A DNA stretch of 38,535 nt from a virus: positions 1-38,535 of the IMG/VR virus record IMGVR_UViG_3300020061_000014; one strand, given 5' to 3'. Both the position numbers and the translations under genes were made by a program. Position 1 is the first letter of the stretch; each line of letters starts with the position of its first letter. The notes beneath the pieces are model-generated. The model had not been told where the DNA came from. It was given only the letters and a program-made list of their open reading frames with translations, and did no database searches. This document shows positions 1-38,535 of this stretch, piece after piece.

Positions 1-521
1 AACTTGGTGCCCGCTCCCGCCAGCGCCTTGGCACGGCTTGCCGCCAGTCCGGCATCGAGGCCGATGAACGCACCCGAGTTGGGATTGACGCCGTAGCCCT
101 GCAGCGCCCGCTTGCTCATGTCGGCAGCGCTGTCGAACGTCAGACCGACATCGGCCATCGCCCCGCCACGGTTCGCCGCCTTGCGCGCGTCCGTCGTGTA
201 GCCGCGAGCGAAGTCCATCTGCTCCTGCATCGCAGGCTTGTAGGTGCCCTCCCAGAAGTTGCGATCCGAGGTCGCGTAGTCGTTCCAGACCTTGCTGGTG
301 TCGAGCGCTTGGTCGGTGACCTTCCTGCCGAGATCGTCCAGTTCGTTGGCCTTGCCGACGCCCCAGTCGTACTGCGCGTTGGCGCGGTTGTCGTAGGTCG
401 CACCGCGCGTCTGCTGCGCGCCACGGTACGGCCCGAGGTCCGCAGGGTTGCCGAGCGACGATGACCCGCCTGACAGCGAGTTCCAGTTGGTCGCGTATTC
501 GGATGGGTTGAGGACGGCCAT
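1..521 (-). CDS. Virion-associated protein, partial (C-terminus outside window)
   Basis: This open frame starts at an ATG (521-519, minus strand) and stays open to the left edge, giving about 173 residues that begin MAVLNPSEYATNWNSLSGG. It is rich in Ala, Gly, Asp, Asn and Arg. A central part contains YDNRANAQYDWGVGKANELD and a later part FARGYTTDARKAANRGG, which look helical and hydrophilic. There is no signal peptide or membrane segment. It is the most downstream gene seen in the leftward structural block, after the tail genes, where podoviruses often place internal or ejection proteins. I do not recognise a family with certainty; a virion structural or internal protein is inferred from position and composition. 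Confidence 0.7.
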   Translation of the reverse strand, partial: MAVLNPSEYATNWNSLSGGSSSLGNPADLGPYRGAQQTRGATYDNRANAQYDWGVGKANELDDLGRKVTDQALDTSKVWNDYATSDRNFWEGTYKPAMQEQMDFARGYTTDARKAANRGGAMADVGLTFDSAADMSKRALQGYGVNPNSGAFIGLDAGLAASRAKALAGAGTK

Positions 522-531
522 AGGTCACCCC

Positions 532-726
532 TTACGGATGGGTGAAGCGGTAGATCGCTTCGTTCACACCCTTCTGGGCAGCGGTCTGACCCGCCACGAG
601 GTTAACGCTCATGCGCGTGCCTTGGGTGATTTCGATGTTCTGCTTGATCGCCAGCACCGCCTGCAGCAGGGACTGGTTGTCCTTGGCCGGCTCGGGGATC
701 GATGGAGCAGTGAGGGTCATAGCCAT
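532..726 (-). CDS. Small hypothetical protein in tail-gene block
   Basis: A 64-residue protein, MAMTLTAPSIPEPAKDNQSL at its start, with no cysteine and no membrane segment. Its start codon shares a base with the stop of the 582-residue tail protein upstream (TGATG overlap), so translation is probably coupled. A GAGG about eight bases upstream of the ATG can act as Shine-Dalgarno. The gene ends 10 bases before the next start. No family is recognised; context suggests a minor tail or virion component. Confidence 0.7.
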   Translation of the reverse strand: MAMTLTAPSIPEPAKDNQSLLQAVLAIKQNIEITQGTRMSVNLVAGQTAAQKGVNEAIYRFTHP

Positions 727-2474
727 CAGACTTGCCTCAGTTCGTGAGCAGACGACGCGATCTGCATGTTGAAGACCATGTTCTGACCTTCTAGCTCAAA
801 CTGCATCGTCTGGTAACGCTGTCCAGAGGGCAGCCTGAACATCTTGCCCGATGGCGGCAGGGGCTGGCTGTAGCGCAAAGCGCCGTCAGCGTACATCCGG
901 AAGATCGTCGGCCCATCGGCAGGCGGCCCGTTGGGCGGTGCGTAGAACACCTTGGCGGCGGCGTAATTCTCTGCGTAGTTGAGCTCGAAGACCTTGGAGC
1001 GCCAGACGTAGGACCGGCGCGGTGCGTAGGTGCGGCGATCGACGTGGTAGATGCGGTTGTTGCGCAGCACCATCGTCTCGCCCGTGAAGAGGTCGAGCAG
1101 GACGTTGTAGGTCGGATGTTCCGACGTGATCGTCATATAGCCGAGCCGCTGATCCGACAGCGAGATGTGCATCCCCACTTCGGTGCCGAGGAAATTCTCC
1201 ATTTGAACGAAGTCGTCGAACGTATCCCACGCGTCCTCGGTCGGCGGCGGGTCGGTCTGGAACACGCCCTCGACCGCCCCTGAGAAGGCGTAGTAGCCGT
1301 TCATAAAGTAGGTCGCCGCGATGGTCTGCAGGTTGGCCAGCCTGAGCCACTCGTCCTTGCGGATGATGTCGTAGGTGAGGTTCACACCGCCGCCCGGGCC
1401 AATCAGGATCAGCCCGTTGTTCGACGTGTAGAGCACGCCGTTGGGCGTACTGACGATCGATTGCTTGGAAGTGCAGGGCTCAAGCGGCTGGACCTGCCGG
1501 AGCGCGATCACGGACGGGTGAATGCCCGAGGCGACGTACGGCTGTCCAGAAGGAAGCACCATCAAGTTCTGGTCGATCGTACCACAGCCGACGATGGGTG
1601 CCTCGATGGTCTGCATGTAGGCGACCGGCCACGCGTGCGGGCGGTACGGTTCGCAGAACCAAATCTCATTGTCCTTCCAACCAGCGATCATGCCGTTGGG
1701 CATCGAGATCAGGCCGACCAGATCGACCGGTGGGCCGGACCAGTTCTCGGACTGCAGCTGCTCAGCCGAAGCCACCTGAGCCGGCGTCTTGGTGTCGGCA
1801 TAGATCAGCGTCGCGATGGGAATTTCATCAACGAAGAAGAAGCCCGCTTCGCCCGAGAGACCCACCTCGGTGCGATAGATGCGCGTGAACGCCAGCAACC
1901 TATCGGTCGTGTCAGCCAGTGTCGGCGCGGTGAAGGTGAGGTTCCACGTGGCATTGACGTTGCCCACGACCACCGTCGGCGGGCTGGGCTGGCCCTCTTC
2001 GCCAAGGGACGAGACCCAGGTGTAGACGTAGCCGCGCGTGACCGTGGGGGCAGTACCACCGACCGGCGTCACACCGGGTGGTATCGCCGGGCGCGGGATG
2101 CCGAGGATCAGCGGTGGGTCGCCAGCAGCGACGCGTGTCTTGGTGGTGTAGCCGGGCGGGCCCTGGCGGTTGGCCCAGTAGAACCTGTCAGCGTTCGTGA
2201 CCGGCGAGCGCACGACCGACGTCTCGGGGTCGGTGAACTCGAGCCAGTAGCTGTCTGACATATTGTCAATGCCAGGATTTTCTTTGGGGATGCGGAAGGC
2301 GTAGCGCGCCTCCGGATCAGCAAGCACATGGATCTCAACGTCGGCAGCGAGCGGCTCAAGCCGACCCGATTGAAGGAACGCATCCTGAGAATAGGCGGCG
2401 TTTTCCTGCGGCAACAGACGTTCGTCGATCGCCGGGATTTGCCCTCCGAACTTGTCGAACTTGAGCGCACCCAT
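726..2474 (-). CDS. Tail tube/nozzle-type structural protein
   Basis: A 582-residue protein in the tail part of the structural operon. The N-terminus (MGALKFDKFGGQIPAIDERL, then NAAYSQDAFLQSGRLEPL) is the style of podoviral tail nozzle proteins, in which an early segment introduces a long beta-rich protein. The body is beta-rich, with a fibronectin-like stretch around residues 140-215 (RGYVYTWVSSLGEEGQPSPP followed by a predicted beta sandwich). No catalytic motif, signal peptide or membrane helix is seen. A family A palindrome (2476-2490) lies directly before the ATG and its GGGGG run is the only Shine-Dalgarno-like sequence. The structural role is well supported by position; the exact tail component is inferred. 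Confidence 0.75.
   Translation of the reverse strand: MGALKFDKFGGQIPAIDERLLPQENAAYSQDAFLQSGRLEPLAADVEIHVLADPEARYAFRIPKENPGIDNMSDSYWLEFTDPETSVVRSPVTNADRFYWANRQGPPGYTTKTRVAAGDPPLILGIPRPAIPPGVTPVGGTAPTVTRGYVYTWVSSLGEEGQPSPPTVVVGNVNATWNLTFTAPTLADTTDRLLAFTRIYRTEVGLSGEAGFFFVDEIPIATLIYADTKTPAQVASAEQLQSENWSGPPVDLVGLISMPNGMIAGWKDNEIWFCEPYRPHAWPVAYMQTIEAPIVGCGTIDQNLMVLPSGQPYVASGIHPSVIALRQVQPLEPCTSKQSIVSTPNGVLYTSNNGLILIGPGGGVNLTYDIIRKDEWLRLANLQTIAATYFMNGYYAFSGAVEGVFQTDPPPTEDAWDTFDDFVQMENFLGTEVGMHISLSDQRLGYMTITSEHPTYNVLLDLFTGETMVLRNNRIYHVDRRTYAPRRSYVWRSKVFELNYAENYAAAKVFYAPPNGPPADGPTIFRMYADGALRYSQPLPPSGKMFRLPSGQRYQTMQFELEGQNMVFNMQIASSAHELRQV
2255..2269. repeat. Family B-like sequence inside the tail gene
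   Basis: CTGACATATTGTCAA in coding sequence, one arm base off; likely chance. Confidence 0.3.
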
Positions 2475-2475
2475 C

Positions 2476-2490
2476 TAACCCCCGGGGTTA
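2476..2490. repeat. Family A palindrome (leader of tail gene)
   Basis: TAACCCCCGGGGTTA, one base before the ATG of the leftward 582-residue gene and overlapping the end of the upstream gene. Its G run is the only Shine-Dalgarno-like sequence there. Confidence 0.85.
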
Positions 2491-3171
2491 CGGAAGCGGC
2501 TTGGGATCGGGCTCACCCGCATCGGGCGGGGGAGTGTTGGCCGCACCGAGGTTGTCCATGCCGGCCTGAGCATGCTCCTCAGTCGGCGGCTTGGACGCGA
2601 CCTGCGTCTGCACCGTGTCCTCAGGCGCAACCGGTGCCGGTGTGCGCGCACCCGGTGGCATGAAGCGCGGGCTCTGGTCGACGGCCGATGGGTTCACCAA
2701 CGGGTTGTTGGGGTCCATGGTCGCTGCCACTGCACGTGGGTTGGGCTGTTGCATGCCGGGGCCCGGAGGCGGCAGATCGGCCACCTGCGCCTTGATCGCC
2801 TCGGCGTTCTTCTCGAGCTCGCTCCTGAGGTTGGCGTCCGCCTCAGCGCGTTCCTCGCCTTCGCCCAGTTCCTCTTCGATACGCGCCTTCTGCGCCTCCT
2901 CGAACTTGGCCGCGTTCGACGCTGCCACCTCGGCACCACGGGCCCGCTCGCGGTCCATGCGTTCGCCGAAGCTCGGACGTTCGCGCTGGACGCGCTGGCG
3001 ATCCTGGTTGAGGTCGGCCGCACGGTCGAGCGACCGCGGACCTTCCTTGGGCGGAGCGATCGGGTCGACAAACTTGGTCGGCTCAGTTGCCGGCGTCAGC
3101 GCTGCTCCCGGCGCAATCGGCTCCGGAGGCGTCGGCGAGGGCGGGGTCGTGTTGGTCGGTTCGTCAGCCAT
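2488..3171 (-). CDS. Pro/Ala/Glu-rich hypothetical virion-operon protein
   Basis: A 227-residue low-complexity protein. The first 45 residues are Pro/Thr-rich and the last 70 Pro/Ala-rich. The middle (about residues 50-130) is highly charged and likely a long helix or coiled coil (for example NAAKFEEAQKARIEEELGEG). A good Shine-Dalgarno, GAGGAGG, lies upstream of the ATG. The stop lies inside the family A palindrome that leads the next gene. The composition resembles scaffold or assembly-chaperone proteins, but the gene sits among tail genes, so a tail-assembly role is equally possible. No family is recognised. Confidence 0.75.
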   Translation of the reverse strand: MADEPTNTTPPSPTPPEPIAPGAALTPATEPTKFVDPIAPPKEGPRSLDRAADLNQDRQRVQRERPSFGERMDRERARGAEVAASNAAKFEEAQKARIEEELGEGEERAEADANLRSELEKNAEAIKAQVADLPPPGPGMQQPNPRAVAATMDPNNPLVNPSAVDQSPRFMPPGARTPAPVAPEDTVQTQVASKPPTEEHAQAGMDNLGAANTPPPDAGEPDPKPLP

Positions 3172-3206
3172 TTCAAAGTCCTCCTCAAGGTTTAAGCAGG
3201 CTTACT

Positions 3207-3950
3207 CTACACGCCAGTGTTGATGATGTAATTCATGACGATGGTCGGCTGTACGATGGAAAATGCTGCCGTGCCGCCGCCGCCACTACCATTGAAACTA
3301 CCGGTGACACCAAGCGTTCCGCCAGCGCTGCCTGCCACGGTGACCGAGTGGGTGTGGCTCTCGGAGGCAACGAGCGTGCTGGCACCTTGATCGCCACGGC
3401 TCATCCAGCTGTCGGGACCTGCGGTCTGGCCCGACGCACTGACACTCAGGCCACCGAAGGTCGAGCCCGAGATACCGCCTGCCACGGTGACCGACACGCC
3501 GGCTGAGTTGGCTGCCACGCCCAGCTGCGCGCCCAGCACCGTACCGCCCGGCAGGTTGCCTCGATTGGAGCCGCCCATGTCCGACTTACCGGCAACCACG
3601 ACGCCGCGCAGGTCCGGCACGCCGAAGGTCGTCACGCCATCACCAGCGCCGAAGTTCGTGCCGATGGCAGCGAACAGCAGGGCGTAGGTCGTGCGGTTCA
3701 GCAGCTGGCCGAAAGAGAGCAGCCAGCCGGTGGGAGCCGCGCTGCCGCCGTAAGGCAGGCAAACGCCGAGCGGCAGCAGCTGGGCCAGCGGGATCTCTGT
3801 CATCACCCCGGGACCCGCCGCCAGCCGGCCGATCACCGAAGGTCCGTTGGTCGCGAGCACCTCGTGGTCGGCATTCCAGTTCGACGGCCTCAGCCGTGTG
3901 CTGTCGGGACCGTCAGCCTTGGCACTGGTGAAGGCGTGTTTGACCTGCAT
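3207..3950 (-). CDS. Tail fibre protein with phage tail collar domain
   Basis: A 247-residue protein. The start was set at the ATG at 3950, because the residues from there (MQVKHAFTSAKADGPDSTRL, then RPSNWNADHE) form a characteristic N-terminal module of alphaproteobacterial phage fibres and the upstream gene ends at 3952. Residues about 62-117 match the phage tail collar domain: a Gly-x-Pro-x-GW turn (GGSAAPTGWLLSFGQ), a Tyr-x-x-Leu-x-x-x-Ile-Gly segment, then FGVPDLRG. The C-terminal 120 residues are a Gly/Ser/Thr-rich beta repeat that ends with a hydrophobic motif (TIVMNYIINTGV), typical of trimeric collar fibres. It likely contributes to host recognition or attachment of side fibres. Confidence 0.88.
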   Translation of the reverse strand: MQVKHAFTSAKADGPDSTRLRPSNWNADHEVLATNGPSVIGRLAAGPGVMTEIPLAQLLPLGVCLPYGGSAAPTGWLLSFGQLLNRTTYALLFAAIGTNFGAGDGVTTFGVPDLRGVVVAGKSDMGGSNRGNLPGGTVLGAQLGVAANSAGVSVTVAGGISGSTFGGLSVSASGQTAGPDSWMSRGDQGASTLVASESHTHSVTVAGSAGGTLGVTGSFNGSGGGGTAAFSIVQPTIVMNYIINTGV

Positions 3951-3951
3951 C

Positions 3952-4590
3952 TCAAGCCCACGGTTTGCGAGTGACGGTCGACCAGCCCTGCGGATAGGCC
4001 CAGTTCTGACCGTTGAAGATGTTGGCGTGACCGTCGTTGGCTCGCGCCTCACCGCAGCCCGAGATGTACGCGCGCTGGTTCACCTGGGCGAGCATCGGGT
4101 TAGAGTAGGGTTTCTGCGGCTCCAGCATGAGCCGGGCGATGATGCCGCGACCGATCGTGTCGGCGTACTTCTCGACGATCCAGTCATCGATGATGGGATA
4201 GCCGGTGTCGACATCGAACGGCGTGTAGGTCCGCTTGGCGACGATCGCTGCCCAGTTCGCCGCCGTGTTGGGCGGGTAGTAGAGCGTGAGGATACCGGGC
4301 ACCCGCATGGCGATGCCGCTACGCGGCCAGTACTTCGCCCCCTCGTTCGCCGTGTCGTAGACGAAGATCAGCCGGTTCACCTTGCCGTTCGTCGGCGTCA
4401 GCGTGTAGCTCACGACGTTGGGCAGCACCGCGACCGGCAGGGTCTCCTGCCAGATGTTGGTTTTCTGAGTGAAGTCGTCCATCACCCGAAAGAGCTCTTG
4501 GTTGATCGTCGCCTGCGCGACCGACGGCAAGTCCTTGCGCACGTCAGCGTAGATGCGGTCGAACACCGAAGGATGGATCGGGGGAGCCAT
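3952..4590 (-). CDS. Probable neck/tail adaptor protein
   Basis: A 212-residue soluble protein. It starts at ATG 4590 within a TAATG overlap with the stop of the previous gene. The early part (NQELFRVMDDFTQKTNIWQE) is helical, followed by beta strands (SYTLTPTNGKVNRLIFVYD) and a late helical segment (ARLMLEPQKPYSN). This helix-beta-helix pattern is common in podoviral proteins at the head-tail or tail-tube junction, and the gene lies between another adaptor candidate and the collar fibre. No enzyme motif is visible. Assignment is from pattern memory and position. Confidence 0.8.
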   Translation of the reverse strand: MAPPIHPSVFDRIYADVRKDLPSVAQATINQELFRVMDDFTQKTNIWQETLPVAVLPNVVSYTLTPTNGKVNRLIFVYDTANEGAKYWPRSGIAMRVPGILTLYYPPNTAANWAAIVAKRTYTPFDVDTGYPIIDDWIVEKYADTIGRGIIARLMLEPQKPYSNPMLAQVNQRAYISGCGEARANDGHANIFNGQNWAYPQGWSTVTRKPWA

Positions 4591-5063
4591 TACGCCACCG
4601 CCACAAGCGAAGAGGTGAACTTGCCGAGGAAGGCCGAGGCCCGCGCGTCCTGCTCGCCCTCATCGTCGCGCAGCTGCGTCATGCCGACGACGTAGTAGAC
4701 CAGCGACGGGATGAACTGCTGCTCGATGGGGATCGCGTTGTCGAACTGACCGACCGTGTACTGCGGCACCGTGAAGTACTGCGACAGGAAGATGTCGGGC
4801 CTGATCCTGAACATCTCGAGCAGGCCCATGTTGAGGTTCATCATCAAGCTGTCGTCGGAATAGCGATACTCGCTGCCCAGCAGCGACACGTCCTGCAGGA
4901 GAGTTCTCACTTGAGCGATGATGCCGCCGATCTGGGAGAAGTCCTGCGTCGTGCTGTTGTAGGTGCCGACAACCCACGCCGACCCGTTCCACACGTAGAC
5001 CGCCCCCGTGGGAGCGGTCCAAATCTGGTAGAGAACCGGGTCAAGTGGGAAGTCGAAATCCAT
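4590..5063 (-). CDS. Probable head-tail adaptor protein
   Basis: A 157-residue protein. After a short N-terminal beta segment with a Trp-rich motif (YVWNGSAWVVGTYN), residues about 50-155 are largely helical. They carry the pattern LLQD...YRYSDDSLMMNLNMGLLEMF, LRPD-like RIRPDIF, and YYVVGMTQLRDDEGEQDARA near the end. That pattern is typical of a phage adaptor family whose members form the ring below the portal. The start overlaps the preceding stop (TAATG). The N-terminal segment resembles the short GxVYxxNGxxW repeats of phage fibres, so the protein may be a fusion of a decoration segment with an adaptor. Function is inferred. Confidence 0.8.
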   Translation of the reverse strand: MDFDFPLDPVLYQIWTAPTGAVYVWNGSAWVVGTYNSTTQDFSQIGGIIAQVRTLLQDVSLLGSEYRYSDDSLMMNLNMGLLEMFRIRPDIFLSQYFTVPQYTVGQFDNAIPIEQQFIPSLVYYVVGMTQLRDDEGEQDARASAFLGKFTSSLVAVA

Positions 5064-5269
5064 TACTGCACCGTTTCCTTAGGCGTCTCAGTGACGCCGT
5101 TACCCTGACCGGGGTTCTGCATCCCCATCCGCGCCTCTGCCATCTGCTGCCCGACTTGGCTCTTGATGCCGTCGATCAGATCGCCGACCTGCTTGTAGGG
5201 ATGCTCAGCCAGCAGCTGCAGGATACGACCGACCCATTCTTGCGGCAGGTTCAACTTGAAATTTTCCAT
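5063..5269 (-). CDS. Small helical hypothetical protein
   Basis: A 68-residue protein starting MENFKLNLPQEWVGRILQLL. The first 45 residues are predicted amphipathic helices; the C-terminal third is polar and Gln/Gly-rich. The Shine-Dalgarno GGGAG is part of the family A palindrome at 5274-5288, about seven bases before the ATG. Its stop overlaps the next start (TAATG). Small proteins of this kind occur in many phage structural operons, but no function is known to me. Confidence 0.75.
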   Translation of the reverse strand: MENFKLNLPQEWVGRILQLLAEHPYKQVGDLIDGIKSQVGQQMAEARMGMQNPGQGNGVTETPKETVQ

Positions 5270-5273
5270 AGTC

Positions 5274-5288
5274 TAACTCCCGGGGTTA
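5274..5288. repeat. Family A palindrome (stop plus Shine-Dalgarno)
   Basis: TAACTCCCGGGGTTA. On the minus strand it gives the TAA stop of the 94-residue gene and, as GGGAG, the Shine-Dalgarno of the 68-residue gene. Confidence 0.85.
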
Positions 5289-5570
5289 GGCACCTCGTGC
5301 CAGCCGCTCGATCTTCTCTCGGTTGGTTGCCATGAAGGTCACGAGGTCGCCGTTGATCTGCAGGAATGTATCGTTGAAAGCCTGCCCCTGGCCAGCCTCG
5401 ACCTTGAAATCGGGGTTGTCCTCAAGAGTAGGGTTCTGGCCGTCGCCATGGATCTGACCGACCCACGCCGCCAGATCGCGCATCTTGTCGGCAACCGACT
5501 GCAGTTCGCCCATCACCTCGGCCAGCTGCATGCCGCCGACCGACTTTTGATCGTAACCGATGTAAGCCAT
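5286..5570 (-). CDS. Small hypothetical protein
   Basis: A 94-residue acidic helical protein (GGMQLAEVMGELQSVADKMR, later NGDLVTFMATNREKIERLAR) with no cysteine and no membrane segment. GGGAG six bases upstream of the ATG is a clear Shine-Dalgarno. The TAA stop is the first three bases (minus strand) of the family A palindrome at 5274-5288. It lies between the fibre genes and the adaptor genes; a structural or assembly role is inferred only from position. Confidence 0.75.
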   Translation of the reverse strand: MAYIGYDQKSVGGMQLAEVMGELQSVADKMRDLAAWVGQIHGDGQNPTLEDNPDFKVEAGQGQAFNDTFLQINGDLVTFMATNREKIERLARGA

Positions 5571-5571
5571 C

Positions 5572-5826
5572 TCAAACTCCCATTCTCAGGTTGATCGCTG
5601 CCAGCTGCGCTTCGGTCGTGCCCTTCCGATCGAACGCGCGGGCCCGCCGCTCGATCAGTCCCTCGCGCCCCGCCTTGCTGTAGAAGTCGGCCGGCAGGAA
5701 CTGGTTGGTGAGGAAGGCGACGAGCTCCGGGTTGTCAGTCGGCAACTCCTCGTCGTAGCCCTCCATCTTGTCGAACGCCGCCGCTTCGATCTTGCCGTGC
5801 GCGTTGCGCCTGACCCACATGTTCAT
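5572..5826 (-). CDS. Small fibre-associated hypothetical protein
   Basis: An 84-residue protein. The start is set at ATG 5826 because it overlaps the stop of the upstream fibre (ATGA overlap), whereas an upstream extension would run 120 bases into that gene. A second ATG lies two codons later. The motif EELPTDNPELVAFLTNQFLP, with Asp/Glu-rich residues before ELVAFL, is characteristic of small phage proteins encoded directly after a tail fibre, several of which are fibre assembly or accessory factors. That role is inferred here. Confidence 0.75.
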   Translation of the reverse strand: MNMWVRRNAHGKIEAAAFDKMEGYDEELPTDNPELVAFLTNQFLPADFYSKAGREGLIERRARAFDRKGTTEAQLAAINLRMGV

Positions 5827-6923
5827 GGTGAACCCCACAGAGAGACGACGCCGCTGGCGATGTTGCCCGTACCGAACAGAAGCTGAAGACCGCTGATGTT
5901 GGTCCCAGTCGTGTTGCGCATGCCGCTGCCAGTGACGGCAATCCAAGTAGTAGCGTCGCCGCTCAGGTGGTTCGCCACGAAGTCGTAAGACTTGACGCGC
6001 GTCGTATCCCGGATGTTGTTGAGCGTTGCTCGCCCACGAGCACCACCAAGGCTCGTATTGTTGACCCCTCGTGTAGATCGGGTATCGCTCAGCGCCCCTG
6101 CCACGGCCGAGCCCAGCGCAACGCTATTCATCACAACCGATGCACCCCCTCCCGCTATGTTGGTCTGCGACGCATCCGTGGTGAAAACGTAGTTGGCGCT
6201 CTGCAGTGTGCCACCACCATCATAGAACTTGAGGAACAACCCGGTGTCGTTGCTCACCGGCAGGAGGTCAAACCGCAATTCAAGATCGTTGATGTCAGCC
6301 GGGATGTTTTGGAGGTCGAGCGTCGCCTGAGGTGCAGCAATCACCGTGCGCGAGATCAGACGCCACGAACTGCCGGTGCCCGGCAACTGCTGCGCGCCCG
6401 AGATCGGGAACGCGACGAAGTTGCCCCACGCGTTCGACCACAACACGGTGCTTTGTGTTTGGATGTCAAAGACATCGGTGCCGTTGGCGTCGACGACCGC
6501 CTCGACCGTCACCGTTCCATAGGCGTTTGCCGCCCCTGTCGTCAGGGCAGGTGGCGTGGTCACAACGTCGACCGTGTTCTTGCGGATTTTGATCTGCCCA
6601 ACAAGACCGCTCGCCGAGCTATTAAACGTCGCGTTCGCGCAGATGCGCCACCGCCCAGCAGGCGGGGTGAAAGCCCCGGTCGTCGTGTTGTAGGCACCGG
6701 TCTGGTTGCCGCTGATGATCGTTGGAAACCTTGCCGAGAACCATGTGTTGATCACGGTTGGCGCGATCTGCGCCCCAGTGCCGAACCCATAAACGTCACC
6801 TTGCACGCCGCTCGATGGCGCAACCGGCACCCAGGACGTGTAGGTCGAGGAGTACTGATAGACGACGCCGTTCGGCGCGAAGAAGATTTGGCCGGCGACG
6901 GGCGTGGCGGGGAAGTCGATCAT
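5823..6923 (-). CDS. Tail fibre / appendage protein with C1q-like region
   Basis: A 366-residue beta-rich protein. It opens with a short fibre module (PATPVAGQIFFAPNGVVYQY, then a Trp) of the GxxYxxNGxxW type found at the base of many phage fibres. Residues about 55-175 look like a C1q/TNF-type jelly roll (FNTTTGAFTPPAGRWRICAN-like strand order, with AYNTTTGAFTPPAGRWRICA). The C-terminal half is a second Gly/Ser/Thr-rich beta domain. No hydrolase motif is seen. It is transcribed after the larger 642-residue fibre, whose stop overlaps its start (TGATG). Probably part of the adsorption apparatus. Confidence 0.8.
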   Translation of the reverse strand: MIDFPATPVAGQIFFAPNGVVYQYSSTYTSWVPVAPSSGVQGDVYGFGTGAQIAPTVINTWFSARFPTIISGNQTGAYNTTTGAFTPPAGRWRICANATFNSSASGLVGQIKIRKNTVDVVTTPPALTTGAANAYGTVTVEAVVDANGTDVFDIQTQSTVLWSNAWGNFVAFPISGAQQLPGTGSSWRLISRTVIAAPQATLDLQNIPADINDLELRFDLLPVSNDTGLFLKFYDGGGTLQSANYVFTTDASQTNIAGGGASVVMNSVALGSAVAGALSDTRSTRGVNNTSLGGARGRATLNNIRDTTRVKSYDFVANHLSGDATTWIAVTGSGMRNTTGTNISGLQLLFGTGNIASGVVSLWGSP

Positions 6924-8851
6924 CAGTCACCGATCCTGTGGCCGGAGACCCAGCAGAGGTTGGCCACGATAGGTCCACCCGATGGGATCATCGTTATCGT
7001 TTGAGCAACGGCTGTTGAGAAGAAAAAATCGATGGTGTCACCAGCAGTCATTTGAATGTCGTTATCAATGACAGCCGCTGAGCCGTAGCCATTAGCATCA
7101 GCCGTCTGGATCGACCCCCATACCCTGATGACCCCGCCTGAATTTCTATGGGTCATCGCTACTTCCACAGCCGCCAGAGCGCTGGCCTGCATGTAGGCTT
7201 GCACATGGAAATGGTAGCGACCGTTGGACGGTGCAGTGAAAACACCAGTGGCGACGTTCCACACACTAGCGGGATCGTAATCCTTGACCGGCGTCGCAAG
7301 AGAACGGAAGCAGTTGATCGAACCCGGCCCGCCCAGCACGTTGTTCGCCGTCGTGCGCACATTGAACGCGCACTGGACCAAGTTCGGGTTGGGCTTGGGC
7401 GACGCCGCCACCCACTGCGTCGTGTTGCCGTCGTTGTATCGAATGTACAAGTCGCCGAGGACGCTGTTCCACCAGAGCTCGCCATCGAGCGGCGCGACCG
7501 GCGCAGTGTCGCTCACCGTGACGTTGCCGCCGACCGGTGCCCATCCTGTCGTGCCGTTGGTATTGTAGTAGGGCGGACCATCGGAGCGCAGGTAGAGCGA
7601 GCCGCGCGCCATCGATGCCGCAGGAGCACCCGAGCCGAAGATCACACCGAAGTTGGCGACGCTCGACAGCAGGTAGCCGGCACCTTGCGTGCCGCCAGCG
7701 GGAACCGCCGTGGCGTTCAGGATGGTCGCCCGACCGGTCGACGTGAGCGGCAGCGCGAGTGTGGCAAGTGTCGTCGTGAGGGACCACTTGGTGACGCCAG
7801 CCAGCGTCCTCCAGCTGTGATTGTCGAAGTCGCTGAAGAAATTGGGGATGCCGCCAACGCTGCCGACATCGTAGAGATACTGGCCGGTGTAGTCGACACG
7901 ACGATCGGCACTGCGGGCACCGGCAGCCAAGCGGAGGATCGCTTGAGATGATGCGCCTGTGCTCGCGTTGGTGATCACCTGCATTGCGAAGGTGTCGGCG
8001 TTTGCGCTGAGCGTAGCCAGCGTGCCTGCAGCTGGAACGGCGATAGTCAGCGGACCCGTCAGCGTGCCGCCCGTGAGCGGCAAAAAGTAGGTGTTGACCC
8101 AGTTCTGATTGACGATCTGGAAACCCGGCCCGGCAGCGGGCGTCGGCGTCGTTGGCGTGCCGGTGAAGGCCGGCGAGTTCAGCGGCGCGTAGGTGCCTGG
8201 GACGAACGCATCGAAAATGTCACGAACGAACGCCGTGGTCGCGATCTGAGTGTTGTCGACGCCGAGGCCTGCTGTCGGTGCTGTCGGCGTGCCGGTGAAG
8301 GCCGGCGAATTGATCGGCGGGATCGGCACGTCGATGATAGCCGTGATCTGGCCGTACTCGTTGACATCGAACGCCGCGGTGCGATTGGCAGCGCCGTAGG
8401 TCCCTGTCGGGTCGACGGTCTGCGGCCTGAGCGAGATCGTGCTGTCGCCCGCCAGCGGATCGGGGTTGAGCAGGATGCCGGGGCCCGACGTGATCTGACC
8501 GAGCAGGCCGAACGACGCGAACATGTCGGTGACCCACTTGGTCGACGCCAGTCGCTGCGTGTAGTCGTTCAGGGCGAGCGGGTTGCGGAGCTCGGGATAC
8601 TCGAGTTCGACCGCATCTTTGACGACCGGATTGGGGTAGTAGCCGACAAGATCGCCCCCGGCAGGGCCTTTGATCTCGGCAAGGTTGATGTACTTGACCG
8701 GCTGCGTGGTCACCCACTGCTGCGACGAGCCGTCATCGTAGTAGACGAAGAAGATACCGATCGCACTATTCCACCACAAATCGCCCGCAGCCGGTGAGGC
8801 TGGAGCGGTGGCAGAGATCGTCAGCGTCGGCGTAACCGTGACGTCAGGCAT
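6923..8851 (-). CDS. Large tail fibre protein with repeated modules
   Basis: A 642-residue fibre. Two copies of a 40-residue module with the core APxxPxxGxLWWNS and a following YxDGxxxQWV are at residues about 16-50 and 450-485. Between them, SPAFTGTPTAPT and SPAFTGTPTTPT (residues 182-193 and 226-237) are typical phage fibre connector repeats, encoded by a 23-bp perfect DNA repeat at 8154-8176 and 8286-8308. The C-terminal ~150 residues look like a C1q-type jelly roll (GVFTAPSNGRYHFHVQAYMQ) and probably form the tip. The gene follows the major coat gene. The role is host attachment; the receptor cannot be read from the sequence. Confidence 0.85.
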   Translation of the reverse strand: MPDVTVTPTLTISATAPASPAAGDLWWNSAIGIFFVYYDDGSSQQWVTTQPVKYINLAEIKGPAGGDLVGYYPNPVVKDAVELEYPELRNPLALNDYTQRLASTKWVTDMFASFGLLGQITSGPGILLNPDPLAGDSTISLRPQTVDPTGTYGAANRTAAFDVNEYGQITAIIDVPIPPINSPAFTGTPTAPTAGLGVDNTQIATTAFVRDIFDAFVPGTYAPLNSPAFTGTPTTPTPAAGPGFQIVNQNWVNTYFLPLTGGTLTGPLTIAVPAAGTLATLSANADTFAMQVITNASTGASSQAILRLAAGARSADRRVDYTGQYLYDVGSVGGIPNFFSDFDNHSWRTLAGVTKWSLTTTLATLALPLTSTGRATILNATAVPAGGTQGAGYLLSSVANFGVIFGSGAPAASMARGSLYLRSDGPPYYNTNGTTGWAPVGGNVTVSDTAPVAPLDGELWWNSVLGDLYIRYNDGNTTQWVAASPKPNPNLVQCAFNVRTTANNVLGGPGSINCFRSLATPVKDYDPASVWNVATGVFTAPSNGRYHFHVQAYMQASALAAVEVAMTHRNSGGVIRVWGSIQTADANGYGSAAVIDNDIQMTAGDTIDFFFSTAVAQTITMIPSGGPIVANLCWVSGHRIGD

Positions 8852-8875
8852 CTCTCACCCCGTTAAGTGGAAAGT

Positions 8876-8902
8876 AGGGGGCGGGTGGTGAGCCCGCCCC
8901 CT
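8876..8902 (-). terminator. Strong hairpin after the coat gene (possible terminator/attenuator)
   Basis: Ten base pairs (GGGGGCGGG plus a flanking A-T pair) around a 7-base loop, starting just after the coat-gene stop and the family A palindrome. On the transcribed (minus) strand the stem is followed by TACTTTCC, not a clean U tract, so this may be a partial terminator or an mRNA-stabilising hairpin that separates coat from fibre expression. Confidence 0.6.
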
Positions 8903-8916
8903 AACCTCCGGAGTTA
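8902..8916. repeat. Family A palindrome (end of coat gene)
   Basis: TAACCTCCGGAGTTA. It holds the TAA stop of the coat gene and touches the hairpin at 8876-8902. Confidence 0.85.
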
Positions 8917-9918
8917 CGCCGGGGTGACGATCGCCTGCGCAATCGCAATCGGGTCGATCACCTTGTAGCCGTACACCTGCAGCCCACGCAGGATCTGACC
9001 GAAGGTGTGCTCGGACCTCAGGGTCTCCACCTTCGAGACCTGCGACGCGAACGTCAGGCCGTGCGGATGACCGGCGTAGATCACCCACTCGCCCGCAGCC
9101 AACGCCGGTGGTCCGGTGATCGGTCCCTTCGGCAGGAGGTTCGACACGTAGATCGTAAAGCGGTCGACCTGACCCAGCCGCCCGTTGCGCAGCATCGAGG
9201 TCTGGTCACCCGAGAGGTAAGCCTGACGCAGTTCCGACTGCTTGATCTTGGTCGCGGCCCACGTCGGGATGATCGCCCAGCGTCCCTCTTCGGGGACGTT
9301 CTGCTCGTCTAGCGCCTGTCCCAGACGCAGGAGCACGGTGAGGATCGAGACATCGCCGCCGACCGGATCGTCCTCGGCCGCAACCGCCAGAGGCGTGCCG
9401 GTGACACCGAGGTTGATCGACGCCGAGATCGCGCCGGCAGTGAGGCCACGGTTGGCCGCCGAAGCGGTGCCGAGGATGCCGAGCAGCACATCGCTGTCGA
9501 TCTTGATCTTCATCTGCTGGGCAGCGTCGTCGCTCCACATGCCCATCAGGTTGAGGTCGGACTGCACCTCCATCACGTCGTCGAGGATGGTGGCGAAGTA
9601 CTTACCCTTGTTGATCAGCAGGTCGATGATGTTGGAGCTCGGGCGCTCCACGACGATGCCACCGTCAGCGAGGTAATCGTTGATGGTGATCGTCGGCTTG
9701 GTCCGGATGTGGACCGTATCGCCTTGGTTCTTGATCTCGCCTTCGTAGGCGGTGTTGGAGATCGCGGCGAGCACGGTGCTGGCGTAGAACTTCTCCAGCA
9801 GTTTGCCCGACCAAATCTCGGGAATGACGGTATGCGAGTACGCCGGGTTCGGCGTCAGTGAGCCGGTGGGGTAGATGGCTGGCGTGGTGCCAGAACCAGC
9901 AAGAGGATAAACAGCCAT
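8914..9918 (-). CDS. Major capsid (coat) protein
   Basis: A 334-residue protein without low-complexity regions, directly downstream of a scaffold-like gene, which is the standard position of the HK97-fold coat protein. Typical features are the N-terminal VIPEIWSGKLLEKFYASTVL segment, the strand DTVHIRTKPTITINDYLADG, the long helix around LINKGKYFATILDDVMEVQS, and the C-terminal capsid pattern RFTIYVSNLLPKG... VIYAGHPHGLTFASQVSKVE. It shells the DNA-filled head. A clean Shine-Dalgarno (GGAGG) lies seven bases upstream. Its TAA stop lies inside a family A palindrome, followed by a GC-rich hairpin. No protease gene is visible nearby. Confidence 0.93.
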   Translation of the reverse strand: MAVYPLAGSGTTPAIYPTGSLTPNPAYSHTVIPEIWSGKLLEKFYASTVLAAISNTAYEGEIKNQGDTVHIRTKPTITINDYLADGGIVVERPSSNIIDLLINKGKYFATILDDVMEVQSDLNLMGMWSDDAAQQMKIKIDSDVLLGILGTASAANRGLTAGAISASINLGVTGTPLAVAAEDDPVGGDVSILTVLLRLGQALDEQNVPEEGRWAIIPTWAATKIKQSELRQAYLSGDQTSMLRNGRLGQVDRFTIYVSNLLPKGPITGPPALAAGEWVIYAGHPHGLTFASQVSKVETLRSEHTFGQILRGLQVYGYKVIDPIAIAQAIVTPA

Positions 9919-9952
9919 GGGGGCCTCCTGCGATCACCACGCCAGCGGTTTG

Positions 9953-11083
9953 TTACCTGCCTGGGACCGTGGTGGCCGTGCGCGGGTTGATCTGGATGCG
10001 TCCTTCGCGCTGGGCCGCCATAAGGTCAGCCTCAGTCGCGACACGCTCGGCATCCCGTCCTCGGAACTTTCCGTTAGCCACATCCATGTAGAACTGGGAA
10101 ATGCCAGCGGCCGTCCAGACGGGTTTGCCTTGCGGGGGACCAGCCGCCGCTCGGGCTCTGCCAGGAGCCGCCAACTGCGCGAGTGTCACGCGAGGCGCTG
10201 ACGCAGGTGGCTCGGTCGAAGCAGGCGGCGGGGCCGCGTGTCCGTTGGTGCCACCCACCGCGCGCTGGCGGGCCTCTGCAGCTGCCGGGTCGATAGCAGC
10301 CTCCTCTGCAAGGTACCCCTGAAAGAAGGCAGCGACACGGTTGCTATCGCCTGCGTACCACGCCCTCTGGAGTAGCTCTTGCCGGTTGAGGCCGGAATAT
10401 ACATCGTTCTGTTTCGTCCAAGCAATAAAATTTGGGTCCTTGTTGAGGGCGTCCCAACCGGGCACCGCGTCGTGCATCGATGAGTGCATGCGGTGGAGGA
10501 ACTGGCGCTCGGTCTCCTGCGTGGTCGTATCGACGCGCGCCTGCACCTGACCCACCGTCTCGGCGAGCGGCTTAAGCTGGGGCATCACCGCCTCGATGGC
10601 GGCGCGCTTGATCACGTCGATCAGGTCCTCGCCGAAGTCCTGCTTGTCCTTGTCAGTGATCAAGCGCGCCGCCATCGAGGCGGCACCCGGCAACTGCGGT
10701 CGCGACAGCCGGGCGATCTCGGCAGCCTGCTCGCGCATGCGCTGCTCGAACTGACCGAGCGTCTCGCCGTGCCGGCGTGTCTCGGCGTCGAACCGGCCCT
10801 TCAGCGCCTTGAAGCGGTTCTCCCAGTTCGGCGTGCCGTCGTGGTTATCAAGCTGTTCCTCAGGAGGATCACCACCGGGTGCGTGACCATTGCCCTGCCC
10901 GTTTGCATGTGCCGCAGCACCGTTGGGCGGTACAACGACCTGAGCATTCGGGTCCGGGTTGTTCGGATCAGGCGTGCCATAAACTGCGGCGTGAGCAGCG
11001 TCGGACGCGGCACGCGCGGCGAGGACGTTCGGCGGAAGCTTGACAAGCGGGTCCACTCCATCTTTGGGCATCGGGTCAGGCAT
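9953..11083 (-). CDS. Scaffold-like head assembly protein
   Basis: A 376-residue hydrophilic protein encoded immediately before the coat gene. The first 80 residues are Pro/Asn/Ala-rich and disordered; residues about 85-125 form a heptad-like charged helix (WENRFKALKGRFDAETRRHG, then EQRMREQAAEIARL). The middle has a second helical block (KQDFGEDLIDVIKRAAIEAV), and a Pro/Ala-rich linker precedes a conserved-looking C-terminal block (AGISQFYMDVANGKFRGRDA). Order and composition match internal scaffolding proteins that direct coat assembly and leave before packaging. The start has GGAGAGAG upstream; eight bases overlap the previous gene. Confidence 0.82.
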   Translation of the reverse strand: MPDPMPKDGVDPLVKLPPNVLAARAASDAAHAAVYGTPDPNNPDPNAQVVVPPNGAAAHANGQGNGHAPGGDPPEEQLDNHDGTPNWENRFKALKGRFDAETRRHGETLGQFEQRMREQAAEIARLSRPQLPGAASMAARLITDKDKQDFGEDLIDVIKRAAIEAVMPQLKPLAETVGQVQARVDTTTQETERQFLHRMHSSMHDAVPGWDALNKDPNFIAWTKQNDVYSGLNRQELLQRAWYAGDSNRVAAFFQGYLAEEAAIDPAAAEARQRAVGGTNGHAAPPPASTEPPASAPRVTLAQLAAPGRARAAAGPPQGKPVWTAAGISQFYMDVANGKFRGRDAERVATEADLMAAQREGRIQINPRTATTVPGR

Positions 11084-11333
11084 TGGGCTCTCTCCTCTGG
11101 TAAGTCGCCCGCATCTCGCTGCACTCTTGAAGGTGTCGGCGCAGGGAGCTCACGAGCTTGACGCCGCCTTGGCAGCGAAACACGTCGGTGGGATTTTCAC
11201 TGCTCACCATGTCGGCGATGGTCGCGACCTCGTAGGCGCGGATCGCCTCGACCAGTGCAGCGAATTGTTGGGGTGCAGCGGCTTTCAGGGGGGCCGCTGC
11301 CATGACGATGTCGGTCAGGGGGTTCTTTGACAT
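11076..11333 (-). CDS. Small head-operon hypothetical protein
   Basis: An 85-residue protein (MSKNPLTDIVMAAAPLKAAA at the start). The ATG at 11333 is embedded in the family B palindrome at 11327-11341, whose right half (ATGTCAAAG) encodes Met-Ser-Lys. A longer frame to 11423 exists but would overlap the upstream gene. The protein is helical with one Cys pair-like spacing (FRCQGGVKLVSSLRRHLQEC). It overlaps the scaffold start by eight bases, which suggests coupled translation. Function unknown. Confidence 0.7.
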   Translation of the reverse strand: MSKNPLTDIVMAAAPLKAAAPQQFAALVEAIRAYEVATIADMVSSENPTDVFRCQGGVKLVSSLRRHLQECSEMRATYQRREPNA

Positions 11334-11341
11334 TTTGTCAA
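11327..11341. promoter_or_regulatory. Family B palindrome across a start codon
   Basis: TTGACATTTTGTCAA on the plus strand; on the minus strand it reads TTGACAAAATGTCAA and its ATG is the start of the 85-residue gene. Only family B copy found at a gene start in the leftward structural block. Confidence 0.7.
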
Positions 11342-11346
11342 CTGGA

Positions 11347-11601
11347 TCACTTTGGTTTGGCGTCGACCCCCATCGTAGCCATGTCGATGATGTCTTGGTA
11401 GGTGGCCGGTGCGTTTGCGCCACTGGGCGCGAGTTTGGCGTAATTTCCCATTGAACGGTCCCATGGAGACCCCTTCGTCAGGGTCTCCATGGCGTTGCGT
11501 CCCGGCAGCAGCTGTTCGCGTGATCCCTTGTTCGAGAACGTCTGCAAGCGCCCGCTACCTGGGTTGATGCGCTTGGGTCCGAACTTGCCACCGGTCGCCA
11601 T
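11347..11601 (-). CDS. Small hypothetical structural-operon protein
   Basis: An 84-residue basic protein with NKGSREQLLPGRNAMETLTK and a C-terminal helix (TYQDIIDMATMGVDAKPK). Gly/Asn/Pro content suggests an extended or partly disordered chain. It lies between the portal and the scaffold with two other tiny basic genes, a position often held by minor head proteins or DNA-packaging accessories. No family with known function is recognised. Confidence 0.72.
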   Translation of the reverse strand: MATGGKFGPKRINPGSGRLQTFSNKGSREQLLPGRNAMETLTKGSPWDRSMGNYAKLAPSGANAPATYQDIIDMATMGVDAKPK

Positions 11602-11615
11602 GTCATTTGCCTCCC

Positions 11616-11840
11616 CTACTTGCCACGGGGGCTAGGTCGTCCCTTGAAGGACGGCGGTTTCATCGCAGGGGTCATCTTGATCCCCTTGCCGATCTTGGTC
11701 GGCCCACCGGGCCCGGCATCCTTGACGCCCTTGAGCGTGCCGAGATCGAACGTCGACTTCTTGGCGTTGTCGTCGGTCGAGCCGGGACGCAGCGCACGCG
11801 ACATCGGTTGCATCCCGCCCGGGTTGGTCACCTTGGCCAT
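11616..11840 (-). CDS. Small basic hypothetical protein
   Basis: A 74-residue Lys/Gly/Pro-rich protein (MAKVTNPGGMQPMSRALRPG at the start) without predicted secondary structure of note. The family A palindrome at 11843-11857 lies two bases before its ATG, and its G run is the only Shine-Dalgarno-like sequence. Possibly a minor capsid-associated or DNA-binding peptide; this is a guess from composition and position. Confidence 0.7.
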   Translation of the reverse strand: MAKVTNPGGMQPMSRALRPGSTDDNAKKSTFDLGTLKGVKDAGPGGPTKIGKGIKMTPAMKPPSFKGRPSPRGK

Positions 11841-11842
11841 GC

Positions 11843-11857
11843 TAACCCCCGGGGTTA
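11843..11857. repeat. Family A palindrome (stop and leader)
   Basis: TAACCCCCGGGGTTA. It holds the stop of the 116-residue gene and lies two bases before the ATG of the 74-residue gene. Confidence 0.85.
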
Positions 11858-12205
11858 CGACGGAGCCGAGTGACCGCCGCGCGCCGGCTGCGAGCCGCGA
11901 TTGCCCAGCGTGCCGCCGCTGCCGCCCTTGGCCCAGCGATCGTCACCACCCGACTTGGTGGCAGCCGACACGCCCGGCGTCTGCTGACCGGCATAGTCCT
12001 TGTTGGTCGTGGCGCTCGAGTAGAACCCCGCACCGGACGGCCCAGCCTGGACCTTCTGGTTCGAGTTGAGCGGGCCCGAGCCTTCCTGCGAGCTCACACC
12101 CGGCTTTTGCTCGGCAGTGCCCCGCGCACCATGCATCGCATGCGTGCCACCGAGCTTGCCCCAGTTCGCCTTCTTGACGGTCGATCCTTTGGTCTCTTCA
12201 GCCAT
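11855..12205 (-). CDS. Gly/Ser-rich hypothetical protein
   Basis: A 116-residue polar protein rich in Gly, Ser, Gln, Asn and Ala (for example GSGPLNSNQKVQAGPSGAGF), with little hydrophobic core; probably disordered. A good Shine-Dalgarno (AGGAGG) precedes the ATG. Its TAA stop forms one end of the family A palindrome at 11843-11857. It follows the portal gene. Function unknown; minor virion protein is the simplest reading. Confidence 0.72.
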   Translation of the reverse strand: MAEETKGSTVKKANWGKLGGTHAMHGARGTAEQKPGVSSQEGSGPLNSNQKVQAGPSGAGFYSSATTNKDYAGQQTPGVSAATKSGGDDRWAKGGSGGTLGNRGSQPARGGHSAPS

Positions 12206-12217
12206 CGCATCCTCCTG

Positions 12218-14449
12218 TTAGCGGCCTCGCGGCCGTTGCATGAACAACGCTGTTCGTGGTGCCTGAGCCTTCTCGCTCTCGCCCCCCGGTTTACCTTGTT
12301 GGGGCGGGGTATTGCCACCGCCCGACGGTGGACCACCTGACGGCGGCGCACCAGTCTCGCGCTCGCCGGCACCGGGCTCGGGTTGCTCAGGCGGCTCCTG
12401 CGAATGCCCGGCCCGGCCAGCCTGCTCGGCGTTGAGCTTGGCCTGCTCCTGCTGCTGAGCGATTTCGTCGTCGCTGGGCACGATCTCCTCGCCCGGCATG
12501 CCGATGGTGGTGGATACGTTGCGCAACACGGCGGCGCGTCCCTTGGGCCCCATGATGGCGGCGTCGATCGGGTTGGCGGTGAGTTGCAGGAACTCCAGCT
12601 GGCGAGCCCGCATCGTCTCGCGCTGCATGGCGACGGCGACACCCTTGGTCGTTACCGTCTCGGTTCCCTGCAGCATGCCGCTAGTATCGGTGAGCAGGAC
12701 CAGATCCATCAGATTGGTGAGGGCCGGGTCCATGATGTCGCGATCAATGTTGGCGCATACCGTCTGGAGAATTTTCGACGCGTTGCCCATGAGCATCGCG
12801 AGACCCGACGCCGTGCGACCGGCACCTCCACCCGGCGAGTTACCCGATAGGTAACGAGGGATCGCCGACACGTCGTCGCTAAGATCGTAGATCGCTTTGA
12901 AGACGGTAAGCAGTTCATTGGCGTTGCTCTGGGGCTGGAAGAAGTCGACCGGCTTCTCGGTCGAGCTCGTCATCACCGGGTTGGTGACGTGCCACCGTTT
13001 CCACGGGTAGAGGTCCTCACCAGTCTCCAGACCGGCAAGACGCTCGTCATTAACCACGACCTGCGGACCGCTGCTGATCGACAGATTATTAACCAGAGAC
13101 CGAAGCGAGGCATTGCACACCTCTTGGAGATCGCTGATCTGGTCGGGGATGGCGTTGCCGACGGGCGTGCCCGGGACCTTCTCCCAACTCGAAATGTAGT
13201 ACTTGTGGCGGCGGCGCGGGCTCACGCCCAGCTGCACCTTGATGATGTACTGACCGATCATCCACGCCTCGATGGCGTAGTCACGGATCGGGTCCGGGAT
13301 GTCTTGATCGGTGAACCCGTAGTCGAGCAGCATGCGGCCTTGCACGTTGCCGGTGAACTGCAGGCAGGAGATCATATGGCTCTGGTTGAACCACGGGTCC
13401 TCGCGGCTCTCGAGCGCTGCGCGCGGGCCCTCTGCCATGTCCCAGTCCATGCTGAGACCACCGCGGCCATAGTTGTCCAGCACGGCCCGAATGGCTGCGT
13501 GGTCATAGCCCTCGACATCGAGCAGGTCGTTCAAGTCGGTCCGCGTGAACCGCGTACGCTCGATGATGCTGGCATCCTCGATGTCTGCCGCGCCGGGGGA
13601 CCAATAGACGTCAAATGGAGAAATTCGCTCCCACCAGAGCTTGGGCTTGCGCCGCATCACCGGGCGGCCGGTCGACCAGTCGACCTCGAACACCATGCGG
13701 ACCGACGGGCCTTTGAGGCAGACGTAGGGGAAAAGCGGAACGTCCACCAAACAATCGGCGAACGCTCCGTAGAAGTTCCCCTCGGTCAGGATTTCGTCGA
13801 GCTTGTCTTCGGCCAGGAGGGTCTTGTCCTCGGCCATTTTCTTCGCCGCCGTGCGCGCCTGCGCCATCAGGCCCCATAGCCGCTGCCTGATCTGGTCGGG
13901 CGTGATCGGCATGCCGATGGTCTGCGCCTGACCCATCTCGGCCTGCACCAGCTGGCTGATCGCCTTCTGCACGTCGTCCGGCACCGGGGGATCGGCCTCG
14001 GGCTGCAGGCCCCATGCCCGGTCGGCTCCGAGGTACACATCGCGCAAGAGGGACGATGCGCCCCGGCACTTGGCCGCTATCAGTCGCGCGTAGACCTCGG
14101 AGCCGCCGAACTTCCTGATCTCAGCCAGCTTAGTCGGATCGTAGACACCGTTGAACGCTCGGAGTGCTGCGAGCAACCGCTCGGTCCATCCCACCGCACT
14201 GTCGCGGTGCCGGCGCATGATGTCCCACTCGTTTCGTATGAAGCCCAAAAGGCCGGTATATTGGGTATTGGCGGCCTGCTGCTGAGCGATCTCATCAGCC
14301 GCTTTCTGGTCGATCTCCGCGTTCGACACCACGCGAAGTGACGCTGGAAATCGCTGCTGGAGCGGCACCGACGTCGGCGGTGGCGACGGATAGAACGGTG
14401 CACCCATCGAATGCGGCCCTCTGAGAAGTTCTGATTTTATACCAGCCAT
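12218..14449 (-). CDS. Portal protein
   Basis: A 743-residue protein, the usual length of large podoviral portals. The N-terminal half is helical (residues about 75-125: GFIRNEWDIMRRHRDSAVGW, then FGGSEVYARLIAAKCRGASS). The central part has portal wing/stem features: LWWERISPFDVYWSPGAADI and the long helix KAIYDLSDDVSAIPRYLSGN, followed by GRTASGLAMLMGNASKILQT, a signature of many phage portals. The last ~110 residues are Gln/Pro/Gly-rich and disordered (PEQPEPGAGERETGAPPSGG). It forms the dodecameric DNA gate at one head vertex and docks the terminase. It is the first gene of the leftward block, divergent from the terminase genes 38 bases away. Confidence 0.92.
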   Translation of the reverse strand: MAGIKSELLRGPHSMGAPFYPSPPPTSVPLQQRFPASLRVVSNAEIDQKAADEIAQQQAANTQYTGLLGFIRNEWDIMRRHRDSAVGWTERLLAALRAFNGVYDPTKLAEIRKFGGSEVYARLIAAKCRGASSLLRDVYLGADRAWGLQPEADPPVPDDVQKAISQLVQAEMGQAQTIGMPITPDQIRQRLWGLMAQARTAAKKMAEDKTLLAEDKLDEILTEGNFYGAFADCLVDVPLFPYVCLKGPSVRMVFEVDWSTGRPVMRRKPKLWWERISPFDVYWSPGAADIEDASIIERTRFTRTDLNDLLDVEGYDHAAIRAVLDNYGRGGLSMDWDMAEGPRAALESREDPWFNQSHMISCLQFTGNVQGRMLLDYGFTDQDIPDPIRDYAIEAWMIGQYIIKVQLGVSPRRRHKYYISSWEKVPGTPVGNAIPDQISDLQEVCNASLRSLVNNLSISSGPQVVVNDERLAGLETGEDLYPWKRWHVTNPVMTSSTEKPVDFFQPQSNANELLTVFKAIYDLSDDVSAIPRYLSGNSPGGGAGRTASGLAMLMGNASKILQTVCANIDRDIMDPALTNLMDLVLLTDTSGMLQGTETVTTKGVAVAMQRETMRARQLEFLQLTANPIDAAIMGPKGRAAVLRNVSTTIGMPGEEIVPSDDEIAQQQEQAKLNAEQAGRAGHSQEPPEQPEPGAGERETGAPPSGGPPSGGGNTPPQQGKPGGESEKAQAPRTALFMQRPRGR

Positions 14450-14487
14450 AGTAGCTTTACGGCAATTTTCCTACAAGGAGCCCAATC
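14450..14487. promoter_or_regulatory. 38-bp divergent junction between portal and terminase units
   Basis: The portal and the terminase-side gene start back to back. The gap holds the plus-strand Shine-Dalgarno AAGGAG and an A/T-rich stretch, and TATA-like TTTTATA lies just inside the portal start. There is no room for two separate full promoters, so late promoters, if present here, must overlap coding sequence. No family A or B palindrome is present. Confidence 0.5.
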
Positions 14488-15003
14488 GTGAACATCCAGA
14501 ACCCGATCGTGCGCCACCAAGGACCGATCACCGAGGTCGACATCTCGCGTCTGGCCCGCGAAGTTGCCCGTCACCTGAAGCCCCTCGAGCTCATCCTCGA
14601 GACCCACTCGATCAACAGCGAAGAGTGGGAGCGCATCCAAGCCAGCCAGATTTTCCTCACCCGCCTCGCCGAAGAGGCCGCCGTGTGGGCCGGCAACACC
14701 AAGGACAACCTGCGCAACCGCATCGCCATCAAGGCAGCGATCGCTGTCGAGGAGTCGATGGGCGAGGCGGTCAGCATGGTCGGCAACCCGGCGATCGGTG
14801 GCGAGGCGCGCATCAAGGCGCTGCACTTCCTGGCCAAGCTGGGTCAGCTGGACGCCGCGCAGATGACCAAGGACGATGGCTCGGGCCGGGTCACCATCAA
14901 CATCCTGCTGGGAGGTAAGAAACTTTCTTTTGACAAGGAGACCAACGAGCCCAAGATCATCGAGGGCGAAGTCCTAACCCCGGGAGTTAGTGAGACACCA
15001 TGA
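14488..15003 (+). CDS. Putative terminase small subunit
   Basis: A 171-residue protein starting at a GTG with AAGGAG seven bases upstream. It is helical throughout (RLAREVARHLKPLELILETH; NRIAIKAAIAVEESMGEAVS; EARIKALHFLAKLGQLDAAQ) and ends in a polar tail. Position directly before the large terminase and a helical, DNA-binding-sized build suit the small subunit, which recognises the packaging site. No classical HTH is obvious, so the assignment rests on context. A family A palindrome lies in frame near the end (encoding LTPGV), and the stop overlaps the next start (ATGA). Confidence 0.6.
   Translation: MNIQNPIVRHQGPITEVDISRLAREVARHLKPLELILETHSINSEEWERIQASQIFLTRLAEEAAVWAGNTKDNLRNRIAIKAAIAVEESMGEAVSMVGNPAIGGEARIKALHFLAKLGQLDAAQMTKDDGSGRVTINILLGGKKLSFDKETNEPKIIEGEVLTPGVSETP
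14975..14989. repeat. Family A palindrome inside the small-terminase candidate
   Basis: TAACCCCGGGAGTTA, read as LTPGV in frame near the 3' end; GGGAG lies ten bases before the next ATG and can serve as its Shine-Dalgarno. Confidence 0.8.
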
Positions 15004-15266
15004 GTACCATGGAGGACTGGATCAAGGACTGCGGCGAGCACATCAAGCAGACCTTCCCGACCCATCTCGTGATCGTCTGGTATCCGCGCGGCGAATGGGC
15101 CGTCAACGTCGACAACCTGCGCGTCGACCACATCATCTGCCTGATGGCGTGGCTCGACAGCCAAATGCGTCAACAAGGAATTACCACTAGCCAACGCTAC
15201 AGCATCTATCGCGGGTTTGGTTACTCGCGGATGCGGTCGTGGCTCTACGCGGTGTGCCGTCCATGA
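15000..15266 (+). CDS. Small hypothetical protein between terminase genes
   Basis: An 88-residue protein (MSTMEDWIKDCGEHIKQTFP at the start). It overlaps the upstream gene by four bases and the large terminase by four bases (ATGA both times), so all three are probably translated as a unit. Composition is mixed, with Trp and Tyr residues (VIVWYPRGEWAVNVDNLRVD) suggesting a small folded domain. No family recognised; a packaging accessory role would fit its position. Confidence 0.72.
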   Translation: MSTMEDWIKDCGEHIKQTFPTHLVIVWYPRGEWAVNVDNLRVDHIICLMAWLDSQMRQQGITTSQRYSIYRGFGYSRMRSWLYAVCRP

Positions 15267-16717
15267 TCGAGATCAATTTCGTCCCGCCCCCGACGGGCGT
15301 GACGTTCATGCTGAGCAACTCGTTCTACCGGTTCATCCTCGGACCACTGGGCTCCGGCAAGACCACCACCGTCCTGTTCGAGCTCCTGCGACGCGCTTGC
15401 GAGCAGATGCCCGGCCTTGACGGCATACGCCATACCCGGTTTGCTCTGCTGCGCCAGACCCTGCAGCAACTGAAGAACACCGTGCTCAAGGACATCATCC
15501 AGTGGTTCGGTCCACTGATGGAATGGCGGGTGTCCGAGAGCACGGTGTGGTTCAAGTTCGGCGACGTGGTGAGCGAGTGGATCTTGCTGCCACTCGAGAC
15601 GCCCGAGGACCAGAAGCGCATCCTGTCAATGAACATCACCGGCGCGTTCGTGTCGGAAGCCATCGAGATCGACTTCGACCTGATGGTCGCCATCGCCGGC
15701 CGCTGCGGGCGCTTCCCGTCGGTGATCGACGGCGGTGCGACGTGGTACGGCGTGGTGCTCGACAGCAACATGCCGACCGAGGGGACACCCTGGCACACCG
15801 CTGTCGCCACGCCGCCCCCGGGGTGGCAGGTGTTCATCCAACCCTCCGGTCTCGCCCCCGACGCCGAGAACCTCAACTGGCTGCTGCAGACGCCAGCGAC
15901 CTCGGCACTGCCGATCGACCATCCGGTCCGGCTGGCCAAGGGCCGCGAGTACTACGCCCGGCTCAGCACCTCGACCAACCCGGCGTGGGTGAAGCGCTAC
16001 GTCATGGCCGAATTCGGCCCCGACCCGTCCGGTGCCGCCGTGTACCACGGCATGTTCTACATCGACTTCCACTGCCGCGACGACTTGCTGGTGATCCCCG
16101 GTGCGCCGCTGCTCATCGGCCTCGACCTTGGCCGCGACCCGTGGGGACTGATCGGTCAGGTTGACACTTTGTCACGACTGATGATCCACGAGGAGGTCGC
16201 CGCCAACGACATCGGTCTCAAGCTGCAGCTGCCCAAGCTCCGGCAGGTGCTGATGTCGAACCCGCGCTACGTCACTTGTCCAATGGTAATTATCTTCGAC
16301 CCGGCCGGCATGGCGCGCGGCTCGTTCGACGAGTACACCAGCTACGATGTGATCCGCGCGGCCGGTTTCATGTGCATGCCGGCACCCTCCAACAAGCTCG
16401 CGCCGCGGCTGAACGCCGCCGAGCGATTTATGACAGAAACTCGTGGTGGGACTGCGGCGATGCTGATCAACCGGACCAAGTGCCCGACCCTGGTCGCCGG
16501 CCTCAACGGATCGTACCGCTTCAAGTTCAACCAGATCGGTGAGAGCGCGGCGATCCCCGAGAAGAACCGCTGGTCCCACGTCTGCGACGCCCACCAATAT
16601 CTCTGCATGGCCGCGTCGGGCAACACGGCGACGTCGATCGCGCGCAAGGTGATGCGCGCCTCGATGCAGTCGCTGGGGAAGAAGAAGCCGGTGCCGTCGG
16701 CGGCCGGCTGGACCTGA
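15263..16717 (+). CDS. terL: Terminase large subunit
   Basis: A 484-residue protein that packages DNA into the head. The start at 15263 was chosen for its ATGA overlap with the preceding gene. Walker A is GPLGSGKT at residues 27-34. The ATPase part continues with the arginine-rich LLRQTLQQLKNTVLKDII and a Walker B-like segment with an acidic end (NITGAFVSEAIEID). The nuclease half begins with LLIGLDLGRDPWGLIGQ, carrying an Asp of the RNase H-like fold, followed by MVIIFDPAGMARGSFDEY, a second acidic site. Length fits podoviral terminases. It is on the plus strand, opposite to the portal and all other head genes. Confidence 0.92.
   Translation: MIEINFVPPPTGVTFMLSNSFYRFILGPLGSGKTTTVLFELLRRACEQMPGLDGIRHTRFALLRQTLQQLKNTVLKDIIQWFGPLMEWRVSESTVWFKFGDVVSEWILLPLETPEDQKRILSMNITGAFVSEAIEIDFDLMVAIAGRCGRFPSVIDGGATWYGVVLDSNMPTEGTPWHTAVATPPPGWQVFIQPSGLAPDAENLNWLLQTPATSALPIDHPVRLAKGREYYARLSTSTNPAWVKRYVMAEFGPDPSGAAVYHGMFYIDFHCRDDLLVIPGAPLLIGLDLGRDPWGLIGQVDTLSRLMIHEEVAANDIGLKLQLPKLRQVLMSNPRYVTCPMVIIFDPAGMARGSFDEYTSYDVIRAAGFMCMPAPSNKLAPRLNAAERFMTETRGGTAAMLINRTKCPTLVAGLNGSYRFKFNQIGESAAIPEKNRWSHVCDAHQYLCMAASGNTATSIARKVMRASMQSLGKKKPVPSAAGWT
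16161..16175. repeat. Family B-like sequence inside the terminase gene
   Basis: TTGACACTTTGTCAC in coding sequence, one arm base off; likely chance. Confidence 0.3.
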
Positions 16718-16834
16718 GATTGCGAGGTCCGCTCCCGGTGACCGGCCCAACGGGGAGCCTCGTTCAGCGGAGCCTCGCCTCAGCCCAAGTCCTCGCCCAT
16801 CTAGGTAAGAAGCGAGGGGACTAAGCCGGCCTAC
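16718..16834. other. Convergent intergenic region with nested inverted repeats
   Basis: Between the ends of the terminase unit and the leftward 141-residue gene. GCTCCC (16731-16736) can pair with GGGAGC (16753-16758), and outside it GCGAGG (16722-16727) with CCTCGC (16773-16778). No U tract follows on either strand. A two-way transcription end is plausible but unproven. Confidence 0.4.
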
Positions 16835-17260
16835 TTACGCTGCAAGGCGGGCGAAGTTGAGCGTGTGGGCGGTGACGTCGGCGACACCCGGCGACTTGGC
16901 GTTCACGCCACCGCCGTTGTCCTGCACCACCACGTTGGCTCCGTGGTCGACGATGGCGCGGGTGGCGACCGGGGTCACCTCGCCGCGCACGAACGCCGAT
17001 GCAGCGACGGTTGCCACCGCCGAGCCGAACGCCACAGCGCCGGTCGTCGTGATGGGAAGCGCGTCGCCGTTGGAAACGAGCACCTTGGTGGGGTCCGGAT
17101 CGAACGGTGCCGCGAGGTCGGCCTCGACCAAGTCGGCCATGGCATCCTGCCACTCGGGCGGGGTGCGGGCGTACATGAACTCGGCGTAGAGCAGGAGTGC
17201 TTGCGGTCGCAGCTGCGCGTGCAGGATGGCGGCATACTCGGCAGGCGTCGGGACGGCCAT
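16835..17260 (-). CDS. Hypothetical protein
   Basis: A 141-residue protein. The first 60 residues are helical (AEYAAILHAQLRPQALLLYA); the rest is Val/Ala/Gly-rich and probably beta (GAVAFGSAVATVAASAFVRG, then NVVVQDNGGGVNAKSPGVAD). No membrane segment long enough for a clear call. GGGGGGA about eight bases upstream acts as a Shine-Dalgarno. It is the last gene of a short leftward unit between the terminase unit and the early region, and is preceded by a hairpin-rich 180-base gap. Function unknown. Confidence 0.7.
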   Translation of the reverse strand: MAVPTPAEYAAILHAQLRPQALLLYAEFMYARTPPEWQDAMADLVEADLAAPFDPDPTKVLVSNGDALPITTTGAVAFGSAVATVAASAFVRGEVTPVATRAIVDHGANVVVQDNGGGVNAKSPGVADVTAHTLNFARLAA

Positions 17261-17284
17261 GAATTATCCCCCCTCTGCGCCCTC

Positions 17285-17313
17285 CCGCTTGCGGCGATCG
17301 CCGCAAGTCGGGT
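17285..17313 (-). other. Intergenic hairpin, copy 1 of a repeated structure
   Basis: A perfect 20-base palindrome (CTTGCGGCGA and its complement, 17289-17308) flanked by CCCG/CGGG that extends the stem. The same framework, including flanks (minus strand CGCCAACCCGACTTGC ... GCAAGCGGGAGGGCGCAGA), recurs at 17865-17894. It lies about 25 bases before the 141-residue gene start. No U tract, so a processing or stability element is as likely as a terminator. Confidence 0.7.
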
Positions 17314-17388
17314 TGGCGAACTAGTAGGCGGGGGCGGGTGCCCGTTGAGACACCCTACCGGTTCATGCCGACCCCCAACCACTATCTT

Positions 17389-17429
17389 GCCAGCCCAACT
17401 TGCGGCTGACAAGCCGCAAGAGGGCAGGC
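17389..17429 (-). other. Intergenic hairpin, copy 2 (after the 125-residue gene)
   Basis: A nine-base-pair stem CTTGCGGCT/AGCCGCAAG with a 4-base loop (17399-17420), extended by GCCC/GGGC and GCC/GGC on the outside. It follows directly after the stop codon and family A palindrome of the leftward 125-residue gene. The inner stem matches the hairpin at 17285-17313. A terminator-like position, but without a U run. Confidence 0.7.
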
Positions 17430-17444
17430 TAACCCCAGTGGTTA
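17430..17444. repeat. Family A palindrome (variant centre)
   Basis: TAACCCCAGTGGTTA, with the stop of the leftward 125-residue gene, next to hairpin 17389-17429. Confidence 0.75.
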
Positions 17445-17819
17445 GATAGTTTTCGCGGCCTCTGCAACTGGAGCCGGGGCAGGCTGCGGTTCAGCCGTCG
17501 CTGGTGCAGGAGCCGGTGTCGGCGGGCGGGGATCTACCGCGGCAGCGCGCAGCGCGGTGCGCTCGTGGGTCTCGATCTCGGAGCGTCGCTGGTTGGCCAG
17601 CCAGAGCTCCATCTGGGCCGCGCACTGGCGGGCCTCGACGACTTTCTCCATGTCGCTGGTAGGCCGCATGCCCGCCTCGATCTGGCTCTGCCGGGCACCG
17701 GCCCACGAGCGCACGACGTGGGGTGCCATGGCATCCTTGGCGCGCAGCACGAAGATCGGCTCGTCGGGGGCGGCATCTTCGTAGCAGCCGAACTTGCCGG
17801 GGTTGTTCTTAGTTCCCAT
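17442..17819 (-). CDS. Hypothetical phage protein (MGTKNNPG family)
   Basis: A 125-residue protein. The N-terminus MGTKNNPGKFGCYEDAAPDE followed by FVLRAKDAMAPHVV is a pattern I recognise from many small phage proteins of unknown function. Residues about 35-85 are helical (SWAGARQSQIEAG, EARQCAAQMELWLANQRRSE). The last 35 residues are Pro/Ala repeats, likely a flexible tail. The leader contains AAGGAGAAG as Shine-Dalgarno and the parS-like palindrome at 17838-17851. The stop is part of the family A palindrome at 17430-17444. Confidence 0.78.
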   Translation of the reverse strand: MGTKNNPGKFGCYEDAAPDEPIFVLRAKDAMAPHVVRSWAGARQSQIEAGMRPTSDMEKVVEARQCAAQMELWLANQRRSEIETHERTALRAAAVDPRPPTPAPAPATAEPQPAPAPVAEAAKTI

Positions 17820-17837
17820 TTGACTTCTCCTTTTGAC

Positions 17838-17851
17838 GTTTCACGTGAAAC
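17838..17851. promoter_or_regulatory. parS-like palindrome
   Basis: GTTTCACGTGAAAC, a perfect 14-bp palindrome identical to the core of the bacterial chromosomal parS site (TGTTTCACGTGAAACA), with only the outermost base on each side different. It lies 19 bases before the start of the leftward 125-residue gene. parS is bound by ParB of the host chromosome-segregation system; whether ParB binds here is an inference. No parA/parB gene is seen in the window. Confidence 0.65.
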
Positions 17852-17864
17852 CTATCTGCGCCCT

Positions 17865-17894
17865 CCCGCTTGCTGCGTTTAGCAGCAAGTCGGG
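17865..17894 (-). other. Intergenic hairpin, copy 3 of a repeated structure
   Basis: Stem CTTGCTGC/GCAGCAAG with a 5-base loop, extended by CCCG/CGGG. Compared with copy 1, a G-C pair in the stem is replaced by T-A on both sides, so pairing is preserved. It lies just after the stop of the 160-residue leftward gene. The covariation argues for function at the RNA level. Confidence 0.7.
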
Positions 17895-17902
17895 TTGGCG
17901 TG

Positions 17903-18385
17903 TTACGCCCGGTCAGTCAAGCCGAGCGCTTCCTTCGTCTTCCAGCCGCGCTGGATGCGACGGTACACCGTCTGGTAGTTTTCCTTGCACTTGGCCACCT
18001 CCATCGCTTCGACGATCGACATGCGCTTGCCGTCGAGCGTGATCTTCGGCATCGCCGATCGTGAGCCGCCAAACAGCTTGAAGCCATCACGCTCGAACTT
18101 GCGCTGCAGCTTCTCGACCTTATCGTCGGCCTCCTTGCGATCAAGCCCGACGTTGACCGCCATCAGGGCGAAGTCGGTGATGTCGCCAGGAGGCAGGTCA
18201 CGCAGGTGATTTCGCTCGGCGTCGTCCCGGTGACGGATAGAGCTCGCCAGCACCGCTGCGCGGCCTCTCGCGTTGGATGAATACGCAATAAACGCGGAAC
18301 GCCGGCGCTTGTGCATGAGGATCAGGATGGCCGGGGCCAGTGGCATCGGCGAGGGGTCGGACTTGATCTGAACGTCGTAGGCCAT
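17903..18385 (-). CDS. Hypothetical protein with C-terminal HTH-like motif
   Basis: A 160-residue protein. The ATG at 18385 was chosen because GAGGAAG lies five bases upstream; an in-frame GTG at 18403 is possible. The middle is charged and helical (GLDRKEADDKVEKLQRKFER). The C-terminus (MSIVEAMEVAKCKENYQTVY, then RRIQRGWKTKEAL) matches the small DNA-binding motif TVYxRxxxGWxxxEAL found in NUMOD-type tails of phage homing endonucleases and in other phage DNA-binding proteins. No nuclease domain is visible. It is the first gene of a short leftward unit that starts from the divergent control region, so a regulatory role is possible. Confidence 0.75.
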   Translation of the reverse strand: MAYDVQIKSDPSPMPLAPAILILMHKRRRSAFIAYSSNARGRAAVLASSIRHRDDAERNHLRDLPPGDITDFALMAVNVGLDRKEADDKVEKLQRKFERDGFKLFGGSRSAMPKITLDGKRMSIVEAMEVAKCKENYQTVYRRIQRGWKTKEALGLTDRA

Positions 18386-18443
18386 GGAAACTTCCTCTTT
18401 CACCTTTGTTTGACGAAGCTGAGTTGCCTTGTCAAGTGGGGAC

Positions 18444-18458
18444 TAACTCCCGAGGTTA
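18444..18458. repeat. Family A palindrome in the divergent control region
   Basis: TAACTCCCGAGGTTA, preceded by GTCAAGTGGGGAC, a family B right-half sequence; the same order is seen at 20463-20505. Confidence 0.82.
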
Positions 18459-18584
18459 CAAGGTAGCTTAGAAGCCGTGGGATGTCAAGTGGAAAATACC
18501 TTTTTTCCCTCCTACAGATTTACGAAGTGCCTAACCCCCCAGGGCCGGGGCCGGGTCCTGTCCATGTCCCCCGTGGCTATCCAC

Positions 18585-18599
18585 TTGACATTATGTCAA
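18585..18599. promoter_or_regulatory. Family B palindrome in the divergent control region
   Basis: TTGACATTATGTCAA, 63 bases before the first early gene; CCAC on its left extends the palindrome arm. TTGACA equals a -35 consensus, but no good -10 lies 17 bases further on. Confidence 0.8.
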
Positions 18600-18622
18600 C
18601 GGTTTACACTCGACATAGGTTA

Positions 18623-18644
18623 GAAGCGGGATAGTCCCGGCTTC
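18623..18644 (+). other. Leader hairpin of first early gene
   Basis: GAAGC-GGGA pairs with TCCC-G-GCTTC around a 3-base loop, with one bulged G. It ends 18 bases before the ATG of the 233-residue gene and could stabilise the transcript's 5' end. Confidence 0.5.
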
Positions 18645-18662
18645 AAAACAAAGGATACGAAA

Positions 18663-19364
18663 ATGGCTACCATCGAAACAAAGGACCTAGTCAAGTCGGA
18701 CCTGAGCCTCATGGGCTCGCTTAAGAGCGAGAAGGACCGCAACGCGGCGATTGACAAGTTTGAGATCGGCGCTTCCGATAGCACGCTGAACCGCCGCATC
18801 GCGGTCTACATGTGGGGTATCGGCAAGGCGTCTGGCGGCAATGAACCGGCCCCGATTGATGGTTACTTGAAGGCCATCAATGCGAAGATGCGGGGCGGGT
18901 CGACCGGCCGCACGATCCTCTCGGACAAGTCGGTTGGCACGTACAATTCGTATTACGCGAATTTCGCCGCTCTCGGCTTCGTCAAGGGATGGGACACAAC
19001 GTCGGTTCTCGTCTGGATACTCGACAACGTCAAAGGGAAGTACTCCACACGCGGCGCGTTCATGAAGGACGTTTACTCGCTCACTGAGGAGCCGAGCGAG
19101 GAAAAGCTTGCCACCATGTGGAAGGCTTCGCAGGACGCGCCAAAGCTGGACGGCAAGGCGTCGGCCATCGTCAAGGCTGGCACGGCGCTCGCTAAGGAGC
19201 CTGCATTCAAGGCGACGTTGCTTGGTAACGCCAACGTGAAGACGGCCTATCAAAAGATGGTACTGGCCATGAACGCTTTCGAGGCCGCCGTGAAGGCCAC
19301 GGGCGGCAGCGCGTCGGATGACGACGACGATTTCCTAAAGGAGATCATGGCCGACGCGGCCTAG
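18663..19364 (+). CDS. First early gene, hypothetical acidic-tailed protein
   Basis: A 233-residue soluble helical protein (MATIETKDLVKSDLSLMGSL at the start). It ends with SDDDDDFLKEIMADAA, an acidic tail like those of some single-strand-binding and DNA-mimic proteins, although the body does not show an OB-fold pattern I can name. It is the first gene after the divergent control region, has its own leader hairpin, and ends at a strong Rho-independent terminator, so it is probably transcribed alone and at a high level. The later gene at 21927 is similar in size and overall helical build but not obviously homologous. Function unknown. Confidence 0.82.
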   Translation: MATIETKDLVKSDLSLMGSLKSEKDRNAAIDKFEIGASDSTLNRRIAVYMWGIGKASGGNEPAPIDGYLKAINAKMRGGSTGRTILSDKSVGTYNSYYANFAALGFVKGWDTTSVLVWILDNVKGKYSTRGAFMKDVYSLTEEPSEEKLATMWKASQDAPKLDGKASAIVKAGTALAKEPAFKATLLGNANVKTAYQKMVLAMNAFEAAVKATGGSASDDDDDFLKEIMADAA

Positions 19365-19380
19365 TGTGGGGTGGGAGGAG

Positions 19381-19407
19381 CCGGACGGCGCAAGCCGTCC
19401 GGTTTTT
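19381..19407 (+). terminator. Rho-independent terminator
   Basis: CCGGACGGC (19381-19389) pairs perfectly with GCCGTCCGG (19394-19402) around a GCAA tetraloop and is followed by five T residues. It lies 17 bases after the stop of the first early gene. Confidence 0.93.
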
Positions 19408-19420
19408 CCATGTCCGGCTC

Positions 19421-19435
19421 TAACCCCCGGGGTTA
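19421..19435. repeat. Family A palindrome after first early gene
   Basis: TAACCCCCGGGGTTA, 13 bases after the U tract of the terminator at 19381-19407 and 75 bases before a family B element. Confidence 0.85.
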
Positions 19436-19509
19436 CGTCCGGCAGGCCGCTGGCGCGGCCGGTCACTTCGTGACCTGTATGGCCGGTCGAGGGCAGGCGG
19501 AGCGAGGTC

Positions 19510-19524
19510 TTGACATAATGTCAA
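19510..19524. promoter_or_regulatory. Family B palindrome near the putative origin
   Basis: TTGACATAATGTCAA followed by ATGGAAAC; 66 bases before the first iteron. Confidence 0.8.
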
Positions 19525-19589
19525 ATGGAAACTTCCCTCTTCCCGCAATGTGGCAGGAATGTGACCTGTGCCAGCCGTCGAGGGCAGCG

Positions 19590-19896
19590 CTTGGTGCACC
19601 TTGGTGTAGCTTACCACTGGACAGTTGCACCAAGGACGGCAAGGGCAGTGGTGCGGCTAAGTCCTTGTATTTAACTCTCTTTCTGTCAGAGTATGTATAT
19701 TGGGAATATCCTTGGTGCATAAGTGCACTTGGTGCAGGGGGTACACCCCCCCTGGGAAATTTTGCGTTTGTAAAAATTTTACAACGCGCCCTCTGCCCCG
19801 GGGGGCGGGTTGTTCCACATCGACTACACCTTTGCACTTATGAGCAATATCAATGAGTTACGACTTAACAGAATGCACCAAGCCGACTGCACCAAG
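19590..19896. other. Putative replication origin with iterons and AT-rich palindrome
   Basis: Six exact copies of the 9-mer CTTGGTGCA or its complement lie here: forward at 19590-19598, 19711-19719 and 19728-19736; reverse at 19626-19634, 19874-19882 and 19888-19896. A near copy is at 19600-19608. Between the inner inverted pairs lie a hairpin GGGGGT-AC-ACCCCC (19737-19750) and an AT-rich palindrome (19764-19787: GCGTT, bulge, GTAAAA, A, TTTTAC, AACGC). GC content drops sharply around 19660-19790. Iterons plus an AT-rich palindrome are the standard look of a replication origin; function is inferred. Confidence 0.55.
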
Positions 19897-19906
19897 GAGA
19901 TGTTTA

Positions 19907-20236
19907 ATGAGAAAACCGGTCAGATTGAGTGTGAACGCCCGCATCTGCCTCATCCATCGCTACTGGTGTGGCGCTGCGCGTGTGGAATTGGGGATGGCTT
20001 TCGGCCTCGGCACCCTGCGGTCCCGGCTTCAAAGCGCAATACACGATCAATCAAGGGCCATGGACGTGTGGATCGCAATCCACCCGGGACCATGGGACGT
20101 GACGCAGCTCGACCTGCGCCGCACTAACCGGACGGCTACCGCGCACCCGCTGCTCACCTACGGGGAGATCGGCGGGTTCATTGCCGACTGGCATGAGGAC
20201 TATCGCAGCTTCATCAACCGAAGGAGTGTCAAATGA
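19907..20236 (+). CDS. Hypothetical basic protein next to the putative origin
   Basis: A 109-residue protein from ATG 19907, chosen because AAGGAG, itself part of the last iteron, lies upstream with good spacing; an upstream ATG at 19853 would run through two iterons. The N-terminus is basic with Cys and Trp (MRKPVRLSVNARICLIHRYW). The C-terminal part (GEIGGFIADWHEDYRSFINR) is a likely amphipathic helix. Its place beside the origin raises the idea of a replication initiator or regulator, but no such domain is visible. The stop overlaps the next start. Confidence 0.62.
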   Translation: MRKPVRLSVNARICLIHRYWCGAARVELGMAFGLGTLRSRLQSAIHDQSRAMDVWIAIHPGPWDVTQLDLRRTNRTATAHPLLTYGEIGGFIADWHEDYRSFINRRSVK

Positions 20237-20430
20237 AAACACGTAGATCAAAGCGCAACGGCGTGCGCAAGACGACATACCGCTCGCTGAGCATCATTGC
20301 CGAGGCATGGCTGCAGAGTGAGCGCCACAGCCGGGATCGTGCCGAGCACGGCACCTACGGGGCAGCGCAAGGCGATCTGCTCTCCTTCTGGGAGTTCATG
20401 CCCCATCACTTCGACGATCTGCCGTACTAG
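20233..20430 (+). CDS. Small basic hypothetical protein
   Basis: A 65-residue protein with a strongly basic N-terminus (MKTRRSKRNGVRKTTYRSLS) and an aromatic C-terminus (FWEFMPHHFDDLPY). AAGGAG lies seven bases upstream; the start overlaps the previous stop by four bases. The basic front suggests nucleic-acid contact. Function unknown. Confidence 0.68.
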   Translation: MKTRRSKRNGVRKTTYRSLSIIAEAWLQSERHSRDRAEHGTYGAAQGDLLSFWEFMPHHFDDLPY

Positions 20431-20434
20431 GCAG

Positions 20435-20451
20435 GTTACTTTAAGTAACCA
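20435..20451. repeat. 17-bp palindrome GGTTACTTTAAGTAACC
   Basis: A perfect inverted repeat 12 bases upstream of a family B element, after the 65-residue gene. It differs from both major palindrome families; possibly another operator. Confidence 0.5.
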
Positions 20452-20462
20452 ATACTTACCAC

Positions 20463-20477
20463 TTGACATAATGTCAA
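20463..20477. promoter_or_regulatory. Family B palindrome, fullest copy
   Basis: TTGACATAATGTCAA with CCAC on the left and GTGG on the right, so that the palindrome spans 23 bp (20459-20481). TTGACA is followed after 17 bases by CATACT, an acceptable -10, so this copy could be a host-type promoter for the regulator operon. Confidence 0.82.
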
Positions 20478-20490
20478 GTGGAAAACATAC

Positions 20491-20505
20491 TAACCTCGGG
20501 GGTTA
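20491..20505. repeat. Family A palindrome upstream of the regulator operon
   Basis: TAACCTCGGGGGTTA, 13 bases after the family B element at 20463-20477 and 12 bases before a GTGACCTGT word. Confidence 0.85.
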
Positions 20506-20566
20506 GCGGCAGCCCTCGTGACCTGTACGATCGCCGCAACGCAGTCAACAACGGAGCACAACGAAC

Positions 20567-20941
20567 ATGTTCAGGATCACATTCTTCGTAGAGGACGCCA
20601 AGCTCGGCGAGGCGTTCAAACGCCTTGCAGGTCTGGCGCGCAACGTCGAGCACGCATACGTGCCCAACGTCGAGCCTGCCCAAGGCGGGGGCAAGGCTTC
20701 CAAATCCAAGGTGCGGCCGACATCGGCCGACACGCTCGACATGCTGACCAAGGAGATCCACAAGCGCCGCATCGAGACCTTCAGGGGTCCCGACCTCAAG
20801 ACCATCCTGACCGACGTCGGCTTGAGCGCGAGCGGCTACTCGTTCCACCTGCAGAAGCTGGTCGAGGCGGGTGTCATCAAGCGCGGCAAGCCGCTCAACG
20901 GCACGCAGGGCGCTGCCGTGCAGTTCACCGTGGTGAAGTGA
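20567..20941 (+). CDS. Winged-helix DNA-binding protein candidate
   Basis: A 124-residue protein. The N-terminal strand-helix (MFRITFFVEDAKLGEAFKRL) is followed by a Lys/Gly-rich linker. Residues about 53-124 form an apparent winged helix: TSADTLDMLTKEIHKRRIET, then LKTILTDVGLSASGYSFHLQ as HTH and KLVEAGVIKRGKPLNGTQ with a following strand as the wing. This order (helix-HTH-LVEAGVI-wing) is typical of MarR/ArsR-like folds. It is the first gene after a family B and a family A palindrome and is followed by a second HTH protein, so it is a good candidate for a regulator that reads one of them. Confidence 0.75.
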   Translation: MFRITFFVEDAKLGEAFKRLAGLARNVEHAYVPNVEPAQGGGKASKSKVRPTSADTLDMLTKEIHKRRIETFRGPDLKTILTDVGLSASGYSFHLQKLVEAGVIKRGKPLNGTQGAAVQFTVVK

Positions 20942-20942
20942 C

Positions 20943-21293
20943 ATGGCCAAGAAGAAATCCCGTGCCACGGGCAAACGTGGCTACGTGCTCTACAGCGCGT
21001 ACGTTTTTCGCGACAAGGACCCTGCCATCGATGCGATACGCACCGTGATGCAGGACCACTTCGGCAAGCGCAACCTCTCTGCCGAGGATTACGAGGAGGT
21101 TCACGAAAAAGGTGGACCGACGGGCGGCTGCGTCAAGTCGTGGTTCGAGGGCAAGACCAAGCGCCCGCAGAATGCCACGCTCGAGGCGGCAGGCCGTGCC
21201 CTGGGCTATCGCCGTGTGTGGCAGCCCTTCACTGACGTAGGCACCGATCGAGTGAGTGGGCGGAAGGCCCGCAAGCGAGTGAGGCAGGCATGA
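20943..21293 (+). CDS. HTH DNA-binding protein candidate (Cro/C1-like)
   Basis: A 116-residue basic protein. After a Lys-rich start (MAKKKSRATGKRGYVLYSAY), residues about 20-90 contain DHFGKRNLSAEDYEEVHEKG, then GGCVKSWFEGKTKRPQNATL and EAAGRALGYRRVW, a Cro/C1-type helix-turn-helix with the usual 'xWxxGxxxPxxxTLxxxAxALG' signature. The C-terminus is again basic (RKARKRVRQA). It starts one base after the stop of the winged-helix gene, and its stop overlaps the next start, so the two regulators are co-expressed. Target sites are unknown. Confidence 0.78.
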   Translation: MAKKKSRATGKRGYVLYSAYVFRDKDPAIDAIRTVMQDHFGKRNLSAEDYEEVHEKGGPTGGCVKSWFEGKTKRPQNATLEAAGRALGYRRVWQPFTDVGTDRVSGRKARKRVRQA

Positions 21294-21472
21294 CCTACGT
21301 CCCATCCGCCTACATCCGCAAGATCGGTGACCAGTTCTGGATCTTGCTGACCACACCATCGGGCATCGACGTGCGGTTGTTCTCACCGTACATCAGCCAC
21401 CAGACTGCAGAGAACGCTGCTAACATTCTTGGCTTCAAGGTGATCGCGCCGCCCAAGGGCGATCACACCTAA
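21290..21472 (+). CDS. Small hypothetical protein
   Basis: A 60-residue protein with alternating strands (YIRKIGDQFWILLTTPSGID, then VRLFSPY) and a short helix (TAENAANILG). The ATGA overlap with the HTH gene suggests coupled translation. No family recognised. Confidence 0.68.
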   Translation: MTYVPSAYIRKIGDQFWILLTTPSGIDVRLFSPYISHQTAENAANILGFKVIAPPKGDHT

Positions 21473-21484
21473 GAGGGGAACAAC

Positions 21485-21769
21485 ATGAGCTCAAAGAACG
21501 AGCGTTGGATCGAGGATGTGCTGAAGTCACACCTCCATGCGTGCGTGCTGCCCATGACGGGCGGCAATCGCTTCGTGCTGTGGGTGCAGTCACCCAACGA
21601 ACAATGGATGCTGTTGTCAGGCTTCTGGCATACGGCACGGGGAGCGGCGAGATACGCCGAGCATGCCGGTTATCAGCTGATGACCGACAAGCACATGGTA
21701 CTTGACCAGATCGAGCGGCAGAGCGAGGCGCGTGCGGCTGGTCAACGTCCAGTTAAAACTTCCAACTAA
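21485..21769 (+). CDS. Small hypothetical protein
   Basis: A 94-residue protein (MSSKNERWIEDVLKSHLHAC at the start) with a beta segment (GNRFVLWVQSPNEQWMLLSG), followed by two helices. AGAGGGG lies upstream as Shine-Dalgarno. It resembles the preceding 60-residue protein in its strand-helix order (short beta sheet, then a TARGAARYAEHAG helix like TAENAANILG), so the two may be diverged relatives. The TAA stop begins the family A palindrome at 21767-21781. Confidence 0.7.
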   Translation: MSSKNERWIEDVLKSHLHACVLPMTGGNRFVLWVQSPNEQWMLLSGFWHTARGAARYAEHAGYQLMTDKHMVLDQIERQSEARAAGQRPVKTSN

Positions 21770-21781
21770 CTTCGGAGGTTA
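21767..21781. repeat. Family A palindrome at end of regulator operon
   Basis: TAACTTCGGAGGTTA; its TAA is the stop of the 94-residue gene, followed directly by the hairpin at 21782. Confidence 0.82.
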
Positions 21782-21807
21782 GGGGTGGTGCGCCCGTGCA
21801 CCACCCC
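21782..21807 (+). terminator. GC-rich hairpin after the regulator operon
   Basis: GGGGTGGTGC pairs perfectly with GCACCACCCC around a 6-base loop, directly after the family A palindrome that ends the upstream gene. There is no U tract, so this may end transcription weakly or protect mRNA. It is followed at once by GTGACCTGT and by a second hairpin. Confidence 0.55.
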
Positions 21808-21829
21808 ATGTGACCTGTTCTGCTGGACC

Positions 21830-21850
21830 CCCACGGCTGTTAACCGTGGG
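21830..21850 (+). other. Leader hairpin (CCCACGG/CCGTGGG)
   Basis: A seven-base-pair perfect stem with a 7-base loop inside the structured region upstream of the 253-residue gene. Together with the hairpin at 21782-21807 it makes this 150-base gap a likely structured leader or small RNA. Confidence 0.5.
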
Positions 21851-21918
21851 AAGCCCCGACCGAGAGACGGAGGTCTAGGGCTGGTGGAGGTATCCTCTCA
21901 ACCTCGCGACCAGCACCC

Positions 21919-21933
21919 TTAACATTATGTCAA
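21919..21933. promoter_or_regulatory. Family B palindrome at the start of the 253-residue gene
   Basis: TTAACATTATGTCAA; its ATG is in frame with the gene, and AGAGG follows directly as Shine-Dalgarno for the next in-frame ATG. Confidence 0.75.
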
Positions 21934-22688
21934 GAGGTAATCAAATGGTAAGCCAATCGGACATCGCTTCAAACATCGCCAAGGCCAAGTCAGTTGCCAT
22001 GGATGCGATACGCGATCTTGGTCGACGTGAAGGCAAAGGCAAGACAGCGCGCCTTGCATTGGCCGAGTATGTGACGGCACGTGCCAAGGAGGGTCTGTTC
22101 AGCGTCGACGACAACGAGACCATCTGGACAACCATGATGCAGGGCGCTGCCGAGGAGCAGGCCGACGTGGGCGGGCTCGACCCCAAGGACACCAAGCAAC
22201 GTGCGAGCGACATCAAGCACTTCATCGTGCTGGGATCGAACAAGACGCTGGATGGCGTCGAGCTACTCGACAATGCGCGGCAACGAATGAAGGGCATGCG
22301 GGCTTCGGGAGCCAGCACTGGCCGGGTGTGGGAACTTATATTGTCGTTCGCGCGGGCGCAGAACAAGGAGCCTGAGCGGCCGTTGACCGACACCGAGATC
22401 GACAAGCTGTTTACCGACAAGACCGCGGCTGAGCGTGAGCTTGCCGACACGTTGTGGGGTGCGCGCAATACCCTGATCAAGGTCAACGAGGGCAACGACT
22501 ACGAGGACATCTACGAAGCATGTGACCTGATCGAGAAGCGCGTTGCCGAGTTGGGTGGCACGCGCAAGCAAAAGCGCAAGGCAGCGACGGATGCTGCCAA
22601 GAAGAAGGAGGAGGACAAGAAGAAGAAAGCCGAGGCCAAGAAAGCCAAGAAGTCGGAGGCAGCCAAGCCGCAGGCCCCGACGCAATAA
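21927..22688 (+). CDS. Hypothetical protein with Lys/Ala-rich tail
   Basis: A 253-residue protein if read from the ATG inside the family B palindrome; an ATG six codons later (21945, MVSQSDIASNIAKAKSVAMD) has AGAGG seven bases upstream and may be the true start. The first 200 residues are helical and soluble (GRREGKGKTARLALAEYVTA; KQRASDIKHFIVLGSNKTLD). The last 45 residues are almost only Lys, Ala and Glu (AAKKKEEDKKKKAEAKKAKK), like histone H1 tails or other DNA-coating proteins. It heads a long early operon. Function unknown; nucleic-acid binding is a reasonable guess for the tail. Confidence 0.8.
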   Translation: MSRGNQMVSQSDIASNIAKAKSVAMDAIRDLGRREGKGKTARLALAEYVTARAKEGLFSVDDNETIWTTMMQGAAEEQADVGGLDPKDTKQRASDIKHFIVLGSNKTLDGVELLDNARQRMKGMRASGASTGRVWELILSFARAQNKEPERPLTDTEIDKLFTDKTAAERELADTLWGARNTLIKVNEGNDYEDIYEACDLIEKRVAELGGTRKQKRKAATDAAKKKEEDKKKKAEAKKAKKSEAAKPQAPTQ

Positions 22689-22689
22689 G

Positions 22690-22941
22690 ATGTTCCCAGA
22701 CAGCATGCTCATGCTGATCGACATGACGGCCCGCTACGCTTCCCATAACAAGGAGGCGCAGCGGGCGGATACCGAAGCGTTTAGAGAAGAGTTCGCTCTT
22801 ATCTACATGCAATACATCAACTTCAAGCGGGGACCACATAATGCCTACTTCGAGGAAACGAACGAGAAACTCAAACGCGGTCGGCCAAGCAAGGCGGATA
22901 TACGCCGAGCTCGGGGGCAGGGCCCGTACATTCGTCGCTGA
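22690..22941 (+). CDS. Small hypothetical protein with basic GRP motif
   Basis: An 83-residue protein starting one base after the previous stop (MFPDSMLMLIDMTARYASHN). The N-terminal half is helical; the C-terminus LKRGRPSKADIRRARGQG has a basic RGRP segment reminiscent of AT-hooks. No clear Shine-Dalgarno, so coupling to the gene before is likely. The start of the next gene may lie within its 3' part. Function unknown. Confidence 0.62.
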   Translation: MFPDSMLMLIDMTARYASHNKEAQRADTEAFREEFALIYMQYINFKRGPHNAYFEETNEKLKRGRPSKADIRRARGQGPYIRR

Positions 22942-22948
22942 GTTTGCC

Positions 22949-23122
22949 ATGTCGTCCAGTGCGACGGAGATCGCAACGCGGCTCTACAACAACAAGCATC
23001 CCAAACCCCTCGAATATCTTCTCGAGCTCTGGCGTGAGCATCACGTCGAGCTACCCGTGAGCACTGTAGTCGACGTCGTGCGGGCCTACGACGTGCTGCT
23101 CAAGACCAAGGGGCGTGGCTAA
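22949..23122 (+). CDS. Small hypothetical protein
   Basis: A 57-residue helical protein from ATG 22949 (MSSSATEIATRLYNNKHPKP at the start). The frame is open up to an ATG at 22841, which would give 93 residues but overlap the previous gene by 100 bases; neither start has a good Shine-Dalgarno. The TAA stop begins the family A palindrome at 23120-23134. Function unknown. Confidence 0.55.
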   Translation: MSSSATEIATRLYNNKHPKPLEYLLELWREHHVELPVSTVVDVVRAYDVLLKTKGRG

Positions 23123-23134
23123 CCCCGGGGGTTA
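23120..23134. repeat. Family A palindrome at operon end
   Basis: TAACCCCGGGGGTTA; its TAA is the stop of the gene at 22949-23122, 58 bases before the terminator. Confidence 0.85.
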
Positions 23135-23192
23135 ACCCCCATGGACCCGGACCAGCAACGCTTCCCCCGCTGGATAGGCATGGGGCACTTGG

Positions 23193-23225
23193 CGCTCCCT
23201 CGGGCAACCGGGGGAGCGTCTTTTT
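23193..23225 (+). terminator. Rho-independent terminator
   Basis: CGCTCCCTCGG (23193-23203) pairs with CCGGGGGAGCG (23208-23218), with one T-G pair, around a GCAA tetraloop, and is followed by TCTTTTT. It ends the operon that began at 21927. The loop is the same GCAA as in the terminator at 19381. Confidence 0.92.
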
Positions 23226-23258
23226 GCGCGTGTGAAAATGTTTACATGGGAGTTACCA

Positions 23259-23690
23259 ATGTACGCTTATTGCTGGTATGAGCAAACACACCATGCCATC
23301 AAGTTTGGTGTGGCGCAGATGCCGGCAGAACGGATGGTCACATATGCCGTCGAGTTCGGCCTGCGTCCTGCGCCTAGCTCGCTACAAGTCGTCGACATTC
23401 CCAGCGGGGATGCGATCAAGGTGCACAATCAGATTGTGTCGGTATTCATCGAAGGGCTCGAGCTCAGGCACGTCGATGGCTTCACCGAGCTCTATAGGTT
23501 GGGTGAGAAATATAACTACGTCGAGCTCAGGCAATTGTTCGGCATCACGGTGCGCGACATCCTGATGTTCATCGCGGCAAGCGATAGCCGCAAGAAGAAA
23601 CGCCTGCGACAACTCGCAGTCGACCGCGTCATCGAGTGGAAGGACATCAACAACGGAGGGTCCCATGAGGACGACGACGATAATGGATAG
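23259..23690 (+). CDS. Possible GIY-YIG/T5orf172-type domain protein
   Basis: A 143-residue protein from ATG 23259, chosen for GGGAG six bases upstream; ATG 23238 and GTG 23232 are in frame just before. The first 80 residues (MYAYCWYEQTHHAIKFGVAQ, then VVDIPSGDAIKVHNQIVSVF) follow the pattern of GIY-YIG-like modules: a Tyr-rich first strand, IKFG on the second strand, then a helix with a charged residue. A complete GIY-YIG active site is not seen (no Arg/Glu pair I can place), so catalysis is uncertain. The C-terminus is basic, then acidic (HEDDDDNG). The next small gene overlaps its end. Confidence 0.6.
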   Translation: MYAYCWYEQTHHAIKFGVAQMPAERMVTYAVEFGLRPAPSSLQVVDIPSGDAIKVHNQIVSVFIEGLELRHVDGFTELYRLGEKYNYVELRQLFGITVRDILMFIAASDSRKKKRLRQLAVDRVIEWKDINNGGSHEDDDDNG

Positions 23691-23757
23691 AGCGCTCTAT
23701 TGGGGCATTGCCATCGGCATCGTGCTGGTGTGCTCGATCGAGTGGTTCATGCCATGA
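23665..23757 (+). CDS. Tiny single-pass membrane protein
   Basis: A 30-residue protein, MRTTTIMDRALYWGIAIGIV followed by LVCSIEWFMP: a basic N-terminus and one hydrophobic helix. GGAGG lies four bases upstream of the ATG. It overlaps the previous gene by 26 bases and the next by four (ATGA). One of several tiny membrane proteins in this region. Confidence 0.6.
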   Translation: MRTTTIMDRALYWGIAIGIVLVCSIEWFMP

Positions 23758-23981
23758 CACACGATTGTGCAGGCAAGAGCGTGGCGGTGGGCGAGGTCGT
23801 GCAGATCCTCGTCGACACGCATAACAACATATTCGACGGCTGCTTTGCCGTCGTCGATGAGATCAGAAGCTGGGGCATTGTCGCCATTGTCTACGGCACC
23901 AAGGGTGAGACCTATCCAGTACGTCTGGTATCCGACCGTTTCAAGTGGATCGGCAAGGCAGCAGCAACGAGGGACCGATGA
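23754..23981 (+). CDS. Small hypothetical beta-rich protein
   Basis: A 75-residue protein (MTHDCAGKSVAVGEVVQILV at the start). The strand order VGEVVQILVD, GCFAVVDEIRSWGIVAIVYG and YPVRLVSDRFKWIG suggests a small SH3-like barrel, similar in look to short KOW-type folds. The start was set at ATG 23754 for its ATGA overlap with the tiny membrane gene. Function unknown. Confidence 0.7.
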   Translation: MTHDCAGKSVAVGEVVQILVDTHNNIFDGCFAVVDEIRSWGIVAIVYGTKGETYPVRLVSDRFKWIGKAAATRDR

Positions 23982-24220
23982 ACGACAACATAAACATGGG
24001 CGAGCACCTGTTTGCCTGGGTCACCGAGGAGCCCGGTGGTTCGGTCAGCTTGGTCGGTGCGTGGTTGCCGGAGGCAGGGGGTAACCTGCCTCTGATCGGC
24101 CGCTCGTGCGATGCCATCATGAAGCTCAGGCCCGTTGCCTTGCACCATGGTCGGACATCGGGGCAGCGTGTCTGGCTGCGTGAGTACGCCAAGGCCAAGG
24201 ATCACGAGGACCTCGCCTGA
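23978..24220 (+). CDS. Small hypothetical protein
   Basis: An 80-residue protein (MNDNINMGEHLFAWVTEEPG at the start) with beta-rich composition and no membrane segment. It overlaps the previous gene by four bases (ATGA) and shares its last base with the next start, so a chain of coupled genes is likely. Function unknown. Confidence 0.68.
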   Translation: MNDNINMGEHLFAWVTEEPGGSVSLVGAWLPEAGGNLPLIGRSCDAIMKLRPVALHHGRTSGQRVWLREYAKAKDHEDLA

Positions 24221-24306
24221 TGGACTGCATGAGCTCTACCCAAGGAGACTTGGTTATCCTGATCTTGCTCGGCATCGCTGGCTATTTGCTGGGCAGGTTC
24301 AGCTAA
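24220..24306 (+). CDS. Tiny single-pass membrane protein
   Basis: A 28-residue protein, MDCMSSTQGDLVILILLGIA followed by GYLLGRFS: one hydrophobic helix with a GYLLG end. The start overlaps the stop of the previous gene (TGATG), and the TAA stop begins the family A palindrome at 24304-24318. Confidence 0.55.
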   Translation: MDCMSSTQGDLVILILLGIAGYLLGRFS

Positions 24307-24318
24307 CCCCGGAGGTTA
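24304..24318. repeat. Family A palindrome
   Basis: TAACCCCGGAGGTTA; its TAA is the stop of a 28-residue membrane protein; a family B element follows 15 bases later. Confidence 0.85.
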
Positions 24319-24333
24319 GGGGTAACTATCCAC

Positions 24334-24348
24334 TTGACATTATGTCAG
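24334..24348. promoter_or_regulatory. Family B palindrome
   Basis: TTGACATTATGTCAG, 20 bases before the ATG at 24368. The left flank CTATCCAC is the same as at 18585. Confidence 0.75.
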
Positions 24349-24367
24349 CACTATGGGAGTATAACCT

Positions 24368-24553
24368 ATGGCACCGCCCAAGGTAGACAAAGCATGGCTA
24401 CAAGAACTCTTCTCTCGGATCGAGCCGCTGCCGAGCGAGACATACGGCAACCCCGACTCATGCATCGAGATTTCGATAGCGATCTCGCTCAAGCGTATTG
24501 CCGATGAGGCCGAGCGCATCAGGATTGCCCTGCAGCGCCCGCCCCGCCGATGA
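24368..24553 (+). CDS. Small hypothetical protein
   Basis: A 61-residue helical protein (MAPPKVDKAWLQELFSRIEP, then ISIAISLKRIADEAERIRIA). GGGAG about ten bases upstream may serve as Shine-Dalgarno. It is the first gene after a family A/family B pair. The C-terminal helix looks like the regulatory helix found in many tiny phage proteins of unknown role. Confidence 0.65.
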   Translation: MAPPKVDKAWLQELFSRIEPLPSETYGNPDSCIEISIAISLKRIADEAERIRIALQRPPRR

Positions 24554-24723
24554 TGTTGGTTGATGCTGGCTTCACTGGCCGTTTGTTCGTCGAGGTATGG
24601 GCAAACGGTCACGTGAGGTGGACCGTCGTGATGCGATACAATCCAAGGGGAAGACAATGTCAAACGAGAAAGAAATTCCCATCCCGCCGCGGCTTGCGCT
24701 CAGGCCGCGGCACCAAGGCATGA
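24550..24723 (+). CDS. Possible small hypothetical protein overlapping the next gene
   Basis: A 57-residue frame from the ATGATG at 24550 (MMLVDAGFTGRLFVEVWANG at the start). The first half looks like a coding beta segment; the second, Arg-rich half lies over the start of the 227-residue gene. The ATGA overlap with the gene before is in its favour; the 67-base overlap with the gene after is against. A real but shorter product or a shadow cannot be told apart here. Confidence 0.35.
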   Translation: MMLVDAGFTGRLFVEVWANGHVRWTVVMRYNPRGRQCQTRKKFPSRRGLRSGRGTKA

Positions 24724-25340
24724 TCGTGCCTTACTTCTGTGCATGGTACATCAACGGGCACCAGTGCACCGAGAATACCGAGGGTGCAGTACCTTCGTTC
24801 CCAACCACCGATCAACGCAAGCTCGTGCTGTGCGTGAATGGCAACCTGTGCTGGCTGTGCGGCAAGCAGCTGGGCGCATACAAGGCATTCGTGATCGGTC
24901 CTGCAGGCGCAATCGCAGAGGCTTCCTATGAGCCACCTTCTCATAGGGACTGCGCTCGCTATGCCATGCAGGTCTGCCCGCATCTCAACAATCCTGACCA
25001 CACATTCGCGCTCGACAAGGGCTTCAAGCTCCGACCGCACGAGAGGGTCATCCACAACGTCTCAGCCCACAACCCGGGCGTCAACGTGATCTGGGTGACC
25101 AAGCACTACGGCGTCGAGATACGAGACCAAGAGACCAGTACCTGCATCTTCACGCTGGGCAAGGCCGAGTATTGTGAACTGTTCACGCGCGGCCGCAGGG
25201 CGACCTACAAGGAAGCGGCCGACGCAATCCAGCTGGCCATCCAGAGGAACGGCATGCTCGACCACGGCGACAAGCGCGAGCTGGCATGGCGTGTCCAGCA
25301 ACTGCTCAATCATGTTGGGTCCGATGCTGGCGCTGCTTGA
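24657..25340 (+). CDS. Hypothetical protein with Cys/His sites
   Basis: A 227-residue protein from ATG 24657 (MSNEKEIPIPPRLALRPRHQ at the start), chosen because AAGGGGAAG lies just upstream; it starts in a family B half sequence (ACAATGTCAA). Residues about 25-115 contain C29, C36, then LCVNGNLCWLCGKQ and a later HRDC/QVCPH pair, which suggests a small zinc-binding module. The C-terminal half has strand IWVTKHYGVEIRDQETST and helix YKEAADAIQLAIQRNG. It is similar in plan to several phage proteins of unknown function. No active site named. Confidence 0.75.
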   Translation: MSNEKEIPIPPRLALRPRHQGMIVPYFCAWYINGHQCTENTEGAVPSFPTTDQRKLVLCVNGNLCWLCGKQLGAYKAFVIGPAGAIAEASYEPPSHRDCARYAMQVCPHLNNPDHTFALDKGFKLRPHERVIHNVSAHNPGVNVIWVTKHYGVEIRDQETSTCIFTLGKAEYCELFTRGRRATYKEAADAIQLAIQRNGMLDHGDKRELAWRVQQLLNHVGSDAGAA

Positions 25341-25536
25341 GGAGGTTAAATGGTTATTTCCCTTCTCACTAAATGCTGGAATGGCATCACTAAATATCTT
25401 GACGATTGGTGCGCTGCTGGACGCACTGATCAGGCCAGCGACACCACGCATCGGGACGATGGCACGAGTGGTGTTCTTACTCTCTATCGTTTCGCTGCTA
25501 CTCAACCTGTCAGCATGGCTGCAGGAGCCAAGCTGA
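25324..25536 (+). CDS. Possible two-helix membrane protein
   Basis: A 70-residue frame (MLALLEEVKWLFPFSLNAGM at the start; ATGs also at 25312 and 25381). Two hydrophobic segments, ASLNILTIGALLDALI and ARVVFLLSIVSLLLNLSAWL, are separated by a basic turn (RPATPRIGT). Codon choice in this frame is like that of the neighbours, but no start has a clear Shine-Dalgarno. A competing frame from 25350 has a strong one. Small two-helix proteins can be holins; nothing else here supports that. Confidence 0.5.
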   Translation: MLALLEEVKWLFPFSLNAGMASLNILTIGALLDALIRPATPRIGTMARVVFLLSIVSLLLNLSAWLQEPS

Positions 25537-25565
25537 CAGCGAGGATCGTACGGGAGGTCAACGAC

Positions 25566-25946
25566 ATGCTGCCGATCTACGAGAAGACGAAGCGCTATCT
25601 GCTGCTCGAGAAGGTGAAGGTGACGACGCAACATCGGGAAGGTGGGCCGCCGTGCTGGCGGTTCACCAAACTGATAGAAGCGCACGCTATCGGTGTGCAC
25701 ACGTGGCGCTCCGTCAATGGGGCGTGGATCGAGGGGTTCTATCGACGGCGCGGGCAAGCCAGCTTCACGACCCATCGTGTCCGCATGGTCGACGGGGCCA
25801 ACCGGATGCCGGGTGTCCCGCAATACGTCGAGCTCTACGACATCATCGGCGACGCTGATATTGAGATCGATCTGTCCGTAGCTGATCTGACGGCACAGCT
25901 GCTGGCCAGCATCAACCGTGCCGAGAAGGAAGCGGGGATCAAATGA
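25566..25946 (+). CDS. Hypothetical protein
   Basis: A 126-residue protein from ATG 25566 with GGGAGG nine bases upstream (MLPIYEKTKRYLLLEKVKVT at the start). The frame is open back to ATG 25350, which has an excellent GGAGG four bases away and would add 72 residues, but codon use in that extension is unlike its neighbours and it lies over the membrane frame. The protein has a beta-rich centre (CWRFTKLIEAHAIGVHTWRS) and a C-terminal helix. Function unknown. Confidence 0.65.
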   Translation: MLPIYEKTKRYLLLEKVKVTTQHREGGPPCWRFTKLIEAHAIGVHTWRSVNGAWIEGFYRRRGQASFTTHRVRMVDGANRMPGVPQYVELYDIIGDADIEIDLSVADLTAQLLASINRAEKEAGIK

Positions 25947-26041
25947 TGGACTGGTGGTGGGGGCTCACCCCCGATTGGCGCTTCGGCATCATGCTGATGG
26001 TTTGCTATGGCTTGGGCTTTCTCACTGGCTTGGCCATGTGA
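25943..26041 (+). CDS. Tiny single-pass membrane protein
   Basis: A 32-residue protein: MMDWWWGLTPDWRFGIMLMV, then CYGLGFLTGLAM. It has a Trp cluster at the N-terminus and one hydrophobic helix. The start overlaps the previous stop (ATGATG) and GCGGGGA lies upstream. Its stop TGA is part of a GTGACCTGT word (26038-26046). Confidence 0.55.
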   Translation: MMDWWWGLTPDWRFGIMLMVCYGLGFLTGLAM

Positions 26042-26107
26042 CCTGTTCGAGATCGCGACCGAACGGTTCCCCGGTCGTGTGTGCTTGTACAATGGGAACC
26101 TTTATAT

Positions 26108-26148
26108 GTCTGCCCTAATGCGGCCTGCTGGCCGCATGACGGGCAGAC
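26108..26148 (+). other. Strong leader hairpin
   Basis: GTCTGCCC (26108-26115) pairs with GGGCAGAC (26141-26148), and inside it ATGCGGCC (26118-26125) with GGCCGCAT (26130-26137), closing a 4-base loop. The hairpin ends shortly before AGGAG and the ATG of the 168-residue gene. No U tract follows, so this is a 5' leader structure, not a terminator. Confidence 0.7.
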
Positions 26149-26165
26149 ACAAACAGGAGCACCTC

Positions 26166-26672
26166 ATGTGCTACTACTCAAGGACGATGAATAGCCGCGA
26201 GTTTCGCGACGCCAAGGAGAACGAGGACCTGACCGTCAGTCATGACGGGCACGGTCACTCCGTGGCTCGCGCAACCAGCGACAAGAAGATCGTCTGCGTC
26301 ATGGACAAGACGCAGTTGAACATCGAGAACTTCCAAGTGGACAACATACCGCCGAACATATTTGAGGCGGTTCGGCACCTGATCGGTAAGGAGGTCTCGG
26401 CCCAGTTCGTGGAGTACCACTTCCCCGACACCGGGGTCATTCATAGGCAGCACGCCTCTGACGCGATCATCGTCGCTGGTACCAAGGTCCACCTCGCTTG
26501 GTTCAAGCAAGGCACCAAGTGCTACATCGGTGAGAAGCGCGTACCGCCGGTGAAGCTGGAGACAAGGCTGGGCGTGGACGATCCGTCGATCCACCTCGAC
26601 CACAAGGAGCCGAGCACGATCCTCGATCGCGTGCTCTCCAAGGTGACCGGGCTCTGCTCGATCACGCGCTAA
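26166..26672 (+). CDS. Hypothetical protein
   Basis: A 168-residue protein from ATG 26166 with AGGAG six bases upstream (MCYYSRTMNSREFRDAKENE at the start). It is a mixed alpha/beta protein with PNIFEAVRHLIGKEVSAQFV as the main helix, and ends with a helix (STILDRVLSKVTGLCSITR). It has its own structured leader and so is probably a separately controlled gene. Its TAA stop is part of the family A palindrome at 26670-26684. Function unknown. Confidence 0.75.
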   Translation: MCYYSRTMNSREFRDAKENEDLTVSHDGHGHSVARATSDKKIVCVMDKTQLNIENFQVDNIPPNIFEAVRHLIGKEVSAQFVEYHFPDTGVIHRQHASDAIIVAGTKVHLAWFKQGTKCYIGEKRVPPVKLETRLGVDDPSIHLDHKEPSTILDRVLSKVTGLCSITR

Positions 26673-26684
26673 CTTCCGAGGTTA
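26670..26684. repeat. Family A palindrome
   Basis: TAACTTCCGAGGTTA; its TAA is the stop of the 168-residue gene; the family B element of the AAA+ gene follows 85 bases later. Confidence 0.82.
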
Positions 26685-26769
26685 GCGACCGAACTGCTTG
26701 GGCCTAGAGAACCCAAGGGCCGGTGGCGGTGGGCATCGCGCGACCGGCACTTTTCACTAAACAGGAGTG

Positions 26770-26784
26770 TTGACAAAATGTCAT
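26770..26784. promoter_or_regulatory. Family B palindrome across the AAA+ start codon
   Basis: TTGACAAAATGTCAT; its ATGTCA gives Met-Ser of the AAA+ ATPase. Confidence 0.75.
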
Positions 26785-28298
26785 TTGAAATGGAACGCAG
26801 CGCACTGGTCTCGTTCTTGCAGGACCTCGTCGCAGACAAGAGCGGGAAGCCACCCGTAGACAAAGCGTTCTCGAACATCGAGGCGGCTATCGAGTTCAGC
26901 GGGACCAAGATCGTCCTGCCGGGCGACCCGCGCAACATGACGTTGCTCGAGGCTCGTGAATGGCTCGATCGGCTGGAGGCAGCCGAGGGCGAAGTGATCT
27001 CCATCTACGAGGTAGTCGACGCTCACCCGTGGGATGGTTGCATCGCCTTCATGCAGGCGATGAAGGAGACCTACGGCTGGGCGGCACCGACACCCCAATC
27101 CAAGTGGTGGGGGCGGCAGCCGCCGCAGATGATCTCGATAGAGACTGGTGTGGGTGAGACCGCCACCATCTTCTGGGGCGGGTTCAGGCTGCCGGGTATT
27201 GACGGCAACCTGATCACCGGGACGGACGAGAAGAAGGGGCAGGTGAGGTTCTGCATCCAGGGTCAGGCACGGCGCAGGCACATGGAGGTCATCCATGGTC
27301 TGGCCGAGCTCACCCGCAAGATCGTCGCTGAGCGCTCGATCTATCGCGGGCACGCATTGAAGCTGGAGCTCGCCAACGGGGTCATCAACCTGACGGAGCC
27401 GCCCACCTTCATGAACCTGAAGAAGGTTCGCGAGAACGAGTTGGTGTTCTCGGAGAGCCTGATGAGCCAAGTGGTGACCAATCTCTGGACACCAATTGAG
27501 CAGACCGAATGGTGCCGCGAGCACGACGTGCCCCTTAAGAGGGGCGTGTTGCTTGAAGGTCCCTACGGCACCGGCAAGACGCTGGCTGCCACGGTGACCG
27601 CCAAGAAGTGCGAGGAGCACGGCTGGACCTTCATCACTGTAGGTCGCGTCTCGGCTCTCGAGAGCGCCCTGCAGTTCGCTCGTGCCTACCAGCCTTGCGT
27701 CGTGTTCGTCGAGGACATCGACCGTGAGATGGCAGGCGAGCGCACTGCGCAAATGGACGACATCCTGAACAAGGTCGACGGCGTCATCTCGAAGGGCGCA
27801 GAGATCATGGTCGTGTTGACGTCCAACGCAGCTGAGAACATCGCCAAGGCGATGCTGCGGCCCGGCCGGCTCGATGCCGTGCTGCACATTGGACCGCCCG
27901 ATGCCGGGGCGGTCCAGAAACTCCTGCGGGTTTACGGCAGGAAGTTGATCCGGCCGAGCGAGGATCTGTCGGGTGCCGGCGAGATACTGGCTGGGCGCAT
28001 CCCCGCCGTGATCCGGGAGGTGGTCGAGCGGTCCAAGCTCTACGCCATCGCCCGGGCACCGGGTGCCGAGTTCTTCCTGACCGACCAAGACATCGTGCGG
28101 TCAGCAGAGGGCATGGCACATCACCTTGCACTGCTCGATGGGCCCAAGCCTGTCGAGAAGTCGCCGGGTGATCATCTGGCCGACGCGTTCGGTCGGGTGA
28201 TCAAGTACCACCTCGGCGATACGTCCGAGGATGGCGTCGCCAAGAAGATCGACAAGATGGTCGAGACGCTCGACGAGGTGCACAAGAACGTAGTCTAG
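26778..28298 (+). CDS. AAA+ ATPase of the classical (Cdc48/FtsH-like) type
   Basis: A 506-residue protein whose start lies in the family B palindrome (26770-26784), with AGGAG about ten bases upstream. The N-terminal ~250 residues are unlike any domain I know. The AAA module follows: Walker A GPYGTGKT (261-268), Walker B VVFVEDID (308-315), sensor 1 TSN (348-350) and the arginine-finger segment AMLRPGRLD (358-366). The AMLRPGRLD signature is that of classical AAA proteins (Cdc48, FtsH, proteasome ATPases), which thread proteins or pull complexes apart; no protease HExxH is present here. The C-terminal ~120 residues are helical. Role in the phage unknown: protein remodelling of host or virus complexes is the natural guess. 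Confidence 0.88.
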   Translation: MSFEMERSALVSFLQDLVADKSGKPPVDKAFSNIEAAIEFSGTKIVLPGDPRNMTLLEAREWLDRLEAAEGEVISIYEVVDAHPWDGCIAFMQAMKETYGWAAPTPQSKWWGRQPPQMISIETGVGETATIFWGGFRLPGIDGNLITGTDEKKGQVRFCIQGQARRRHMEVIHGLAELTRKIVAERSIYRGHALKLELANGVINLTEPPTFMNLKKVRENELVFSESLMSQVVTNLWTPIEQTEWCREHDVPLKRGVLLEGPYGTGKTLAATVTAKKCEEHGWTFITVGRVSALESALQFARAYQPCVVFVEDIDREMAGERTAQMDDILNKVDGVISKGAEIMVVLTSNAAENIAKAMLRPGRLDAVLHIGPPDAGAVQKLLRVYGRKLIRPSEDLSGAGEILAGRIPAVIREVVERSKLYAIARAPGAEFFLTDQDIVRSAEGMAHHLALLDGPKPVEKSPGDHLADAFGRVIKYHLGDTSEDGVAKKIDKMVETLDEVHKNVV

Positions 28299-28394
28299 TT
28301 TGCTAAGGCCACATGAACAGCCGCGCGGTGGGGTAGAAGTCCTCTTAAACCGTCTTCATCGAGTGGAGCCGCGCACTAACTCCGGGGGTTAACC
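28299..28394 (+). other. Intergenic leader after the AAA+ gene
   Basis: A 96-base gap with a family A palindrome (28377-28391) directly before the next ATG. No clear terminator, and no family B element or GTGACCTGT word, so this may be a read-through junction. Confidence 0.4.
28377..28391. repeat. Family A palindrome (leader)
   Basis: TAACTCCGGGGGTTA, three bases before the ATG of the 64-residue membrane protein; its G run is the likely Shine-Dalgarno. Confidence 0.85.
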
Positions 28395-28589
28395 ATGAGC
28401 GAGACAGCTTGCTATTTCCTGATCGCGTGGAATGTTCTCTTAACAACCATGATCGCGATCTGTTTAGTCCGCATCGCCACGCTGCGATACGAGGTGGATT
28501 TCATGCACATCAAGAGCCTGCGCGACGGGCTGGACGAGACCATGAAAGCAACCATGCAGGACAACAATGTTCCTACTCGACCGACCTGA
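28395..28589 (+). CDS. Small membrane protein
   Basis: A 64-residue protein with one N-terminal membrane helix (CYFLIAWNVLLTTMIAICLV) and a polar, charged C-terminal half (LRYEVDFMHIKSLRDGLDET). The GGGGG of the family A palindrome four bases before TAACC-ATG serves as Shine-Dalgarno. Its end overlaps the next start by 23 bases. The topology (short outside, long inside) resembles small inhibitors of host envelope functions; this is only a shape argument. Confidence 0.65.
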   Translation: MSETACYFLIAWNVLLTTMIAICLVRIATLRYEVDFMHIKSLRDGLDETMKATMQDNNVPTRPT

Positions 28590-28947
28590 GCTCAAGCCAT
28601 TCCTGATCGAGACAGAGTGGGCCAAGCAACAACTCGGCGTGTACAACAATAAGTTCAACGCCGTGATGGTGATCCCCTTCAAACCAGAGCCAGACCAGCC
28701 GGCAGTCATGCTTCGGGTTATCGCGTCGATCGCGGGAGGATGGGACCACGTCTCGATCAGCCTGCCTGATCGCACGCCCCGATGGGAGGAGCTTGAGTTC
28801 ATCAAGCGCCTGCTGTTCAAGCCGCACGAGGTGGCCGTCCAGTTCCATGTACCAATGGACGACCATGTCAACATTCACCCCTATACGCTCCATCTCTGGC
28901 GTTCTCACAATCAGAAGATAAGACTACCACCAAAACTTTTCGTTTGA
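28567..28947 (+). CDS. Conserved phage hypothetical protein
   Basis: A 126-residue protein (MFLLDRPELKPFLIETEWAK at the start). The second half, GGWDHVSISLPDRTPRWEEL, then EFIKRLLFKPHEVAVQFHVP and HPYTLHLWRSHNQ, follows a pattern (WxHVSxS...W.EM..IK...F....VxQxHxP......LHLWR) that I recognise from many unrelated tailed phages, where it is unnamed. It is a compact alpha/beta fold. Despite wide conservation the function is unknown. A related pattern occurs in the 173-residue gene at 31834. Confidence 0.78.
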   Translation: MFLLDRPELKPFLIETEWAKQQLGVYNNKFNAVMVIPFKPEPDQPAVMLRVIASIAGGWDHVSISLPDRTPRWEELEFIKRLLFKPHEVAVQFHVPMDDHVNIHPYTLHLWRSHNQKIRLPPKLFV

Positions 28948-28973
28948 ACAGGAGCAACCAATGGAGGCAGACG

Positions 28974-29480
28974 ATGGCAAAGACAAAGGCTAAACCGAAG
29001 GCAGCACCCAAGGCAAAGGCCAAGAGCGCCAGCCCGAAGACCCATCCAAAGGGTAAGGTCGAGCCCTACAAGTTCGACAAGCTCGACCGACTGACGCGCA
29101 GCCACCTGATAAAGATGGATGTGTGTCACGATGGCCTTGTGTGGTGGGACAAGGTGTTCAAGCGCGGTGGCGCGATGGAACTGAAAGTCGAGGCCGTGCC
29201 CTTATGGTTCGAGGGTTATATCCCGGCAACGTCCTTCGACATGCTGTGGCCGGCATGGCTGCTGCGCCAGCTGATCGAGAAGCTCGTCGATCAGATGGAC
29301 CTCAACTACTCACGCTACGGTGCCGAGTGCAAGCGGATGTATGCCGTGCACAAGGCATTCGAGCGCGAGGCATCCAAGGCAGATCGCGAGCATCGGCTCG
29401 CCAATGTGGATCAGCGGACGCGGGTTACGGCCTGCATTGCGCTGGTCCAGACAATGATCGTGACATATCGCAAATTGTGA
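28974..29480 (+). CDS. Hypothetical protein with Lys/Ala-rich N-terminal tail
   Basis: A 168-residue protein from ATG 28974, chosen for GGAGG six bases upstream. The first ~35 residues are a Lys/Ala/Pro tail (MAKTKAKPKAAPKAKAKSAS) like those of histone-like proteins. The remaining part is a mostly helical domain with a Trp-rich centre (GLVWWDKVFKRGGAMELKVE; FDMLWPAWLLRQLIEKLVDQ). A 10-codon reading frame at 28962 overlaps its start in another frame and could act as a leader peptide. DNA binding by the tail is inferred. Function unknown. Confidence 0.75.
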   Translation: MAKTKAKPKAAPKAKAKSASPKTHPKGKVEPYKFDKLDRLTRSHLIKMDVCHDGLVWWDKVFKRGGAMELKVEAVPLWFEGYIPATSFDMLWPAWLLRQLIEKLVDQMDLNYSRYGAECKRMYAVHKAFEREASKADREHRLANVDQRTRVTACIALVQTMIVTYRKL

Positions 29481-29487
29481 GGGGGCT

Positions 29488-29802
29488 ATGGGAGACCGAG
29501 CAACAATGGATGACTTCCGCACAATCGCGGCACTCATCGGTATCGAGCAACACTGGATGTCCGACGACGGCAAGGACACGCTGTCGTACGAGCGTGCCAA
29601 GTACTGGCGGCAGATCGTCTTCCTCGCCCACATACCCCAGCTGGTCCTCAAGGCCCGGCTGGATCGGGGCGAGCCGTCGGATCGTGCGGCGTTTACCAAG
29701 GAATGCAACGCGGCCATGAACGCACGGGCGCTGCTGGTCCTGGCATTGGACGATGCGGTGCAGCGCAAGGTGCCCATCGTGTGGCCCGACTTGGTCGATT
29801 GA
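29488..29802 (+). CDS. Hypothetical protein
   Basis: A 104-residue helical protein (MGDRATMDDFRTIAALIGIE at the start) with a weak GAGGGGG Shine-Dalgarno. The C-terminal helix (RALLVLALDDAVQRKVPIVW) may pack on the N-terminal one. The TGA stop is inside a family B palindrome. Function unknown. Confidence 0.7.
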   Translation: MGDRATMDDFRTIAALIGIEQHWMSDDGKDTLSYERAKYWRQIVFLAHIPQLVLKARLDRGEPSDRAAFTKECNAAMNARALLVLALDDAVQRKVPIVWPDLVD

Positions 29803-29813
29803 CATTATGTCAA
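29799..29813. promoter_or_regulatory. Family B palindrome
   Basis: TTGACATTATGTCAA followed by TTGGAAAC, 14 bases before the hairpin 29827-29852; contains the TGA stop of the previous gene. Confidence 0.8.
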
Positions 29814-29826
29814 TTGGAAACTTATG

Positions 29827-29852
29827 TCTGCTCGGCAATCCCGCCGAGCAGA
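29827..29852 (+). other. Strong leader hairpin
   Basis: TCTGCTCGGC (29827-29836) pairs perfectly with GCCGAGCAGA (29843-29852) around a 6-base loop. It follows a family B element and precedes a GTGACCTGT word and a family A element that directly leads the 217-residue gene. The sequence before it (GGAAACTTATGTCTGC) resembles that before the hairpin at 26108 (GGGAACCTTTATATGTCTGC), so these leaders look related. Confidence 0.7.
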
Positions 29853-29863
29853 TAGTGACCTGT

Positions 29864-29878
29864 TAACCCCGGGAGTTA
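29864..29878. repeat. Family A palindrome (leader)
   Basis: TAACCCCGGGAGTTA, touching a GTGACCTGT word and placing GGGAG seven bases before the ATG of the 217-residue gene. Confidence 0.85.
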
Positions 29879-29881
29879 GAC

Positions 29882-30535
29882 ATGGAACGTGATCCTTTGG
29901 AAGACGACAAGCTGCTGGCCTATCTCAGGACCCTCAACCCCAAGGCGGTGCAAGCGTCCTATGAGATCAGGCAGTGGTGGGAGAACACCGCATTGTTGAC
30001 ATTGAAGTCGCAGGCGATGTCCGAGTTGCAGCGGCACGACGTGTTTGAACCGTGTCTGGTCGGCTTCATGAAAGACGGCAGTCTCGGCCGCACCAACGTG
30101 ATGGATGCGACAGGCGGTAGCTGGGGTTCGCGGGCCAGCAAGGACGCAACGGCGTTCGTGCACAGGATCGCGGCGATGATCCCCGGCACGCATGCCTCGG
30201 TGTTCTGCAGTGAAGTGTGGTCGCTGCACGGCACGGAGAAGAAAGAGCTCGACCGCAACATCAAGAAGTACCCCAACCTCGGTGATCATCCTGATCGCCA
30301 TGAGAGCGTGATGTTCAGCATGCTGCACTACGTGTCCGAGGCCAACACCATCATGCAGCTGCACACCATGGTCGAGGTGCTCAAGGTGCTGGGCGAACCA
30401 CGGCACCCAATGATGTGGGCTGGCACAAAGTTCGGCGAGGAGCACACGGTCGACCCGAACGATCCCAAGGCAGGGATGCACTACAAGGGCCGCTTCGTCG
30501 TTGGTCATCCTCTCGACGACGAGGACGGCAAGTGA
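29882..30535 (+). CDS. Hypothetical protein
   Basis: A 217-residue soluble protein (MERDPLEDDKLLAYLRTLNP at the start). GGGAG in the family A palindrome lies seven bases upstream of the ATG. Alternating helices and strands (LTLKSQAMSELQRHDVFEPC; HASVFCSEVWSLHGTEKKEL) suggest a single mixed domain; HESVMFSMLHYVSEANTIMQ is the most conserved-looking part. No enzyme motif recognised. The next gene starts at a GTG overlapping its stop (GTGA). Confidence 0.75.
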   Translation: MERDPLEDDKLLAYLRTLNPKAVQASYEIRQWWENTALLTLKSQAMSELQRHDVFEPCLVGFMKDGSLGRTNVMDATGGSWGSRASKDATAFVHRIAAMIPGTHASVFCSEVWSLHGTEKKELDRNIKKYPNLGDHPDRHESVMFSMLHYVSEANTIMQLHTMVEVLKVLGEPRHPMMWAGTKFGEEHTVDPNDPKAGMHYKGRFVVGHPLDDEDGK

Positions 30536-30969
30536 GCTCGACCGACCAGCTGTGGGAAGCGCTGCTGGCGCTGCCCGACGACGATCGTCAGCGTGCGCTG
30601 CTGGAGACGTTCGTGCGTCTGCACCTCACCGTGACCAGCATGAAGAAGTGGACGCACGCGCAGTCCATCATGAATACCCCCAACGCGGTGCGTTGGCGGA
30701 TGCTCGATGCCGACGACGACGGCATTCGCGAGGAGAAGGAGATCGAGTTCGGCAGCCTCGCTGACAAGGTGGTGCGCGCCGTGCTCGGCAAGTTCGTCAG
30801 GGAGCAGCCCTGGGAGACTGCCCGCCTGACGATCGTGTTCAGCCCGCCGACCTTGCAGATTGACGTGCTGAACCAGACCAACACACCGATCTTCAGCGGC
30901 AAGCTGATCGACATGGACATGGAAGCACAAATCCGCAGTCAGCTGCGTCTCAACATAACAGAGGAGTGA
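30532..30969 (+). CDS. Hypothetical protein
   Basis: A 145-residue protein starting at a GTG that overlaps the previous stop (GTGA). Residues about 10-40 are helical (EALLALPDDDRQRALLETFV), followed by a polar middle (DADDDGIREEKEIEFGSLAD) and two strands (LTIVFSPPTLQIDVLNQ). No family recognised. Coupled translation with the gene before is likely. Confidence 0.7.
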   Translation: MSSTDQLWEALLALPDDDRQRALLETFVRLHLTVTSMKKWTHAQSIMNTPNAVRWRMLDADDDGIREEKEIEFGSLADKVVRAVLGKFVREQPWETARLTIVFSPPTLQIDVLNQTNTPIFSGKLIDMDMEAQIRSQLRLNITEE

Positions 30970-30972
30970 ACG

Positions 30973-31428
30973 ATGGCCCGTCCCCTGATCCTAACCCCCG
31001 AGGTTCGCCAAGCCTGCCTCGAGCTCATCAAGAAGGCCGCGGCGCGGCCGACGCGATGGGAGGATACCAGAGCGCTTGCCGAGAAGGCGGCAGCCGGCAT
31101 GGTGCACAATCCCCTGAACGACGACCTCACCATCACCATCCCGCACGGCTACCGCGTGACCTACACCCACGAGTACCAGCGCGAGGATCTGGTGTGCCGG
31201 CATATCTCGGTGAGTGCCGAGGGGGCCAAGCCCAAGACCGGGCCCAGCCCCCATGCTGTGGTCGAGATCATCGCCATGTTCGGCTTCATCAACCCGCTCG
31301 GGGCGATGCCGGCATGGGTGAGCACGGCCGACGATGGGTCGCTGATCATCGAGATGGTCGAGCCTCTCGATGGCGACGTCAGCCAGCTGATGAGGGACCG
31401 TGATGCATTACCGTCTGAAGGGCCGTGA
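30973..31428 (+). CDS. Hypothetical protein with an embedded family A sequence
   Basis: A 151-residue protein. Codons 6-11 (LILTPEVR) read through an imperfect family A palindrome at 30992-31006, whose frame gives LTPEV. The rest is a beta-rich domain (LTITIPHGYRVTYTHEYQRE, then HAVVEIIAMFGFINP). AGAGGAG upstream is the Shine-Dalgarno. The next gene starts within its 3' end (overlap of 26 bases). Function unknown. Confidence 0.72.
   Translation: MARPLILTPEVRQACLELIKKAAARPTRWEDTRALAEKAAAGMVHNPLNDDLTITIPHGYRVTYTHEYQREDLVCRHISVSAEGAKPKTGPSPHAVVEIIAMFGFINPLGAMPAWVSTADDGSLIIEMVEPLDGDVSQLMRDRDALPSEGP
30992..31006. repeat. Imperfect family A sequence inside a gene start
   Basis: TAACCCCCGAGGTTC, one base off the consensus, read as LTPEV at codons 7-11 of the 151-residue gene. 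Confidence 0.6.
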
Positions 31429-31834
31429 GGTTGTCCCCTGCACCATGATGGAGTGGGCGGTGTGGTTGGAGGAGAACCGCGACGCCCGCACTATAGCCTA
31501 CTGGGAGTTCAAATCCTGCAACGTGAGCACCGTCTTCCTCGGCCTCGACCATGGCTGGGGCGGACGGCTGGCGGTCTTCGAGACCATGGTGTTCGGCGGT
31601 GCGCTGAACGACACACAAGAGCGCTATGCGACTTACGACGAGGCCGAGAAGGGACACATGAAGTGGTGTCAAGAGGTAAGCCGCATAGAGGCAATGACGC
31701 ACTGGCGCAAGATGAAGCGCCAGCGCAACAAACTTGAGAAGCAGCGTCGGCAGCTGAACAACGTCCCCCGCCGACGGCGCGAGATGGAGAAGATGAAAGA
31801 GTTCCTTAAACGGATGGAGAAAAGGAGAGTGTGA
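31403..31834 (+). CDS. Conserved phage hypothetical protein
   Basis: A 143-residue protein from ATG 31403 with GAGGG seven bases upstream; an in-frame GTG lies one codon earlier. The N-terminal 90 residues (MHYRLKGREVVPCTMMEWAV; STVFLGLDHGWGG; LAVFETMVFGGAL; RYATYDEAEKGH) match a pattern that I recognise from many tailed phages, unnamed. The C-terminal 50 residues are a highly basic, coiled-coil-like helix (WRKMKRQRNKLEKQRRQLNN), absent from the usual short form, so this is probably an extended version. Function unknown. Confidence 0.8.
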   Translation: MHYRLKGREVVPCTMMEWAVWLEENRDARTIAYWEFKSCNVSTVFLGLDHGWGGRLAVFETMVFGGALNDTQERYATYDEAEKGHMKWCQEVSRIEAMTHWRKMKRQRNKLEKQRRQLNNVPRRRREMEKMKEFLKRMEKRRV

Positions 31835-32355
31835 TGCCTAACGGCAACGCCGGCACGTTCGGCCGGTCGGAGTATATCAACTTGACAATCGAGCAGCTGA
31901 TCGAGGATGCAGCCGGCAACATCGACCGTAAGACGGCCGAGCGATTGTACAATCAGATGAAGAAGGAGGTGCTCTACAAGTCGGAGTACTATCAGGTTGC
32001 CGTCGACAAGAACCCGACGCACGGCTTCCCCGGCATGACGATCTGGCACCTCTCGATCAAGCGCAACGACAAGGCCCCGATCATGGACTGGCGGGACCTG
32101 CAGGACATCAAGAACAAGATCGTCGGCGAGGAGTGCGAGGCCATCCAGCTGTTCCCCGCCGAGAGCCGCTGCGTCGACAGCGCCAACCAGTATCACCTCT
32201 GGGCATTCAAGAAGCTCGGCCGCAAGGCCGGCGCTAGGGACCCACGCATCCCCATCGGGTGGACAACCGCCTACAAGACGGACGACCCATGGGTTAACGG
32301 CGGCCAGCGCCCGCAAGGTGCTGATCGCTTCAAGCAACGGGAGTTCGACGAGTAA
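31834..32355 (+). CDS. Conserved phage hypothetical protein
   Basis: A 173-residue protein from ATG 31834 (GTG one codon earlier possible) with AAAGGAGAG upstream. The segment YYQVAVDKNPTHGF, IWHLSIKRNDKAPIMDWRDL, QDIKNKIVGEECEAIQLFPA and ESRCVDSANQYHLWAFKKLG matches a very widespread phage family (xxHLSxKRxDKxPIxDWRDLQxIKNxxVGxExEAxELxPAESRxVDxANQYHLW) of unknown function. The conserved block is in residues about 50-130. Its TAA stop begins the family A palindrome at 32353-32367. Confidence 0.85.
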   Translation: MPNGNAGTFGRSEYINLTIEQLIEDAAGNIDRKTAERLYNQMKKEVLYKSEYYQVAVDKNPTHGFPGMTIWHLSIKRNDKAPIMDWRDLQDIKNKIVGEECEAIQLFPAESRCVDSANQYHLWAFKKLGRKAGARDPRIPIGWTTAYKTDDPWVNGGQRPQGADRFKQREFDE

Positions 32356-32367
32356 CCTCGGGAGTTA
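32353..32367. repeat. Family A palindrome (stop plus Shine-Dalgarno)
   Basis: TAACCTCGGGAGTTA; TAA is the stop of the 173-residue gene and GGGAG the Shine-Dalgarno of the 81-residue gene. Confidence 0.85.
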
Positions 32368-32372
32368 GTACA

Positions 32373-32618
32373 ATGGGAAAAATCAAGACAGTAAAAGCGA
32401 GCGACCTGAGCCTCCTCAAAATGGTCGCCGGTGGAGAGAAGCGCCACAAGATCGTCGTCGACACGGACGGCATCTTAAAGGAGTGGGTCGGCTTCGGTTG
32501 GATCAATCTAAGGCAGGCAACCGAAGCCGATCGGGAAAGATGGCCCCGTGTGATGGGCAAAAGGGAAAACAATGAAAGCGCTCGCTCGAGACCTAAGGCG
32601 AGACCTAAGCGGAAGTAG
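32373..32618 (+). CDS. Conserved small phage protein
   Basis: An 81-residue protein (MGKIKTVKASDLSLLKMVAG at the start). GGGAG in the family A palindrome lies nine bases upstream. The pattern HKIVVDTDGILKEWVGFGWI and the following LRQATEADR is common to many small phage proteins (IVVDxDGILKEWVGxGWIxL), usually encoded near the 173-residue family just upstream. The C-terminus is basic. Function unknown. Confidence 0.8.
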   Translation: MGKIKTVKASDLSLLKMVAGGEKRHKIVVDTDGILKEWVGFGWINLRQATEADRERWPRVMGKRENNESARSRPKARPKRK

Positions 32619-32919
32619 GCTGCCGCTGATGGTCTATCGCTGCATGGTCTGGCATCGCGCTGGACTGCATGGTGGCAAGCTGCGGGACGACAACAACACC
32701 GGGCCGTGGCCCGGCATCCCGTCCGATGCGTACGGCAAGTTCTCCGAGCACTACGACATCGGGGCGGCGATGAAGGACATGGTCGCCTTGAAACTCACCT
32801 CCATGAAAACTGCCAAGCCCGACGGTGCCTACTGGGCCGTCGTGGTCGAGTACCCGCAGGGGCATCCGCCGCTTGCTTCGCATCGCGTTCTCTACGAGGT
32901 GATTGGCGATGGCGATTAA
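32572..32919 (+). CDS. Hypothetical protein
   Basis: A 115-residue protein from ATG 32572 (AGGGAAAAC upstream), overlapping the previous gene by 47 bases; ATG 32629 would avoid the overlap but lacks a Shine-Dalgarno. The core (MVYRCMVWHRAGLHGGKLRD; YWAVVVEYPQGHPPLASHRV) is a small alpha/beta domain. No family recognised. Confidence 0.62.
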   Translation: MKALARDLRRDLSGSRLPLMVYRCMVWHRAGLHGGKLRDDNNTGPWPGIPSDAYGKFSEHYDIGAAMKDMVALKLTSMKTAKPDGAYWAVVVEYPQGHPPLASHRVLYEVIGDGD

Positions 32920-33307
32920 GCTCAACATCCCGGGCGTCGTGCCTAGCAAGCTGGCTGATCGCAGCCAGACGACCAAGTACGTGCGCCCGTGGATTTCCCT
33001 GATCAACCCTGAGCCCGGGTGGTACCTCAACTTCTCGTCGGCCCAGTATATCATTGAACCACTCTACCGCCGACCGAGGGCGGGGGAGCGTGCCAACCAG
33101 ATCTATGCCTTCCGGCTAACCCCCGTGGTTAACCGACCAGTCTACACCTTCGACGATCACGGCGACTTCGTGCAGTCAAGTCGAGACTTTACGATTGACT
33201 TGTTTACGAAGAACTTTGCCCGAGGCGTCGACCAGTACCGCATCATCCGTGGAGCGCCGCAGATACATGTTGTCTATAGGCTGCCGCCCCATTGGACATG
33301 GGAGTGA
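32909..33307 (+). CDS. Hypothetical protein
   Basis: A 132-residue protein from ATG 32909 (a TTG two codons upstream is possible); GAGG lies about nine bases upstream. Beta-rich with aromatic residues (GWYLNFSSAQYIIEPLYRRP; YRIIRGAPQIHVVYRLPPHW). A family A palindrome in the frame at 33117-33131 encodes LTPVV. The stop TGA is part of a GTGACCTGT word. Function unknown. Confidence 0.68.
   Translation: MAIKLNIPGVVPSKLADRSQTTKYVRPWISLINPEPGWYLNFSSAQYIIEPLYRRPRAGERANQIYAFRLTPVVNRPVYTFDDHGDFVQSSRDFTIDLFTKNFARGVDQYRIIRGAPQIHVVYRLPPHWTWE
33117..33131. repeat. Family A palindrome inside a gene
   Basis: TAACCCCCGTGGTTA, read as LTPVV in the 132-residue gene. Confidence 0.65.
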
Positions 33308-33313
33308 CCTGTT

Positions 33314-33493
33314 GTGTCTATTCGCGAGTTTGTCTGCCTGGATTGCGGCGTCCCGATCGTCAACTTCGGACCCGATGTCGCAAATGATAACCCCGTCTGC
33401 GCAACCTGCTCATGGCTGCGCAGCATCGAGAACCCAGCTGACCGCGAGCGACTACGTAAGTTTCTTAACAGAGGAGAGAAGAATGATAGTTAG
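33314..33493 (+). CDS. Small zinc-ribbon-like protein
   Basis: A 59-residue protein starting at GTG 33314, directly after a GTGACCTGT word. CLDC (residues 8-11) and CATC (29-32) form two CxxC pairs with a short spacer, the shape of a small zinc ribbon. The C-terminal helix is basic (PADRERLRKFLNRGEKND). It overlaps the next gene by 11 bases. No other start in this frame is possible before it. Possibly a DNA- or RNA-binding regulator. Confidence 0.6.
   Translation: MSIREFVCLDCGVPIVNFGPDVANDNPVCATCSWLRSIENPADRERLRKFLNRGEKNDS

Positions 33494-38535: not shown

Follow-up and report, generated by a model that had tools for sequence, protein, structure and literature searches.

Iteron Origins in Related Systems

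The closest described counterparts of the locus considered here are the Rep-ori modules of PICI/SaPI elements, such as SaPI1, SaPIbov1 and EcCICFT073. In Gram-negative PICIs, the origin always comprises two iteron sets around an AT-rich region, and together with rep, it replicates a plasmid (PMC6092414). The C-terminal domain of SaPI Rep recognizes a short-iteron origin, and Cch, a DUF927 protein, is related to the Rep of SaPIbov1 (PMC7581432). The putative origin of the SCCmec Cch/Cch2 system resembles the present locus, as short repeats and hairpins occupy a gene-free stretch there and a related self-loading helicase, Cch, is encoded; it differs in belonging to a staphylococcal cassette, with a separate primase-polymerase and only three iterons (PMC7581432).

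The locus compared with these systems lies in a 38,535-base IMG/VR virus record of a soil phage, classed as linear and probably a fragment; this whole stretch is called the window. Positions 19410-19906 are likely to form the iteron replication origin of this phage, and nothing similar was found annotated in this lineage in the collections searched and the open-access literature. Similar to the PICI/SaPI origins, several short identical iterons occur within one gene-free region, with two sets (iterons 4-5 and 6-7) flanking an AT-rich stretch at 19764-19787. Moreover, the iteron sequence varies from element to element, as in the lineage of the window, and the DUF927 (Cch/SaPIbov1 Rep-like) initiator family is shared with its complete relatives. 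There are also differences: the window has iteron pairs facing each other and an extra upstream set, the helicase of the relatives carries a fused primase, and the genome is that of a phage, not of a satellite. In addition, the SaPI origin lies just downstream of rep, whereas the proposed origin and the DUF927 gene of the relatives are approximately 22-28 kb apart. By analogy, the region may work like a PICI/SaPI Rep-ori, as a variant of this class and not a member, because the origin of the relatives is away from the initiator gene and the initiator of the window is deduced from them.

In phage P4 (ori/crr), the alpha protein acts as initiator, helicase and primase and binds short iterons, its helicase part belonging to another family than DUF927. 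The window shares with P4 the short iterons and a cis region apart from the initiator gene, with an unrelated iteron sequence. RepA-type theta plasmid origins (R6K, P1 and pSC101) have direct and regularly phased iterons of around 19-22 bp. They are similar to the window in having iterons, an AT-rich region and an IHF site; however, the copies of the window are 9 bp long and run in both directions, and no Rep family was detected among the window proteins that were scanned against Pfam and PHROGs. Regarding a DnaA-dependent origin, no DnaA box (TTATNCACA) is present in the window.

Organization of the Intergenic Region

The left part of the window carries the structural genes on the minus strand, with the large terminase gene at 15239-16717. 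The plus-strand early arm starts at 18663 and encodes AAA and VWA proteins; a DNA polymerase gene of the family A type lies where the fragment breaks off on the right. No host was found when TerL was searched against the GTDB genomes. The proposed origin, i.e., the whole intergenic replicator region (19410..19906), extends from the terminator of the 18663 gene to the start codon at 19907. The gene on its left (18663..19364, plus strand, 233 aa) has an acidic tail, no known family and 60% identity to its counterpart in L007, a near relative described below, and is ended by the terminator hairpin CCGGACGGC-GCAA-GCCGTCCGG-TTTTT (19381..19407, plus strand). Because of the acidic tail, its product was considered as an OB-fold SSB, which was rejected, as the AlphaFold model is all-helical, with low confidence (pLDDT 51). 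The first gene on the right (19907..20236, plus strand, 109 aa) also has no known family. These roughly 500 bases are without a conserved gene; the open frames crossing them are not kept in L007. Of all 150-bp segments in the record, those with the lowest GC content (46%) fall there. Both findings agree with the first-pass annotation, which had noted a drop in GC content and no convincing gene.

The array starts with iteron 1 (CTTGGTGCA, 19590..19598, plus strand, exact) and the near copy iteron 2 (CTTGGTGTA, 19600..19608, plus strand), followed by TTACCACTGGACAGT (19611..19625, plus strand), which resembles half of the TTGACAT palindromes, and by iteron 3, an exact minus-strand copy reading TGCACCAAG on the plus strand (19626..19634). 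Iterons 4 (19711..19719) and 5 (19728..19736) are exact copies on the plus strand, and iterons 6 (19874..19882) and 7 (19888..19896) are exact copies on the minus strand, the latter continuing into AAGGAG, the ribosome-binding site of the 19907 gene. Thus, the 9-bp copies are found in both orientations, ordered right-right-left (19590, 19600 and 19626) and then right-right and left-left (19711 and 19728; 19874 and 19888), with spacings of 10, 17 and 14.

No exact CTTGGTGCA occurs outside 19590-19896 in the 38,535-base record, which is not the pattern of stoperators or dispersed repressor sites. When one mismatch is allowed, 20 matches are present in the window, compared to 10.0 +/- 3.2 expected, 13 of them scattered outside the array, about the chance number. 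To account for the freedom in choosing both the 9-mer and the 310-bp stretch, the entire window was dinucleotide-shuffled 60 times, and the most frequent 9-mer within 310 bp did not exceed three copies. The intergenic interval alone has six exact and seven one-mismatch copies, against shuffle maxima of two and four, respectively. Counts and shuffles therefore confirm the earlier description of six exact copies and one near copy within 310 bases, with none exact elsewhere. Among the matches listed in a search of IMG/VR with a loose iteron pattern, no comparable cluster was seen except two simple tandem arrays.

The core GGTACACCCCCCCTGGGAAATTTT (19740..19763, plus strand), whose GGTACACCCCCCCT part is identical in the E. 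coli element pSTEC648_2, is flanked by iterons 4-5 and 6-7 and comprises a C-run followed by GGGAAATTTT, next to which lies the AT-rich near-palindrome GCGTTTGTAAAAATTTTACAACGC (19764..19787), the proposed unwinding element. The hairpin GGGGGTACACCCCC also sits between the pairs 19711/19728 and 19874/19888, so that both elements across which the first-pass annotation had these pairs facing, a GC hairpin and an AT palindrome, are found in place. On the right side, an exact IHF consensus (TATCAATGAGTTA, 19848..19860, plus strand) is the sole one in the window (P around 0.01 for the interval by shuffling).

Neither the GC skew nor the AT skew of the window turns exactly at the array, and the GC skew, which had been proposed as a check, shows nothing there. 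The cumulative AT skew is lowest at 18605, approximately 1 kb off the array, coinciding with divergent transcription. The skew minima near the gaps of the relatives coincide with divergent transcription as well and, therefore, give no independent proof; GC skew was rejected as a proof of the origin, as it is confounded with the transcription direction.

Comparison with Related Phages

Relatives were sought by alignments of TerL and of the 18663 protein and by flank patterns, which yielded only L007 and two fragments ending before the origin. L007 is a 6,887-base relative with a 91% identical terminase (TerL), ending short of the expected left-facing pair. The 101 bases immediately upstream of the repeats are 91% identical between the window and L007, and the elements are arranged in the same order: a terminator with a compensated stem (CCGGGGGGC-GCAA-GCCCCCCGG, the stem changes being compensated relative to the window), the CTAACC palindrome, GTGACCTGT, TTGACATAATGTCAA and a second GTGACCTGT. 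Meanwhile, at all iteron sites within the reach of L007, CTTGGTGCA has given way to repeats of the GGGGGGAA(A) type in corresponding places. Two direct GGGGGGAA(A) copies 8 apart are followed by the kept TTACCAYTKGACAGT, an inverted copy and direct copies, the position of iteron 3 reading TTTCCCCC, and the second direct run starts 109 bp after the first copy, compared to 121 in the window. Although the flanking iterons differ, TTACCACTGGACAGT is retained in L007 as TTACCATTTGACAGT, with the consensus TTACCA(C/T)T(T/G)GACAGT. Such a concerted replacement with preserved geometry is expected when the binding sites of one specific protein follow its altered specificity.

In all three complete relatives, the boundary between the early and late arms is a gene-free AT-rich gap, syntenic with the region of the window. 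The complete genome of Rhizobium phage RHph_TM3_14A (60,889 bp) shares synteny with the window, having a homologous portal, terminase, capsid, ATPase, VWA protein and polymerase. The 400 bp with the lowest GC content in the genome (32.5%) lie in its gap (19356-20124), which also has two exact IHF sites facing each other; the repeats of this gap are weak and AT-rich, with no clear iterons (eight at one mismatch, compared to a shuffle maximum of six). In Pseudomonas phage Rollin (61,282 bp), ten copies of AAAAGGTAG, mostly in palindromic pairs and representing every copy in the genome, are clustered at 61262-500 across the record start, in the lowest-GC region between the early and late arms. 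The homology at the sequence level between the region of the window and those of RHph_TM3_14A and Rollin was not significant.

The third relative, pSTEC648_2 (CP061838.1), is a 60,552-bp E. coli element that was deposited as a plasmid; it is homologous to the window in the terminase (TerL), portal, internal virion protein and polymerase. It also encodes a holin, a lysozyme, ParB, a toxin-antitoxin pair and a very large virion protein. Owing to the homologous phage genes together with the holin, lysozyme and ParB, it is probably a phage-plasmid of the window's lineage. The replicator of this lineage probably supports plasmid replication, as a ParB-bearing plasmid deposit has TerL, portal and polymerase in common with the window. 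The late/early gap of pSTEC648_2, inspected only after the origin model was formed, has CTGTAGCAC-type copies directed rightward at 9260 and 9268 and leftward at 9374 and 9382, besides two more leftward (six copies against a shuffle maximum of four). The same gap holds two of the three exact IHF sites of the record, and the cumulative GC skew has its minimum at 9805 and its maximum 29 kb away. Between the iteron pairs, GGTACACCCCCCCT is present at 9285, followed by GGGAATTTT and an AT palindrome, matching the core of the window; scores as high were obtained in 2 of 300 shuffles, so this match is only suggestive.

The exact IHF consensus WATCAANNNNTTR is present in all five gaps, with one site each in the window, L007 and Rollin and two each in RHph_TM3_14A and pSTEC648_2. 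The respective shuffle probabilities are 0.0095, 0.0135, 0.044, 0.007 and 0.004, a support weakened by the fact that the motif was picked after inspecting the sequence and that AT-rich DNA favors such matches. The sites of the window and L007 differ in place and orientation and, thus, were not simply inherited.

Putative Initiator

Each of the three complete relatives has a DUF927 helicase as part of a protein of 865-1027 aa; the sequence matches of this family include Cch (5dgk) and 8tch, a protein of a staphylococcal pathogenicity island. Primase matches were obtained in two of the three, the RHph_TM3_14A protein hitting primase profiles and the primase-polymerase match of Rollin being weak. 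The RHph_TM3_14A gene (MN988472.1, 42239-45322) is annotated as a 'putative integrase' and is actually that of a primase-DUF927 helicase. It is located approximately 9 kb downstream of the polymerase, i.e., past the broken end of the window. Judging from these relatives, the initiator of the window's phage is somewhat more probably a DUF927-type (SaPI Rep/Cch) helicase than anything else; it is predicted and not seen, because the window breaks off in the polymerase gene, before the expected position.

The neighbor at 19907, which had been named as the starting candidate for an initiator, was rejected, as it has no Pfam or phage-collection match and its counterpart in RHph_TM3_14A is unrelated; a longer version of its frame, from 19853, was negative against PHROGs. 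Other DUF927/primase loci checked for iterons were too distant or fragmentary to be informative. In a Planctomycetaceae contig, nine copies of AAGTGTTCT were observed within 300 bp (around 11254-11557), approximately 2 kb from a primase-like match, and this cluster is perhaps another iteron origin.

Proposed Mechanism and Alternative Explanations

The concerted replacement of the repeat in L007, the iterons in two syntenic gaps, the IHF sites in five regions and the DUF927 helicases of the relatives, along with their AT-rich gaps, argue for the origin interpretation of the first-pass annotation. The best explanation is most likely a bidirectional origin built like those of PICI/SaPI. As read from the sequence, with initiator binding, unwinding, IHF binding and origin function all deduced from it, the phage initiator, likely a fused primase/DUF927 helicase of the SaPI Rep/Cch type encoded to the right of the fragment, would bind the iterons via its specificity domain. 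Then, the facing pairs 4+5 and 6+7 would position two helicase hexamers flanking the C-run/AT-palindrome core, which would melt as host IHF bends the DNA. The initiator would load itself and prime, and the family A polymerase of the phage would extend, resulting in bidirectional replication, while iterons 1-3 may be an additional set for control or enhancement.

The main rival is a regulatory array, where a phage repressor or activator would bind CTTGGTGCA and control the rightward early operon from 19907. This would fit the repeats standing immediately before the early arm, with TTGACA-like elements inside and beside them, and operators too change in concert when the specificity of a repressor switches. 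However, no sigma-70-like promoter was found inside the repeats and no repressor or integrase family among the window proteins searched; the AT-rich gap is kept here across the lineage, and an IHF site together with iteron pairs that face each other across a C-run/AT palindrome is the anatomy of an origin. This explanation is considered unlikely, and an operator role could coexist with an origin, since initiators often repress nearby promoters.

It is very improbable that the array is an RNA element, in which the transcript would pair CTTGGTGCA with TGCACCAAG and mask the AAGGAG of the 19907 gene. The predicted fold is strong (z -4.7) and iteron 7 adjoins this ribosome-binding site, but good folding is expected of any inverted-repeat array, the direct copies (1-2 and 4-5, also in L007) would be superfluous for a hairpin, iterons 1-3 are distant from the start codon and no Rfam match was obtained. 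It is hardly credible that the repeats are protein-binding boxes of a packaging site (pac/cos) or of a partition site (centromere): short repeats are known in such sites and ParB is encoded by pSTEC648_2, but the large terminase gene is approximately 3 kb off, past the 18663 gene, no ParA/ParB match was found among the window proteins searched and no supporting gene lies beside the array.

Returning to the iteron origin, the different repeats at the same place in related phages suggest that each phage may have its own lock-and-key start signal. It is conceivable, albeit doubtful, that the recognition code (CTTGGTGCA, GGGGGGAA, AAAAGGTAG and CTGTAGCAC) is swapped whole, with the place, geometry and perhaps the melting core kept, due to an arms race of replication incompatibility, i.e., selection against the use or titration of the initiator by competing phages, phage-plasmids and satellites. 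The iteron swap in near relatives indicates that origin specificity can change quickly, which bears on incompatibility, superinfection and satellite parasitism. To our knowledge, the replication origins of most tailed phages are unknown; in the present case, the layout of the region and the comparison with relatives suggest a defined replicator of 500 bp and a named initiator family, and the claim is directly testable in the isolated phages RHph_TM3_14A and Rollin, which carry that family.

Other Repeat Families

The palindrome CTTGACATWATGTCAAG has eight copies in the window (chance 0.01), at 18584, 19509, 20462, 21918, 24333, 29798 and 33795 and, weaker, at 11326. Seven are in the plus-strand arm, several just upstream of genes. 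As it contains TTGACA, it is likely an operator overlapping a -35 element; the copy within the proposed origin (CTTGACATAATGTCAAA, 19509..19525), a putative operator or -35 element, has an identical core in L007. Additionally, GTGACCTGT has seven exact copies, which lie in the early arm and always on the plus strand (19470, 19561, 20518, 21810, 26038, 29855 and 33304). Three of them sit 52-57 bp after a TTGACAT palindrome, and two are within the longer repeat GTGACCTGT..GCCG(N)TCNAGGGCA, which is retained in L007; GTGACCTGT may belong to a phage promoter.

Around 21 copies of the 17-bp palindrome CTAACYYCSGRRGTTAG (chance 0.03) are dispersed over the window, every 1-3 kb and in many cases at gene junctions: 2475, 5273, 8901, 11842, 14974, 17429, 18443, 19420, 20490, 21766, 23119, 24303, 26669, 28376, 29863, 30991, 32352, 33116, 35075, 36713 and 38503. 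An ATG with an open frame follows the palindrome by 0-9 nt in 10 of the 21 copies, compared to a background of 21%, and in those cases the palindrome provides the ribosome-binding site. RHph_TM3_14A has its own palindrome family, GTTACC-N6-GGTAAC, with 15 exact copies and distinct from CTAACYYCSGRRGTTAG; therefore, the code of the dispersed palindromes also varies between relatives. CTAACYYCSGRRGTTAG resembles the start-associated sequences of Cluster K mycobacteriophages (PMC3203893).
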